In this document: in pieces, positions 1-64,000 of the stretch
How the letters are laid out: the number at the start of each line of letters is the position of its first letter
Position numbering within the stretch: position 1 is the stretch's first letter
Assembly: GCA_964017185.1 (NCBI GenBank)
Contig: OZ024876.1
Span: forward strand, 12,091,726-12,155,725
Length of the DNA stretch: 64,000 nt
DNA from: Rugalucina vietnamica
Taxonomy: Eukaryota; Mollusca; Bivalvia; Lucinida; Lucinidae
Direction: 5' to 3'
Made by a program: the position numbers and the translations under genes
The notes under the pieces: generated by a model
Seen by the model: only the letters and a program-made list of their open reading frames with translations
Told to the model about the DNA's origin: nothing
Database searches by the model: none

Positions 1-59
1 GTCACATGATATAAATTTACCTATATAACCAAACTTATGAAATGTGAGGTAGTCAGCTG

Positions 60-115
60 ATGAGTTAATAAATAATTAAATAAAAAAATAAATAAATAAA
101 TAGATAAATAAATAT

Positions 116-150
<35 letters not shown>
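60..150. repeat. (AAAT)n simple repeat
   Basis: An AT-rich microsatellite of AAAT/AATA units with a few interruptions. There is no coding content. About 200 bases of unrecognised sequence separate it from the minisatellite that follows. Confidence 0.85.
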
Positions 151-151
<1 letters not shown>

Positions 152-354
152 GAGAGTTGAGTGTCCTCCCAAGAAGCCCGTAGCTAACGGATCAGTAGTT
201 ATCGTGATAAAGTATGCTGTACCGTGTTAAGTATCTGAAAATCTTTTGGTATTTTTAATGAAGTTGTGGACTGCTTTGAAAATTAAGTTGTTGGTCTCGA
301 TAGATTCATTCGTATCGCCAATTAATAACTTATTAATGTTCAATGGATCAACGC

Positions 355-1497
355 CTTTAAGATTGACATATTGTTTCATACCTGTGAGGGTTTAGTAGCG
401 GGCTTGCTATGCCTTTACGACTGACATATTGTTTTATACCTATGAGGGTTTAGTAGAGGGCCTGTTATGCTTTTACGATTGATATATTGATATACCTGAG
501 AGGGTTTAGTTTGCTATTCCGTTACGACTGACATATTGTTTTATATCTGTGAGGTTTAAGTTTGCTACTCCGTTCCGACTGACATATTTTTTTTATACCT
601 GTGAGGGTTTAGTTTGCTACTCCGTTACGATTGACATATAGTTTTATACCTATGATGGTTTAGTAGAGGGTTTGCTACGCCTTTACAATTGACATATTGT
701 TTTATACCTGTGAGGGTTTAGTAGAGGGCGTGCTATGCCTTTACGATTGACATATTGTTTTATACCTATGAGTGTTTAGTTTGCTACTCCATTACGACTG
801 ACATATTGTTTTATACCAGTGAGGGTTTAGTAGAGGGCTTACTATGCCTTTACGATTGACATATTGTTTTATACCTATGAGTGTTTAGTTTGCTACTCCA
901 TTACGACTGACATATTGTTTTATACCAGTGAGGGTTTAGTAGAGGGCTTACTATGCCTTTACGATTGAAATATTGTTTTATACCTGTAAGGGTTTAGTAG
1001 AGGGCCTGTTATGCTTTTACGATTGATATATTGATATACCTGAGAGGGTTTAGTTTGCTATTCCGTTACGACTGACATATTGTTTTATATCTGTGAGGTT
1101 TAAGTTTGCTACTCCGTTCCGACTGACATATTTTTTTTTTATACCTGTGACGGTTTAGTTTGCTACTCCGTTACGATTGACATATAGTTTTATACCTGTG
1201 AGGGTTTAGCAGAGGGCGTGCTATGCCTTTACGATTGAAATATTGTTTTATACCTGTGAGGGTTTAGTAGAGGGCGTGCTATGCCTTTACGATTGAAATA
1301 TTGTTTTATACCTGTGAGGGTTTAGTAGAGGGCCTGTTATGCTTTTACGATTGATATATTGATATACCTGAGAGGGTTTAGTTTGCTATTCCGTTACGAC
1401 TGACATATTGTTTTATATCTGTGAGGTTTAAGTTTGCTACTCCGTCCCGACTGACATATTTTTTTTATACCTGTGAGGGTTTAGGGGGTTTGCTGCA
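355..1497. repeat. Minisatellite array, 52-60 bp unit
   Basis: About 19-20 tandem copies of a degenerate unit built round TTACGATTGACATATTG, TTTTATACCTGTGAGGG and TTTAGTAGAGGG or TTTAGTTTGCTA. Two unit types alternate, and a multi-unit block recurs three times (from about 477, 1018 and 1342), so the array has higher-order structure. I see no open reading frame or RNA gene in it. Spacers and near-identical repeats of CRISPR type are absent. Confidence 0.9.
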
Positions 1498-1630
1498 TCC
1501 TTCCCATGTTTCAGCGCTACAAACCCACCAATTATCTTCCTCGGACGAGAAAAATGCATCCCCGATCTCACGATCCTGGAAGCACAAGGAATAAATAAAT
1601 GCAACTTAACAATTTGACAGAACAGAATAT

Positions 1631-1864
1631 GAGCCGCCGCATGGGAAAACCAACAATCTGTATAGGGGAAAACAAAGGCGCAGGTCAGCTTCGCAGTAAC
1701 TGAGAAGCTGATCAGTGCCTTCGTTTTCACTACACGGATAGTACAATTCCTCTACTTTCTAAGTCCAAAATTTCCAGCCTCTAACCATTTTCTGCGACTG
1801 TACAGCCCGGTTTGTGTCAGACCTGGTCGGGACCCAAATTGTTGGTTTTCTCACGCACAGGCTC
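1631..1864 (+). mobile_element. MITE family A, copy 1
   Basis: Typical member of the most abundant element here. It starts GAGCC and ends GGCTC. The inner inverted ends read GGGAAAACCAACAAT and ATTGTTGGTTTTCTC, and a central palindrome (AAAACAAAGGCGCAG..CGCCTTTGTTTTCG) lies near one end. No transposase is encoded, so it is non-autonomous. Flanks ATAT/AGAT do not match exactly. Confidence 0.85.
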
Positions 1865-1969
1865 AGATGTATTTGACTTCAGCATTCATAAAGTAGTATA
1901 TTTCAAATTGCATTGGGCTCATTTATAAGCTCTGTCTTATTCATCGACATAAGGGGCCTGACAATATTT

Positions 1970-2203
1970 GAGCCACCTCGTGGGAAAACCAACAATGTGG
2001 TTTCCGAACAGGTCCGACACAGACCGACCTGTACAGTTACAGAAAAGAGCTTGAATCTTGAAATTGCGGATTTAAGTAGAATAGGAACTGTACTATCCGA
2101 GTAGCGAAAACAAAGGCGCTGATCAGCTTCGCGGTTAACGCGAAGCTGATCTGCGCCTTTGTTTTCGCCTATGCAGATTGTTGGTTTTCACATGTGGCGG
2201 CTC
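1970..2203 (-). mobile_element. MITE family A, copy 2
   Basis: Reverse-orientation copy with the central palindrome at its right side. An exact 4 bp direct repeat ATTT flanks it (1966-1969 and 2204-2207), which supports the element limits GAGCC..GGCTC. Confidence 0.88.
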
Positions 2204-2397
2204 ATTTTATCATGGGGCATAGGGCCGATTGGAAAAACGAAACAAATAAAAATAAATAAATAAATAAAAATAATAATTATAATAAAAAAACACTGTACTT
2301 CCTGTCCCTAGTGTGTTTAAAGTAAATAATGAGTAGTCATGGGGGCACTTTGATCTCAATTTTTCTGTACGGCATAAACATGTATACTGCCATATTT

Positions 2398-2651
2398 GAG
2401 CCCGTGCGTGAGAAAGCCGACAATTTGGGTTCCGACCAGGTCCGACACAAACCGGACTGTACAGTCACAGAAGATGGTTAGAGGCTGGAAATTTTGGATT
2501 TAGAAAGTAGAGAAATTGTACTATCTGTGTAGCGAAAGCAAAGGCGCCGATCAGCTTCGCAGTTACTGAAATTCAGTCGCAGTAACTGCGAAGCTGATCT
2601 GCGCCTTTGTTTTCTCCTATGCAGATTGTTTGTTTTCCCATGCGGCGGCTC
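2398..2651 (-). mobile_element. MITE family A, copy 3
   Basis: Reverse-orientation copy. The central palindrome is enlarged by a short internal duplication of the CAGTTACTG/CAGTAACTG segment. The right flank does not repeat the left ATTT. Confidence 0.83.
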
Positions 2652-2845
2652 ACTCGTTACCTGGTGACAATATCGTCATCCTCGCCTCCCCACCCAAAAT
2701 ATAGATTAGAATAACCATTAACCTTCCAGAACTGGTCAGGGGTAAATGCTACAGCACCGCCAAAGTAACTAAGGTAGGGTAAACTGAAACAAAGACTGGA
2801 ATAATAAGTTTGGACTTGACCACAAGTGGATTCGTGTCATAAAAT

Positions 2846-3079
2846 GAGCCACCACATGGGAAAACCAACAATCTGCATAGGCGAAAACAAAGGCGCAGAT
2901 CAGCTTCGCAGTAACTGCGAAGCTGATCAGCGCCTTTGTTTTCGCTACCCGGATAGTACAATTCCTCTTCTACTTAAATCCAAAATTTCAAGCTTCTAGC
3001 TCTTTTCTGTGCTTGTACAGGCCGGTTTGTGTCGGATCTGTTCGGAAACCACATTGTTAGTTTTCCCACGAGGCGGCTC
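2846..3079 (+). mobile_element. MITE family A, copy 4
   Basis: Forward copy with exact 4 bp target duplication AAAT (2842-2845 and 3080-3083). Confidence 0.88.
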
Positions 3080-3149
3080 AAATGCGAAGTTTTCCGTCCA
3101 TGGCAAACAGTTGGGGCCAGGATGTCGTTGTGGTCAGCAACTCTAGATG

Positions 3150-3224
3150 CATTACGAAAACATGTCCATGAAATATACTGATTTTTTGTAAAGAATTGAA
3201 AAATTTTCAGTAGAAAAAAATTTG

Positions 3225-3269
<45 letters not shown>

Positions 3270-3386
3270 CTCAAAACATAGATTGTGGGTACCCACAATC
3301 CACTATGTTTTAGAGCAAAAATAAGAAAAAGTATGTATATCCCTGCATTCCCCTGTTTTGCTGTATAAAAGTGGGGTTTAAGGGGG
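3150..3386 (-). mobile_element. MITE family B, copy 1, with poly-T tract
   Basis: Second MITE family. Hallmarks are CATTACGAAAACATGTCCATG at the end, ATAGATTGTGGGTAC beside the centre, GAGCAAAAATAAGAAAAA, then a stretch with ATAAAAGTGGGGTTTAAGG. The central GTTAGAACCGCCTCG hairpin is lost in this copy, and a T tract of about 39 bases (3231-3269) interrupts it. Confidence 0.75.
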
Positions 3387-4035
3387 CAGACAGCCGTACG
3401 ACATTCGTGCGAGTATCACGAACCTGTCGCCGCGAAATCTTGGCCAATTTACAATTCGACAAATTTGCGACACTCACACTCGTGAATATCGTCCGACAGT
3501 CGCGCGACAGTCTTAAGAAAACATGCGAACAACTTAGAGAATTCGTGCGAGTGTCGTGAGACACTGCCACGACTGTCGTACGAGTGAAAATGAAACTAAG
3601 CGCCATTTTTAGAGCCTCGTGAGACACACTCACCATGAATGTATCGCGATTTTCGTACGAGTGTCTCGCGACCATCGCGCGACAGGCATGAGACATGTTT
3701 GCAAAACTAGGCCGAAATCGTCGCATAAATGTCTATCCAATGAGACTGCAACGTGGAAGATGGCGTTTAATACAGCCCCTATCTCACTGGAATGCGACAA
3801 TTGGAGACTACTGAGTCCGCGACTATTTTGCGACAAAGATTAACGATATTCTCATTGATACGACATTATGCGACAAATTCGCAAATTTCGGTCTAATCTA
3901 GAAAATTTATCTCGCGACTGTCGCGCGACTATCGTACGATAGTCGCGAGATAGTCGTGAGAGTGTCTAACGACGTTCCCATGAATGTAGCTTTAGTTTCA
4001 TTTGTACGACTGTCGCGACATGAGTCTACTTTTCA
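3387..4035. repeat. CpG-rich inverted-repeat element of unknown class
   Basis: The segment is packed with short degenerate motifs around TCGCGCGAC, GTACGAGTGTC and TCGTGAGAC. Parts pair as inverted repeats: TCGTACGAGTGAAAATGAAACT near 3573-3596 against its complement near 4000-4022, and CTCGCGACTGTCG against CGATAGTCGCGAG around 3905-3945. Composition is unlike the AT-rich surroundings. The short open frames across it are by-products of the palindromic repeats. Confidence 0.6.
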
Positions 4036-4452
4036 GCTTGGTTTGTGGTTGTTTCGTTAAACATTTTTTAGTCATGTCGGAATGGAGCCATCGCTTCTTC
4101 GGAATTAAGCAGCACTATAGGAGATAAAAACTACTTTGCAGCGTTTCACATCAACTTACTTGTAGCTAAATTTGCTACTAAATGCAATGAGGTGTCTTGG
4201 GACCCGCCCACATCTATAAATATTTCTGTCATCCGCCGGCAACAAGTCAACGTCATGGATAACGTAGCACGTGAACTCGTGAATAGAAGCCGCCGTTAGA
4301 AACCCGATATTCGACAACAATCCTTTGTTAAACTGGGTCGGGTACGCCTAAAACGAAATAAGCAGTTAATGAAATTTCTCGAGCCCAGATGGGACGCCGC
4401 GTTCCACGTTTTATCTGTGGTTATATTGATTGCCTATGTCCCATAATATATA
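4036..4452. other. Unassigned stretch with SINE-tail fragment
   Basis: Holds one recognisable fragment near 4065-4125 (TTTTTAGTCATGTCGGAATGG), matching the tail of the tRNA-derived SINE seen near 11530 and 43900. Otherwise I recognise nothing. Confidence 0.4.
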
Positions 4453-5104
4453 CTGAACAAAAAAAAGAAAAGCAACAATTCCACTAAACATGCTAAATTG
4501 TAAGCAAACTATGAAACAAACAGAAATCATTACATTTTCTACTTCTGCATTAGATGTCAGGCTTCCGTATGCAAGAAACCGATTTTCATTTTGAGTATTT
4601 ACGGAGTTACGCGATGCGACCGTGGGCATGCTGAAAGTAGTAAACCACACAATGCGCATGCGCAAGCAGTAAAATAATGGTACGATTTAAATCCGCTATA
4701 AAACCCCATTCAAAATCACCATGTACCACTCAGCAGATAACTCACACGTTAAAGAATCTGAAATCACCCCCCTTTCAATTAAACATATAGGGATTTTGAC
4801 GGTTTTAATTACGAGCTTGTGTGTCTTGGAACTTCTTTTTCATGAATCTTAATTAGGGTGCAGCTGACATTGTTTTTTGAAGAGTTGGTTCAAAAGTGTG
4901 CGCATGCGCAGAGCAAATTTTCCCGATTTAAGACGACAAAAATTCTCATTCAATTTTTATCGCAATGAAAATCAGTTTTTTGCATGATATAGCCTAATAT
5001 CTGATGAATTGGAATCATACCGCAACAGACCTGAAATTATCAACGTTTTACCCTTAAACTCTAAAATCCTCAGTGGCCTATTGTTGCGTTTCTTTTTTGT
5101 TCAG
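4453..5104. mobile_element. TA-flanked MITE (mariner-like), copy 1
   Basis: A 652 bp element with inverted ends CTGAACAAAAAAAAGAAAA.. and ..TTTCTTTTTTGTTCAG, extending to a CAACAA/TTGTTG pair. A TA dinucleotide flanks each end, as expected for Tc1/mariner-type insertion. Two GCGCATGCGC motifs lie inside. No transposase frame is present. Related ends occur at 21146-21492 and 40567-41465. Confidence 0.75.
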
Positions 5105-5152
5105 TATATATAAGTTGGCAGCCTCCGATCTCAAGGAGAGAGTGTTGTGTTT

Positions 5153-5402
5153 CATTAAGAAAACTTGCCCATGCATTCTTTAACAAAGAATTTTTGAGCT
5201 TTGAAAATTGAAAATTTTCTGCAGAAAAATTTGGATATTTTTCTTATTTTTGCTCAAAACATAGATTGTGGGTACACGTTAGAACCGCCTCACCGAGGCG
5301 GTTCTAACGAGTACCCACAATCTATGTTTTGGAGCAAAAATAAGAAAATAGGTATACCCCTGCATACCTCAGTTTTTCTATATAAAAGTGGGGTTTTAAA
5401 AT
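5153..5402 (-). mobile_element. MITE family B, copy 2
   Basis: Well-preserved copy with the CGTTAGAACCGCCTC/GAGGCGGTTCTAACG hairpin at its centre (5276-5308), flanked by ATAGATTGTGGGTAC and its complement. The outer part ends in ATAAAAGTGGGGTTTT. Confidence 0.85.
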
Positions 5403-5784
5403 TAGGCCTAGAAAAATCCACACGTCCGCTCGTATTTACGAGTGAAAGTTCGATACGGGCGAGTGGAAATCTACCCCGGCTCGCCCGACAGGACGAGTAG
5501 CATTTTTGGGACTGACTCGAGGCAGTAAATGTCCGTAAATGCAAAATCAGCTGAAGATTTCGTTTCCGATTGTCAACCGGATGTTTGCACTACGTCACTA
5601 GTCCGCAGTAAATGAAATTCAATAAAATCCGAAACATGGTCCAAATATCGGAAAGCATTGGTCATTTTACTCACGGCGCGCCGTACAATCGAGACTTAAG
5701 ACGTCCCGGTTTTTATCTCCATTTCATAAAACGGCTTACACCAAAAGTCAAATAATCGAGCATTTCCATTTTGATATCGAAAGT

Positions 5785-7471
5785 CTGAATCTGAATCTGA
5801 ATAGTTTACTGGTGACACGCCAAATGACATTATTTCACCAGGGGGTTCGGATGGGGGGGAAATTAGTCCCTTGAACGCACGAGTGAAGCGAACTTGGACA
5901 CACAGTCATCAGACATTTCAGCAGAGGAGACAAGTGAATCAGGGAGGTCATTCCAGTCCCTGATAGTCTGTGGAAAGAAACTACTTTTGTACGCTTCTTT
6001 GCTAGCTGAAGGTATCTGAAAAGCCAAAGAGTGTTGATTTCTACAACGCCTATTCTTTGGGATAAGGTCATCTGTGGGTATTCTGGCTTTACCCTTTAGA
6101 CCTTTGTATAGCAATATAAGTCTACTATCCTTCCTCCTTTTCTTAAGAGATTCCCATTTCAGTTGACCTAAAATGCCAGTCATGCTCCCAGTTTCAAAAA
6201 CATAATTTCCCGTCACAAACCTTGCCGCACGATTTTGGACCTTTTCCAGTTCTTCCTGGAGGCCATGAGTGTGAGGGTCCCAAACTGAGCTTCCATATTC
6301 CAAGACCGGCCGCACCAGTCCTTTATAAGCTGCTTCTTTCACATCTGGGGGACAAGAATACAAATTTCTCCTCAAGAATCCGAGAGTTCTGTTAGCCTTT
6401 GTACAAACATTGGAAATATGAGTATTCCATTTCAAATCATTTGTGATAGTTACACCCAGGTATTTTATGCTTTCAACGTTTTCCAGTAAAGTGCCCTCAA
6501 GGGTGTAGTCAGCCTGTATCTTACTAGACCGTTTATTTGTCAGCTGCATCATGTTGCATTTGACGGGTTGAAATCTCATTCCCCATTTTCTAGCCCAACT
6601 GCCTAGGCGATCAATGTCTCTTTGAAGTTTCAATGTATCCTCTTCATTCTTGATTTCACGATAGCAAACACAATCATCAGCAAAGAGTCTTATTTCAGAC
6701 TCGATGTCTGCTGAGATGTCATTTATATACAAGGAAAACAGCAAGGGGCCGAGAACGGTGCCCTGAGGGACACCCGACACAACTGGAGCCCAATCCGATT
6801 TAATACCATTAACCACAACCCTTTGTTGTCTGAAACAAAGGAAAGCATTTATCCAATTCAGTGTTGTTCCACCTATTCCATAGCTGAACAATTTGCTTTT
6901 AAGGAGTTCATGGGGAGGAGTATCGAAAGCCTTTTCAAAATCGAGTATAAAAGTGTCGACCTGGCCTTTTTTGTCTAAGATTTTGGCCCAGTCATTTATC
7001 ACTGTAGTCAACTGAGTTTCACAGCTATGCCATTTCCTAAATGCGTGTTGCCTGTCCGACAGGAGTTCATGTTCATCAAGATGGGCCATAATATTTGAGC
7101 ATACAATATGTTCAAGAAGCTTACAAGGAATGCATGTCAAAGAAACAGGGCGGTAATTGCGGGCAAGTGACCTGTCGCCCTTCTTAAACAGGGGGCAAAT
7201 ATTAGCAAGAGACCATTCTTTAGGAATTTCACCTGTATCAATTGACTGCTGGTAGAGATGGGCGAATACCGGCCCTAATTCCATAGCCAGTTCCTTTAGG
7301 ACTCTGGGATGAAGCTCATCAGGCCCTAAGGCTTTAGACGGGTTTAGACCTTTGAGAAGTTTGGTCACCCCTTCCTTTGTGACCACGATATCACGAAAGT
7401 AGACAAAAATGTCGAAGCAGGGCGACATTAGCTTTTGATGATTTTTGTCTCTTTTGAAATCCAGATTTTAA
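5785..7471 (-). mobile_element. 5'-truncated non-LTR retrotransposon (CR1/L2/jockey-like)
   Basis: The element reads leftward. It keeps the reverse transcriptase and C-terminal region but lacks the endonuclease half, so it is 5' truncated near 7430-7471, where it abuts the Penelope-like element. Its 3' end after the stop codon carries a short repeat (GATTCA)n on the minus strand (5785-5803), as in the CR1/L2 group, which end in short microsatellites rather than long poly(A). The exact clade would need a phylogeny. Confidence 0.8.
5863..7428 (-). CDS. Non-LTR retrotransposon reverse transcriptase, N-terminally truncated
   Basis: This 521-residue frame is the largest in the window. It copies element RNA into DNA at the target site. 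Visible reverse transcriptase blocks, in order: the LNPSKALGPDELHPRVLKEL entry segment (about residue 28), the fingers motif NYRPVSLT (about 90), DFEKAFDTPPH carrying the first catalytic aspartate (about 162), GVPQGTVLGPLLF (about 218), the FADD active site (about 249) and the thumb YLGVTI segment. The C-terminal half has the GYGSSVWDPHT-like region seen as YGSSVWDPHT and the IRDWNDLP box typical of CR1/jockey-type proteins. No endonuclease domain precedes it, and the first 10 or so residues look like read-through of flanking sequence. The frame is uninterrupted, so insertion was fairly recent, but this copy cannot move by itself. It is not a host gene. Confidence 0.9.
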   Translation of the reverse strand: MSPCFDIFVYFRDIVVTKEGVTKLLKGLNPSKALGPDELHPRVLKELAMELGPVFAHLYQQSIDTGEIPKEWSLANICPLFKKGDRSLARNYRPVSLTCIPCKLLEHIVCSNIMAHLDEHELLSDRQHAFRKWHSCETQLTTVINDWAKILDKKGQVDTFILDFEKAFDTPPHELLKSKLFSYGIGGTTLNWINAFLCFRQQRVVVNGIKSDWAPVVSGVPQGTVLGPLLFSLYINDISADIESEIRLFADDCVCYREIKNEEDTLKLQRDIDRLGSWARKWGMRFQPVKCNMMQLTNKRSSKIQADYTLEGTLLENVESIKYLGVTITNDLKWNTHISNVCTKANRTLGFLRRNLYSCPPDVKEAAYKGLVRPVLEYGSSVWDPHTHGLQEELEKVQNRAARFVTGNYVFETGSMTGILGQLKWESLKKRRKDSRLILLYKGLKGKARIPTDDLIPKNRRCRNQHSLAFQIPSASKEAYKSSFFPQTIRDWNDLPDSLVSSAEMSDDCVSKFASLVRSRD

Positions 7472-7676
7472 GAGGTGCTCAGTAAATTGAAGTGTAGAGG
7501 TGCTCAGTAAATTGAAGTGTAGAGGGTTCCGTGTGACAAGCTTGTCCACGTATGATTTTTCTACTCTGTATACAACATTACCACCCCGGATTACCACATA
7601 ATCTAACAAAAGAAAAACTTCTGGATTTGATAGAGTGGACCTTCAAAAGGGCATTAAAAAACTATGGTTCACTTTA

Positions 7677-8008
7677 GTTTTCCTGTTACTCCCATCAATC
7701 AATTTCTGATTATTCTTGGGAGGTGTACATTGTACACTCCGGTGTGTTTGCAGGATGAGCCTACATGCATGAGGATAGAACCTGTGTAGGGATCTTTAAC
7801 CTGCACAGGGGATGGCTGTCCCTGCACAGGGGGCCTCCAGTTAACGTCCCGATCCGAGGGACGGCGCACTGTATCATGTCATTCCTGCAAATGACACGAA
7901 GGGAAGCAAGCTCGGACCAACAAATTTTCCTCGTCGCCGGCGGGGATCGAACTCGGGACCTCTAGCACAAGAAGCCAGTGCGCTAACCACTCGGCTATCT
8001 CGCTTCCC
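7677..8008 (-). mobile_element. tRNA-derived SINE inside Penelope-like copy 1
   Basis: On the minus strand the element begins with a tRNA-like head (8008 downward): GGGAAGCGAGATAGCCGAG, an A-box-like TAGCCGAGTGGTTAGCGC, and a B-box GAGTTCGATCCC, then a non-tRNA body with GGTTAAAGATCCCTAC. The 5 bp repeat CTTTA lies at both sides (7672-7676 and 8008-8012), and the second Penelope-like copy supplies the uninterrupted site. It is a retroposon, not a functional tRNA gene, since it has extra body and tail sequence. Confidence 0.8.
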
Positions 8009-8121
8009 TTTATTTGGCATGTAATGACAGAAAGGCTTTTTTCACTTCCTCTGACCAAAGTCGGTATACACATTGGTCATGTCAGAATGTGTGCGACGCC
8101 TTCTCCTATCTCCTTGATAAT

Positions 8122-8687
8122 TGTCTACGCGCCAGCGCGTAGACTACTCTAAGGTTTGAGATTGACAACTCATACACCTCTCTACAACTGCAACTGCACG
8201 TTTGAGTCTAGTGGCTTGACCATCGTGTTAGTAGGATTCCGGGTCGTTTCTCCAATGACCGTGTAAACACCCCCAAACACCCATGCAAACCTCCCTTTGG
8301 TTGGTAACATTACCAATGGTGCAGTAGGTACCAAAAATGGGGCAAATTGTTAAATTCGTGGAACTGGTGCATGATTTGCATTCTATCTAAGCAACAACGG
8401 GATGAAATGAACCGATGGTATTGTGACGCTATATGGTCAGGTATGAAAGCTTTGACCGCGCCCCACCTGCCGTGTAGCCAGTTACATTCTATCCAAGCCA
8501 CAACGGAATGAAATGAACTGACAGTATCGTGACGGTCGATTGTCAGGTATGAATGCTTTCACCGCACAGCGTTTTATTTCTGTTCAGTCAAATGCACCTT
8601 GATGAAATGGGAGTACGGCCAGATTCTTTGACATTCTAGTTTATATATGCGAAGCGTAGACCAAGCTTTTTGTTAAAGCTTATACTT
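8122..8687. mobile_element. Unidentified insert in Penelope-like copy 1
   Basis: Absent from the second copy, where GGATAAT joins ATTTATATTAG directly. The insert starts with a palindrome TCTACGCGC/GCGCGTAGA and ends near GCGAAGCGTAGACC. It carries an internal direct duplication of about 85 bp (near 8380-8465 and 8486-8570, sharing ATTCTATC, AACGG and ATGAAATGAAC). No coding potential is recognised. Confidence 0.55.
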
Positions 8688-8740
8688 GTATTTATATTAG
8701 ATTTGGGACCAAGTTATACAGACAAATTGTTGGAATTCCG

Positions 8741-9670
8741 ATGGGTACAAATTGCGCACCTCTCGAAGCTGATTTATTTTTATACTGCTACGAAAGAGAT
8801 TTCATGGATTCTCGTAACCATGATAATCAAGCTGATGTTATCGATGCTTTTAATTCCACATCTAGGTACCTTGATGACCTTTTGAACATTGACAACCCTT
8901 ATTTTGAAGGTATGGTCAATCAAATTTATCCACCTGAACTTCAGTTGAACAAAGCCAATATCTCAGATACCGAAGCCCCCTTTTTAGATCTACATCTTTC
9001 TGTGGCAAATGGATTTGTTTCTTCTAAAATTTATGATAAGCGCGATGACTTTGATTTTGATATAGATAATTTTCCTTTTTTGGATGGTGACGTTCCTCGT
9101 CGTGTTTCTTATGGTGTTTACATTTCGCAACTCATTAGGTTTGCTAGAGTCTGCAATCATGTTACAGACTTCAACGCTCGAAATAAATGTTTAACGGCAA
9201 AACTTCTCCAGCAGGGCTATCGGTATCATAAACTTCGAAAAACCTTTTCTAAATTTTATCGTAGACACTATGAATTGATTTCCAAATATAATGTTGGGTT
9301 AAAGACGCTTTTAAGTGAGGGCCTTTCGGAACCTGAATTTTATGGTGACTTAGTTTACAAATTTAAGAAACTTATAGGAATTAATGATTTTTCTTTTCAG
9401 TTCAGAAAAATCATAACACGTTACAGACGTATAGGTTATAACTTGAATGTTATGCGACAGTCTGCATGCTTAGTTTTTTACCCAATCATGGTTGATAACT
9501 ATGCTGCCTTCTTTAATTGCACGCCGATGGGTCGGGCGTCAGACTCTATGATGGCCCGACTTAAAGCTATTCATTTTAGTTGGTTGGGGCCGGAGCTTCT
9601 TGTCTGTTGCTTGTGCCCAGGGATCTCCATCGTCGGGCAGCTTACTCAATCTGTGAGTCCTTGTTTTTGA
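8741..9670 (+). CDS. Penelope-like reverse transcriptase, C-terminal part
   Basis: A 309-residue open frame that begins inside the reverse transcriptase, at the GIPMGTNCAPL block. In-frame sequence continues a short way upstream, and the frame is then broken by the insert. It carries the catalytic block RYLDDLLNIDNPYF (about residue 47, DD pair), the APFLDLHLS segment, and a basic C-terminal region with KTFSKFYRRHYELI and RKIITRYRRIGYN. The same protein is encoded, frameshifted, at 55576-56460. YWLTKLHKRP and DFSTLYT motifs in that copy resemble the finger and palm motifs of Penelope-like enzymes. I cannot see a GIY-YIG endonuclease domain. It is an element gene, not a host gene, and the fingers portion is missing, so the enzyme is inactive here. 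Confidence 0.75.
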   Translation: MGTNCAPLEADLFLYCYERDFMDSRNHDNQADVIDAFNSTSRYLDDLLNIDNPYFEGMVNQIYPPELQLNKANISDTEAPFLDLHLSVANGFVSSKIYDKRDDFDFDIDNFPFLDGDVPRRVSYGVYISQLIRFARVCNHVTDFNARNKCLTAKLLQQGYRYHKLRKTFSKFYRRHYELISKYNVGLKTLLSEGLSEPEFYGDLVYKFKKLIGINDFSFQFRKIITRYRRIGYNLNVMRQSACLVFYPIMVDNYAAFFNCTPMGRASDSMMARLKAIHFSWLGPELLVCCLCPGISIVGQLTQSVSPCF

Positions 9671-10490
9671 TTTATCAGGATGTTTATCATGATTTATTTG
9701 TTTGTTCTTGATGATTCATTGACTAGTTAGAGATTCACCACGAGGACCGAATAACTAACTTATTGTTATGAACCACTGCAGAAGCTGAGGGTGAGGTTAG
9801 GATCCTGTAAAATCGGTTTAAGCCCCCAGTTATTTATAACTGACCGTTCCAAGGCGGTACTGCTGTTGTGGTTCACATTTATCAAATTTATCTAATTTGA
9901 GTTTCATGTTGCATGACTTTGTGGCCACCCGAATTTAATTTGGCTGTTCACTTAGCCCTCTGCATTTTACTTTTTCTGTCCAAGCTAGCACTGTGACCAC
10001 CTTACTTCAATAGCTGCTCACCCTGCTTTCCGTTATACATGTTACATGTTGGTACCTATATCATATATTTTCTTATCATGATTTACCTTATTTCATGTTT
10101 ATATCTGTGTATAAATGAACCACTGCAGAAGCTGAGGGCGAGGTTAGGATCCTGTAAAATCGGTTTAAGCCCGCCAGTAACTTTGTGTTACTGATCGTTC
10201 CAAGGCGATACTTCTGTGGTGGTTCTTTTTGTTTTATGTCTTGGTGTTTAAATTTTTTGTGCTGTTGGCGCCTTATGTGTGTTTTCATATTTTTAATTAA
10301 GTTAAGGTAACTGAGTGGCCACCTATTGGGAAAATAGCTGCTCATTCGGCTTACGATATGTTTCATGGTATAAGTGCCTGATTGTTAGTTTAGTTTTTTC
10401 CCACCTCGGTTTTTGGAGTGGGAATCTCTTTCTGATTGCGCCTTTTCCTGATCTTTGCCTACTTGTACCTTTTTAAGGACGAGTGCACCA

Positions 10491-10865
10491 GCAGTAAGGA
10501 CGAGTTAAAATTGTTTACAACTCGCCCCACAGGACGAGTAGGTCCTTAGAAAAATTTCTAGGTCTGCAGTGACTTTAAGAGGGTATACATTGCACGGACA
10601 AATTTTCCTGATGCAACCTTTTGTACATAACAATGGAGTATTCTTCATGACTGTCGAACTCAAATTTCGATATCAACTTGTATTTTTAAGATAAAAAGAA
10701 ACGGCGCCGCAGTTTGAAAATAAATATTTCAAGAAAACAAAGCATTACCATTTCTATAACGTAGATGCCATATTCTATGTCTTGTCTTTGTAACACAGTA
10801 TGCAAGTGATGAACCACAATCTAAAAGAAGACAAAAGGGAGTTAGATAGGATGTGGTTTTCAAAT
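10491..10865. other. Intergenic, repeat fragments only
   Basis: Contains GACGAGTAG-type fragments (compare 5455-5500) and a short piece of a MITE family B end near 10575-10615. Nothing coding is seen. Confidence 0.4.
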
Positions 10866-11108
10866 GAGCCTGTGCGTGAGAAAACCAGCAATGTGGGTTC
10901 TGACCAGGTCTGACACAAACCGGCCTGTACAGTCACAGAAGATAGTTAGAGGCTGGGAATTTTGGATCTAGAAAGTATCCGTGTTACATAGTGAAAACAA
11001 AGGCGCTGATCAGCTTCGCAGTTACTGCGGACTTCGCAGTTACTGCGAAGCTGATCTGCGCCTTTGTTTTCGCCTATGCAGATTGTTGGTTTTCCCATGC
11101 GGTGGCTC
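10866..11108 (-). mobile_element. MITE family A, copy 5
   Basis: Reverse copy with an enlarged central palindrome (a short repeat of the ACTTCGCAGTTACTGCG type). Flanks AAAT/AAAC agree at three of four positions. Confidence 0.85.
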
Positions 11109-11529
11109 AAACGACTTTGGACTTTGTGTAACAACACATGAAGAAACAAACTCGCAAAAGGGGGCTGGGGGTTATATGAAGTATTTTAAACGTGAAATAT
11201 GACGGAAGTGTAAAAAATCAGATGTATTTCCGCCAAATGTCCCCTTTTTAAGTGTTCGGACCTCAGTTACATATTACAATAAAATTTAGTTTGGGAAAAT
11301 CCTTACTTCACTTACTTATATTTTCACAATGGAAAATGGCCTTGTAAATTTATTTTCTGGCATAAACTTTTTATTTGTGAACTGATTTCAAAATTGTGTG
11401 GCACTTTTTCAGATGACACGATATCCTGGAGGTGTTTCAGAAAAGGGTGAAAAACAAAGTTTCTGAGAATTGGGAGTTTGGACAGAGAATGGATGTCAGG
11501 TTAATAACCCCTCTTGTTACTTGTTTGTT

Positions 11530-11700
11530 TGTATGGTCAACATTTTTTCACGGTCACGTCGGGACGGAGCAAACGTTTCATGAACATTAACCAATATTCA
11601 GGGGAGTTAATATGTTCTGCTCCATGACAAAACACGGTGCCACGTGTGGGGATCGAACCCAGGACCTTTCGATTCTGAGTCCGATGCCCTACCGCCCCCC
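11530..11700 (-). mobile_element. Degraded tRNA-derived SINE
   Basis: The minus strand shows a B-box GGGTTCGATCCC following CATCGGACTCAGAATCG, then a body ending near GGGACGTGACCG on the same strand. The tail is shared with fragments near 4065 and 43920. The acceptor stem and A-box are poor, so this is not a functional tRNA. Confidence 0.6.
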
Positions 11701-11738
11701 CCCATGTCCCCCAATGCCCATGTTGTTAATTACCCTAC

Positions 11739-11902
11739 CTCAAGATGAGCTGCTCTGTCCCTGTAAGGAATGATAACTGCAGTTTTTTCCCTTGGCTCAC
11801 AGTCATGTGGTTTGTAGTGACCTCCCCTCTCTAGCCGCCTCAGGCTGTTCAAATCCTGCACGCTGCTGGTATTGACTTCCGGTGAAATTGTCATGGAACC
11901 AA
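11739..11902 (-). CDS. B4GALT-type gene, coding exon 2
   Basis: 164 bases. The acceptor is ctactttag|TT (11903-11904) and the donor GAG|gtaggg (11738 downward). It encodes residues 147-201, including GGHYKPHDC and IIPYRDR. Conserved motifs and phase agreement with exon 1 fix the limits. Confidence 0.87.
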
Positions 11903-14900
11903 CTAAAGTAGGAACCAATAAATGAGCAGCAACATAAGAAAACGGGCCTTTTACATATACGAAAAAAAAGACGCTGCACAGTTGATCAGCGTCTTTGTTT
12001 TCGCTACACAGACAATAAAGTAACAGTCTTTCTACTTTCTTAAATCCGAAATTTCAAACGCCTTGCCTTCTCCTGTGGCTGTACAGCATGTTTTATATCG
12101 GACCTCATTGGTCAGAAACCCAGACTGATGGTTTATTCCACATCGAATCTGTAAATGCGTTCTTCAAGTTGAGGAGGTTAGGGATTTTATGATCACTCAT
12201 GGTGGACACGGGTAAAACAGGGACACCTATCATGGAGGTGTGCCTTTAGGGAGTTAACTATGAGTACGTTCCAAAACACTCGTACATGCGAGATGCGAGT
12301 ACATGGGGATACATTCATGCCTTAAAACCACTACTCACCAGAACCTGAGTCAGTATCAGCCAAAGACAAAGTTTTATGACATGACCTGTTTAAAATGCAA
12401 CCAATGAACGGCTTTCTTTTGTACGCCTTACAAAACGGGTACAATCCCTCTACTCTCTAAATTAGAAATCCAAAGCCTCTAGCCATCATCTGTTTCTATA
12501 CAGGCCACTTTGTGTCAGACTGTGCGAAAGCTCTAGATAAAGACAGATTTCATCACGACACAGCTCTTATTATTTTTTTCTTAAATAAATATTGTAGATA
12601 TTGCTTTATGTTAAACATCACTGTGGCATAACTCGCTAATAAGGATTTCAACATTTCGTGAATTTCGGTCACAACAATTTCACGAAGGACACAACTTATT
12701 CGCGAATTGCAGGTGGAAACATGGAGGTGACTCTCTTTTTACGCCTTTATCTGTGCTTTAAAGGTATATTATTGTTTAAATCAACTATTTTTCTGTGGCA
12801 CATACTCATTGGGTTATGGTTTTAAAGCAATAACATTCTGCAGTCGCATTTGCTGTTTTCTTTTTACCTTTTTATGCAAAAAATTGTGTAATTCATGCTC
12901 TGTTGGGGTTAAACATGAATATCTTTGACATTTCTATAATGATTTTGCACTAAAAATGAACAAAAATCAATTGCAAAGACACCTGTCAAAAACTGTCTTA
13001 AAATAATACTCATTAGTCATGAAATAAAGAAGAAAAGATGACTACCCTTAGTTGATGCGGCTACAACTATTTCTTGATAAGGCTATAACTGTTTCATGAG
13101 TCTGTTACAACTGTTTCTTGATCTTAATGACTGTTGGACACAAACGTTTCATGATCATTGATTTGCAAAAGCTCTGATTTAAGTCATGATGTGCCTTTCG
13201 CATTTAGTTTCAATAGTATTGACATGATCAAATACCTAAATGCAAGAAATTATCTTAATATCGATTTAGGATCTCAGTTTTGATTTTTATTTGCTATTGC
13301 TGCAGCTGGTGTTGTGCCGTGTGGCGGCCCTAAAAAGTCTCCCCGTACATCATCCATAGTGCACGTTATATTTTCCTTTTGATCCTTTGAGATCAGCGGG
13401 GATATTCTGAGAAATCAGAAAGGGCCTGTTACAGGGTATGGGAAATTAACATGGGAGTTTGCCCACGCATGGAATTTTATGAAATTATGTGCATTAATTG
13501 TTTTGGTAATGACTGCTATAATAATGGTGTATTCCCTTGCAAATTCAATTCCAATGGCAAGTTATGACGTAATATATGACGTCACTACGATAGCTAAGGG
13601 CACCCCACTTTAAACGTTTCTTTAGTGACCAACGATTCGTAAAGCAAATGTTGGAAGCTTTCCATAAATAAAGTAGTCATTGGTAAGTTTGCTGATACTA
13701 TAAATGACTTTGTTGGTATCAAGATAGTGGCGGAGCAGTCAATTTCATGTACATGTAACCCCAATTTTCACCTGCTTATTTTTAAAGAGGTATAATTTGA
13801 TTTAAAATTTTTCTGTGTTCCAGTCTTTGTCAAGACACCATTTTATTATAAAAACTGTCCACATATGTTAGGAAAATATTTGTGAAATTTCACGAAATTC
13901 GTGGACCGGTAACATGGTGCTTTGTTACATTCATTAAACATGACCCTTATTCATCAAAATGTTAACTTTTCACAAATAATTACAAAGTACTTTCATAAAT
14001 GATTTATGACTGTAAGAGTTTTACTGTAGGCTTATTATAAGCAATTCATATTATTATAGCATGCTTTTCGTGAAACCCAACACACATACCTTATACCCTG
14101 TTACATAAGTTACCGTTTGGATAAACTTAAAACAATTTAAAGATTTCAATAAAGTTTTGTGTTTAAACATCACATTAGTATTACTGCAGGGTTTAAAATG
14201 CAATATTATTGATCTTCCTGAATTCAGAAATTGTCTGTCAGTACTCTTGCAATTTGTTACATATGTTACATTTAACGCAAACATGTACTGTGAACAATTT
14301 TCATATGATACGACCTTTAAGAGCTGAACTTTTTCTTCTTATTTTAAAAGGATGTGATATGTAACTAGTTAATACACATGCTAAATCATGGGGCTGTTCA
14401 ATTGCATTCAACTTATCTTTATTTAATCAGCATTTTACAAAAATTACATTTCATTGAACATCACAATACATATACCGCGATATTAATCTCAAGAAAAGAT
14501 TATAAGCTCATAACCCAATCTGTTTTTCTGCCATTTATTCACCATTCAATGCTTTATTTTGGTGCAACATCTATCTTAGTTCTTTTGCAGGCTTGTGAAA
14601 CCGATAAGAACACATAATATGCAGGATTAATGTTTGTACAAGACGTTTGTCATGATACGACAGAACTACTTTATTAAATCTATTTTTTACTAAGAAAATA
14701 TTAACTTTAATATTCAGTTTTGAATGATGTAATGTATGTAACGTACAATATATGTTTAATAGGCTGAATAAGATCCATAGGAATGTGAATATAGGAAGTG
14801 GACTTGCTTTAACGATAAAACATGCTTCATAATCAGCCTACATTTTATAGGAGATTTTGGTTTGATGTTTATTTTGCAAGCATTTATGTGGGTAACATAT

Positions 14901-16814
14901 GTAATGCAGTGATGTTGCATTTGACTGAAGGCTTTAAATGCTTAAAATACTTATGACATATGACTTTTCATAATTTATGTCTGTTAATATCAAAATCAGA
15001 TTGTATGTTGAAAATCAAAGTTGTAAAATTTGGGTACAGTAAGTGATATAGGAGGTACTCTAGCGTTCCCTCTAAATAACAACAACATGGAATTGGAATG
15101 TTAAAGCAATATACACTGAACATTTGTCTATATTTCCACTTGTGTCTTTTACAATAAAATATTTATTGGTCCAGGAGTAAGAAATAATAATATCGGATTC
15201 AGTTTATCACTACGAGACAATTCCACATGGACCTCCCTGTCTCACTCCTATATGAAAAGCATAAGGTATGATTATCAATTAAACAAAGTTAAACACCCTC
15301 TATTATTTCATCATAAGAATAATTCAGAGCTTTAAGCATTGATTCAACTGAAGGCAAACTGTAAGCCATTTGGTCTCACTGCCATTTTAAAATTACTTTA
15401 TATCACTCTAAACCTATAGAAGTGTCAAGTGTGAAAACAGATGGTAGAAAAAGAAAACCATCATGAATAACATCTTTTTGGCAAAAGTAAGCAATGGCCA
15501 GGAGCTGCTGCAATTAGAACCAAGGTTCAACCTAATATCCCATGTGGAAAACCAGCGAAATAACAAATAGTTACTTGTACAAAGAGAATGTACTGTTTGC
15601 CAAAAGAATGGCTATTTCCCAACAGGTGGCCACTTAGTTAAATAAATGTAACTACATGTATGGCATTCAGGATTGTCTTATCACAATGTGTGTCAGAAAT
15701 GTGCATTATGGTCATAATCCAAAACCTTTTTGCGATGTTTTGGAGCAATTTCAACATTTTGTTAAAATTATGAAAAGTGACCTACATGTATACAATGTAA
15801 AAAATGACAATGTTACCGGCTTTGAATTATCATGAAATTTTGCTCATATCAAGAGGATATATATGGCATGTTTTTATGCAAATATGGTATCTTGACAAAG
15901 ACTGGAACATATTTATCTTTTAAGTTGAATTTGGTATTTTTTGTAAATTTTCGAGAAAAAATGAGAAATTTTATATATTATTTAATCAGGAAATCAATAT
16001 AATACTTCTGTAAAATGATTTTACGGTATAAGTATAATGCCTGGGATGTTCTCGAGCCAACCCACTTGACAAATCTTAGAAAATTATAAAACTTAAGTTT
16101 TAGGACACACAAAGATGAGGGCAGGTATCACGTCATTGTGGGAGTGAGCCAAGGTTGCCTCCTGAGTCCTATAATTAATTATTTAATTCAATATATACAT
16201 TTTCATAGCTCATATATGATGACCTACTTATGTGTAAAATTTAAAGAAAATCCATGCGTGGGCACATTTGTAACACCCCCTTTATTATCGGTTAAGATTC
16301 ATTTTCTTACCAATGTTTGATATAATTGGTCCCATTTAGATAATACTAGTCTTTGTAACGACTTCCATGTTGAAAGTTGTTAAATTTCAATAGTTCTCTT
16401 GGGCTCCAAGTTGCCAAATCTAAAGGGTCACTGACGAGACTTTAATAGTCGAAACCGCGGTATGGCCCATCCCCTTTCTCATTAATGTGTTCGCTGCTCT
16501 TAAAGGATCTCAGTTTTGATTTTTATTTACTACACTATTTCAAACCATCATTTGGCCTATAAAATTGTCTTTGGGGTTGTAGACCAGGCAAGACTGGCAT
16601 TGCTGCTCAGGTTTCTTAACTCCTTATATTTCAGTAAATGTCAATGTCATATCCAATATGTTATGCTGTCTAAGTAACCAAAATTTAGAATGACAGTCAT
16701 TGTGATATTCCTGGTTTTCAGAAAATGGAGGATTTTAGATGCCACTACCGCCAATAATAATTAAGTATCGGTTTTCACAAAAAAGGTTTGCAAAATATAC
16801 AGAAATAATGCTCT

Positions 16815-16880
<66 letters not shown>

Positions 16881-19800
16881 CTTTTCTTTTAGGCTCACCT
16901 GAGCCGTTAGGCTCACAAGGTGAGCTTATAGTAAACCCATGCTCTGTCGTCCGTCGTCGTCGTTCACAATGTTTAAACATCTCCTCTGAAACCCCTGGGC
17001 CAATCAAAGCCAAACTTTATATGGAGCATCCTTAGGAAGGGAAAACCAAAGTTTATATAAATGGTCCAGGCCACATGACCAAGATAGCCGCCATGGCTAT
17101 AAACAGCAAAAACTTTAAAATCTTCTTCTCCAGAACCAGAAGGCCTATGGCTTTGAAACTTGGCATGAATCATCAGGCAATAGAGCTTTACAAAGTGTGT
17201 ATAAATCATGAACCTGGGATGACCTTGACCTATTTTACGGCAAGGCCAACATCAAAGATCTTCTTCTCTAAAACCACTTGGCCAATCAAAGTTGATTTTT
17301 ATAGAAATTATCTGTATGAAGGGGGAACCAATGTGATTACAAATATACCAGGTAACATGACCAAGATGGTCACCATGCCCATATATGGTAAAAACCCTTC
17401 AAAAATCTTCTACACAGGAACTGCTTAACCTATTGCAACGGAAATTGATATGTGAAAATTAAGACTAGAGTACTACAATGTGTGTATAAATCATGATCCT
17501 GTGATGACCTTGACAGATTTATGGCAAGGTCATCATAGTTCACTGTTAAAATGACACTGAATGAAAAAAAACTTCTAGGAAATGGTAAGTGGACGGAATA
17601 TTTATGAATTTGAAAAAGAAATTAACACCAAGGGGTATTCTGACTCTGTCCTGGGGCTTTAGACCTTTATAGTCAAACAAGTTTATTGGTATATATCTCA
17701 GATCTCAGGTGCGAGTTGACAGGACGATTGGTCTTCTGTGTTTTTAGCTCACCTGGGTCGAAGGCTCAAAAGGTGAGCCATGCTCCGTCGCCTGTCGTTG
17801 TCGTTGTCGTCGTTCACACTTTTCAAAGATCTTCTCCTCTGAAACCCCTGGGCCAATCAATGCAAAACTTCATGTGAAGCATCCTTAGGAAGGAGGAACT
17901 AAAGTTTATATAAATCGTCCAGGTCACATGACCAATATGGCCGCCATGCCCATATATGGTAAAAACCTTAAAAAATATTCTTCTCTTGAACCGGTGGACC
18001 CATTTCAATAAAACTTGGTATGTAGCATTGAGGACTCTGGCCCACCATAATTTATATGAACCATGACCTTAGGTTGACCTTGATCTATTTTAAGGCAAGA
18101 TCAACTTTGGTCACATAGGCTTTTCAATGGACAAAAGTGAAAACATTGAATTTTTCAGGAAGTTTTTTGGCCTGTGACCTGAAAGCTGGTAGATACATAA
18201 AATTATAACTTATTGACTTATTGATTAAATGAAGTCTTAGGAGTATTCAATGTCAAGGTCATCTCTTGACCTTGGCCAAAGGTCATTTACATAATAAATT
18301 TAAAACTTAATTTTCTCAGGAAACGCTTGACCGATTAAAGCCAAATTTTATATGTGGTACCCTTAAGAAGAGGGAATCAAAGTATATATAAATGGTTTAG
18401 GTCACATGGCCAAGCTGGCTGCCATGCTCATATATGTTAAAAACCTTAAAAAATCATTTTCTCTAGAACTGATGAACCGATTTCAATAAAACTTGGTATG
18501 TAGCATCGGGGACTCTGGCTTATCATAGTTTGTATATATCATGACCTTGGGTTGACCTTGACCTATTTTATGGCAAAGTCAACATTGGTCAAATAGGCTT
18601 CTCAATGGAAAACATTGGAGTTTTAAGAACGTTTTGTGGCATTTGACCTGAAAGTTGGTACATATATACAACTTATTGAGTTAATGAAGAGTATTCAAGG
18701 TCAATGTCATCTCTTGACATTGGCCAAAGGTCATTTACATATTATATTTAAAACTCAGTTTTCTCAGAAACCACTGCACCAATCAAGGCCAAATTTTATA
18801 TGTGCTATCCTTAGGAAGGGGAACCAAAGTTTGTAAAAATAATCCAGGTCACATGACCAAGATGGCCGCCATGCCCATATATGTGGTAAAATCCTTTAAA
18901 AATAAATTTCTCTGGAATAGGTAGACCGATTTCAATGAAACTTGGTATGTAGCATTGGGAGCTCTGGCCCTTTATAGTTTATATAAATCATGACCTTCGG
19001 TTGACATTGACCTATTAAACAGTTAATTTAAACAGAAAGGTCAAATATTGCCAGAAAGATCTGAAAGTTGGTAGATACAGGCTGTTTATAGTGTTAATAA
19101 TTATGTGGGCATTTGAGGTCAAGTTTATATTTTATGTTGGCCAACATGGCCTTAGCCAAAGGTCAGTCATCAAAGACAAAATCTCAGGTGAGCGATATCA
19201 GGACAATTGGTCCTCTGTTTTTTTTTTTCTTTCTTTTTTGTTTGTTTGTTTATTTGCTTATAAAGGATATAAACCCCTTTCGCATAAGGCGATCACATAC
19301 GTAGCGTTCTAGGAAAATTGGAACGCCGAGGTGCGCGCCGTGGAAATATCTTTGTCGGTGCGCTGACAAGAACACGGTGGGCTGATTAGACCTAGCCGTG
19401 AGATCACGGTAGCAGCGCCCTGTGATCAATATAATATTTATTACAGGCTGCTCAGCTCTTGTATGGCCCCTTAAAACGAAAAAAAAAAAAAAAAAAAAAA
19501 TGGTTCGGCGAACATAAAAGAAAGTTGCTCTGCAAACACTGTGAGCTATGCGGTTGTATGGAGATTGTACAGCGCAATGTTAAGGTCGCACAAGAACAGT
19601 GATCTGCACTGCGCGCACCGTGAGCACAAAAAAGTTAGGTTGATTTATTCTTTTATTTCCTCCTTTGAAAATTCACTCCTCTTAAAGAGTTTGGATCTTA
19701 TTAACAATAGAGGAAAACGATATTGCGGTGATTCTTAAGTCAAAACAAGGTTATGTCGTGTTCTATGTGAGGTTTTTAATTATAAATCTTCTGTGCTTAT

Positions 19801-20915
19801 CACGATCATGGCTTGTACTATGCCTGTATTGGTTCAAGCTGTACGCACTGTCTATTTCCAGTGCTTTATGTGTACCAATGTTGAAACTTGTATGCTAAAT
19901 ACTGTGTATTGCTCAAGAAACAGTTGTGACTGGCTCAAGAAACAGTTATGACTGACTCAAGAAATGTTTGTAGCTTTCTCATGGCTCACTCCTGAAATAG
20001 TTGTGTCCACTAGCTGACTTGGTACATGGGATTCTAGGTGTATTACAGACTCTATTGTTACAGAAGTTTCAATCTATTTATACCAAGAAGTTCTTAAGGT
20101 ATCCTTTTATACATATAGCATGCCCAAATTCTGGTGCAAAAAGACACTTTTACTGGATTGGCAATTAAACTAGGAAAACACCTAATTTTGTTAGAAAAAA
20201 GAGAATGAGTATCTTTAATTAGCTTCCCCAAACATAAAAAGTACATAGTCATTCACCCATATGTCTCGCCAAGGCATATGAAACTATTACAGTTTAATTT
20301 TCACCTTAATCACCTCAAAGCGTGGCTTCAAACATAGCAGGTACATCTTCATCCAGGTAATTCGCGAATAAGTTGTGTCCTTCGTGAAATTGTTGTGTCC
20401 AAAATTCACGAAATGTTGAAATCCTTATTAGCGAGTTATGCCACAGTGAACATGCTTATATTCATTATGAACTTACCGAGTCTTTTGGGTAGTAGCGGAC
20501 AGAGTCGAAACTGTTTTTCCTTGTCTCCGAGAACAGCACTGGAATTGCGGTGTGTTTTATGTAGATATCTAGAATTATTCTTCACTTTTCCATCTAGCTT
20601 CGTCTGCTTACGTTCTGATCCTGACCCTTTCTTCCAACCAGGATTTTTATCTACATTTTCATTTAAAGTGCCTTTCCCGTTAAACTTCCCTTTTTGAATT
20701 TTATGGACGCCATTTACGTGAGGTTTGGTGGCCTCATCTTGTTTTATATCTGATTTTACTGTCTCTAGTTTTCGTGAAACCACCTCTTCCGGAAGACGAT
20801 TGATCGACAGTCGAAATGACTGGTCGATTATCGATATGTACACTAGCGGCACGAAAGTTGCAATGAAGGCAACTAAATACAGCTTTGGGGTGATTTTGAG
20901 ACAAGGTTTCGACAT
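11739..20915 (-). CDS. Beta-1,4-galactosyltransferase-type protein, N-terminal two coding exons (partial)
   Basis: Type II Golgi membrane enzyme of the B4GALT family, which adds galactose from UDP-galactose to GlcNAc- or glucose-ended glycans in the Golgi lumen. Exons 20915-20477 and 11902-11739 join in phase 1 (CTCG|gtaagt to ctactttag|TTGG) and give the first 201 residues. These are: a short cytoplasmic tail, a membrane segment (about 13-31, [19 protein letters not shown]), a Lys/Asn-rich stem, then [10 protein letters not shown] (139-148), GGHYKPHDC (173-181) and the UDP-galactose-side motif IIPYRDR (190-196), all typical of the family. The second exon ends in frame at GAG|gtaggg. The DVDL and WGWGGEDDD catalytic exons are not found in the remaining minus-strand sequence and are expected left of the window. 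The 8.6 kb intron is mostly one inserted element (12619-20448). Which B4GALT paralogue it is cannot be told. Confidence 0.85.
11924..12145 (+). mobile_element. MITE family A, copy 6 (degraded)
   Basis: Starts GAGCAGCAACATAAG and keeps the GTCTTTGTTTTCGC arm and CTGTACAG block, but both ends have drifted. It lies 22 bases upstream (minus sense) of the B4GALT-type exon 2 acceptor. Confidence 0.65.
12420..12567 (+). mobile_element. MITE family A fragment
   Basis: Only the right half is present (GTACAATCCCTCTAC through CAGGCC and TTTGTGTCAGAC). The right end is eroded. The 270 bases between it and copy 6 show nothing recognisable. Confidence 0.55.
13422..16280. mobile_element. Nested insertion of 2.86 kb with short inverted ends
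   Basis: Inserted between ..TCAGAAA and TTTATTATCGG of the 376 bp unit, which is continuous at 63635-63650. Its ends pair imperfectly: GGGCCTGTTACA.. against GGGGGTGTTACA.. on the other strand, then CCCACGCATGGA on both. TGTTACAT motifs recur inside. There is no transposase frame and I see no clear target duplication. The interior is AT-rich and otherwise blank. Confidence 0.6.
16110..16195 (+). pseudogene. Remnant of a LINE reverse transcriptase
   Basis: Translates to [13 protein letters not shown], which matches the conserved GVRQGCLLSPLLF block of several non-LTR reverse transcriptases. Reading decays on both sides, so only this scrap survives. Confidence 0.4.
16820..16890. repeat. Poly-T tract
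   Basis: About 65 bases of T with scattered C and G, immediately before the dispersed AGCTCACCTG repeat, and possibly its terminal homopolymer. Confidence 0.8.
16891..17744 (+). repeat. Dispersed AGCTCACCTG repeat (family C), copy 1
   Basis: Starts AGGCTCACCTGAGCCG..AAGGTGAGC and ends CTCAGGTGCGAGTTGACAGG..CTTCTGTG. Its body has repeated subunits with AAGATGGCCGCCATG-like segments (as AAGATAGCCGCCATG), GTCACATGACC-like segments (as CCACATGACC) and TGACCTTGACC motifs. No coding function is seen. It lies inside the 12619-20448 element. Confidence 0.8.
17745..19218 (+). repeat. Dispersed AGCTCACCTG repeat (family C), copy 2
   Basis: Directly follows copy 1. It starts AGCTCACCTGGGTCGAAGG and ends CTCAGGTGAGCGATATCAGG..GGTCCTCTG. 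It includes about three subunits with AAACTTGGTATGTAGC, TGACCTTGACC and GGTCACATGACC landmarks. Short reading frames across it are incidental. Confidence 0.82.
19219..20358. other. Interior of the 7.8 kb element, right part
   Basis: Holds a T/C tract (19219-19240), an A tract (19480-19500) and a subterminal array of CAAGAAACAGTTGTGAC-type motifs (19905-20010). No gene is recognised. Confidence 0.5.
20477..20915 (-). CDS. B4GALT-type gene, coding exon 1
   Basis: 439 bases from the ATG at 20915-20913 to the donor CTCG|gtaagt (intron from 20476). It encodes the cytoplasmic tail, membrane anchor, stem and the start of the conserved CP..P..L region. This ATG is the only one that precedes the hydrophobic segment. 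A possible 5' UTR acceptor (TATTTAG|AAGGGACAC) ends 9 bases upstream of it in minus sense. Confidence 0.8.
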
Positions 20916-20939
20916 GTGTCCCTTCTAAATACATGTAAT

Positions 20940-21140
20940 GAGCCGCCGCATGGGAAAACCAACAATCTGCATAGGCGAAAACAAAGTTGATCAGCGGCTT
21001 TGTTTTCGCACGAACAGTACAATTCCTCTACTTTCTAAATCCAAAATTTCCAGCCTCTAATCATCTTCTGTGACTGTACAGTCCGGTTTGTGTCGGACCT
21101 GGTCGGAACCCAAATCGTTGGTTTTCTCACGCACAGGCTC
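20940..21140 (+). mobile_element. MITE family A, copy 7
   Basis: Shortened central palindrome (AAAACAAAGTTGATCAGCGG). It sits 24 bases upstream of the B4GALT-type start codon, so it is either in the 5' leader, in a leader intron or beside the promoter. Confidence 0.85.
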
Positions 21141-21145
21141 ATATA

Positions 21146-21492
21146 CTGAACAAAAGTTAGAACGCTGCATATTATTTTTTTCTATTTTTCTAACCTGAAT
21201 CCATTTCGTTGCAAAACTTTTCACATATTAGACTTTCATAATAATATACTTTCATTTTTATTATAGCTAAATTAAACATTCTCTTTGATTCGTTTCTGTT
21301 GGAGCAATAAAAGAGTAAACGCATTTTAAGAAGTGAGGGGTTGGAAAAAAAGATCACATGAATTCGTTAGTCTTAGAATGAGTGGGTTTTTTTTTATGTG
21401 TTGTGTGGTTATGTGTTATGAAACAATTTACAATTAAATAAAATAGGAGACAGAAGTCACAATCTAAGTGTAGCGTTTTCAATTTTGTTCAG
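21146..21492. mobile_element. TA-type MITE (mariner-like), copy 2
   Basis: Inverted ends CTGAACAAAAGTTAGAACGC and the complement of CTGAACAAAATTGAAAACGC, same family as 4453-5104. TA is present on the left only. It lies five bases from MITE A copy 7. Confidence 0.65.
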
Positions 21493-21874
21493 AATAGAAC
21501 TACACAAAACGCCTAACTGGAGTGCAATTATGAACGAGAAAGCCATATTGTTGACCAGATCTGACACAGACTACCGTATCCTAACACATGTATTAATAAC
21601 TGCAGAGTGTGCTTATATGTATTAAGCTTAAAGTTTTATAATATAAGCAAGACTCACATTCTCTTATTCCATTTTTGTACTATAAATATATTATATAAAC
21701 AACAAGAAAGGCTTTACATGTATTTTGTCAAAAATATTTTTATAGCTTACAAATAAAACAATGGTACTTATACAATAACTCATATTGATTGTGTAAAATA
21801 AAATAGTCTAGGCTGGATCAAATGCCTATTGTCTTTGCAACACAGGGATACATAGAGGATATTTGCTTTTTTTG

Positions 21875-22219
21875 AGGTGAATACCAAATATATTTCATCG
21901 AGTGAGTTGAAAACATCAGAGTTTTCACGAGTGCGCAGCACGAGTGAAAATTTCTATGTTTTCAACTCACGAGATGAAATATACTGAGAGGAACTAGAAA
22001 CTTAAGTTTCAAACTTCCCATAGTTTGGTGGTTGGGCTTTTGAACTCTGGTAATTTCTTTCCTGCAATAAAAAGATTAGTCACAGCAGAATCGCCTTCAG
22101 ACGGTCAGTAAAAGAATTAGTGGAGGGTTCAAATCGATTCTTACGGGGTTCCAACCCAAAGTATAATGATTAAAAAACTTAAGTTTCTAGTTCCTCTCAG
22201 TATATATTTGGTATTCACC
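21875..22219. repeat. Nested foldback repeat
   Basis: The outer arms GAGGTGAATACCAAATATAT and TATATTTGGTATTCACC pair. Inside are two further inverted pairs: TTTCATCGAGTGAGTTGAAAACAT with its complement at about 21960-21983, and GAGGAACTAGAAACTTAAG (from about 21995) with its complement at about 22180. The structure can fold as a branched hairpin. No frame is seen. Confidence 0.75.
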
Positions 22220-22587
22220 GAAAATAAGCAAATTTTCTTTTTATTTTAAATACACGGGCATTTTCCAATTCACAAGGCAGGAGGTGAAAATGCAAAAACC
22301 AAAAAATTTTGAAAACACAAATAATTTTGGTACCACATTGTTCCTAACGTACTAACTAAGAAAATGAATACCCACACTTTATGTTTTCGTTCATAAATAA
22401 CGGAGTTATATGCGTTTGAATTTCTGAAGTGAGACACATTTAATGACGTCAAGTAAATGGAAACGTCAGAAGTAATCCAAAATCTACAGTGAAGATATAG
22501 GCTGTTATCATATATTTACTGTAAAATACGTTCTTTTTACATATGCGATACAGGCGCAAGTCCTATGCACGTATCGGGACACCATAT

Positions 22588-22771
22588 CTCGAAAGCTGTA
22601 TCAGTTCAAAATTTGTCAAAATCCATATCTCCCTAGGGAGATATGGACTCATATCACACCCCCATATCACACCCCAAATCTCGAAAGCTGTATCAGTTCA
22701 AAATTTGTCAAAATCCATATCTCCCTAGGGAGATATGGACTCATATCACACCCCCATATCACACCCCAAAC
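22588..22771. repeat. Two tandem 92 bp units with a perfect 24 bp palindrome
   Basis: The unit starts CTCGAAAGCTGTATCAG at 22588 and again at 22680, nearly identical. Each carries CCATATCTCCCTAGGGAGATATGG-type self-complementary sequence (12 bases per arm) followed by CATATCACACCCC repeats. Confidence 0.85.
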
Positions 22772-23037
22772 CTCATATCACATCTCACGTGACCCCCACA
22801 TTCGGAGCGCTCTGTTCTATTCAATAGTACGTTGTAAATTGTTCTCAATTTATAAATCAATTTTTTGTATTTGAATTTTCTGTATTAATGGTTAAATGTT
22901 ATTGAATAAAATTTGTGACCAGAATTTTTTTTTTCACTCTTTCTTTTTTCCACTTGAAATTATGTTGGGAAACATTTTGTGCATTGAACTGTATCAAACA
23001 CTTTTTTTTTTTTCAATAAAAATATATGATAAAGAGA

Positions 23038-23210
23038 TCATGATATGGCAATTTTCATACCATACCCCGTATCAACCCTCGACTTCCGTATCAGCCCGAG
23101 ACTCCCATATCAGCCCTCGGGCCTTTGGCCCTCAGGCTGATATGGGAGTCTCGGGCTGATACGGAAGTCTCAGGTTGATACGGGGTATGATATGAAAATT
23201 GCCATATGAT
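23038..23210. repeat. 173 bp hairpin repeat
   Basis: Near-perfect inverted repeat centred on GGGCCTTTGGCCC (about 23125). The arms contain GTATCAGCCCGAGACTCCC and outer ATATGGCAATTTTCAT with its complement. Within each arm the ..TATCA.CCC..GACT.CC motif is itself repeated about every 26-28 bases. Confidence 0.88.
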
Positions 23211-23570
23211 AATCTCTTAATATCAGTCACTAGTGACTTTTGATATCAGTGAGATTTGATATCAGTGAAATTTCATATCAATGAAAATACCAATTTTATC
23301 AAGTTTTGATATACATTGGTTTTCACTGTGAAGTATAAAATAAACTGTATTCCTTTTATTAAGCTGACATTTTCAAATAAGCACAAATTAATGCACATTA
23401 CGATCACCTTCTGAACATATACGTATATTACCATTAGTTTTCTTTATGATTGTTTTATAATTTCCGCCCGGTTTGAGCGCTCATTATATAAATGATCATG
23501 AATTCATAATGTTTTTTAAATTCTCATTATGTTCATAGAATTTGATGACTGAGAATAGAGAGTTTTAACT

Positions 23571-23801
23571 GAGCCGCTGCACAAGAAAACAACGATCTGC
23601 ATATGCGAAAACAAAGACAGATGAACTGTGCAGTAACTGTACAGATGATCAGCACTTTTGTTTTCGCTATACGGATAGAACTACCCCTCTTCTTCTAAAA
23701 TAAGAAATTTCAAGCTTCTAACTATTTTCTTTGGCTGTACAGTCTAGTTTGTGTCAGACCTGATCGGAAACCAGATTGTTGGTTTTCTCACGCAGCGTCT
23801 C
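23571..23801 (+). mobile_element. MITE family A, copy 8
   Basis: Diverged forward copy (GAGCCGCTGCACAAG start, CGCAGCGTCTC end). The central palindrome is changed to GTGCAGTAACTGTAC. Confidence 0.75.
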
Positions 23802-23901
23802 ATTTGTAAGTTGTAGAACATACGGATAATACCTCGGACTGATGATAGTGTTAAACCTTGGAAACCTTTAATTAAGCCCAGTTATGAGGAAACCAACAAA
23901 T

Positions 23902-24122
23902 GAGCCACCAACAATGTGGTTTCCGAACAGGTCCGACACAAACCGACATGTACAAGCACAGAAGCAGGCTAGAAGCTTGAAATTTCGGATTTAAGAAGAA
24001 GAGGAAGTGTACTATCCGTGTAGCGAAAACAAAGGCGCTGATCAGCTTCGCGGTTACCACGAAGCTGATCTGCGTCTTTGTTTTCGCCTATGCAGATTGT
24101 TGGTTTTCCCATGAGGTGGCTC
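23902..24122 (-). mobile_element. MITE family A, copy 9
   Basis: Reverse copy that lost part of its left inverted end (GAGCCACCAACAAT). Exact AAAT duplication on both sides (23898-23901 and 24123-24126). Confidence 0.85.
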
Positions 24123-24126
24123 AAAT

Positions 24127-24246
24127 GGTCTCCGAACTTCAGATCCGACACAAATTATCCTGTACAAGCACAGAAGATGGCTAGAGACTGGAAATTCTGG
24201 ATTTAGAAAGTAGAGGAATTGTACTATCCGTGTAGTGAAAACAAAA
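24127..24246 (-). mobile_element. MITE family A half copy
   Basis: Directly after copy 9. It begins at GGTCTCCGAACTTC and stops at GTAGTGAAAACAAAA, so only the left half is present. The rest of the element is missing. Confidence 0.65.
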
Positions 24247-24424
24247 CGATCAATGTTTGGAGCAAAAAGAAGAAAAACTATCAAATGAAATTGTTAAATT
24301 TCGAAAACTGCAGAAAAATGTGTATATTATATAGGCATGTTTTCGTAATGAGAACACAAAATGCGTATTTTCTTAAGCCGCCATATATACCTTAAACGCA
24401 ACCGAATTAGTCTAAATAATTAAT

Positions 24425-24658
24425 GAGCCACCTCGTGGGAAAACCAACAATGTGGTTTTCGAACAGGTCTGACAAATACCGGCCTGTACAAGCACAGAAG
24501 ATGGCTAGAAGCTTGAAATTTCGGATTTAAGTAGAAGAGGAATTGTACTATCCGAGTAGCGCAAACAAAGGCGCTGATCAGCTTCGCGGTTACCGCGAAG
24601 CTGATCTGCGCCTTTGTTTTCGCCTATGCAGATTGTTGATTTTCCCATGAGGTGGCTC
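24425..24658 (-). mobile_element. MITE family A, copy 10
   Basis: Full-length reverse copy with a perfect central palindrome (TTCGCGGTTACCGCGAA). Flanks TAAT/ATTT do not match. Confidence 0.87.
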
Positions 24659-24837
24659 ATTTGTTTGAACATTCGGCAGTTCTTTATCTAACGTATGTCA
24701 TATAGTATAAGTTTCAAATATCATAATTTTTGAAAACCAAATTATGATGTAAGATAAAGTTCAGCATGCGAAAACTGTCTGAAAAATGGAAACATGTCTA
24801 AATATTTACAAACATTGGAGCTTCAAATCACGTTTGT

Positions 24838-25053
24838 GCGCCGCGATGTGAGAAAACTGGTCTTCAGGGTTTCCGACCGGCCCCGACACAAGCCCGATTG
24901 TATACCCACAGGGAAAAAAGCGAGAAATTTCAGATTTACAAATAAGAGTTATTCTACTATCTATGGAGCGAAAACAAAGACGCAGATCAGCTCTGTAGTA
25001 ACTGCGCCTTTGGTTTCGCATAAGCAAAATCTTGTTTTCTCATGATGCGGCTC
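24838..25053 (-). mobile_element. MITE family A, copy 11
   Basis: Diverged reverse copy of the GGTCTTC-ended subfamily (GAGAAAACTGGTCTTC start, CATGATGCGGCTC end). The palindrome is shortened. Confidence 0.75.
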
Positions 25054-25169
25054 AAACCATAACGTGAACAGGTTTAAGCGGCATAAGTTTTTAGTGTCAG
25101 TCAAGAGTATTTCAATAATGATGGGCCGTCAGTATCGTTTCCTGTGTATTAAACGGACCAGTAGTATGG

Positions 25170-25281
25170 GGTGTTAAATATGTCTTAATGAAACGTTCTG
25201 GAGCGAGAGGTGATCGACCGTCTGAGTTCTCGATCCGGAGACCAACACAGTTCCCCCACTGGGCCACCGCCAGCCACACTA
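25170..25281 (-). mobile_element. tRNA-derived SINE fragment
   Basis: Minus strand reads TGGCGGTGGCCCAGTGGGGG and then GGATCGAGAACTC, a decayed A-box and B-box layout. MITE family B copy 3 truncates or abuts it. Not a functional tRNA. Confidence 0.5.
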
Positions 25282-25563
25282 CATCAGGAAAACATGTCCG
25301 TGCAATGTATACCCCCTTGAACCCCACTTTTATATAGAACAACTGGGTTTAACAGGGGTGTACATATTTTTCTTATTTTTGCTCCAAAACATTCATTATG
25401 GGTACTCGTTAGAACCGCCTCGTCGAGGCGGTTTTAACGTGTACCCATAATCAACGTTTGAGCAAAAAAAAATATTTAAAACGTCAAAATTGTTCCAATG
25501 CAATTTTCAGTTTGTGCTTCTGAAAAAAGACTCTATAGATTACATGGGCAAGTTTTCGCAATG
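25282..25563 (+). mobile_element. MITE family B, copy 3
   Basis: Nearly complete: CATCAGGAAAACATGTCC start, central CGTTAGAACCGCCTCG hairpin (25407-25439), end in ATGGGCAAGTTTTCGCAATG. It lies 76 bases upstream of the phosphatase-fold gene start codon. Confidence 0.85.
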
Positions 25564-25638
25564 AAGTGATGTTTTAGAGAACATACTTTATATAGGCGCG
25601 TTTGCATAATGTAATCTACTGCGATAGCCATCACTTCA

Positions 25639-25836
25639 ATGTTCAAAATGGCTGTAGTCGCGAATTTGTTACGTTTTGCCCACTATTTTGGATGTTTTAT
25701 CCAGTTATCGTCGACACTTCGGATTGCGAGTTTCAACGCGGGGCTAGCACCGACCGTGCCATATTTTGAGGACCGTAGGGATGAAGTAGTACCCGCTCTT
25801 GAGGAATTAAACGCAGACATCCTGTGTCTTCAGGAG
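25639..25836 (+). CDS. Phosphatase-fold gene, exon 1
   Basis: 66 codons, ends phase 0 at GAG|gtaaat just after LCLQE. Carries the possible signal sequence and SFN motif. Confidence 0.83.
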
Positions 25837-28800
25837 GTAAATATTGTTTTTCAAACCTCATGACCAGCCAACATTTTGGACATTTGGGTATACATACTAA
25901 AGAATCCGAAACTAAAAATTGCAATATCTGCGCAACTGGGTAGCATAGCTCAATGTGTTTATTGTCTCATAAACAAAGAATCAAGATTATAGACATTTAT
26001 ATGCGATGATAAGCATTTGTTGGTTAGTTCGTTGATTTGGTGTTGTACGTCCTACTAAACAGCTAATGTCATATGGAGACGGGACCTCGGTTTAAAGTCT
26101 CCTCCGAAAGACTGGATAAACAATCGACAGATTTGAGTATGCAACATATGAGTAGTTCAATTCTGAGTCGGTTCAATTACGAGTCAACTATTATGTAGTT
26201 GCACACCATGGTTTATGTCGGAACTACCAGGCGAAATCCGTGACAAGTAGGCCTACTTTCCATGAAATGAATGAGAATCTCCTATTCGTTATACAGGTAT
26301 GGTTTTCGAGAGATGTAGCACGCATCGTTCGTGATTTGAGCATCACCTACCAGCATTCCTACAGCTCTGTTCACTACACGGTGGACCACTTGGCCCAGGT
26401 GTCACCTATAGAGGCACCTTGCATGTCACCGAAGTTCTTTCTCCAATTTCTGCCATGTTTGAGCATGCGCTGTATCAGTTCCGGTGGAGAAGAGAGCTAC
26501 TTGGCATGCGCAGAGCGGGAATGTGGTCTCCTCGACTTGGAACAACATTGCGTCTCCTGTCTCGTAATGACAGAGTCAGCGTCCCCTGTTCAAAGGTACT
26601 ATATAGTCAAACATTGGTGTTCGTAATTCACCTGTTAAATGTTTGTTGAGTTTGATTCGCTATTGTCTAAAGCCCGAGGTATCATATCAACAGAGTTATC
26701 TCCCCTTATGTGATTGAATGTGCCAAAATTTAGTGTTGTTGCGTAAAGCTGAGATACGTTCGTAGTACTAAGTAGAATAATATTCCCGTAGTAGTCGTGT
26801 TTGAAACAATATTTTATATACGAATATAGTCTTCCTCTTTTATCATATCTTTACAGCTGCTTTATGGACGTGGGCAACCGGTTCAACACAGCAGGTCTAC
26901 TACTGTTGAGCAAATATCCACTTCTCGAAGCCAGCGCCACCAGGTTTGAGCCAGATGGGAACCTAGTGTTACCCAGGGGCTACATCTCTGCACAGGTGCG
27001 ATATGGTTCAAAAGAGTTCTTCAAAGCTGAAAATGATTAAGAAGATTTGAGAATTTTTAATAAATAAGATTTGTTTAAAGTTGAAAATGGTCGAGAAAAT
27101 TTGAGAATTAAGTTCCATGCATTAAAATGAAGGTAGACACATCCAAATAATTAGTTTGAGGCGCTTTATGAGAAAACCAGACTTTTGTCTATGCGAAAAC
27201 AAAGACGCATATTAGATAAGCCTTTGTTTTCGCTACTCGGATAACTTCTCCTCTATCTCTACCCAAAACATCAAGATTCTGACTTTCTTCTGAGACTGTA
27301 CAGGCCGGTTTGTGTCAGACCTGGTCGGAAACCCCGAAGACAGGTTTCCTCGCTTCGCGGCTCATTTTACATGTAATTGATCGTCTTGGTTTTTTGTTTT
27401 GAAAATACTGAAAAATTCTCAAATTATTCCTAAGCGCATATATACCAGTACTAGATGGCAAACACGATTCGGAACATCTCCAACGAGTGTACGTATGCAA
27501 TCAACAAATCTTACCCTCTTTTTAGGTGGGCAGTCTCGGTCACGTGGTATGTACGCACTTAACAGCCAACTTGGGGCCTGTCTACTTCGAAAGTAAGCAC
27601 ACATTATGTCATTTACTTGCTCTTGTTACGAATATGCGTTTAAATCCCAGACTTTGCCGTTCCAATGCGGTTCCGGCGATTCCTCTATTATTAAAGCGTT
27701 CATCCAAGTTTGCATCTGTTTAGTCTGTCGACCTGCCTCTCTGATATGCACGCAATTTTAGCTCAAATGCACGAAGTGCAAAGAGCTATATATAGTAGTC
27801 ATTTTGGAATTCAAAATGGTGACACTCATATTTTGCTTGAGATGTTTCAGAAAAGTGAAATTTTGAAGAAAAAAAAAAGCAGTTTCTAAAAGATGGTGTA
27901 TAGACAGTAACTTTCTATTTCCTGGGCATTTCTAAACCTAGACGGGATATTCCCATCGGTGTTTCGTTATACTCCACACCTCGTCCAGCGAAAGTGGAAC
28001 GAGGTACCGAAGTGGAGCGGAGTGAAGGCTAGCCAGCTGATCTATAAAAGCCCGTGCCATAGTGTCGCTCATTGTCAACTTCGTTCATATTGTTTTATTC
28101 TGTGACAGAGCTGCCATTCAGTAGCTGGCAAGCCCAAAGCGTGGCTGAGGCCCATAAACTCACGGAACTGGTACGGATGGACGAGCAGGCTGTTATCATG
28201 GGGGATTTGAACAGCAGCCCTGGTGTACCAGAACATGACGTCAAGGAGGATATGGAAGGTGAGCCGCAACACTCGAAAACCGGTATTCGGGGTTTTCGCC
28301 ACCAAGTCTGACACAGACGGGCATGTGCAGTAACAGAAGATGGCTAGAAGCTTGAAATTTCGGATTTAGGAAGAAGAGGAATTGTACTCTTCGTGTAGCA
28401 AAACACAGATGCACTGATCAGCTGTGCAGTTATTGCACAGCTGATCTGCACCTGTTTTCGCAAATACAAATATCCGGTTTTCTCACGACGCAGCTCGTGC
28501 AGTTTTATTTAAGAAATGACTCATTTTTCTGATGTTCATGGAGCTATGAACCACAGTGGGTCGCGTGCAAAGTGAATGAACCTCGGAAGGCTTCATGTCA
28601 AGCTTTGCTAGCGACCCACAGTGGTTCATACATCCATGAACATCAGAAAAATAACTCATTGCTTATATTTACATTTATTTCTCTCTATCGTTTGTTGAAA
28701 AATTATCAAGACGATCATTTATAAGCAAATAGAGAATTTACACACAGTGTGTGTTGAAACTGCGTTGACGTCATGACGTTTACAACGTCCAATCACATTG

Positions 28801-31800
28801 GTGAGACCCATGGTTTTTCATGACGTCAAGTTTGATTATGTGACGTCGCGTGACACGATGTTGTTCATGGAACTATGAATTGCATTTCAATTCAGATAGA
28901 TTCATTTAAGACTTTACATCAGAAATGTTAATATTACGATATGCAATACACACACTGGTAAATGTAAAAGTACTGGAGCTGGTTGCAACGCACTGGTGAA
29001 GATTAAATTACGAAATGGAGTAAGATTAAAATGGTGGAAAAGGTAAACAAACCTTGTACCTCTCTTCATTATCATTCCCTTATTAATTTGTGTGAGTGTT
29101 ATTTGCCATTTCACCTGGCGCAGAGAAGGGCGGAAGCGTTGTAGTTTATGATTTTATCACGCAATAGGTGATTTATTTCATGGTTTAGAAGCCAAATCCG
29201 ATACAGTTTTACCATCATGATTGGTGGCATGTGTTTTCGTGCCAAAATTGAGGGAAAATGCATGTCTGAGCATAGTTTTTGTTATATTATCATATATTTA
29301 TGAATAAACATTCAAGAAACACGATTCCTGATCGCCAAATTTTTCTTGGTACCGAAGCAAATGTTTTATTGAGGATTTTCTGTTACAACGCACCGGGAGC
29401 ATTTTTTGAAGCATTGGTACAACGCACTGGTGGTTACACAAACTTGCTTCAGGGTTGCGTCTAACTCGTCCAGAAAAACAGAGACATTATTTTACAGTGT
29501 TCATTTATGAAAAAAAAAAACAAAAAAAAAAAACACTGAATTTTGATACATTGCTGACAATGACCACAACTGTGTTTTCATTACGCCATCTAATATGCAA
29601 AGACTTACAAGGCTGTTAAATGACAATTTTAATATGAAAATTTGATTTTTGTCCTCTTCTTACGTAAACAAAACAGGTCACAGGTGATTGTTAGAGTACA
29701 CACAATCTATGTGTCGAGCAAAAATAAGAAAAAATGTTTACCCCTGTATCCCCTGTTTAGCTATATAATGTGGGGTCTGAGGTTCTCGGACATAATTTTG
29801 AGGTATTTTCTTGCTTTACTTTCCATGTTTTCAAAACTAGAACACATTTATTCTCATCATCCTACTAACAGTTCTTGTCCATCAACCTGAGCACCCAGAT
29901 CAGCGAGAAAAAAAGAAAGGTACAAACGTATTATGTCCTAGTTTTCAAATAGGTCCATCTAAGTTTTAAGGACTTTATTTAACTGGATATGGCGAAGACT
30001 GTGCCTTGTTTTATTAATGCTTACAACCGTTCATATTTTTGGGGCTCATTGGTGTTTTTTTGGTTGGTCTGCAGATGCCCTGATTGCTTTTCTTCCCGGC
30101 TTTACTTATATTTATACATATTCTTTGTGACGAAAATAGTGCTATAATCCAATTTGAAGTACTGAAACCGATCGCACAGATGTACACTGTAGCTCAATGG
30201 GTGTTTCGTCGTTGCATATTATGGAAGTGGTACGAAGTACCGAAGTGTGATAGAATAATATGGCTGTAACAGTTTTATCGCTTTATGAAGGATCTTTGAC
30301 AGTGGTAATGGGAGTACAATGTATAGCTGCTCTGTATTTTGAAAAAAAAAATTATAAAAGTTGATAAAATGCTTCAACCATCATACGTTATTTTAGCATA
30401 ATGGACTTTGGTCCCCATTTTGATACATGTATGGCTACATTTTTGGGCTAATACAGCTACTTTTTATATTGAACATATAAGAAAACAGAAAACTTTTTTT
30501 TGAACATTGTTCCCCACCCCCCACCCCCCCCCCCCGCCACCGCGTACCAAAAGTCCTTTTGCATGTTGATAGGTCATCATAAAGTACATATTTTATTTGA
30601 ATGGCGTGTTGGTACTCGGGGAGTGAGGGACACTGTTGCCCAGTCAAAAATGTAACCAGAAAACTGTGTACATATATATATAAAATAGTTATGAATACTT
30701 TAAAAGGTGAGAATGGCAGAAACTATGTTCTTTTCTATAAAGTACAATTAAGCGTGACGTACATGTACTAGTTTTGTCATCTGATACGTGAAAATAAATT
30801 TAACCATTTTTCATTTTTGATTCATCAAAAAAATAGAGAAATAACGTTTCATGGAACAAACTTTTGCACCAGTCTATACAAATATAAGTTAACACATGCA
30901 CGCCCCTTAATCTTTTAAAGCACATGGCTGGATTCAACATGTGGAGAGATCAGTCTTGATTAAAGGGAAAATATCGGGGCAGTTGTCCCTCAATGCATAG
31001 ACTATACATTCGAAAGTTGTCAGTATTAAAATTGTGTCATGGATGATCTCTAAACATTTTGGTGTCAGCGTCATGGAATGAAGATTTTGACGTCTTTAGG
31101 CATTTGCTTTATCAAACTTCTTAATCCATGATTTACAGGGACTGTGAATCTAGTCAAATACTTAAGTGGTATCATCTTGGTTTACTCTAGACAGTATGTC
31201 TTGACTCATTTAGACCAACAATATTTCACTGAAGTTCTTCTTACTCTATACATTTCATTGCTGTGCATAATGTAAGGATAGCAGGGTGTGTTATAGCTAA
31301 ACAGGTGTATATGCCGTAGTTTTAACACTGAAAAATATTTGATCAATGTAGGAACATTTAAACAACAGAAGACATTTAGATTTCATATGTATCTAATTTG
31401 AATAATGGCATGCGTGCATTCATTCATTCATTCATTCCAGACTTGCAAATAAATTCTGTGTCATTTTATGTTTGCCAAACACATACAGTAATTGAGGCAT
31501 CCATGAGAAAATGTGTTTTGTATATACATATAACAAACTTGAAGTACAGATCAGCTGGTGGTAGTCGCCAATGGCATGGACATAGTTTGCTTCCTCTGTG
31601 TTTTTAAACCCCGTTTTGTGAAGTATTTTGCAATGTTCTTTGGCTACATAACTTGGTTTTATGGTCTTCCTGTTTGGAAACTAATGACAGATTTTCTCAT
31701 GACTTTGCTTAATTGTTTGCAGTGATATACAGGTAACTCCCAAAATAATTTATGAAAATAATGTCTCTTAAAAGCATCAAACTTTTGAGATGAATTTTAG

Positions 31801-34800
31801 GGGGGTTAAGACCCTTGACACTGAGCTAAATGTTTAAAAATCACAACAATGTTGGAACTGAATACAGATATGCAACAAAAAATGATTTTATTCCAATTTA
31901 TATTTTCAAATTTTGGACCCTTACATCTGCTTCGCCAGCAATTTCTACAGTATGTGGGGGAATGCTTCACACATTATAGCATTTATCCGTTCTTAAGACA
32001 TCATACTACCCTCCTCATTGCAAAGTTGTAGCAGAAATTGCTTTAAAACGAAGTTTTGGGCTTTGAAAACAAGGCACAGATTACAGGACATAGTCAATGA
32101 TCCTTAAAAATGTTTAGTCAATACATTTGTTACGCATTCAGTTTAAAATATGACCTATAAAAAGGATATGTTGACTCGTAAAGACAAGTTTATGTTGTAG
32201 TTTACATAGAATTTTTATAATTAACCGTTTTAAAATAATGTATGTTTTTTTTTCTGGGCGAGTTATATGTTTTGTCTGTGTGAAATCAACAAGTTTGTGT
32301 TATCACCAGTGCGTTGTACCAATGCTTCAAAAATGCTCCCAGTGCGTTGTAATAGAAAATCCTCAATAAAACGTTTGCTTTGGTACCAAGAAAAATTTGG
32401 CGATCAGAAATCGTGTTTCTTGAATGTTTAGTCATAAATATCTGATAATATAACAAAAACTATGCTCAGACATGCATTTTCCCTCAATTTTGGCACGAAA
32501 ACACATGCCACCAGTCATGTTGGTAAAACTGTATCGGATTTGGCTTCTAAACCATGAAATAAATCACCTATTGCGTGATAAAATCATAAACTACAACGCT
32601 TCCGCCCTTCTCTGCGCCAGGTGACATGGCAAATAACACACACACAAATTTATAAGGGAATGATAATGAAGAGAGGTACAAGTTTTGTTTACCTTTTCCG
32701 CTATTTTAATCTTACTCCAGTTCGTAATTTAATCTGCACCAGTGCGTTGCAACTAGCTCCAGTACTTTTACATTTACCAGTGTGATACATGTACACCGAA
32801 ATTTGTCGACAACCTGTCCTGCTGATTGTAAAACTATCCGCCTACGTTTTAGTGAGTCTTTAGAATCCATATGAATGCCTCCCACCCCCACCAGACCCCC
32901 GACCAGCTTTATGTTGATTTTATTCTTTTTGTACATGTACCTTTTACACTGCTGGGAATCATGTGACCGCAAATGTTTCCATATACACCAAAATGTAAAC
33001 AAATGACGTCATCAGTTTTGTTTTCTTTCCAAATAACTTCAAGATACGCCTGTTGATTTTTATGCCACCTAGTGCATTCCATGGACAACCCTATTTGGAA
33101 GAATTTGAGCCATTGTTTGTGTCATTTCACCTGGCCAGTGTTTCAAACACTTCAAAAATTCACTTAAAATACGCTGTTACCCTACACACATAAGCTTTAT
33201 TTCCTTCAATATCTTAAATATTAAATGTTAATCGTTACATTGAAATTCATTACATACTGCTGTGGTATTATAAAAACGTGGGAAGTTTTTTTCATAACGG
33301 ATAAAACCAAATTCTGCAATTTTACGAGCAGATTACTTTGCTAGATACCATGTACACAGCAAACCAAATTGATTCCTTCCACACAAACAAATTATGTTCT
33401 TATTTTCTGTCAGTTTAATATTAAATTTTAAGTAGATGAATTTTGGCTCTCTAAAATTGATTAGGTCCAATACAATGATGGACATAGCCATGTTATCGCT
33501 AGTTCAGAAAGTACTAGATCATACAAACTGTGTGACTCTTTACCACTCATATCCATCAATAGTCTTTTAAATGTTTCATGTTGAATACCTTTTTCTTTCT
33601 TCATTTCTTTATTTACTATACCCGACAAAATTAGAAACGTAATAATGCCATTAACCAATTTTCCATAAAGCTCATAAGAATTAACAAAATTTTATGGATT
33701 CCATTTCATAGATATGCTATTCGATCACACTTTTGAACAATGGGCAAAAACTGTGCTTCAAAAATTAGCCATCAACCAGGTGGGGGTCATATGTTAAGTC
33801 ACTTTAAAATTGCACCTTTTTTACCCTCACTTTGGTATTTGCTTTAGATGTTTAGAATCTTTTGAGTACACTTCAACGACCCCAGACACACACTCTTTGC
33901 ATCTTTTATTCTCATTTTGTTCAAACATGGACTCTTAAAGGGAAAGGCAAGGTTAAAACACAATGCATCTTAAATGAAAGTAGGTGCCTCTCTTAACAAT
34001 TTGGTACAAGTTTTATTAAAATCAGATGGATATTGAGAAAGTTGTGTTGGTTTGAATATACATTAATTTCTGTTAAAAGATGCGGCCATCTTGGATATTC
34101 ATTAGGCTTAATGCCGTCATAAAGTTCTACTTAAATATGCATAATTAATAATAATGAAACCTTATTAATATTTTTCTGTTAATTTTTGTTACACTGGTTT
34201 GTACTATTGATTTACTATCAATTTTGGACGTATACCTCCATAAAAAATTTGAAATATAGAATTTATTCATTGTTTATGGTTTTACAATTTTCTAATTAAA
34301 TATTCACTTCGTTCCAAAACTTCAAATCACAATATCTCACTTAATCCTTGACCGATTTGAACAAAATTTGCACCAAAATGTTTCTTAGATCAGACATTGA
34401 GTTTAAAAGGTATTGTCGTTGAACGTTCTCCTTTAAGGCTTGGTAGCCCTTGTTTTAACCCTAATTTAAACAAAAATGCTTACTGGAGCTAAACCGTATA
34501 AGCCATGAAAAGTTTTAGGCTAACTTTTATTAGCTGTACCGATCAAGAGCGATCAAATTAGAACGATTCAAGTGGGTAATGATCAGGAAAAGGCGCAATC
34601 ATAATGAAATTCCTATTTGCGCAATGTCGGCGTTTAGTGTATGCATAGCTCTTAGCGTCGTTTTGTTTTGATTTTCCAATGACGTTGCAAGCTGTAGAAT
34701 CTTATTTTGTTTGTTTCTGCATAATTAAGTCCTAAAGCGGGTAAACATATTGTTCATTTTTATTTTAAATTAGTTATGCGACAATTGATATACCCTAATT

Positions 34801-37157
34801 CGTGTATAAGGTTAATTACATGTGAAAACGGTTATTTCGCTGTTGATGACGTCGCATTAATATACGCGACGTCAGTGCAACGTTTGACATTAAAACGAAA
34901 AAGGCGGGAATATTGAACGGGTTTTCTCTAAATCCTCCAACGCAATTCGATGACCCCCACTTTTTATTTCAACTTTTGAATGGTTACAGCGTTTCATATC
35001 TATTGGTTGCGTAGTTTAGGAGATATCGCAAAAATACATAGTTTTTCCAGGTTTGAAAACATGGCGGGAAAGTTAATTTTGCTTGTAATCTCCTCAGTTT
35101 AAAAGCAAATAGTATCAAAATTTAAGAAAATAACACTGATCGTATGTCTAAAGTGTTTATGCAAAAATAACACATATATTAAAACACATGTCCGCTACGA
35201 ACGCGATTTTCTGAAATGCACGAGAAACATTAAAAAAAGTTCTGATACCATGGAAACGAGGCCGGTGACATCCCACTTTTATTTCGATTTTAGTCCAAGG
35301 ATACAATTATCTTGAAGCATGTGAAGTTTCATGAAAATCATATGCGGGAGTTAAATAATTATGTTTCCCTTTAAGCCGAATGAGCAGCTATTTCCCAATA
35401 AGTGCAAAACAGTAACCCGAACTTAACCAAAACTATGAAAACGTACATAAGGTTCAAACAGCACGAAAATTCGACTCCCAAAACATAAAACAAATAGAAC
35501 CACAACAGAAGTATCGCCTTGGAACAATCAGTAATACAAAAAAAATGCTTGGGGTCTTAAACCAGTTTTTAGAGTCTCTCAAAGACAAGTTCACACGCTT
35601 CTAAATTAATGCAAAAGGTATGCAAAAAGTATCAGTTAGCTTTTTACACATATCAAAAACTTCTCCTTACCTTTTTATACTCACTTTTGACATGTAAAAG
35701 CATAGATTTTTCTACCGTCAAGAGCGCCATGTGCCCCAGAAAATGAACATACGCACAGTTTAATTCAACAGTTCTTGACAGAAAGTTTGCAGAATACGCA
35801 CCAATTCTTCACATGTCAAAATTACACACGTGAATCTTGGTACCGTTTTTATATATTAAAAAAAAGTTCTTCACAGATGTGATGAATACGTACAAATTCT
35901 TCACACGACAATGATAAAAACGTATTAAATTGGAGCATACACGATACCCAAAAACTTATCGAAACTGGCATACGCACAATTAATGTCACATTTCTCAAAA
36001 TTAATGTGGTGTACATGGGTGTAAAATTTGCGATATGTTAAATGTGCGTGTCCGACAAACCTACATTTTACCTGTCGCAGTGCATCTAGTTTGAAAGTAG
36101 CTTGTCTGTTTCAGGTCATGCTTAATTTGCATGTTACGCGCATGGAACTTATTCGAAACGTATAAGACACACACCCCGGGACACACCGAACTTCTAGAAA
36201 GTTTTGAAGCATGTTTGATTTTTTTTTTTTTGGGGGGGGGGGGGAGGGGGGGGGGGCAAACGCGCCTTGAGCGCGCAGCGACTAACAGCGACGTATATCG
36301 ACGTGCAACAAGCGTACACCAAGCGTAAAAAACGCGCGTTTAACGCGCTTCTAACGTGTCTCCAACGTGCTCCGCGCGTTTTTTGAATTTTACATTTTTG
36401 TCGACACGCCCGGCGCGCGTTTGGATTATACGCTAGTGTTTAAAATAGCAGAATAAGCCAACGCGCGCCGGGCGTGTTGACAAAAATGTAAACTTTGAAT
36501 GATTCAATACCTACGTCAGGAGCACGTCGGAGACACATTAGTACGCGCTACATGTGCGTTTTTGGTGTACGCTTGGTGTACGCTGGGTGTACGTTGATAT
36601 ACGTCGCTAAAGGTCGGTGCGCTCTCCAGGCACGTTTGTGTTTAATCATGCTTAAAATTTTTCCAGAAGCTGGGCGTGTCTTGTGCGAATGTCTTTTACG
36701 TTTCGAATAAGTTCCATGCGCGTTACAGGCGCGTTGAATACGCTATGAACGTATTTGGCGCACGTGTTATGCACGCTAGTGTACGCCACATGCGTTTTCA
36801 GATTTTATGAGATATTGCTTCCGTAGCGTGCCCTAAGCGTTTGTGAGACGCGCGTTGAACGTTTGCTGTGCGCCTGTAGCACATGCTTAGCGCGTCTGGG
36901 AAGTAACACAAACGTACTTCAACACTTTGAGATTTTTGTACGTCCGGCACACGTCTCAGTCAGGCGCTAATGTGTGACTGCTAAAGCGTGTTAAAGGAAC
37001 AAATTATTTTTATACGTCCAAAATCTAAAGCATGTTGAGAGTATTCATACGCCAGACGCGCGTTTGGGTTATACGCTAATGTGTGACTGCTGATACATAA
37101 TAAAGCCAGGAAAGCATTCAAAGATTCGTTCTCAATATTGAACAAAACCAAAAATGG

Positions 37158-37198
<41 letters not shown>

Positions 37199-40100
37199 AT
37201 CATATTTTAGCTGCAATTATGCACAAGTCATTTCTAACCACTGCTCATCCACCTACGGGGAAGGGCGGTGATTGTGGCATTTCTTCTTTCAGGCCCTGCT
37301 ATAAGCCTCACACGCAGGGGGCAAACTGGGGGTTCAAAACTTTGCTCTTTGGCCTCACCTTAGAAATAGAAAATTGCCCTGGAGTAAGGATCCTAATGCA
37401 TAAAAAACCTCGTAATTCCCCCTGCACTGCGGATACACTCGACAAGTAATTGCTCTGCACTTAAGCCCGGCTATCCCCCACCCTTCACCGTAGGTATGTG
37501 TGAAGGGGGGGGGGGGTGGTAATGGTTACAAAGGACTGGTGCATTAGCAATCAATACATTTATCGACGAAAGAATAGAAACATGATGACTTGTTTTAGTG
37601 TGGAGGGTATCAATCCACATTGCATGTGTATAGGGATGCAATGTCAATGATGTTGATTATCTTTTTTCATGTGGCACTTAGCATATTTCTGTAAAATGGA
37701 GGTAATTGTCCTTTGAAAAAAATGTTATTTTACCTCTAAGAAAGGACGCATTGTTGCTGGAAGAATGAATAAGGCCCAAAATAAATATTTGGTGTACATG
37801 GCAACAAACAATTTTGATGATGGGAATGAGGTGTTTACACAAACAAAACACTTTGAAAGATTAGCTCGCACATAGTTAAATAAATCTGATGTATCTGCAT
37901 GGACTGGGCATATTCATCCATCATTATCCCTCAGCATTTGAAAGAAAACTCGATAGACTTACCTAGACCCGGTGGAAAATGGCGGCTTCTTGTTTACAAT
38001 TTGCACATATCATAAACATTGCGTATCACGTGATTCCCAGCAGTGTTTTGTGTATTTATGCCTAGTTAAGTTCATTTGTAGTCACCTTTACAGGAATAGC
38101 TGCTTGCTCAGCTTAACGTAGTAGGTACTATTAATGAGCCGCGGGCTTCGGGATTTCCGACCAGGTCCGACACAAACCGGCCTGTACAAGCTCAGAAGCA
38201 GGCTAGAAGCTTGAAATTTCGGATATATGTAGAAGAGGAAATATACTATCCGTGTAGCGAAAACAAAGGCGCTGATCAGCTTCGCGGTTACCGCGAAGCT
38301 TGATCTGCGCCTTTGTTTTCGCATAGGCAAAAATCCGGTTTTCTCACGATGCGGCTCATTTGTATTAGTACTTATTTTTGACATTTTGTTTGTTTCCTAC
38401 CTGGGGTTTGGAGTGGTGCTAAGATTCTGATTGCATCAGTTCTTGCCCATTGCTAACGTTTAAATTTCAAAAAGGATCCTAAACTATTTTATAATATGAG
38501 CCTATGCCTGAGAAAACCAACAATTTGGATTCCGACCGGGTCCGACACTAACCAGGCTGTACAGTCACAGGAGCAGGCTAGAAGCTTGAAATTTCGGATA
38601 TAAAGAGAGAGAAGATTGATTGTACTATCTGTGAAGCGAAAACAAAGACGCTGATGTTCAGTTACTGCGAAGCTGATCTGCGCCTTTGTTTTCGACTGTG
38701 CAGATTGTTGGTTTTCCCATGCAGCGGCTCATATTTGCTTGGTAATTTCAGGAGCACTAAGCGTGTTCTCTGAGGCTAGATTTACCTCAGCATTCGTTCA
38801 TGAAGTAGGTGTATGTACATGGTGCAAGTATAACCCCCTGGCGCACGCCAACAACAACCACATTCTGGACCACATAATGACTAAAGGTTTCATTGTTCAT
38901 TCTGCCAGGGTAAGAAAAAATTTCAGTTTGATTTAAATGCTTTATGTCCATAACAACAGATGTTTGACGAGTCAGTTATTATTCTTGGACAAATCCACCA
39001 GGAAAACATGTCCATGCAATGCATACCCCCTTAAACCCCACTTTTATATTGCAAAACTGGGGTATGGAGGGGTATACCTATTATTCATATTTTTGCTCCA
39101 AAACATAGAGTGTGGGTACCCGCCGAGGCGGTTCTAACGTGTACCCACAATCTGTGTCTTCAGCAAAAATAAGAAAAATATCAAACGTTTTCCAGTGAAA
39201 ATTTTCATTTTTACAACCAAAACATTTTCGGTATTTTCTGTATATTGCATGGGTGTGTTTTCGTAATCTACCACTTTGTGCATATTACTGACAACTGCTC
39301 TTCTTGGATCAGCAGCTGTAAAATGAGCCGCGACGCGAGAAAACCGGTCTTCGGGGTTTCCGACCAGGTCCGACATAAATCGACCTGTACAGTTACAGAA
39401 GCAGGCTAGAAGCTTGAAATTTCGGATATAAGAAGAAGAGGAAATATACTATCCGTGTAGCGAAAACAAAGGCGCTGATCAGCTTCGCGGTTACCGCGAA
39501 GCTGATCTGCGCCTTTGTTTTCGCATAGGCAAAAATCCGGTTTTCTCACGATGCGGCTCAAATAATTTGCAACAATGGGCTTATTTTTATGAAAGCAATG
39601 CACCCATAAAAGTCAATACTGATAGATCTGAAATGGTTATCATCTGAATTTCACTGCAGAAAGGATGGCTGTTAAAATTACAGTGTCTCAAGTAATTCAT
39701 TGCTGCATTATCAGATTATGAATAAAGTTGCCCTTATTGGGTTAAGATCCATGTAAACTGAGCTATGCAGAACACACAAGTTGACCAGAAACTTACTTTT
39801 TTTTTATCGAGCATGTGTGCCATCTATGAAGCTCATTATAAAAATACGACTATGCAACATACATAGATTTTTAACTTAAAGTTGTAAAAAACGAAATTTT
39901 CAGCACGAAGCATTCTTCCCACTACCCACGCCCACGGAAAAAAGAAAAAAAGTACACCAAACTATACCCCTGTATACCCCAATTTTGTGAAACAAACTGA
40001 AGTGTAAGGGGATATACATTTCACTGACATTATCCTGATGGAAGTTATGATGCAGATTAGATGTGCAGTTAGTGTGTCTTTGACTTTGTATATATTAAAG

Positions 40101-41632
40101 TCAGGCAAATAGGTTATTTACTAAGAAACTAAGATGAGCATGACATTTATCTAGCTAATAAAATAAATGTTATATTATAAAGCCAACAAATGTTGGCATT
40201 TCAACATTAAGAAGGATTAAAGAGTGGTTTTGCTAACCTTTGCCAGAAATTTTATTACATTTTGGCTTTTTAAGTACATGTATTTATGAGCAGTTTAAAT
40301 ATTGTGCTCAACAGAGTTGAGTATGAAAATGTTAATTAACTTTGAGGCCAGATTTCATGATAGCCCACATACAAGTACACCAGAATAAAATGTTGTCCAT
40401 GGAAAGTATAACCCTTTAAGCCTAGTTTTATATAGTAAAATTGGGGAATACAGGGGTATACCTATTTTTCTAATTTTGGTTCCAAAACGTAGATTGTGGG
40501 TAAACGTTAGAACCGCCTCAAAAACTGCCTTGAGCAAACATAAAGGAAAATATCAATTTATCTATACTGAGCCAAACTTATAACGCAACAGCGGTTTATT
40601 CTAATTGTTATACAAAAGAACAATATCAAATAAACTTTTCCTCCACTAAATAAATTGCCAGACGATCGACACATCTCATAAGATCTTGTTTGTAACATTC
40701 TGTGTTGTGCGTCTCAAGAAGTTAATCATTTTTCAGAGGTAGGGTATTGGCAAAAAATGAAATGCATTGTGATTTTCAAGAATGCGACATGTGACGTGTA
40801 TTCGTACCCTAGAAATTAATGTCGGTTTTTAAGGTTACCCCTATCCCATTTTAGACAATGAATAATTTTATTGTCAAAAGATTAATTGTGCTCAATTTTA
40901 AACAGGGTTGAAAATTCATTTTTACTCCAACCCATTCAAGTTTACTCACATTTTAACATTTGTTACAGACGTTCTTGACCCAACAATTGGACGCTATTCT
41001 GTTTTATAACAATGCTTAATGAAGGAATGAAAATGTTTTTACAAATTTTTCGTTAAAACATTCGCTGTTAGAATTTTTTCACTAATTCCATTTTCTATTG
41101 TGTTCAATGTAATGCGCAGTAGTAAACGTTCAATTTTCAATGATGCGAACTTTGATTTGAAATTATGGGTACAAATGGAAACGATATTGCAATTACCTCA
41201 TCGAATCTCACTGGGCGATCCATAAAGAAGCACTCTGTGTAAAAACTGACTTCCAGAATCTCTCAGGGGACGCATGCCTCCAAAATAACCGTTTTGACCA
41301 ATCAGATTCGAGCGCAGTGACCCATGCCCAGAAAACCAAAACCTTTGTACCCAATTTATTCATTAGTAATCGCTGACCATCATATGTCGGATAGAACGTC
41401 TTACGTTACATTAAAATGTAACAAAAAACATGTCATAACCGTGTTGCGTTATATCTTTGGCTCAGTATATATATGAAATTATTTGTTAATTTTTGCATCT
41501 CTGCATGGGTGTGTTTTTGTAATGATGAACCTTTATTTACAGCGTGTCCTAGATGATGTGAGAGTCCGGGGAAGATACCCTCTATCTGATCATTATGGGA
41601 TAGAAGTCAATGTTGAGATACAGGGACCCTAA
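25639..41632 (+). CDS. Endonuclease/exonuclease/phosphatase-superfamily protein, seven exons
   Basis: Metal-dependent phosphoesterase fold shared by DNase I, AP endonucleases and neutral sphingomyelinases; its own substrate cannot be read from sequence. Exons 25639-25836, 26297-26595, 26857-26995, 27526-27592, 28109-28258, 38752-38909 and 41543-41632 all have GT-AG borders. They add up to 1101 bases with every phase agreeing, giving 366 residues. Catalytic motifs: SFN (31-33), LQE (64-66, metal-binding Glu), THL (222-224), GDLN (266-269) and SDH (352-354). Residues about 115-170 are cysteine-rich, and the first 25 or so are hydrophobic (VVANLLRFAHYFGCFI), so secretion is possible. A second ATG at 25648 has the better context (AAAATGG) and may be the true start. 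Introns 5 (10.5 kb) and 6 are full of mobile elements. The downstream neighbour SSR2 converges. Resemblance to the neutral sphingomyelinase branch (WQAQS.AEA, LPRGYISA) is an impression from memory. Confidence 0.87.
26297..26595 (+). CDS. Phosphatase-fold gene, exon 2
   Basis: Acceptor ttatacag|GTATGG and donor CAAAG|gtacta, 299 bases. Continues the motif as LQE|VWF. Encodes the cysteine-rich segment (CISSGG..CAERECG..CVSCLV), which may form disulfides if the protein is secreted. Confidence 0.83.
26857..26995 (+). CDS. Phosphatase-fold gene, exon 3
   Basis: Acceptor ctttacag|CTGC, donor GCACAG|gtgcga, 139 bases. Encodes NRFNTAGLLLLSKYP and LPRGYISAQ, core strands of the fold. Confidence 0.85.
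27158..27363 (+). mobile_element. MITE family A, copy 12
   Basis: Shortened forward copy in intron 3 of the phosphatase-fold gene. The centre is reduced to AAAACAAAGACGCAT..GCCTTTGTTTTCG. Confidence 0.78.
27526..27592 (+). CDS. Phosphatase-fold gene, exon 4
   Basis: 67 bases between ttttag|GTGGGC and GAAA|gtaagc. Encodes VGSLGHVVCTHLTANLG with the THL catalytic histidine motif. Confidence 0.83.
28109..28258 (+). CDS. Phosphatase-fold gene, exon 5, donor made partly by a MITE
   Basis: 150 bases, acceptor tgtgacag|AGCTG, donor GAAG|gtgagc. Encodes LPFSSWQAQSVAEA and MGDLNSSPG, whose Asp and Asn are catalytic. The GAGC of the donor (positions +3 to +6) is the first four bases of MITE family A copy 13. 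Confidence 0.85.
28261..28496 (-). mobile_element. MITE family A, copy 13, at a splice donor
   Basis: Reverse copy of the GGTNTTCGGGG subfamily starting two bases after the end of exon 5. The right end is AGCTC. No clear 4 bp duplication (AGGT/GTGC). Confidence 0.8.
28517..28660. repeat. Hairpin repeat, arms about 48 bp
   Basis: TTTTTCTGATGTTCATGG and GAACCACAGTGGGTCGC at the left pair with complements at 28612-28660. A loop of about 46 bases separates them. It sits 20 bases from MITE A copy 13. Confidence 0.8.
28951..32784. mobile_element. 3.8 kb element with 495 bp inverted arms (Transib/RAG-like candidate)
   Basis: The left arm 28951-29446 and right arm 32290-32784 are closely matching inverted copies. 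Both start CACACTGGTAAATGTAAAAG. An exact 5 bp direct repeat ATACA flanks the element (28946-28950 and 32785-32789). Inside each arm the end motif recurs as AACGCACTGG or AACGCACCGG about three times. The 2.8 kb core (29447-32289) shows homopolymers, a MITE family B piece and no transposase. CAC ends plus a 5 bp duplication fit Transib/RAG-like elements. The alternative is two solo elements inserted in opposite orientation, but the flanking duplication argues for one unit. It lies in intron 5 of the phosphatase-fold gene. Confidence 0.78.
29688..29775 (-). mobile_element. MITE family B fragment
   Basis: GTACACACAATCTATG, GAGCAAAAATAAGAAAAA and TATATAATGTGGGG survive. It is nested in the core of the 28951-32784 element. 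Confidence 0.6.
32790..33932. other. Intron 5 sequence, nothing recognised
   Basis: AT-rich intron of the phosphatase-fold gene. Short frames only, with no conserved motif or repeat I can name. Confidence 0.5.
33933..34437. mobile_element. TTAA-flanked MITE candidate
   Basis: Ends read TTAA|AGGGAAAGG.. and ..CGTTCTCCT|TTAA, an imperfect inverted pair with TTAA on each side, as left by piggyBac or Kolobok transposases. No frame is seen. Confidence 0.45.
34480..35570 (-). mobile_element. Penelope-like 3' region fragment, interrupted
   Basis: Reverse copies of the 3' modules at 10100-10450: ATCAGGAAAAGGCGCAATC at 34584-34602, GCCGAATGAGCAGC near 35377, and GAACCAC..GTATCGCCTTGGAAC near 35500-35530. 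About 770 bases of unrelated sequence (34603-35375) replace the middle. No reverse transcriptase is present. Confidence 0.65.
36131..36728. repeat. 600 bp CpG-rich foldback
   Basis: A large imperfect palindrome centred near 36435. Outer arms are GTTACGCGCATGGAACTTATTCG and its near-complement at 36700-36728. Middle arms are GCGACGTATAT..GTACACCAAGCGTA and complements. Inner arms are ACATTTTTGTCGACACGCC and GGGCGTGTTGACAAAAATGT. A T/G homopolymer (36219-36256) interrupts the left arm. It is rich in ACGCGCGTT-type words. No coding content is inferred. Confidence 0.75.
36729..37095. repeat. Continuation of CpG-rich degenerate repeat
   Basis: Same ACGC/GCGT-rich wording as the foldback. GCGCGTTTGG.TTATACGCTA.TGT occurs at about 36413 and again at about 37060, showing direct repetition over 650 bp. 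Confidence 0.6.
37158..37197. repeat. Poly-T tract
   Basis: About 40 consecutive T bases. The following 900 bases are intron without recognisable features. Confidence 0.85.
38136..38357 (-). mobile_element. MITE family A, copy 14
   Basis: Reverse copy with about 15 bases lost from the left inverted end (GAGCCGCGGGCTTCGG). The central palindrome has one extra base. Confidence 0.8.
38498..38730 (-). mobile_element. MITE family A, copy 15
   Basis: Exact ATAT duplication (38494-38497 and 38731-38734). Its right end lies 21 bases before exon 6 of the phosphatase-fold gene, within the branch/polypyrimidine region. Confidence 0.87.
38752..38909 (+). CDS. Phosphatase-fold gene, exon 6
   Basis: 158 bases, acceptor aatttcag|GAGCAC, donor CCAGG|gtaaga. 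Encodes GALSVFSEARFTSAF, GVCTWCKYNPLAHA and ILDHIMTKGF, matching the region between GDLN and SDH in the family. Confidence 0.83.
38996..39268 (+). mobile_element. MITE family B, copy 4
   Basis: CACCAGGAAAACATGTCCATG start and GTGTGTTTTCGTAATC end. The left arm of the central hairpin is deleted, leaving CCGAGGCGGTTCTAACG. Confidence 0.8.
39325..39559 (-). mobile_element. MITE family A, copy 16
   Basis: Complete reverse copy of the CCGGTCTTCGGGG subfamily with exact AAAT duplication (39321-39324 and 39560-39563). Confidence 0.9.
40378..40545 (+). mobile_element. MITE family B fragment
   Basis: Keeps TTGTCCATGGAAAGTATA, TACAGGGGTATACC, ATAGATTGTGGGTA and CGTTAGAACCGCCTC. The second half is missing. 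The 800 bases upstream hold only another small family B scrap near 39955-40035. Confidence 0.6.
40567..41465. mobile_element. TA-flanked MITE (mariner-like), copy 3
   Basis: 899 bp with inverted ends CTGAGCCAAACTTATAACGC and the complement of CTGAGCCAAAGATATAACGC, with TA on both sides. No transposase. It lies in intron 6 of the phosphatase-fold gene, 77 bases before exon 7. Confidence 0.8.
41543..41632 (+). CDS. Phosphatase-fold gene, exon 7 with stop
   Basis: Acceptor atttacag|CGTGTC. Encodes RYPLSDHYGIEVNVEIQGP then TAA at 41630-41632. SDH is the final catalytic motif of the superfamily, so the C-terminus is complete. Confidence 0.87.
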   Translation, partial: RVLDDVRVRGRYPLSDHYGIEVNVEIQGP

Positions 41633-41645
41633 GCCTTAACCCATT

Positions 41646-41880
41646 GAGCCGCGATGCGAGAAAACCGGTCTTCGGGGTTTCCAACCAGGTCTGACACAAA
41701 CCAACCTGTTCAGTCACAGAAGCAGGCTAGAAGCTTGAAATTTCGGATTTAAGAAGAAGAGAAATTGTAGTATCCGTGTAGCGAAAACAAAGGCGCTGAT
41801 CAGCTTCGCAGTTTCTGCGAAGCTGATCTGCGACTTTGTTTTTGCATAGGCAAAAATCCGGTTTTCTCATGATGCGGCTC
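41646..41880 (-). mobile_element. MITE family A, copy 17, in the 3' UTR region
   Basis: Starts 13 bases after the stop codon of the phosphatase-fold gene, so it should be transcribed as part of the 3' UTR. The right end is GGCTC; flanks do not match. Confidence 0.85.
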
Positions 41881-42419
41881 CCTTTATGATAAATGAACTT
41901 TTCACATCATTATCAATTAGAAGAGTCCACTGTCGTTTTATGGGACATCAGGAGTACTTTGAATTTTCATTCTATTTTTGATGGACTTTCTCATATCTAA
42001 CAGAATAGCCCAAGATGGGGCTACATATATACCGTTTGCAGATGTCCCATAAAGTGGATGACAGGCTTTTATGAGTTAATAGTGATGTACACCATTAAAA
42101 TTTAAACAAAGAATGATGTGTTCTTATGTACAAAGATATACAAATATAAAGAAAAAAAGTCTTTTAAATCCTGTGTATATTTCAACAATTTCTATTAACA
42201 TGGGATGTTGAAGGTTAATTGCAATATATTAATGCAGAAATTTCATTTTAAGACAATATATATAATTACATTTTGTACGTAAACTGAAAAGCTCTAATGC
42301 TCTAGTTTAGTGGGATATTATCATAAAAGAAATGACTAAATGTGGTACAAACTATTTCTCTGCATCTCATTAAAATCCAGGATAAACATAAAATTAAGCT
42401 GCATTCATTTAACATGTGA

Positions 42420-43205
42420 TTTACTACACAATTTTCAGCATATGCAACCTAAGTTGACCTTGCCATAAAATATGAATAGATCAAGGTCTTTATACAAACT
42501 TTGTAGAGCCCCATTGCCTGATACTTCATGCCAAGCTTCAAAATCATAGTCCTTCTGGATCTGGAGAAGATTTTTAAAGGTGTTTGCTATTTATAGCCAT
42601 GGTGGCCATCTTGGTCATGTGACCTGGACCATTTGTACAAATCTTCATTCCCCCTTCCTAATGATCCTCCACATGCAGTTTGGCTTTGATTGGCCAAGCG
42701 GTTTCAGAGATGTTTTAATATTAGCGTCAAGGGCAGACAACCAAGCTCTAAGCTTTTAATCAACATACACATTCTGTCCATTTGCATACCCCCAGCAAGT
42801 TTTCCCCCATTTTATTACATTTTCCTAATTTTCCCCATTCAAATGCATTGGCAACCTAACTTGACCTTGCCATAAAATAGGTCAAGGCTATCCCAGGGTC
42901 ATGATTTATATAAACTTTGTAGAGATCCTCTTCTTGATGCTTCATGCCAAGTTTCAAAATCATACGCCTTCCGTTTCTGGAGTATAAGATTTTTTTAAAG
43001 GATTTTGCTATCTATAGCCATGGCGGCCATCTTGGTCATGTGACCTGGATCATGTATACATATTTTCGTTCCCCCTCCCTGAGGATGAAGTTTGGCTTTG
43101 ATTTACCAAGTGGTTTCAGATGAGAAGATCTTTGAAATTGTGAGATGACGACGGACACCAGAGCATAGCCATCCTATAAGCTCATCCTCAGGTGAGCTAA
43201 AAAAA
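42420..43205 (-). repeat. Dispersed AGCTCACCTG repeat (family C), copy 3
   Basis: Reverse orientation, about two subunits (GTTGACCTTGCCATAAAAT, GCCATGGTGGCCATCTTGGTC). Ends ATCCTCAGGTGAGCTAAAAA at about 43200. It occupies the gap between the two convergent genes. Confidence 0.78.
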
Positions 43206-43379
43206 CATCTATAACACCAAGTAACAAATGTTGATTTTATTTAAACTGAGACGATGACAAATTGACAAATGACATGATATACAAAAATATTCAATATAAA
43301 TATGATAGTTCTTCTATGATAGTTCTTCTCTTTCACATGTATATCTGTACTGTGGCAAACCAGAGTTGCATTTATATTT

Positions 43380-43609
43380 GAGCCATGTCATGAGAAAACC
43401 AGATTTTTGCCTATGCGAAAAACAAAGGCACAGATCAGCTTCGCACTTACTGCGAAGCTGATCAGCGCCTCCCTTTTCGCTACTCTGATACTGCAGTTCC
43501 TCTTCTTCCTAAAACGGAGATTTTTATCTTCTAGCCACCTTATGTACTGGCCATTTTGTATCAGACCTGGTCGGAAACCTCGAAGACCGGTTTACCTGCA
43601 TCACAGCTC
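43380..43609 (+). mobile_element. MITE family A, copy 18
   Basis: Forward copy of the CAGATTTTTGCC subfamily with exact ATTT duplication (43376-43379 and 43610-43613). Confidence 0.88.
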
Positions 43610-43725
43610 ATTTATTTCATATGGCCAGATGTTAACTTAGTTTTGATGTCAAATTTTCTCCTAACTGTTAATTAATCTTATGAACATGAACATGTTTAAT
43701 ATAAGGTTGTCCAGATTGAATATCT

Positions 43726-43728
<3 letters not shown>

Positions 43729-43781
<53 letters not shown>
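43729..43781. repeat. (CA)n microsatellite
   Basis: About 26 uninterrupted CA units. Confidence 0.97.
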
Positions 43782-43786
<5 letters not shown>

Positions 43787-43904
43787 ATACTTTACTATTT
43801 TACAACATGCAAGGTCATAAAATTTACATTCATTATTCCAGAACTAATTTTCTTCATCCATTTTAATCAGAACAGTGTTCAAAGCTAGGTTTTTATTTTT
43901 TGTT

Positions 43905-44100
43905 TAATTTTATTCTTTACATCCAACTTTTTCAGTCATGTTGGGATAGAGCAATATTTAATCAGTACTATGCGGAGGTATGTCTTGCTAAAAAACACAA
44001 CTCCATTGCACTGGGATTTGAATCCTTGACCTCTGTGTCTCATTCCGAAATCAATTCTATTTCCACACAGTCTTTGGTTTTTAAGCACTTTGTATGTTAT
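43905..44100 (-). mobile_element. Degraded tRNA-derived SINE
   Basis: Minus strand has a B-box-like GGATTCAAATCCC and the same tail as the element near 11530 (plus-strand TTTTTCAGTCATGTTGGGA). Not a functional tRNA. Confidence 0.5.
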
Positions 44101-44130
44101 CCACTACCCTAGGTATATACATATACACAT

Positions 44131-44178
44131 GAGCCATGTCATGAGAAAACCAACAATGTGGTTTCCAAAAAAGGTACA
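44131..44178 (-). mobile_element. MITE family A terminal fragment
   Basis: Only GAGCCATGTCATGAG, AAAACCAACAATG and GGTTTCC remain. Confidence 0.6.
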
Positions 44179-44405
44179 ACACAAACAAAGCTTGACTTAA
44201 ACTGTTGGTGGGATGTTCAATCCCAAATCAATCAACCGAACAACGTTTTCACTCCGAAATATAATGTTTTGCTGTATGGCTATTGTAGATAACCTAATTA
44301 GAACACAGTTTCACTTATAACATTGTCTGTCCCTATAGATCCCAAAAATGCCTTTTTAATGAGGTTGACCTGTAATTGTATCTTAGATTTGCATAGCTCT
44401 TAAAT

Positions 44406-44640
44406 GAGCCTGTGCGTGAGAAAACCAACAGTTTGGGTTTCCAACCAGGTCCGACACAAACCGGCCTGTACAGTCACAGAAGCAGGCAAGAAGTTTGAAA
44501 TTTCGGATTTGAGAAGAAGAGGGATTGTACTATCCCTGTAGCGAAAACAAAGGCACTGATCAGCTTCGCGGTTACCGCGAAGCTGATCTGCGCCTTTGTT
44601 TTCGCCCAAGCATTTTGTTGGTTTTCTTATGCAGTGGCTT
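44406..44640 (-). mobile_element. MITE family A, copy 19, in the SSR2 3' UTR region
   Basis: Exact AAAT duplication (44402-44405 and 44641-44644). It lies 44 bases downstream (minus sense) of the SSR2 stop codon. Confidence 0.88.
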
Positions 44641-44684
44641 AAATGGAATTAATTAAAACCTGGAGTCCTATTTTGTGACATGTG

Positions 44685-44795
44685 TTAATTTTTCTTGGGT
44701 TTTGAGGTGTCGTATCTCGTCTTGCTGCTGTACCACAGTAAGAATGGAATGCCTAGCGAGGGGAGAGTCATCACGGCAAACACCAACCAATCAAG
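44685..44795 (-). CDS. SSR2: SSR2 coding exon 5 with stop
   Basis: 111 bases, acceptor gtttcag|CTTGATTGG. Encodes the membrane span and tail YDTSKPKKN, then TAA. Confidence 0.93.
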
Positions 44796-47700
44796 CTGAA
44801 ACAAATAGGAAATAAAATAATTTTACGTGACTTGAAATAGATTGAAAGCTCATGAAACTTATTAACATGCTTTTGCAGGCACAGATGTTGGTATTATATA
44901 GTCATACCCACCTTGAATGAATATAGTCATACCCACCTTGGACGAGGGGAACACTACCCTGCCCCATGCCTTGGCCCAAATCTCAACCCAGAATGCAGGA
45001 TTCAAGCGACAGTCTTTTTTTTTTAAATTCAGACAAACCTCCCTTCAAAGATTATTTAAGCTCATATGAGACAGACCGATCAGCAGGAGAGGCGAGAATG
45101 GGAGAACACCCGATAAAAAACACCTGGCACTGTGGCCCACTAGCAAGTAGAACTTGGTTTGTCTCAGGTATGCCCAATGCAGGGCTCTAACACACACCAG
45201 ACATACGTCGAGATTATCCATAGGTTAAGTTCACTGCTCTTAACCACTCTGCCACAGGGATAGCTGACAAGACTTTATTTTAAGATGAGGCCCAGTTGGC
45301 TTAAAATCCAGTCTTCCCTGGGAATAAGATACTTAACCAATGTTTATGCTACAAAACAGAGATTGTTATAACTGCCTTCTATTGTGTACACACAATTTAC
45401 ATATGAGCCGCGACTTAAGAAAACCGGTCTTCGGCGAGGCAGTTCTAACGTGTACCCACAATCTATATTTTGAGCAAAAATAAGAAAAATATCAAATTTT
45501 CAATTTTTACAGCTGAAAAAAAATCTCTGTATGTTGCATGGGCAAGTTTTCATAATGAATAGCCTACCACATGTGGTGAGAATCTTCTATCGAATTCTTT
45601 GCTGTTCACAATTCCACCCTCTCCAGGAGCACTCGTGTAGCCAACCTATAACACAGAGAAAACCAACACTTTGCATAACACAATAAAGTGGCAAATGATT
45701 TTTTTTTGCTTTCATAATCAGGATAAATTTTAAGCTTAGCTGTGTTGATCATGAAATGAAAAAAAAATTACAACCTCAGCTGTCCCTGAGGTTATAAAAC
45801 TTTTTTCAAGCTCAGCTCTGCTGAGCATGAAATTTCAACTGCTCATAAATACTGAAATAACCCAAATTAATGGAAATTTCAGGTTTAGATAAACAAAGCC
45901 TGTAATTTATCCTGCTCATAAATGTTAAAATGCCAACAATTGTTGGCATTTTAACATTTATGAGCAGGATAAATTTTAGTCTCAGCTGAGTTGAGCATGA
46001 AAAAAGCTTTATAACCTTGGGGCCAGATCTTGTGGTTCTAAATTCTTTACCTGCCTATCCTTTGAGTTTTCACTGGCTGAATAGCTGACTTCTGCCGCAG
46101 TGAAGTTGAAATAGCCGTATTTTAGTGGTCGCACAACTACGTCATGGGATACATTGGTATTTCTATGTAAGTAAGTTAAGGAAAATGATCCTATGGATTT
46201 GAATGAAGACCTTCAAGGGTTTGAGCTCAAGTGTGAAACACGTGCTTAATAGAAGTTTAGAAAACTAAGTAGTATGATGATCTAGGGGCAAACAGCACAA
46301 ATCCTGCAGAAGCAAGCCGGTCGAGGTATTCCCTGTTTATCAATCTGTCTACACCTTTTAGACACACTTCCCTATATAGCGTGCGTTCATAGTTTTTTCC
46401 AATGGTAAAAATGGTACCATTGGTAGACAAATTCCGTTCAAGGTTTTACCAATAGTACCATTGGTAATGCCATTGGTACCAATGTTAACAACATACGGCA
46501 GCAAATGGTGCAGACAGAATACAGCGTGGGTAATTCTACCAACGCGGGAAAAGTTACGTGATTCAATATGACGAGCCTAAAAATATATAATGAATTTCGT
46601 AAATAAGCAATACTTTTGTCATACATGCAAATGTAAATGTTATAAATAACACAATATACATGAAGTACATAAGAAAGACAAAACTAGAAAAAGTGCCTTG
46701 AGAGGCACGTATACCCCCGGCTGGTGGTCACCCAGTCCTACTACTCCCTCCCACAACCACCCAGCACATGTACCCCCCTGACATTGAATCACAAATCCCG
46801 AACAAAAGACAGTACCCTTATCAAATACTTTATAGAAGTGTGCATTCTAAAGCACTTTGACCACAGACATGAGGGGGTGTAGTTTTTAGAGTGACATATC
46901 TTCTTTAGAGCAGTACACAGAGCTGACTTGTGTACTCCATCTAGGACTTAATCACGGACATTGAGGGTCAGGTCCTCAGTCCTAGATGGAAAATGAAAAT
47001 AGAATGTCAGTCTAAATTAAAACCAGAGGACCATTGGTCCTGAGAACGCTCACCTGAAGCCTGATCTTGGAGTATTAAGTCATAATGAAATGACCTTGAC
47101 CTTGAATACTCACACACCTTTATTAACTTCATAAGTTGCCTGCATCTGCAAAGTTTCAGGTCTCAGGCTGCAATAGTTTCCAAACCCAGTGATTTCTGAG
47201 AAAACCATAATTTTAATTTTGATATTTAAATGACCTTGGGCCAAGGTCAAGACATGACCTTGGCCTTCATTAATTACTTACCTTCATTGACTCCATTAGT
47301 TGTCTGCATCTAGCAACTTTCAGGTCTCAGGCTGCAACAGTTTGTTTTCGCCTCTTCCCATGTGAAAGCCTATGTTTCCAAAATTGACCTTGCCGTAAAA
47401 TAGGTCAAGGTCATCATAGGGTCATCGTTTCAACAAACTATGATGGGCTGGAGTCCCAAATGCTACATACCAAGTTTCATGAAAATTGGGCTGCCGGTTC
47501 TGGAGAAGAAGATTTTTGAAAGGTTTTTACCATATATGGGCGTGGCGGCCATCTTGGTCATGTGACCTGGATTTCGCGATCAAACTTTCGTCTCCCCTAC
47601 CCATGGATGCTCCACATAAAATTTCACTTTGATTTGCCAAGCAGTTTCAGAGAATAAGATTTTTGAAAAGTGTGTATGGACAACAGACTGGCCAAGGTCA

Positions 47701-50700
47701 AGAGATGACCTTGACCTATATTAATCACATACCTTCATCTACTCCATTAGTTGTTTGCATCTACCACTTTTCAGGCCTCAGGCTGCAATAGTTTTCAAAA
47801 AATCCATAGTTTTCACTTTTTCCTATGTAAAAGCCTATGTTTCCAAAATTGACCTTGCCGTAAAATAGGTCAAGGTCATCCAAGGGTCATCATTTTATCA
47901 AACTATGATGGGCTGAGGTCCCCGATGCTACATACCAAGTTTCATGGAAATCGGCCCACTGGTTCTGGAAAAGAAGATTTTTGAAAGGTTTTTACCATAT
48001 ATGGGCGTGGCGGCCATCTTGGTCATGTGACCTGGATTTGGCTATCAAACTTTTGTCTCCCCTACCGATGGATGCTCCACATAAAATTTCACTTTGATTG
48101 GCCGCGCAGTTTCTGAGAAGAAGATCGTTGAAAACTGTGTATGGACAACAGACTGGCCAAGGTCAAGAGATGACCTTGACCTATATTAATCACATACCTT
48201 CATCTACTCCATTAGTTGTTTGCATCTACCACTTTTCAGGCCTCAGGCTGCAATAGTTTTCAAAAAATCCATAGTTTTCACTTTTTCCTATGTAAAAGCC
48301 TATGTTTCCAAATTTGACCTTGTCGTAAAATAGGACAAGGTCATCCAAGGGTCATCATTTTATCAAACTATGATGGGCTGAGGTCCTCAATGCTACATAC
48401 CAAGTTTCGTGGAAATCGGCCCACCGGTTCTGGAGAAGAAGATTTTTGAGTGGTTTTTACCATATATGGGCGTGGCGGCCATCTTGGTCATGTGACCTGG
48501 ATTTCGCGATCAAACTTTTGTCTCCCCTACCCATGGATGCTCAACATAAAATTTCACTTTGACTGGCCGCGCAGTTTCAGAGAAGAAGGTCTTTGAAAAG
48601 TGTGTATGGACAACAGACTGGCCAAGGTCAAGAGATGACCTTGACCTATATTAATCACATACCTTCATCTACTCCATTAGTTGTTTGCATCTACCACTTT
48701 TCAGGCCTCAGGCTGCAATAGTTTTCAAAAAATCCATAGTTTTCACTTTTTCCTATGTAAAAGCCTATGTTTCCAAATTTGACCTTGCCGTAAAATAGGT
48801 CAAGGTCATCCAAGGGTCATCATTTTATCAAACTATGATGGGCTGAAGTCCCTGATGCTACATACCAAGTTTCGTGAAAATCCGCCCACCGGTTCTGGAG
48901 AAGAAGATTTTTGAAGGGTTTTTACCATATATGGGCGTGGCGGCCATCTTGGTCATGTGACCTGGATTTCGCGATCAAACTTGAAATGCCACCACCAAAG
49001 GAGGCTCCACATAAAATTTCAACTAGATCGGCCAAGCGGTTTCAGAGAAGAAGATCTTTGAAATTGTGGACGACGACGGACGACGGACGGACGCCGGATC
49101 ATGGCCATCCTATAAGCTCACCTTGTGAGCCTTCGGCTCAGGTGAGCTAAAAAAAATAATAGTAATAATAAAAGTATTGATGACCTAGATCTTGAACTCA
49201 AGCCCCCCCCCCCCCCGCCCCCCGCGACATGGACCCAACCCTTTACCCTATAGGGTACCTATAGTTCAAATATGAATGGCTTCTGATGATTGGCTCATGA
49301 GATATACCCCACTAGAGAAACTAAAACCAAAACTTTGACGCAAATTAAAGGTGACCTAGATTTTGAACTCTAGCCCCATCCCCGGGCATGGACCCTGGGG
49401 TCCAAAATCATAGAAACAAAGCTAACCCTATAGGGTACCTATAGTCCAAATATGAATGGTTTCTGATATATAGTTCATGAGATATACACCAATAGAGAAA
49501 CTTTAACCAAAACTTTGACGCAAATTAAAGGTGACCTAGATTTTGAACTCTAGCCCCACCCCCGGGCATGGACCATGGGGTCCAAACTCATAGAAACAAA
49601 GCCCACCCTATAGGGTACCTATAGTCCAAATATGAATGGTTTCTGATATTTAGTTCATGAGATATACACCAATACAGAAACTTTAACCAAAACTTTGACG
49701 CAAATTAAAGGTGACCTAGATTTTGAACTCTAGCCCCACCCCCGGGCATGGACCCAGGGGTCCAAACTCATAGAAACAAAGCCAACCCTATAGGGTACCT
49801 ATAGTCCAAATATGAATGGTTTCTGATATTTAGTTCATGAGATATACACCAATAGAGAAACTTTAACCAAAACTTTGACGCAAATTAAAGGTGACCTAGA
49901 TTTTGAACTCTAGCCCCACCCCCGGGCATGGACCCTGGGGTCCAAACTCATAGAAACAAAGCCAACCCTATAGGGTACCTATAGTCCAAATATGAATGGT
50001 TTCTGATATTTAGTTCATGAGATTATATACACCAGCAGAGAAACTTTAACCAAAACTTTGACATTTTAACTGAACTAACGAACCAACGAACTAACGAACT
50101 AACGAACATACGAACGGACGAACGGACGAACGGAAAAGCGAAAACTATATACCCGTCGGCATAAATGCCGGGGGTATAACAAGTGCGGTGTATTGATCAA
50201 TATGATAAAAATTCCACCATGTGATCTACCAATGGTGCCACTGGCAGCAGAAAACGTTCAGGGTTTTCTGGTTACCATTGGTAAAAATGGTACCAACAGT
50301 ACCATTGGTAGATTTGCAGATTTTACCATTGGGAGAACCCCGAACGTAGCCATAGTAAAATAAGCTGTGTCATGATATTTGAGCCGTATTGTGAGGAAAC
50401 CAGATTTTTGCCTATGTGAAAACAAAGGCGCAGATCAGCTTCGCAGTAACTGCAAAGCAGATCAGCGCCTTTGTTTTCGCTACACTTTCTCGTCTTCTTA
50501 AATCCGAAATTTCAAGCTTCTAGCCTGCTTCTGTGACTGTACAGGTTGGTTTGTGTCAGACCTGGTCGGAAACCCCGAAGTCCGGTTTTCTCGCGTCGCG
50601 GCTCATTTGATTTTGCATATGCCAAAAAATAAGGTATAGATCAGCTTCGCAGTAACTGCAAACATTTAATCTTTAAAATTGTACAAATTATAACAGAAAA

Positions 50701-51913
50701 TGTATGTTTTGTGTTTCTTTATGCACTAATTGCACTGTGTATATATGAGCCACATCATGAGAAAACCGGATTTTTGCCTGTGCGAAAACAAAGGCGCAGA
50801 TCAGCTTCGCAATAAGTGTGAAGCTGATCAGCGCCTTCGTTTTCGCTACACGGATAGTACAATCCCCCTTCATCTTAAATCTGATCATCTTAAATCCGAA
50901 ATTTCAAGCTTTTATCCTTTTTCTGTGACTGTACAGCTTGGTTTGTGTCAGACCTGGTCAGAAAGCCCAAAGACCTGTTTTCTCGCGTCATGGCTCATAT
51001 TATACTGTGTCATATCTTGTCATAACACACTATGAAAGGATACGGTCCTATTCTTCCCCAGGAGGCCTGTAGATTACCACTCACAACTTCAAAATCTGTC
51101 TCAGGAAAACTGTCATCCTTTAACTGGACATTCACTGCAGAGCTGGAAAAAAAAATATAGGCGGTGTCATGAGAAAACCAACAATGTGGCTTCTGACCAG
51201 GTCTGACACAAACCGGCCTGTGCAGATAGACAATGGCTAGAAGCTTGAAATTTCGGATTTAGGAAGAAGATAAATTGTAAGTTATCCAGGTAGCAAACAC
51301 AAAGGCGCTGATCAGCTATTCAGTTACTGCACAGCTGATCTGCGCCTTAGTTTTTGTACCGGCAAAAACCTGGTTTTCTCATGATGCTGCTCATATTTTG
51401 ACTATACATCATAATAGTTATCAAAACTTTTAAAGGCCATCTAACATTTTTAAACATGCATTAAATGTTCAAGTTACACAACATAAGGCTAGACACTGTA
51501 CATGTATGTATACAAGGTATAAATAAAGGTGAAATGGAGTTTTCAACTTTTGTTAAACAACTTAGCCAACAATATACTCATAGGACATAACTTTGCAAAC
51601 CAGGCTAGCAATGTTTATTTTCTTTTCAATATAATGGGTTAAGGGGCTGCATACCGGTACTACTACATGTATAGCCAACTTTGTGTCTGAATTAGCAAAG
51701 CAAGAACATGCATATTCCTAAAAATGAGACACAAATTCCTTACCTTCCACCAATGTTATATATTCTGTATTCCACAGTGAGTTCTCTCCCTTCTACCAGA
51801 TATTGGTTGAGAATATTCTTTGATGCCAGGAGCCTCGCTTCAGCCTCATCCTCAGCTTGATAGCCATGGAAACTGGCCAGCAGTAACACACAAAATACCA
51901 GAAGTAATCTCAT
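44685..51913 (-). CDS. SSR2: Translocon-associated protein subunit beta (TRAP-beta, signal sequence receptor 2), five coding exons
   Basis: Single-pass ER membrane protein of the TRAP complex, which sits beside the Sec61 channel and helps certain nascent chains enter the ER. Exons 51913-51744, 51142-51044, 46162-46051, 45645-45568 and 44795-44685 add up to 570 bases with consistent phases, giving 189 residues (vertebrate proteins are about 183). Features: signal peptide ([17 protein letters not shown]), [20 protein letters not shown] (26-45), [14 protein letters not shown], sequon NVS (93-95), [25 protein letters not shown] and EFDRRFSPH, then a membrane segment (about 155-175, [19 protein letters not shown]) and a short lysine-rich cytosolic tail. 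All are TRAP-beta hallmarks. All borders are GT-AG, though the exon 2 donor (GGACC|gtatcc) is weak. An acceptor-like TTCCAG directly precedes the ATG, so a non-coding first exon is likely. Confidence 0.95.
45000..45250 (-). mobile_element. Possible decayed tRNA-derived SINE
   Basis: Minus strand starts near 45255 with CTATCCCTGTGGCAGAGTGG, an A-box-like head. The B-box region (near 45185) is poorly kept. It lies in an SSR2 intron. Confidence 0.35.
45404..45557. mobile_element. Chimeric MITE: family A end fused to family B
   Basis: Begins as family A (GAGCCGCGACTTAAGAAAAC, CGGTCTTCGG) and switches at about 45433 to the family B hairpin right arm (CGAGGCAGTTCTAACG) through to its GGGCAAGTTTTCATAATG end. 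It stops 10 bases from the SSR2 exon 4 donor. Confidence 0.75.
45568..45645 (-). CDS. SSR2: SSR2 coding exon 4
   Basis: 78 bases, acceptor gttatag|GTTGGC, donor CATGTG|gtaggc. Encodes [17 protein letters not shown] and DRRFSPHV. Confidence 0.92.
45725..46015. repeat. Foldback repeat filling SSR2 intron 3
   Basis: Most of this 405 bp intron is AGCTCAGCT..GAGCATGAAA-type inverted repeat, with a perfect 72 bp palindrome at 45904-45975 (AATTTATCCTGCTCATAAAT.. arm). Related scraps occur near 40165-40330. Confidence 0.8.
46051..46162 (-). CDS. SSR2: SSR2 coding exon 3
   Basis: 112 bases, acceptor cttacatag|AAATACC, donor AGGCAG|gtaaag. Encodes [16 protein letters not shown] and [18 protein letters not shown], including the N-glycosylation site. 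Confidence 0.93.
47022..49155 (-). repeat. Dispersed AGCTCACCTG repeat (family C), copy 4, with 465 bp tandem units
   Basis: Reverse orientation. Ends CTTCGGCTCAGGTGAGCTAA at 49150; begins CAGAGGACCATTGGTCCTG. Near-identical 465 bp units start GCCAAGGTCAAGAGATGACC at 47691, 48156 and 48621, with a diverged first unit from 47240. Each has TAGGTCAAGGTCATC or TAGGACAAGGTCATC, GTGGCGGCCATCTTGGTCAT and GTCATGTGACCTGGATTT. Confidence 0.9.
49170..50060. repeat. 180 bp tandem repeat, five units
   Basis: Units begin GTGACCTAGATTTTGAACTC at about 49350, 49530, 49710 and 49890, with a diverged first unit near 49172. The last three are almost identical. The array is followed by (AACGAACT)n/(CGGACGAA)n simple repeat (50076-50135) and the GCCGGGGGTATAAC end. 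Confidence 0.92.
50381..50604 (+). mobile_element. MITE family A, copy 20
   Basis: Forward copy of the CAGATTTTTGCC/CCGGTTTTCTCGCG subfamily, exact ATTT duplication (50377-50380 and 50605-50608). A scrap of another copy (ATAGATCAGCTTCGCAG) follows at 50635-50665. Confidence 0.88.
50747..50996 (+). mobile_element. MITE family A, copy 21
   Basis: Exact ATAT duplication (50743-50746 and 50997-51000) and a small internal duplication of CATCTTAAATC. It lies 48 bases from SSR2 exon 2. Confidence 0.88.
51044..51142 (-). CDS. SSR2: SSR2 coding exon 2
   Basis: 99 bases, acceptor ttttccag|CTCTGC, donor GGACC|gtatcc (weak). Encodes [18 protein letters not shown] and [14 protein letters not shown]. Confidence 0.9.
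51160..51392 (-). mobile_element. MITE family A, copy 22
   Basis: Reverse copy with altered left end (GGCGGTGTCATGAG). It lies 17 bases upstream (minus sense) of the SSR2 exon 2 acceptor, just outside its pyrimidine tract. Confidence 0.8.
51744..51913 (-). CDS. SSR2: SSR2 coding exon 1
   Basis: 170 bases from ATG (51913-51911) to GGAAG|gtaagg. Encodes the signal peptide and the [20 protein letters not shown] block. Confidence 0.92.
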
Positions 51914-52021
51914 CTGGAATGAAATGTCACAATTTTTTTATCTATTCTGGCTATTTAACTAGGTGTCATACTCTCTTAAAAATTTGTGAAACCTCTGGAA
52001 TGGCATACTGTTAAAAAAAAT

Positions 52022-52253
52022 AAGCTGCGGCATAAAAAAACAAAAACAACAACATGCATAGGCCAGATCAGCTATGAAGGTAACTGCACATATGCTGATC
52101 AGCATCTTTGGTTTTGCTACACAAATAGTGCAATCCCTCTTCTTCTTTAATCCAAGATCTCAAGCTTCTAGCCTGCTTCGGTGACTGTACAGGCCGGTTT
52201 GTGTCGGACTTAAGCCAGAAATACAAATTGTTGGTTTTCTCACGTGAAGGCTC
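52022..52253 (+). mobile_element. MITE family A, copy 23 (diverged)
   Basis: Forward copy with degraded left end (AGCTGCGGCATAAAAAAAC) and intact right end (GTTGGTTTTCTCACG..GGCTC). It lies between the SSR2 start codon and its probable upstream exon. Confidence 0.75.
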
Positions 52254-52259
52254 AAATAA

Positions 52260-54360
52260 TACTGACAATTACAATCTGCTGAGGCCAGAGATCTTGCAGA
52301 CGCCTGATTCGGCGTCCCTGGATGAGAAAAACTTGGCTTGGACGCATAATTGAAATTAAATTCTGGTAAGAGATGATTTCCAGGATAAAAGATGATTCCT
52401 GGGACGCAAGATTTTTTTCCCCGTGAAACGACCCAAAATGCCTATGATCTTTACCTTGGCTTGTTGTTTGAATCAGTTACCTCCTATCAAGATATGGATT
52501 TCTCATATTAATGGTGTTGTCCTAATGCATATTAGACATGCCATAGAGTTTCACGCCTTTGGCGCTTGATCAATGTGACAGTTGGTTTCGTAACACGTTT
52601 TTGTGTAAACAAAAAGTCAACATGTTAACTTCTTTACTTCTTAGCCAGTCATAAAATCTTTTGAAAACCCAGTGATTTTCATTTAAAAATCAAATGAATC
52701 ATATACACAATTTAAAAATCAAAACTTTTATACTTCTGGACCGATTTTTGAAATGTCATGTGTTTTCACAACTTGAAAAAATCCAAAATACTTGTTTGTT
52801 TCAGTTGCCTCTAAATCGACAGTTTATGTTTGGGTCACTAAAATTTATTTCTAGTGGTCCAAATAATATTTCAATGGCCAAATGATTAGTCAAAGCAAAT
52901 AAAATATTTTTTTTTTATTAGATTTTGTTTGTAGATTTAGCCACTTAAACCATGATATTTTTCTTTTTCTTATTGTTTGATTCATTATTATTATCTGATT
53001 ATTTTGGGGGGATGGGGTTTGGGTTGGATGGGGTCTACATCTGTGAGTGTAACTGTCAATAGATCATCTTTTTCTCTGCAAATAAGCCCCTAAGGAGAAT
53101 ACGCCAATTGGAGGTGTGCAATGCATGGCTGAATATCTATATTCTATTCTATTCCATACATAGAACAACATCGCTCAAAATCAGAAACAGACTTTTATTA
53201 GGTTATCTAAGCCTGGAAAATGCATTTGAACCAGTAATTTTGCAACCAAGCACAATTACAGGCCTATTGAATACTAAAATAGCAGCTAAAAGTTGGTTAT
53301 AAAATATTTTGCACATTAAAATCAAGCCTTTTCGTCACTAAACCATTTTCCCAACTTCACAGTTCAGAACATTCTGGACTCTTTTCTGATAGCTTTTTGT
53401 CACCCAGACGAATGTTTGGTCACATTTGGCGTCTTTTCCAGTACTGCAGTTCAATCTAATTATTACACTTAACAAATCAATTAACACTGTGACATGCATT
53501 GACGAAAACAAACACTATAGTCCCGATAGTGGGCAGGCTTACTCGTTGACCCAAGCCTTGATTGGTCTATTGATTTTTTCCGACTGAATGCAATCACATG
53601 CCTCTGATTTTCAAAGTCGCAACATCAGTTAATCAAATTCTCCTTACTAGCCGCTAAGCGTGTATGTCACGGTTAATGCCGACAGGCGTACCAGAATTGT
53701 TTTGAGAATTCAAAGTATGTCCAAACTCTAGATTTTCTGCATACATAGGTCTTTTGTCGGCGTAAAAGCGCTGAAAACACGTGTTAGTGCAAGCACTGCC
53801 TGAGATTAAAAAAAGGAGAATGTTCTTTATTTTTGAGAGAAAAAAAACTTGCATGAACTCAAGTGTTTGTCCCCAAACTGTACATGATTTTTTTCCATTT
53901 CCATGGAACCACGCAAGGGAAAGGGAACACTGATGCACGCCCAGAATCAGAATGGTTTGACAAAGTAACCAAAACTTCTGGAATTAATCAATAATATTCG
54001 GATATTTTAGCTGAAAATCGAGGAAAATTTACACAGTTTTGCATTGGGAATAGGGCAGGTCGGCAAGGCACTCTTCCGTGAAAAGAAATCAATATCGGTC
54101 ACCTTTCCCGCTATTTTCTTCATTCGGCGGAGGTGGTAACCTCGGTCATTATCGCTATGCGCTTACTGCTTTCAGACGCTAATAAAATCATGTTATGACC
54201 AAAATATTACACATTTCTCACCTTGGAATGAATAATATCCGGAAATCTAATAGAATATGCAATGTTTTGATGAAAAAACTCCTTTTGATTCTGTATTTTG
54301 CGCTCCAAATTTGGTAAGGCATAGCGATAAACACCGAGTAATGTACCTCCACCGAATGAA
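52260..54360. other. Probable SSR2 leader intron, nothing recognised
   Basis: AT-rich, with no conserved reading frame or named repeat. A short GGGGGGATGGGG patch lies near 53007. Confidence 0.4.
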
Positions 54361-54369
54361 CAAACTTAC

Positions 54370-54450
54370 CTGTATGACGTCATCCCAACATGCCCTATTG
54401 GGTCAATCAATCATTCAATGACAATCCCTGATCTCATCTATCAGACAAAA
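54370..54450 (-). promoter_or_regulatory. SSR2: Candidate SSR2 non-coding first exon and promoter
   Basis: On the minus strand a strong donor CATACAG|gtaagt ends at 54370. It is preceded within 40 bases by a palindromic CRE-like TGACGTCA (54375-54382) and a CCAAT box. It pairs plausibly with the acceptor just before the SSR2 ATG. The transcript start is not visible, so this remains a prediction. Confidence 0.35.
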
Positions 54451-54959
54451 CTATCTCAACTTTTTATTAAACATAAGGTTTCACTTATTCAGACAATAGT
54501 AACCTGTTATTTGCAAAAAATAAAATAACAAAATCTCATTCCATTGCTTAAACCCCACCCACCGTATCTTGCAATATGCCACGTCCACACAACACGCACA
54601 CAAAAGCCGATTGCAGTTTTCGAAAAGAGAACGCAAAAACATTAAATTGATCGATCAAAATAAAACAGATAAATATGTAATGAAAGCACGGAATTAACTT
54701 AACAAATGTTATCTTCTTTATTATGCTTTTTTAAAAGGCAAAATAGAACGTACGGTGTGTCAATCAATTTCGTCTTTATTTTCGGTACCGGAAATAGATT
54801 TACCTCCCTTGGGCCTTTTGACTGTTTGTACATACACCGTGTGATAACTATACCATAGGGTACACACTCATAAATGCCACACTTGGCCGTGCCAGTACGA
54901 AATCTGTTAGGCCCTAACTGCTTGTGACCACTTTTGAACATTGCCACCCCTTATTTTGA

Positions 54960-57400
54960 AGATATTATCAATCAAATTTATCCATCTGAACTACAATTGA
55001 AGGTTAAAGCAGGCAATGCTCAGGAAATGGTCTAGAGACTAGAACCACTACGGGTGTATCGCCTTGGAACGGTCAGTAATATAAAATTACTGGTGGACTA
55101 GTTTTACGGGCGCATAACCTCACCCTCAGTTTCTGCAGTGGTTTACAACATTTATTTAGTTGTTCTATCCTCGTAGTGAATCTCTTATCACCTAATCCCC
55201 TCCGGTCAAGCCCCACCCCCTGGTGTGGTATTGTCAGTTTGACGTTTCACCAGTAAACTATTCTGATTCCAAAGAAACCTCAATATCTTATAGTGTTAGT
55301 AAGTCCAAGATATTTGGCGGACCGAACCTGCTCTAATGTTTTTATGCAAAGGGTAGATTGCATTTGATTGCTAGTTTTCTGTTTGTGTCAATGAAGACCA
55401 AGACAAACTTCATACGATGTATTGGTTAACTAAGCTTCACAAAAGACCATACAAAGCTAGATTTATTGCAAATTCGAGCTCTTGTACTACTATACTACTG
55501 AACTTTCTAAATTATTAACTTCCTGTCTTACTGCTATCAAATCTCATGTCATAAGGACTAAGGTACTGTGAGACAGTGTATGAAACTTCAAATAAAAATT
55601 GGTTTTGGTCAATTAAAAATTCTAGCGAGGTGCTCAGTAAATTGAAGTGTAGAGGGTTCCGTGAGATGAGCTTGTCCACAAATGATTTTTCTACTCTGTA
55701 TACAACATTACCGCATAATCTAATTAAGGTAAAACTTCTGGATTTGATAGAGTGGACCTTCAAAAGGGCATTAAAAACTATGGTTCACTCTATTTTGGCA
55801 TGTAATGACAGAAAGGCTTTTTTCACTTCCTCTGACCAAAGTCGGTTTACACTTTGGTCATGTCAGAATGTGTGCGACGCCGTATCCTATCTCCTGGATA
55901 ATATTTATATTAGATTTGGGACCAAGTTATACAGACAAATTGTTGGAATTCCGATGGGTACAAATTGCGCACCTCTCGTAGCTGATATGTTTTTGTACTT
56001 TCATGGATTCTCTTAACCATGATAATCAAGCTGATGTTATCGAGGTGTTTAATTCGACTTCTAGATACCTCGATGACCTTTTGAACATTGACAACCCTTA
56101 TTTTGGAGGTATGGTCGATCAAATTTATCCACCTACAGTTGAACAAAGCCAATATCTCATATACCGAAGCCCCCCTTTTAGATTTACATCTTTCTGTTTC
56201 AAATGGATTTGTTTCTTCTAAAATTTATGATAAGCACGATGACTTTGATTTTGATATACTAAATTTTCCGTTTTTGGGTGGTGACGGTCCTCGTCGTGCT
56301 TCTTATGGTGTATACATTTCGCAACTTATAAGGTTTGCTAGAGTATGGAATCATGTTACAGACTTCAACGCTCGAAATAAATGTTCAACGGCCAAACGTC
56401 TACAACAGGGCTATCGGTATCATAAACTTCGAAAAACATTTTCTAAATTTTATCGTTGACACTATGAATTGATTTCCAAATATAATGTTGGGTTAAAGAC
56501 GCTTTTAGGTGAGGGCCTTTCGGAACCAGAATTTTATGGTGACTTGGTTTACAAATTTAAGAAACTGATAGGAAGTAACGATTTTTCTTTTCAGTTCAGA
56601 AAAATCTGAACACGTTACAGACATATAGGTTATAACTTGCATGTTATGCGACAGTCTGCATGCTTAGTTTTTATCCCAATCATGGTTGATAACTATGCAG
56701 CCTTCTTATATTGCACGCCGGTGGATCGAGCGTCAGACTCTATGATGGCCCCGACATAAAGCTTTTCATTTTAGTTGGTTGGGGCCGGAGCTTCTTGTCT
56801 GTTGCTTGGCCCACCGCCCCCAACTGGTGTTTTTTCTTTTGCTCCGGAGTTAGTAAGTTATTCGGCGCCCAGGGATCTCCATCGTAGGGAAGCTTACTCA
56901 ATCTGTGAGTCCTAGGTTTTGATTCATCAGGATGTTTATCATGATTTATTTGTTTGTTCTTGATGATTCATTGACTAGTTAGAGATTCACCACGAGGACC
57001 GAAGAACTAACTAAATTTTATGAACCACTGCAGAAGCTGAGGGTGAGGTTATGGCCATGTAAAACCGGTTTAAGCCCGCCAGTAAATTTGAGTTACTGAT
57101 CGTTCCAAGACGATACTTTTGTGGTGGTTCTTTTTGCTTTATGTCTTGGTGTTTAATTTTTTGTGCTGTTGGCGCCTTATGTATGTTTTCATATTTTAGT
57201 TAAGTTTAGGTAACTGAGTGGCCACCTATTGGGAAAATAGCTGCTCATTTGGCTTACGATATGTTTTCATGGTATAAGTACCTGATTGTTAATTTAGTTT
57301 TTCCCACCTCGTTTTTTGAAGTGGGAATCCCTTTCTGATTTCACTTTTTCCTGATCGTTGCCTACTTGTACCTTTCTTGCGTTGCGACCCAAATGGTGTA
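54960..57400 (+). mobile_element. Penelope-like retroelement, copy 2 (degraded)
   Basis: Reverse transcriptase part 55370-56760 and 3' modules 57020-57380 match copy 1. Upstream, 55030-55190 carries the 3' module in inverted orientation (GTATCGCCTTGGAACGGTC, CTCAGTTTCTGCAGTGG). That layout resembles the inverted LTR-like ends reported for Penelope-type elements. A short fragment at 54957-55000 matches the ATCAAATTTATCC region of the gene. Confidence 0.7.
55380..56762 (+). pseudogene. Penelope-like reverse transcriptase, frameshifted
   Basis: Contains YWLTKLHKRPYKARFIA, DFSTLYTTLP (about 55670) and GIPMGTNCAPLVADMFLY (about 55945). The frame then breaks near 56000. It resumes as RYLDDLLNIDNPYF, breaks again after IYPP, and resumes as ISYTEAPLLDLHLS to KTFSKFYR. 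At least three frame breaks and a stop at 56457 make it non-functional. It supplies the N-terminal half missing from copy 1. Confidence 0.75.
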
Positions 57401-57835
57401 GTTGAAATGATGTGCAGTTGAAATGGCATAGAAATATAAAGTCAAATTATGGTAAATGTGATGATTAGAATTGAAGGTATGGAATTCAAAATTTATTCAG
57501 TTTTTTTTTTTAATTCTGATAATATATGAAAAGAGCGGCTAATTTCAGAACTGCATTTTCAAACATCCTAGCACCCAGGCCATCCGGCCTTGGTTCCCTG
57601 TGAACCTTGTTCGGGTAACTGAGTGGCCGCCTATTGGGAAATAACTGCGCACTTGGCTTACGGTATGTTTTCTTGGTATAAGTACCGCAATGTTAATTTA
57701 GTTTTTCCCACCCCTCAGTTTTTGGAGTTGGAATTTTTTCCCGATTGTGCTTTTGGTGGGGATTTCAGAGTCAGTCTCACGCGTGAATGCAGACTGAAAT
57801 TGTCTATTGCAGATGTTTGCCTTATCAACAGTGTC

Positions 57836-57837
<2 letters not shown>

Positions 57838-57878
<41 letters not shown>

Positions 57879-58400
57879 CGTTTTCTCTAAGTGATGTGAT
57901 CCCTGGCGCGTCTTTTTTGGCGGACACTTTTTTCATTTTCCCTGGAGCAGTCGGGATCATTGTCTTCAGTTTCAAAGAAGAAAATACTAGTGTTGGAAAT
58001 GTGTTCCCAATGTGCATCTCTGATGACTTTCTGAACATGTGCGTTGAACCATTTGTAATGGTTCTTAAATTCAGGACTGCATGACTTTCGAGCACGGAAG
58101 TAAAGATTTTCACATTTCCTCATAAAGCGTTTTAATTTTAATCGAAAAGTCTATAGTTCATCTTTGCCATTTTGTTGGTGTAAACCTTTGAATAGCCACG
58201 AGAACCTCGGACTTAAAACTGACCCACCTATCATTGACTAACATGTACTTATGGCTAGATGACAGGAACGATTCCTTTGACCACGCTAAATGGTCTCGGA
58301 GACCATCCATATCCGCTCTTTGTAGAAAACATCTTCCACGGAGCTTATTGGATTCGCGTTGCCTCAATGTCATATTCGACTTAAACTATGGTATCTCTAT
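57838..58400 (-). pseudogene. Remnant of a non-LTR retrotransposon linker region with poly(A)
   Basis: Minus-strand frames 58373-58158 (WVSFKSEVLVAIQRFTPTK) and 58123-57887 (FRARKSCSPEFKNHYKWFN, VQKVIRDAHWEHIS) resemble the segment between endonuclease and reverse transcriptase in LINE proteins, joined by a frameshift. A 35-base T tract (57838-57872), poly(A) in minus sense, follows. No catalytic domain is present. Confidence 0.5.
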
Positions 58401-58595
58401 AGAAAAGGTAACATTGAATGTTTTAATAATCAAAAACTCAAGTATGAGAAGTACCATATATTCGTATATACGAACAGAGTAGGAAGCACTTAAACAACTT
58501 ACTCAAAAGTGAGTTTATCACAGTAGCAATTGTGATAAATCACTATATAAGACTTGAGATCCATTCCATTAAGCAATGCATCTTATCAGCTTCAC

Positions 58596-58865
58596 CATCA
58601 GGAAAACATGTCCATGAAAAGTATACCCCCCCCCCCTTGAACCCTGATCAGTAAACAGGGGTATTCATATTTTTTTCTTATTTTTGCTCCAAAACATAGA
58701 TTGTGGGTACTCGTTAGAACCGCCTCGGCAATGCGGTTGTAACGTGTACCCACATTCAATGTTTTGGGCAAATGTATCAAAACTATCAGTTTTTTTTTTT
58801 GGTGAAATTTTCAACTTTTACAACAGAGAAACTCTTTGTATATTGCATGGGCAAGTTTCGTAATG
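58596..58865 (+). mobile_element. MITE family B, copy 5
   Basis: CATCAGGAAAACATGTCCATG start and GGGCAAGTTTCGTAATG end. The centre is CGTTAGAACCGCCTCGGCAATGCGG-like, with two changes in the right arm. Confidence 0.85.
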
Positions 58866-59117
58866 CAATCATATAATTTTCAAAATTTTGCAATGTTCCA
58901 AACAATTGTTCCAACAGATTGTATGCAAATGAAAGTTGTGAAAATGAACACTGTGGTACATATTAAGTTGAAACAAATATATATTCCAAGCTATAATGGT
59001 ATTGTTAGTGTAAACTGGATAGTTCAGCATGTTTTGATAAGGAAAAATTTGAAAGATTCAAATGGATCTAATTATTTCATGTTTTGGTGTTGAATTTTTG
59101 TGTTGTTGCACCTTATG

Positions 59118-59532
59118 GACAGAGACCAGTAAATGTAACGTTGCCTGCGATTGGCCCGAAGTGTGGGCAGATCTACCGCGGCAAATTTAAGATGTAACGC
59201 TACCTACCATTGGTCATTTTGCTATATTGTTCTATTTAATCAGCTGCTGTTTTGCCGTGCAATTGCCAAATTACGGATGTAGTGATTTTTGAATAATCAT
59301 TTTTTTTTCATTGTTGAGCGATTTTGGGGTGTCCCTAAACAGCGAAAATACCGTCCTTGGATGCTGGCTAACCCCCTATTTTTGCTGCACTTGTACACGG
59401 CCTAGGGCGATCTCTCGTCTGCTGAATGTGTCGGGGTCCACTATAAGCTGTGAAGCATATGAATGAGTCCTGTTTTGGGGCAAATTACAATGGGAGTCTA
59501 TGGGAACGATAATTATAGGTCTCTGCCCTAAA
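59118..59532. mobile_element. 415 bp insertion with TTATG target duplication
   Basis: Short inverted ends GACAGAGACC and GGTCTCTGCCC. TTATG lies on both sides (59113-59117 and 59533-59537), and the related module at about 57175 gives the empty site CCTTATGTATG. No frame is seen. Confidence 0.65.
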
Positions 59533-59700
59533 TTATGTACGTTTTCATATTTTCAGTTAAGTTCGGGTAACTGAGTGGTCGCCAATTGTTAAATAGCTGC
59601 CCACAAGGCTTATGATATGTTTTCTTATAATAAGTGTCTGATTATTAATTTAATATTTTTTTTCGTTTTTTGGAGTGAGAAGGTTTTCGGAAGATTTCTA
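59533..59700 (+). repeat. Penelope-like 3' module, continued
   Basis: Continues from 59117 past the insertion: TATGTACGTTTTCATATTTT, GGTAACTGAGTGGTCGCC and CTTATGATATGTTTTCTTA. A final scrap (TTTCCTGATCATTGTCTACTT) occurs at about 60792. Confidence 0.65.
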
Positions 59701-61590
59701 TTGTGAAATGCCCAAGAAATTTTCAAAATCTCACATACCAGGCACTGAAATGACGTTTATTGCAGTCGAAATATTAGTTTCTATTGTATTTAGGCATGTA
59801 ATGTTTTGTGCAACTCAAGCAGTGACTTCTTTAAAAATTGGACAAAATCTTTGAATTTAATATAGCATCATATAGGAAATAGGAAACCTTTTATAAGACC
59901 ATGTTCCCCCCCTTGCCCAACCAAAATATTTTAAACACAACTGTAATTTTGTAAATGACATATTATATCCAAATGCCATGTTTGGGCAAGGGGGGGGGAA
60001 GGCTGTCAAAAAGCCCCAAAACCAATTAATGGGCTCAGGTCCATTATTTGTAATTCAACAAGGCTATGGAAATATACTGTATATGTATGTTCTACCTGAA
60101 TGAACAGACTGACTGTCCTATTTTAACAGGTATACACAAAGTGTACACTTTTAATGCATATAGATATACTGTGCAAAATATGTATATCAATATTTGATGG
60201 TTTACTTGAGATATGACTGCGTGGGCTTCAAATCAAATGCCACTTCAGCATCACACAAAGACTGGTTCTACCATAATTTGTTACATGCAAGCCATTGTCA
60301 GAAGAACTTCCCTAATGTCTACAAGACATAGAGTCACTGTTCAAATTAAAAGTTTTTCAGTTTATTTTGCATAGTATATTTAAGGTACAGGTTTTTGCAT
60401 AAGTGATGGACAGTGCTGTTTACAGTTATAAATCTTATAAACATGCTGTACACATTTTGTACCTGTTATTCGTGGATAAATAATTTCTACCCAACATTTT
60501 GGGTTGCAGTAAGCATATTGTAGCATTTCCGTGATAATCTATTGCAAAAAATATGTTTTCTGACAAAATATTTTTTTGAAAAAATCTGACCCCCTCCCCT
60601 TTTGACATAGATTTATGCTGCATGTATGTAACATCAAGAGGTTTCCACCATATTGTTGCACTGATCAAATGTTGAATTTTATGGCGAATGCAACATATTT
60701 TCTATACAAATCACACAGAAGCTGTCAGAAACACTCAAACTTTGGGCGGAAAACCTATGAAATCTTCCGAAAACCTTTCTTACTGATTCCCGTTTCCTGA
60801 TCATTGTCTACTTTAACGTTTTCCTCAAACCGTAATAACTTCTTCGCTCAACATCCCGATTTGTATGACACGACGGAAATAGATAACAATTAGTCAGAGC
60901 AGAACAAAACCAGCTTGATATTCCATTTGAAACTCGAACCAGCTCAGTTTGTCTCATTCTTTGAATTTGCCTTTTAATTTTAAAGGTTTGGACTTATTTC
61001 AAATGATCGGATACGGTAAAAACGCAGATCGTCTCCGTCTACAATCCACATGACAAGTGAACCTCGAGCTGTATGTTGACTTTTCGAACTTGATATATGC
61101 TTATTTCTAAATTGATACAAGCGAAGTAGTTTTTTTGTCGTTCAGCTCTCTGAACTTGTGGTACAGTATACATGAATAAAATCAATTTCTTACACAGCTG
61201 AAATCTACATTGAGTAATGTACAATATACATTTTAGTGTGACGTGGCTCATTTGTAAGAGGATGACAAATCAGCTATGGCGATCCCGGAAGACTATTGAA
61301 AGTTTGAAACATCTTTCTTAATACGTTTCAACATGTGCTGTCATTGACAACATTTTAGGAAATATACATTTACAGAGCAATGTCTAAGGTATAAGCTATG
61401 GTATTACACAGATCATTAAGAAAGCACAATACGGGTTTGTTCCAAAAGGGCTAGTCGTTCCGCTGTTGCACAATTGTTCAGAAATTAGCTTGCTTTTGTT
61501 CAATTATTTCGGAGTCGATGTAACACTGGTTCATCGTTTATGCTTCATAGCAATAATTACGTGTATCCTCTTAATTAACAAACCCGGGAT
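59700..61590. other. No recognisable gene
   Basis: AT-rich sequence with a G tract (59990-59998) and short frames without family resemblance. Confidence 0.45.
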
Positions 61591-61640
61591 CCCTAGCACC
61601 AGAGGCCAGTTCGCTAACCACTGAGCTTTCGCGCTTCTCT
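61590..61640 (-). mobile_element. SINE head fragment
   Basis: Minus strand reads GCGCGAAAGCTCAGTGGTTA then GGCCTCTGGTGCTAGGGATC. It matches the tRNA-like head of the SINE at 7677-8008 and is cut off after the anticodon-arm region. Confidence 0.6.
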
Positions 61641-61813
61641 TTGTATGTTTATTTTGTCTGCTTTTCTTTTGTACTTGTCATCTTTTCATCTTTCTTTCGT
61701 TTGATTGTAGCCAGATGGCTACCTTACTGAGATTCAAGTGTTAGCAATTTTGCTTTGCTCTCCATTCGTGTTCTAATGACCTTGGATTAATATGTTATAA
61801 CGTTATCATGTAG

Positions 61814-61850
61814 CACTGGGTGCTTCCTTTGGTCCCGATATAAAAAAGGT

Positions 61851-61887
<37 letters not shown>

Positions 61888-62211
61888 ATAGGTCCCGATA
61901 GGATTTGGTTTTGTTTGATTCTAGCGTCACTGATATTTTCTTCAATAATTCCTAGAATTTGGTCAATGATTTGATTTGATTTCAATTTATGACGTCATTG
62001 AAAGAATTTCAAGTCATAAAATAGAGCTTTGAATGCAATTTTATAGTAAGTGTTTATTTGATTCGTTCAAAGGTGATGTAAATTATGCAATTATTGTTAT
62101 TCACAACTCTGTTTTGTAGCGATTTGTTGTGTTAATGTAGTCTAGAACAAAATCCGTTATCAAAAAGCCAAACAAAACCTTTTTATATCGGAACCAAGGA
62201 AGCACCCAGTG
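61814..62211. mobile_element. 398 bp TIR element, CACTGGGTGC ends
   Basis: Inverted ends of about 35 bp: CACTGGGTGCTTCCTTTGGT with TATAAAAAAGG, against the complement at 62178-62211. A poly-T tract (61851-61883) follows the left end. No target duplication is obvious (flanks TGTAG/ATATA) and there is no frame. Confidence 0.7.
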
Positions 62212-62224
62212 ATATACATATAGT

Positions 62225-62600
62225 GGATCTATGACGTTTCGTCTGAAACCATTTCGTCTAAAAGCCATTTTGTCTAAAGGACATTTCGTCTAAATGACAT
62301 TTCGTCTAAAAGACGTTTCGTCTAAAGGACATTTCGTCTAAAAGACATTTCGTCTAAATGCCATTTCGTCCAATGGACATTTCATCTAATACGACATTTC
62401 GTCTAAAAGTCGTCTAAAAGTGTCTTAAAATTTGGTCTAAAATCCTTAATTATTCATTAGTTCTTAACTTTTATTTAGACCAAATGTCGCACCTGCTTGA
62501 TTTTTTAGACGAATTGTCCATTAGACGAAATGACCTTTAGACGAAAAGTCATTTAGACGAAATGTCCTTTAGACGAAATGTCTTTTAGACGAAATGTAAA
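62225..62600. repeat. Two-orientation array of a 16-17 bp TTTCGTCTAAA motif
   Basis: About ten copies of ACATTTCGTCTAAAAG in plus orientation (62230-62410) are followed, across a short AT-rich centre (62420-62470), by about six copies of the complement TTAGACGAAATGTCC (62465-62598). The whole can fold as one long hairpin. It ends 74 bases before the MYND frame. Confidence 0.88.
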
Positions 62601-62673
62601 CAAAACCGTGTAAATAAAACAGGAAGGATGAAGGCTGTGTTCACGTCGAGCGCGCTGGATTTTATGAAATTTT

Positions 62674-63363
62674 ATGAAAATGGATTTTAACCTGCATAAT
62701 TTTTTACCAGCTGTGTTTTTAAAAGTGATCACCGTTTTAGAAAATGGAAATGAACCCGTTTCGTGGACTTTATCCCAAAGTGGGACAGGCCAATTTTCTT
62801 TGTCCGTCAAATCTCCCGCCATTGTGAAGGACAGGGTGAACTTTACTCAGAGGCCGCAGGATACTGGAAAAGCCGTTCATGAAAGGAGCACCTCTAAGAA
62901 AAAGAAAACACCTGCCCGTGCCAGGAGAGACAGGAGGCGCTGAAGCAAGTGGTACCAGAAGAAGAACTCTGGAACCAGTGCACCCAAGTCTGTGGAATCC
63001 CGGCCATTAGTCCCAGAACCCAATCAGCTGGAATCCAGCCAAGAGGTTTTGAAGTCACCTAAAACCAAACAGGACAATATTTCTGCAAATGCCATACACT
63101 TGGAACAGCCAGTGTGTTTGGAGCAAGAAGTTTCATCCTGTTCGGAGATTGACAGTGACGATGATGTTGATGAGCCAGTGTTTGAGCCGCCAAATTTCTG
63201 TGCAACTTGCTATGTGGGACCTCCAGCAGTGACATTGAAAAAGTGCTCCAAGTGTCAGCTATCACAATATTGTAGCCTTTCATGCCAGAAAGAGGATTGG
63301 AGTTCACATAAGTTTGCCTGTTCAATCGTGGCTGAACAAAGAACATCAAAAGGAAACTTGTAA
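62674..63363 (+). pseudogene. Intronless MYND zinc-finger protein with one in-frame TGA
   Basis: One continuous reading frame of 229 codons broken only by TGA at 62941-62943 (codon 90). The first part has VSWTLSQSGTGQFSLSVKSP and a basic stretch (SKKKKTPARARRDRRR). After the TGA comes a linker with an acidic DSDDDVDE run, then a complete MYND finger. Its ligands are C176, C179, C191, C194, C200, C204, H212 and C216 in the FCATCY, KKCSKCQ, QYCSLSC and HKFAC blocks. MYND fingers bind proline-rich partner peptides, often in transcription regulators. The start ATG follows an in-frame upstream stop. The part after the TGA has no ATG before the finger. I recall intronless mollusc proteins of this layout, but cannot confirm that here. 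It could be a young pseudogene, an allele or a sequencing error. Confidence 0.65.
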
Positions 63364-63376
63364 ATAATTCACTTTA

Positions 63377-63944
63377 AAATTGAGATCCTTTAAGAGCAGC
63401 GAACACATTAATGAGAATGGGGATGGGCCATACCGCGGTTTCGACTATTAAAGTCTCGTCAGTGACCCTTGAGATTTGGCAACATGGAGCCAAAACGAAT
63501 TACTGAAATTTTGCAAGTTTCAACATGGTAGTCGACACAAAGACTAGAAATATCTAAATGGGACCAAATACATTAAACATTGGTAAGAAAATGAATCTTA
63601 ACCGATAATAAATTTCTGGTTTCTCAGAATATCCTCGCTGATCTCAAAGGACCGAAAGAAAAATATAACCTGCACTATGGATGATGTACGGGGAGACTTT
63701 TTAGGGCCGCCACACGGCACAACACCAGCTGCAGTAATAGCAAATAAAAATTAAAATTGAGATCCTTTAAGAGCAGCGAACACATTAATGAGAATGGGGA
63801 TGGGCCATACCGCGGTTTCGACTATTAAAGTCTCGTCAGTGACCCTTGAGATTTGGCAACATGGAGCCAAAACGAATTACTGAAATTTTGCAAGTTTCAA
63901 CATGGTAGTCGACACAAAGACTAGAAATATCTAAATGGGACCAA
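63377..63944. repeat. Tandem 376 bp unit, 1.5 copies
   Basis: The unit starts ATTGAGATCCTTTAAGAGC at 63377 and again at 63753. The first 190 bases of the second are nearly identical to the first, then it diverges at GGGACCAATC. Landmarks are ATACCGCGGTTTCGAC, ATGATGTACGGGGAG and GCCGCCACACGGCAC. Reverse copies sit at 13262-16540. Confidence 0.9.
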
Positions 63945-64000
63945 TCACGGATTTAATAGTGACTTTTATTCACCAGTTTATTGCCTAAGGCGTTTTACAC

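Follow-up and report, generated by a model that had tools for sequence, protein, structure and literature searches.

A mollusc transposon with RAG-like ends is probably a deletion derivative of an element encoding a YqaJ-bearing presumed transposase

Transposon ends that start with CAC, together with 5-bp target-site duplications, serve as marks of RAG/Transib ancestry. Kolobok elements have TTAA duplications and RR..YY ends, and CACTA elements have CACTG ends and subterminal repeats. For CMC elements, a passage of PMC4482050 gives duplications of 2-4 bp, and section 6 of PMC7204232 gives CACTWMCAAACKTYKBB, with AAA at positions 8-10, as the consensus of protostome RAGL terminal inverted repeats (TIRs). 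According to a part of PMC9587614, multimers are known in KolobokP, the sister lineage of KolobokE, and KolobokP is abundant in bivalves.

The element described here spans 7.8 kb (12619-20448) of the window, the whole 64,000-nt stretch of Rugalucina vietnamica DNA that was analysed, and is a real, crippled copy of a TIR DNA transposon. It has the same TIRs as a 15.1 kb coding copy, A15 (C2:71922414-71937561), and probably arose from a large DNA transposon with a YqaJ-bearing presumed transposase, by an internal deletion that left it non-autonomous. Our best reading is that the lineage is apparently undescribed, that its CAC ends and 5-bp duplications have converged on those of RAG, and that an exonuclease lies inside its transposase. 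A comparison that covered the literature, with YqaJ-directed searches included and Repbase outside it, found no description of this lineage. The window element consists of the following parts.

12614-12618, no strand: left target-site duplication AACAT (direct reading)
12619-12708, plus strand: left TIR, 90 bp, starting CACTGTGGCATAACTCGC, with one ACAAC..TTTC..GA motif inside
12619-13268, plus strand: left arm, 84% identical to the gene-start side of A15 (BLAST)
13060-13154, plus strand: left subterminal ACAAC..TTTC..GA motif array
13269-16524, no strand: secondary insertion of 3,256 bp, foreign to the family, with an ATTTA duplication on both sides
16525-16752, plus strand: left arm continued, to the deletion junction
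16725-16757, plus strand: remnant of the presumed transposase gene, ATG and MEDFRCHY, then RQ and a stop; first 24 nt as in the coding copy
16752-16890, plus strand: far side of the internal deletion, 84% match to A15 1405-1266
16891-19335, no strand: internal block of diverged repeat units (BLAST comparison with copies)
19336-20448, minus strand: right arm, 83% match to the far end of A15
19913-20010, minus strand: right subterminal motif array, mirroring the left array
20359-20448, minus strand: right TIR, 90 bp, 88/90 identical to the left TIR
20449-20453, no strand: right target-site duplication AACAT (direct reading)

The inverted arms (12618-12708 and 20359-20449) are 98% complementary; the TIR proper starts with CACTGTGG, and the family ends read CACTGTGG...CCACAGTG. 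Four ACAAC..TTTC..GA motifs lie on the plus strand at one end (element positions 53, 445, 489 and 522) and four on the minus strand at the other (7778, 7386, 7353 and 7309), forming subterminal arrays that are candidate transposase-binding sites. The sequence-only reading had reported the 90-bp inverted ends, the exact AACAT on both sides and the mirrored motifs, all of which were confirmed, and had missed that 13269-16524 is a separate insertion inside the element. This insertion carries a 20-bp terminal direct repeat (GGATCTCAGTTTTGATTTTT). Among the 19 further copies that were compared, 17 read through its site without interruption. End pieces related to it are also present elsewhere in the window. 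Minus the insertion, the window copy measures about 4.6 kb; lengths of 4.1-5.2 kb are found for 10 of the 19 others. The repeat units of the internal block are about 250-450 bp, as interpreted from BLAST overlaps; the block is at least partly present in 18 of the 19 other copies, absent from the copy L029 and without a match at the corresponding place in A15.

We estimate that the 1.09 Gb genome holds 110 copies of this family. The first 18 bp of the TIR, with at most two mismatches, occur 113+122 times versus 6+5 for a reversed-pattern control, and thus the family ends are not a product of chance. The earlier reading had suggested that copies be checked for 5-bp duplications: in a set of 24 that includes the window copy, A15 and L029, with four copies picked for length, 20 have an exact 5-bp duplication and none has a match at 6, 7 or 8 bp, while re-pairing of the flanks gave a chance expectation of 0.086 copies. 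This supports the proposal that the element is a DNA transposon whose TIRs start with CAC and whose target-site duplications are 5 bp long. The duplications vary in sequence, and the ends are CA..TG. Seven of the eight ACAAC..TTTC..GA motifs are found in L029, at the same distances from the ends as in the window copy, and seven in A15, where those of the gene-side array (the TIR motif excepted) lie 39 bp nearer the end. In the assembly, an end-to-end dimer of a family element is located on C14.

The left and right TIRs of A15 are identical at 90/90 positions, and its duplication is AATAT. This copy encodes one protein of ~1,380 aa, read inward from one end with one in-frame stop (TAA), the gene beginning 873 bp inside that end; the only frames longer than 250 aa are two parts of this protein and a 317-aa C2H2 zinc-finger ORF. 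By BLAST, positions 1-650 of the window element correspond to A15 15248-14623, and the window copy retains the first eight codons of the large gene (16725-16748), all 24 nt being identical. As nothing of the gene other than its start is retained, the window copy is a deletion derivative, in support of the earlier view that it is non-autonomous. The first 24 nt of the gene, with at most three mismatches, are found in 15 of the 24 copies, the window copy, A15 and L029 included, and the same deletion junction follows the gene start in 13 of these 15. The gene itself is held by only two of the 24, four of which had been picked for length.

The A15 protein contains a YqaJ (lambda-type) exonuclease domain at aa 460-604 (E 1.3e-9), which exceeds the 22-bit cut-off in four of the five family members scanned, L044 being the exception; the lambda-exonuclease NCBIfam model stays below its cut-off in the three members scanned with it (A15, L047 and L044). 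PF21787 (TNP-like RNase H, N) gave sub-threshold matches at a constant place in four of five whole frames (E 0.0013-0.095) and in all five excised and fused segments (E 0.00016-0.0091). When the upstream half was shuffled as a control, matches were again obtained in 5/5 cases (E 0.00024-0.089), the real segments gaining 4.2, 4.3, 1.3, 0.6 and -0.1 bits over these controls. Since these controls score nearly as high, the upstream half with D268 is unconfirmed as part of the RNase H domain. Both D268 and D803, as well as the YqaJ-domain residues E517, D558, E574 and K576, are invariant in all five members, and the candidate D1169xxH and E1339 motifs are transposase-like, E1339 having been read at letter level in A15 only. 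D803 and D1169 are 366 residues apart in the family protein; for P transposase, a part of PMC8230255 gives a D303-to-D339 spacing of 36. At the N-terminus a C..C..H..H pattern is visible by eye, L045 gives a weak C2H2 match (E 0.22), and no THAP match was obtained in the family frames scanned. No transposase or RNase H family exceeded its curated cut-off in any family protein scanned, and PDB sequence searches returned no convincing relative: one gave a C2H2 protein at E 5.3, another gave nothing and a third gave stathmin chains at E of at least 0.21. On these sub-threshold matches and motifs, the large protein is probably a DDE enzyme.

Related loci are numerous: the YqaJ query gave 78 matches in the genome and the C-terminal query 53, and both parts fall into one open frame in 22 cases of 1,271-1,669 aa (match lists compared by hand). 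A stretch of 4.3 kb is shared by three loci at 99.7% identity, which indicates recent mobility, and in the L047-L049 family the homology of two copies extends at least 0.8-0.9 kb upstream of the loci.

We propose that the ~1,380-aa protein would act as the transposase and bind the ends and the subterminal arrays; its N-terminus, which is zinc-finger-like, may mediate this binding. DNA would be cut and joined by an RNase H-type DDE centre, for which D268, D803 and E1339 with D1169xxH are candidates, and the YqaJ domain would be inserted into this centre. Strand transfer at positions staggered by 5 bp would generate the 5-bp duplications, and deletion copies would be mobilised in trans. More speculatively, the exonuclease may process the ends or extrachromosomal copies into end-to-end concatemers such as the C14 dimer. 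We advance only tentatively the wider idea of a separate animal DNA-transposon superfamily with a single DDE transposase of ~1,300-1,650 aa, a lambda/YqaJ exonuclease within the catalytic domain and convergent RAG-like ends, moving at least partly via precisely joined end-to-end intermediates (circles or concatemers).

The CAC start, the 5-bp duplications and an open RAG1L-RAG2L pair on C9 would also fit a non-autonomous Transib/RAGL element whose ends are recognised and cut by the RAG1L-RAG2L of this genome. This is very improbable, given that the same-ended coding copy encodes another protein, YqaJ-bearing and RNase H-like, whose gene start the window copy retains; a relative with such another transposase-like protein is what the sequence-only reading had itself named as speaking against the Transib/RAG kinship it suggested. 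The RAG1- or Transib-type transposase that it advised looking for inside the longest copies was not found in the six frames of L029 or the frames of A15, which gave no RAG model match, and tblastn of the genome's RAG1L/RAG2L against 20 copies (window and 19 others, A15 left out) reached a best E of 0.054. The RAG1 model (PF12940), whose absence from the family served as the Transib test in place of a separate Transib model, matches the genome at three places, all outside this family, and when the A15 protein family was compared with RAG1L by profile, the probability was 0.2% (E 0.26). The RAG2 Pfam model matched nowhere, controls included, even though the genome has RAG2L frames containing kelch and PHD, so that its negative is uninformative. 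Two true RAG1L-RAG2L transposons (C9 and C11) have ends CACATACAAA and CACTAACAAC, unlike the window TIR; these were missed by an exact-inverted-repeat search and found by a scan for CAC pairs sharing a 5-bp flank, with one qualifying pair among 14,152 (C9) and one among 22,197 (C11), versus 0/35,450 (left of one locus with right of the other) and 1/573,936 (window pieces) in controls. The genome's RAGL ends are close to the consensus in section 6 of PMC7204232, whereas the window TIR has GCA at 8-10 and shows 8 mismatches to it over 17 positions, as many as random 17-mers starting with CAC most often show. When the first 26 bp of the window TIR were compared with 70 kb of sequence surrounding the RAGL loci, no match came closer than 9 mismatches. 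We rejected the RAG/Transib assignment on the coding copy, the gene-start remnant, the TIR consensus and the profile comparison; as the full-length relative encodes a non-RAG enzyme, the likeness to the immune-gene recombination system is superficial.

It is unlikely, though less so, that the YqaJ protein is a captured or viral passenger and that the true transposase (hAT, Kolobok/KolobokE or other) has been lost from all copies seen and acts in trans. No Pfam transposase exceeds its cut-off in L029 (six frames) or the two main frames of A15, and a passage of PMC4482050 gives hAT duplications of 5-8 bp, consistent with such a passenger. Against it stand the protein's own RNase H-like matches at a constant place, its DxxH and E motifs, the position of its gene 873 bp inside one end, the zinc-finger ORF as the sole other A15 frame >250 aa, and its recurrence as dispersed, partly near-identical copies; varied 5-bp duplications and CAC ends are unlike Kolobok and ISL2EU, and two peptide patterns found no viral-contig relative. 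The CACTG start and the subterminal motif arrays recall CACTA/CMC-type elements, an assignment that we find scarcely credible in view of the 5-bp duplications in 20/24 copies; the coding copies scanned showed no CMC-type domain.

With P-element/THAP9, the family may share an RNase H-type catalytic domain, for which the PF21787 matches are sub-threshold and are also given by the half-shuffled controls; a candidate D-D-DxxH-E order and subterminal repeats inside the TIRs are further points in common. It differs in its 5-bp duplications, versus 8 bp in a part of PMC7776569, in its CAC ends, in a C2H2-like finger instead of THAP, in a YqaJ domain between two candidate Asp residues and in protein length, which far exceeds that of the 87 kDa P transposase. 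KolobokE likewise has a transposon-encoded PD-(D/E)xK lambda-type nuclease, as described in a part of PMC9587614, but downstream of the transposase domain, whereas in the family, should D268 and D803 be catalytic, it lies between these two Asp residues; varied 5-bp duplications and CA..TG ends also set the family apart from Kolobok. The 5 bp fall within the hAT range cited above from PMC4482050, and the hAT C-terminal dimerisation domain is absent from the six frames of L029, the two frames of A15 and the other family frames scanned. RAGL/ProtoRAG/Transib elements share the CAC-starting ends and 5-bp duplications, and differ in RAG1L/RAG2L, which the family lacks, and in the mismatched remainder of the TIR. 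In a genome that also has genuine RAGL transposons, the family combines both marks with an apparently unrelated enzyme, and therefore these marks alone are insufficient to assign non-autonomous elements to RAGL. ISL2EU (PHIS superfamily) is also a DNA transposon encoding a YqaJ exonuclease, according to parts of PMC4482050 and PMC9179366, but there the exonuclease has an ORF of its own next to a DDE transposase, and the duplications are 2 bp (AT), in contrast to the single frame (22 loci) and 5 bp of the family. For ISL2EU and related elements, a passage of PMC4482050 calls the role of the additional ORFs unknown; the family suggests that a recombination exonuclease and a transposase-like protein are fused in one polypeptide, and such a fusion offers a system to test the role of accessory exonucleases.

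The window element carries the inverted ends, the AACAT on both sides and the mirrored subterminal motifs described by the sequence-only reading, which took it for a possible decayed or non-autonomous Transib/RAG-like transposon. The same ends bound a coding copy elsewhere in the genome, A15.

Window 12619-20448, window element: 7.8 kb, 90-bp terminal inverted repeats (TIRs; 88/90 alike), flanked by AACAT, mirrored subterminal motif arrays
C2:71922414-71937561, A15: 15.1 kb, TIRs 90/90 alike left to right, duplication AATAT

Compared with other copies, the window element has an additional insertion of 3,256 bp at 13269-16524, itself flanked by a 5-bp duplication, ATTTA, and the insertion site is uninterrupted in 17 of the 19 other copies compared. 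Without it, the element is a ~4.6 kb form comprising a left arm, a block of diverged repeat units and a right arm. The insertion is bounded by 20-bp terminal direct repeats, and its end pieces recur at window 63376-63945 in tail-head-tail order; the underlying repeat may form tandem units. By inspection only, an open frame of 162 aa (20436-20924, minus strand), which adjoins the right end of the element and includes a stretch like a signal anchor, looks like the first exon of a gene for a type II membrane protein, and a 534-aa open frame (5863-7467, minus strand) resembles a non-LTR reverse transcriptase.

The 18-bp tip was found with up to 2 mismatches at 113 + 122 places in the window's own genome, versus 6 + 5 for the reversed pattern as a control, which would amount to a family of ~110 elements if the tips pair. 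We examined 24 copies: the window element, 19 copies from 20 fetched regions, three long ones and A15. The 23 fetched copies were drawn from paired tips within the first 100 entries of the list of 235 places, and the last four of them were chosen by length. An exact 5-bp duplication flanks 20 of the 24 (0.086 expected from re-pairing flanks) and a match at 6-8 bp none. L019 and L024 have 4-bp matches instead of exact 5-bp duplications. The duplication is also missing in each of L032 and L033 (G000:C6:28397078-28418515), where the left flank of the former and the right flank of the latter share ATATC at the outer ends, 21.4 kb apart, and the inner flanks do not match; the two may form one composite unit with host DNA inside.

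The minus strand of A15 holds a frame of 1,015 aa that opens with ATG and, past a single TAA, goes on for another 365 aa in phase; a 317-aa ORF with C2H2 zinc fingers lies on the other strand. A second coding copy, the 9.6 kb L029, shares the ends of A15 and the window family (TIRs 90/90 left to right) and aligns with A15 in three long pieces at 98-99.9%. The start codon of the A15 long protein lies 873 bp inward from one end. This ATG with 24 identical nucleotides is found in the window at 16725-16748, where 10 residues precede a stop, and the sequence that follows stems from the other side of an internal deletion. The gene start, allowing up to 3 mismatches, is present in 15/24 copies, namely A15, L029 and 13 that run into the deletion junction of the window element, and is missing in nine; in one of these, L040, the cause is apparently an indel. 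Judging from the gene-start remnant and the shared deletion junction, the window element arose by deletion from an element of the A15 type.

Genuine RAG1L is present in the same genome (PF12940, E 5.1e-79), and on C9 and C11 it is convergent with kelch/PHD RAG2L frames within RAG1L-RAG2L (RAGL) transposons.

G000:C9:34092192-34104836 (L012-L014), RAGL transposon: CAC ends CACATACAAA.., ATTTT duplication on both sides
G000:C11:21945356-21963254 (L016-L017), second RAGL transposon: ends CACTAACAAC.., duplication CCGTG

The C9 transposon has open RAG2L (501 aa, kelch and PHD) and RAG1L (782 aa, with N-terminal frames upstream), and the C11 RAG1L is split by an inverted, partly duplicated segment with mirror pieces near 21951687-21951933 and 21957725-21957961. 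The four RAGL ends deviate from the protostome RAGL consensus (PMC7204232) at 2 to 4 of 17 positions, whereas the window TIR deviates at 8. The best tblastn match of RAG1L/RAG2L in 20 copies of the window family had an E of 0.054, and profile comparison of the long-protein family with RAG1L gave a probability of 0.2%. These comparisons, the protein encoded by A15 and its gene-start remnant in the window element speak against Transib/RAG kinship, and we dropped this assignment.

The A15 long protein contains a YqaJ (lambda-type exonuclease) domain at aa 460-604 (E 1.3e-9) and a lambda-exonuclease NCBIfam match below the cut-off. Genome searches yielded 78 matches with the YqaJ part and 53 with the C-terminal part; both occur in 22 open frames of 1,271-1,669 aa when the two match lists are compared by hand. 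At three loci, each on a different chromosome, 4.3 kb of sequence is 99.7% identical, and two of them are also alike farther upstream (99.6% over 707 bp), which indicates recent dispersal. YqaJ-protein genes also form divergent inverted pairs a few kb apart at G000:C1:49698454-49708927 and C5:11574517-11591513, with frames of ~1,450-1,520 aa and a stop in the C-terminal match of one of the four. Invariant in a five-member alignment are DGKK (D268), SPDGS (D558), E574, K576 and DGQ (D803). The N-terminal part of TNP-like RNase H, PF21787, stays under the cut-off in every protein (aa 738-811 of A15, E 0.023; 4/5 whole frames, E 0.0013-0.095). Excised and fused segments matched in 5/5 (E 0.00016-0.0091, sub-threshold), but so did half-shuffled controls (5/5, E 0.00024-0.089), and the true upstream half gained 4.2, 4.3, 1.3, 0.6 and -0.1 bits over the shuffled one. 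These values weakly suggest an RNase H domain split by YqaJ.

The window family combines 5-bp-duplication insertion, conserved ends and amplified deletion derivatives alongside coding copies, which are rare, and the long protein would be the transposase, acting in trans. On C14 (L006-L008, G000:C14:8865525-8878041, read at the ends and middle junction only), two family elements abut exactly, CCACAGTG|CACTGTGG, with zero bases between. A single CAATT/CAATT duplication surrounds both, their left 1.6 kb are 99.7% alike, and in the second element an inverted copy of the left 698 bp takes the place of the right TIR. Ordinary insertion beside another element would leave five bases, unlike this junction; a joined circle or concatemer might be the source, possibly handled by the exonuclease. 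The pair is a clue to the transposition pathway from a single locus, where an assembly error is possible. Multimers are known for KolobokP and parallel the C14 pair, but the copy-out circles discussed there (PMC9587614) have a spacer between the ends.

In bivalve genomes, YqaJ domains have been counted as viral or recombinase domains (one passage each in PMC7826175 and PMC10225492), and one survey of bivalve transposons (PMC10294476) does not use the word YqaJ in its main text. In full-text searches of open-licence papers, which do not take in Repbase, we found no description of a YqaJ-protein transposon group. The window family fits none of the systems compared. As described in the passages cited, YqaJ is a separate ORF in ISL2EU, which makes AT duplications (PMC4482050, PMC9179366), and P/THAP9 makes 8-bp duplications (PMC7776569), in contrast to 5 bp in the window family. 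The D1169VTH and S-E1339-NFFG motifs of A15 are like the [C/D]xxH...E part of the P superfamily signature, as given in PMC8230255.
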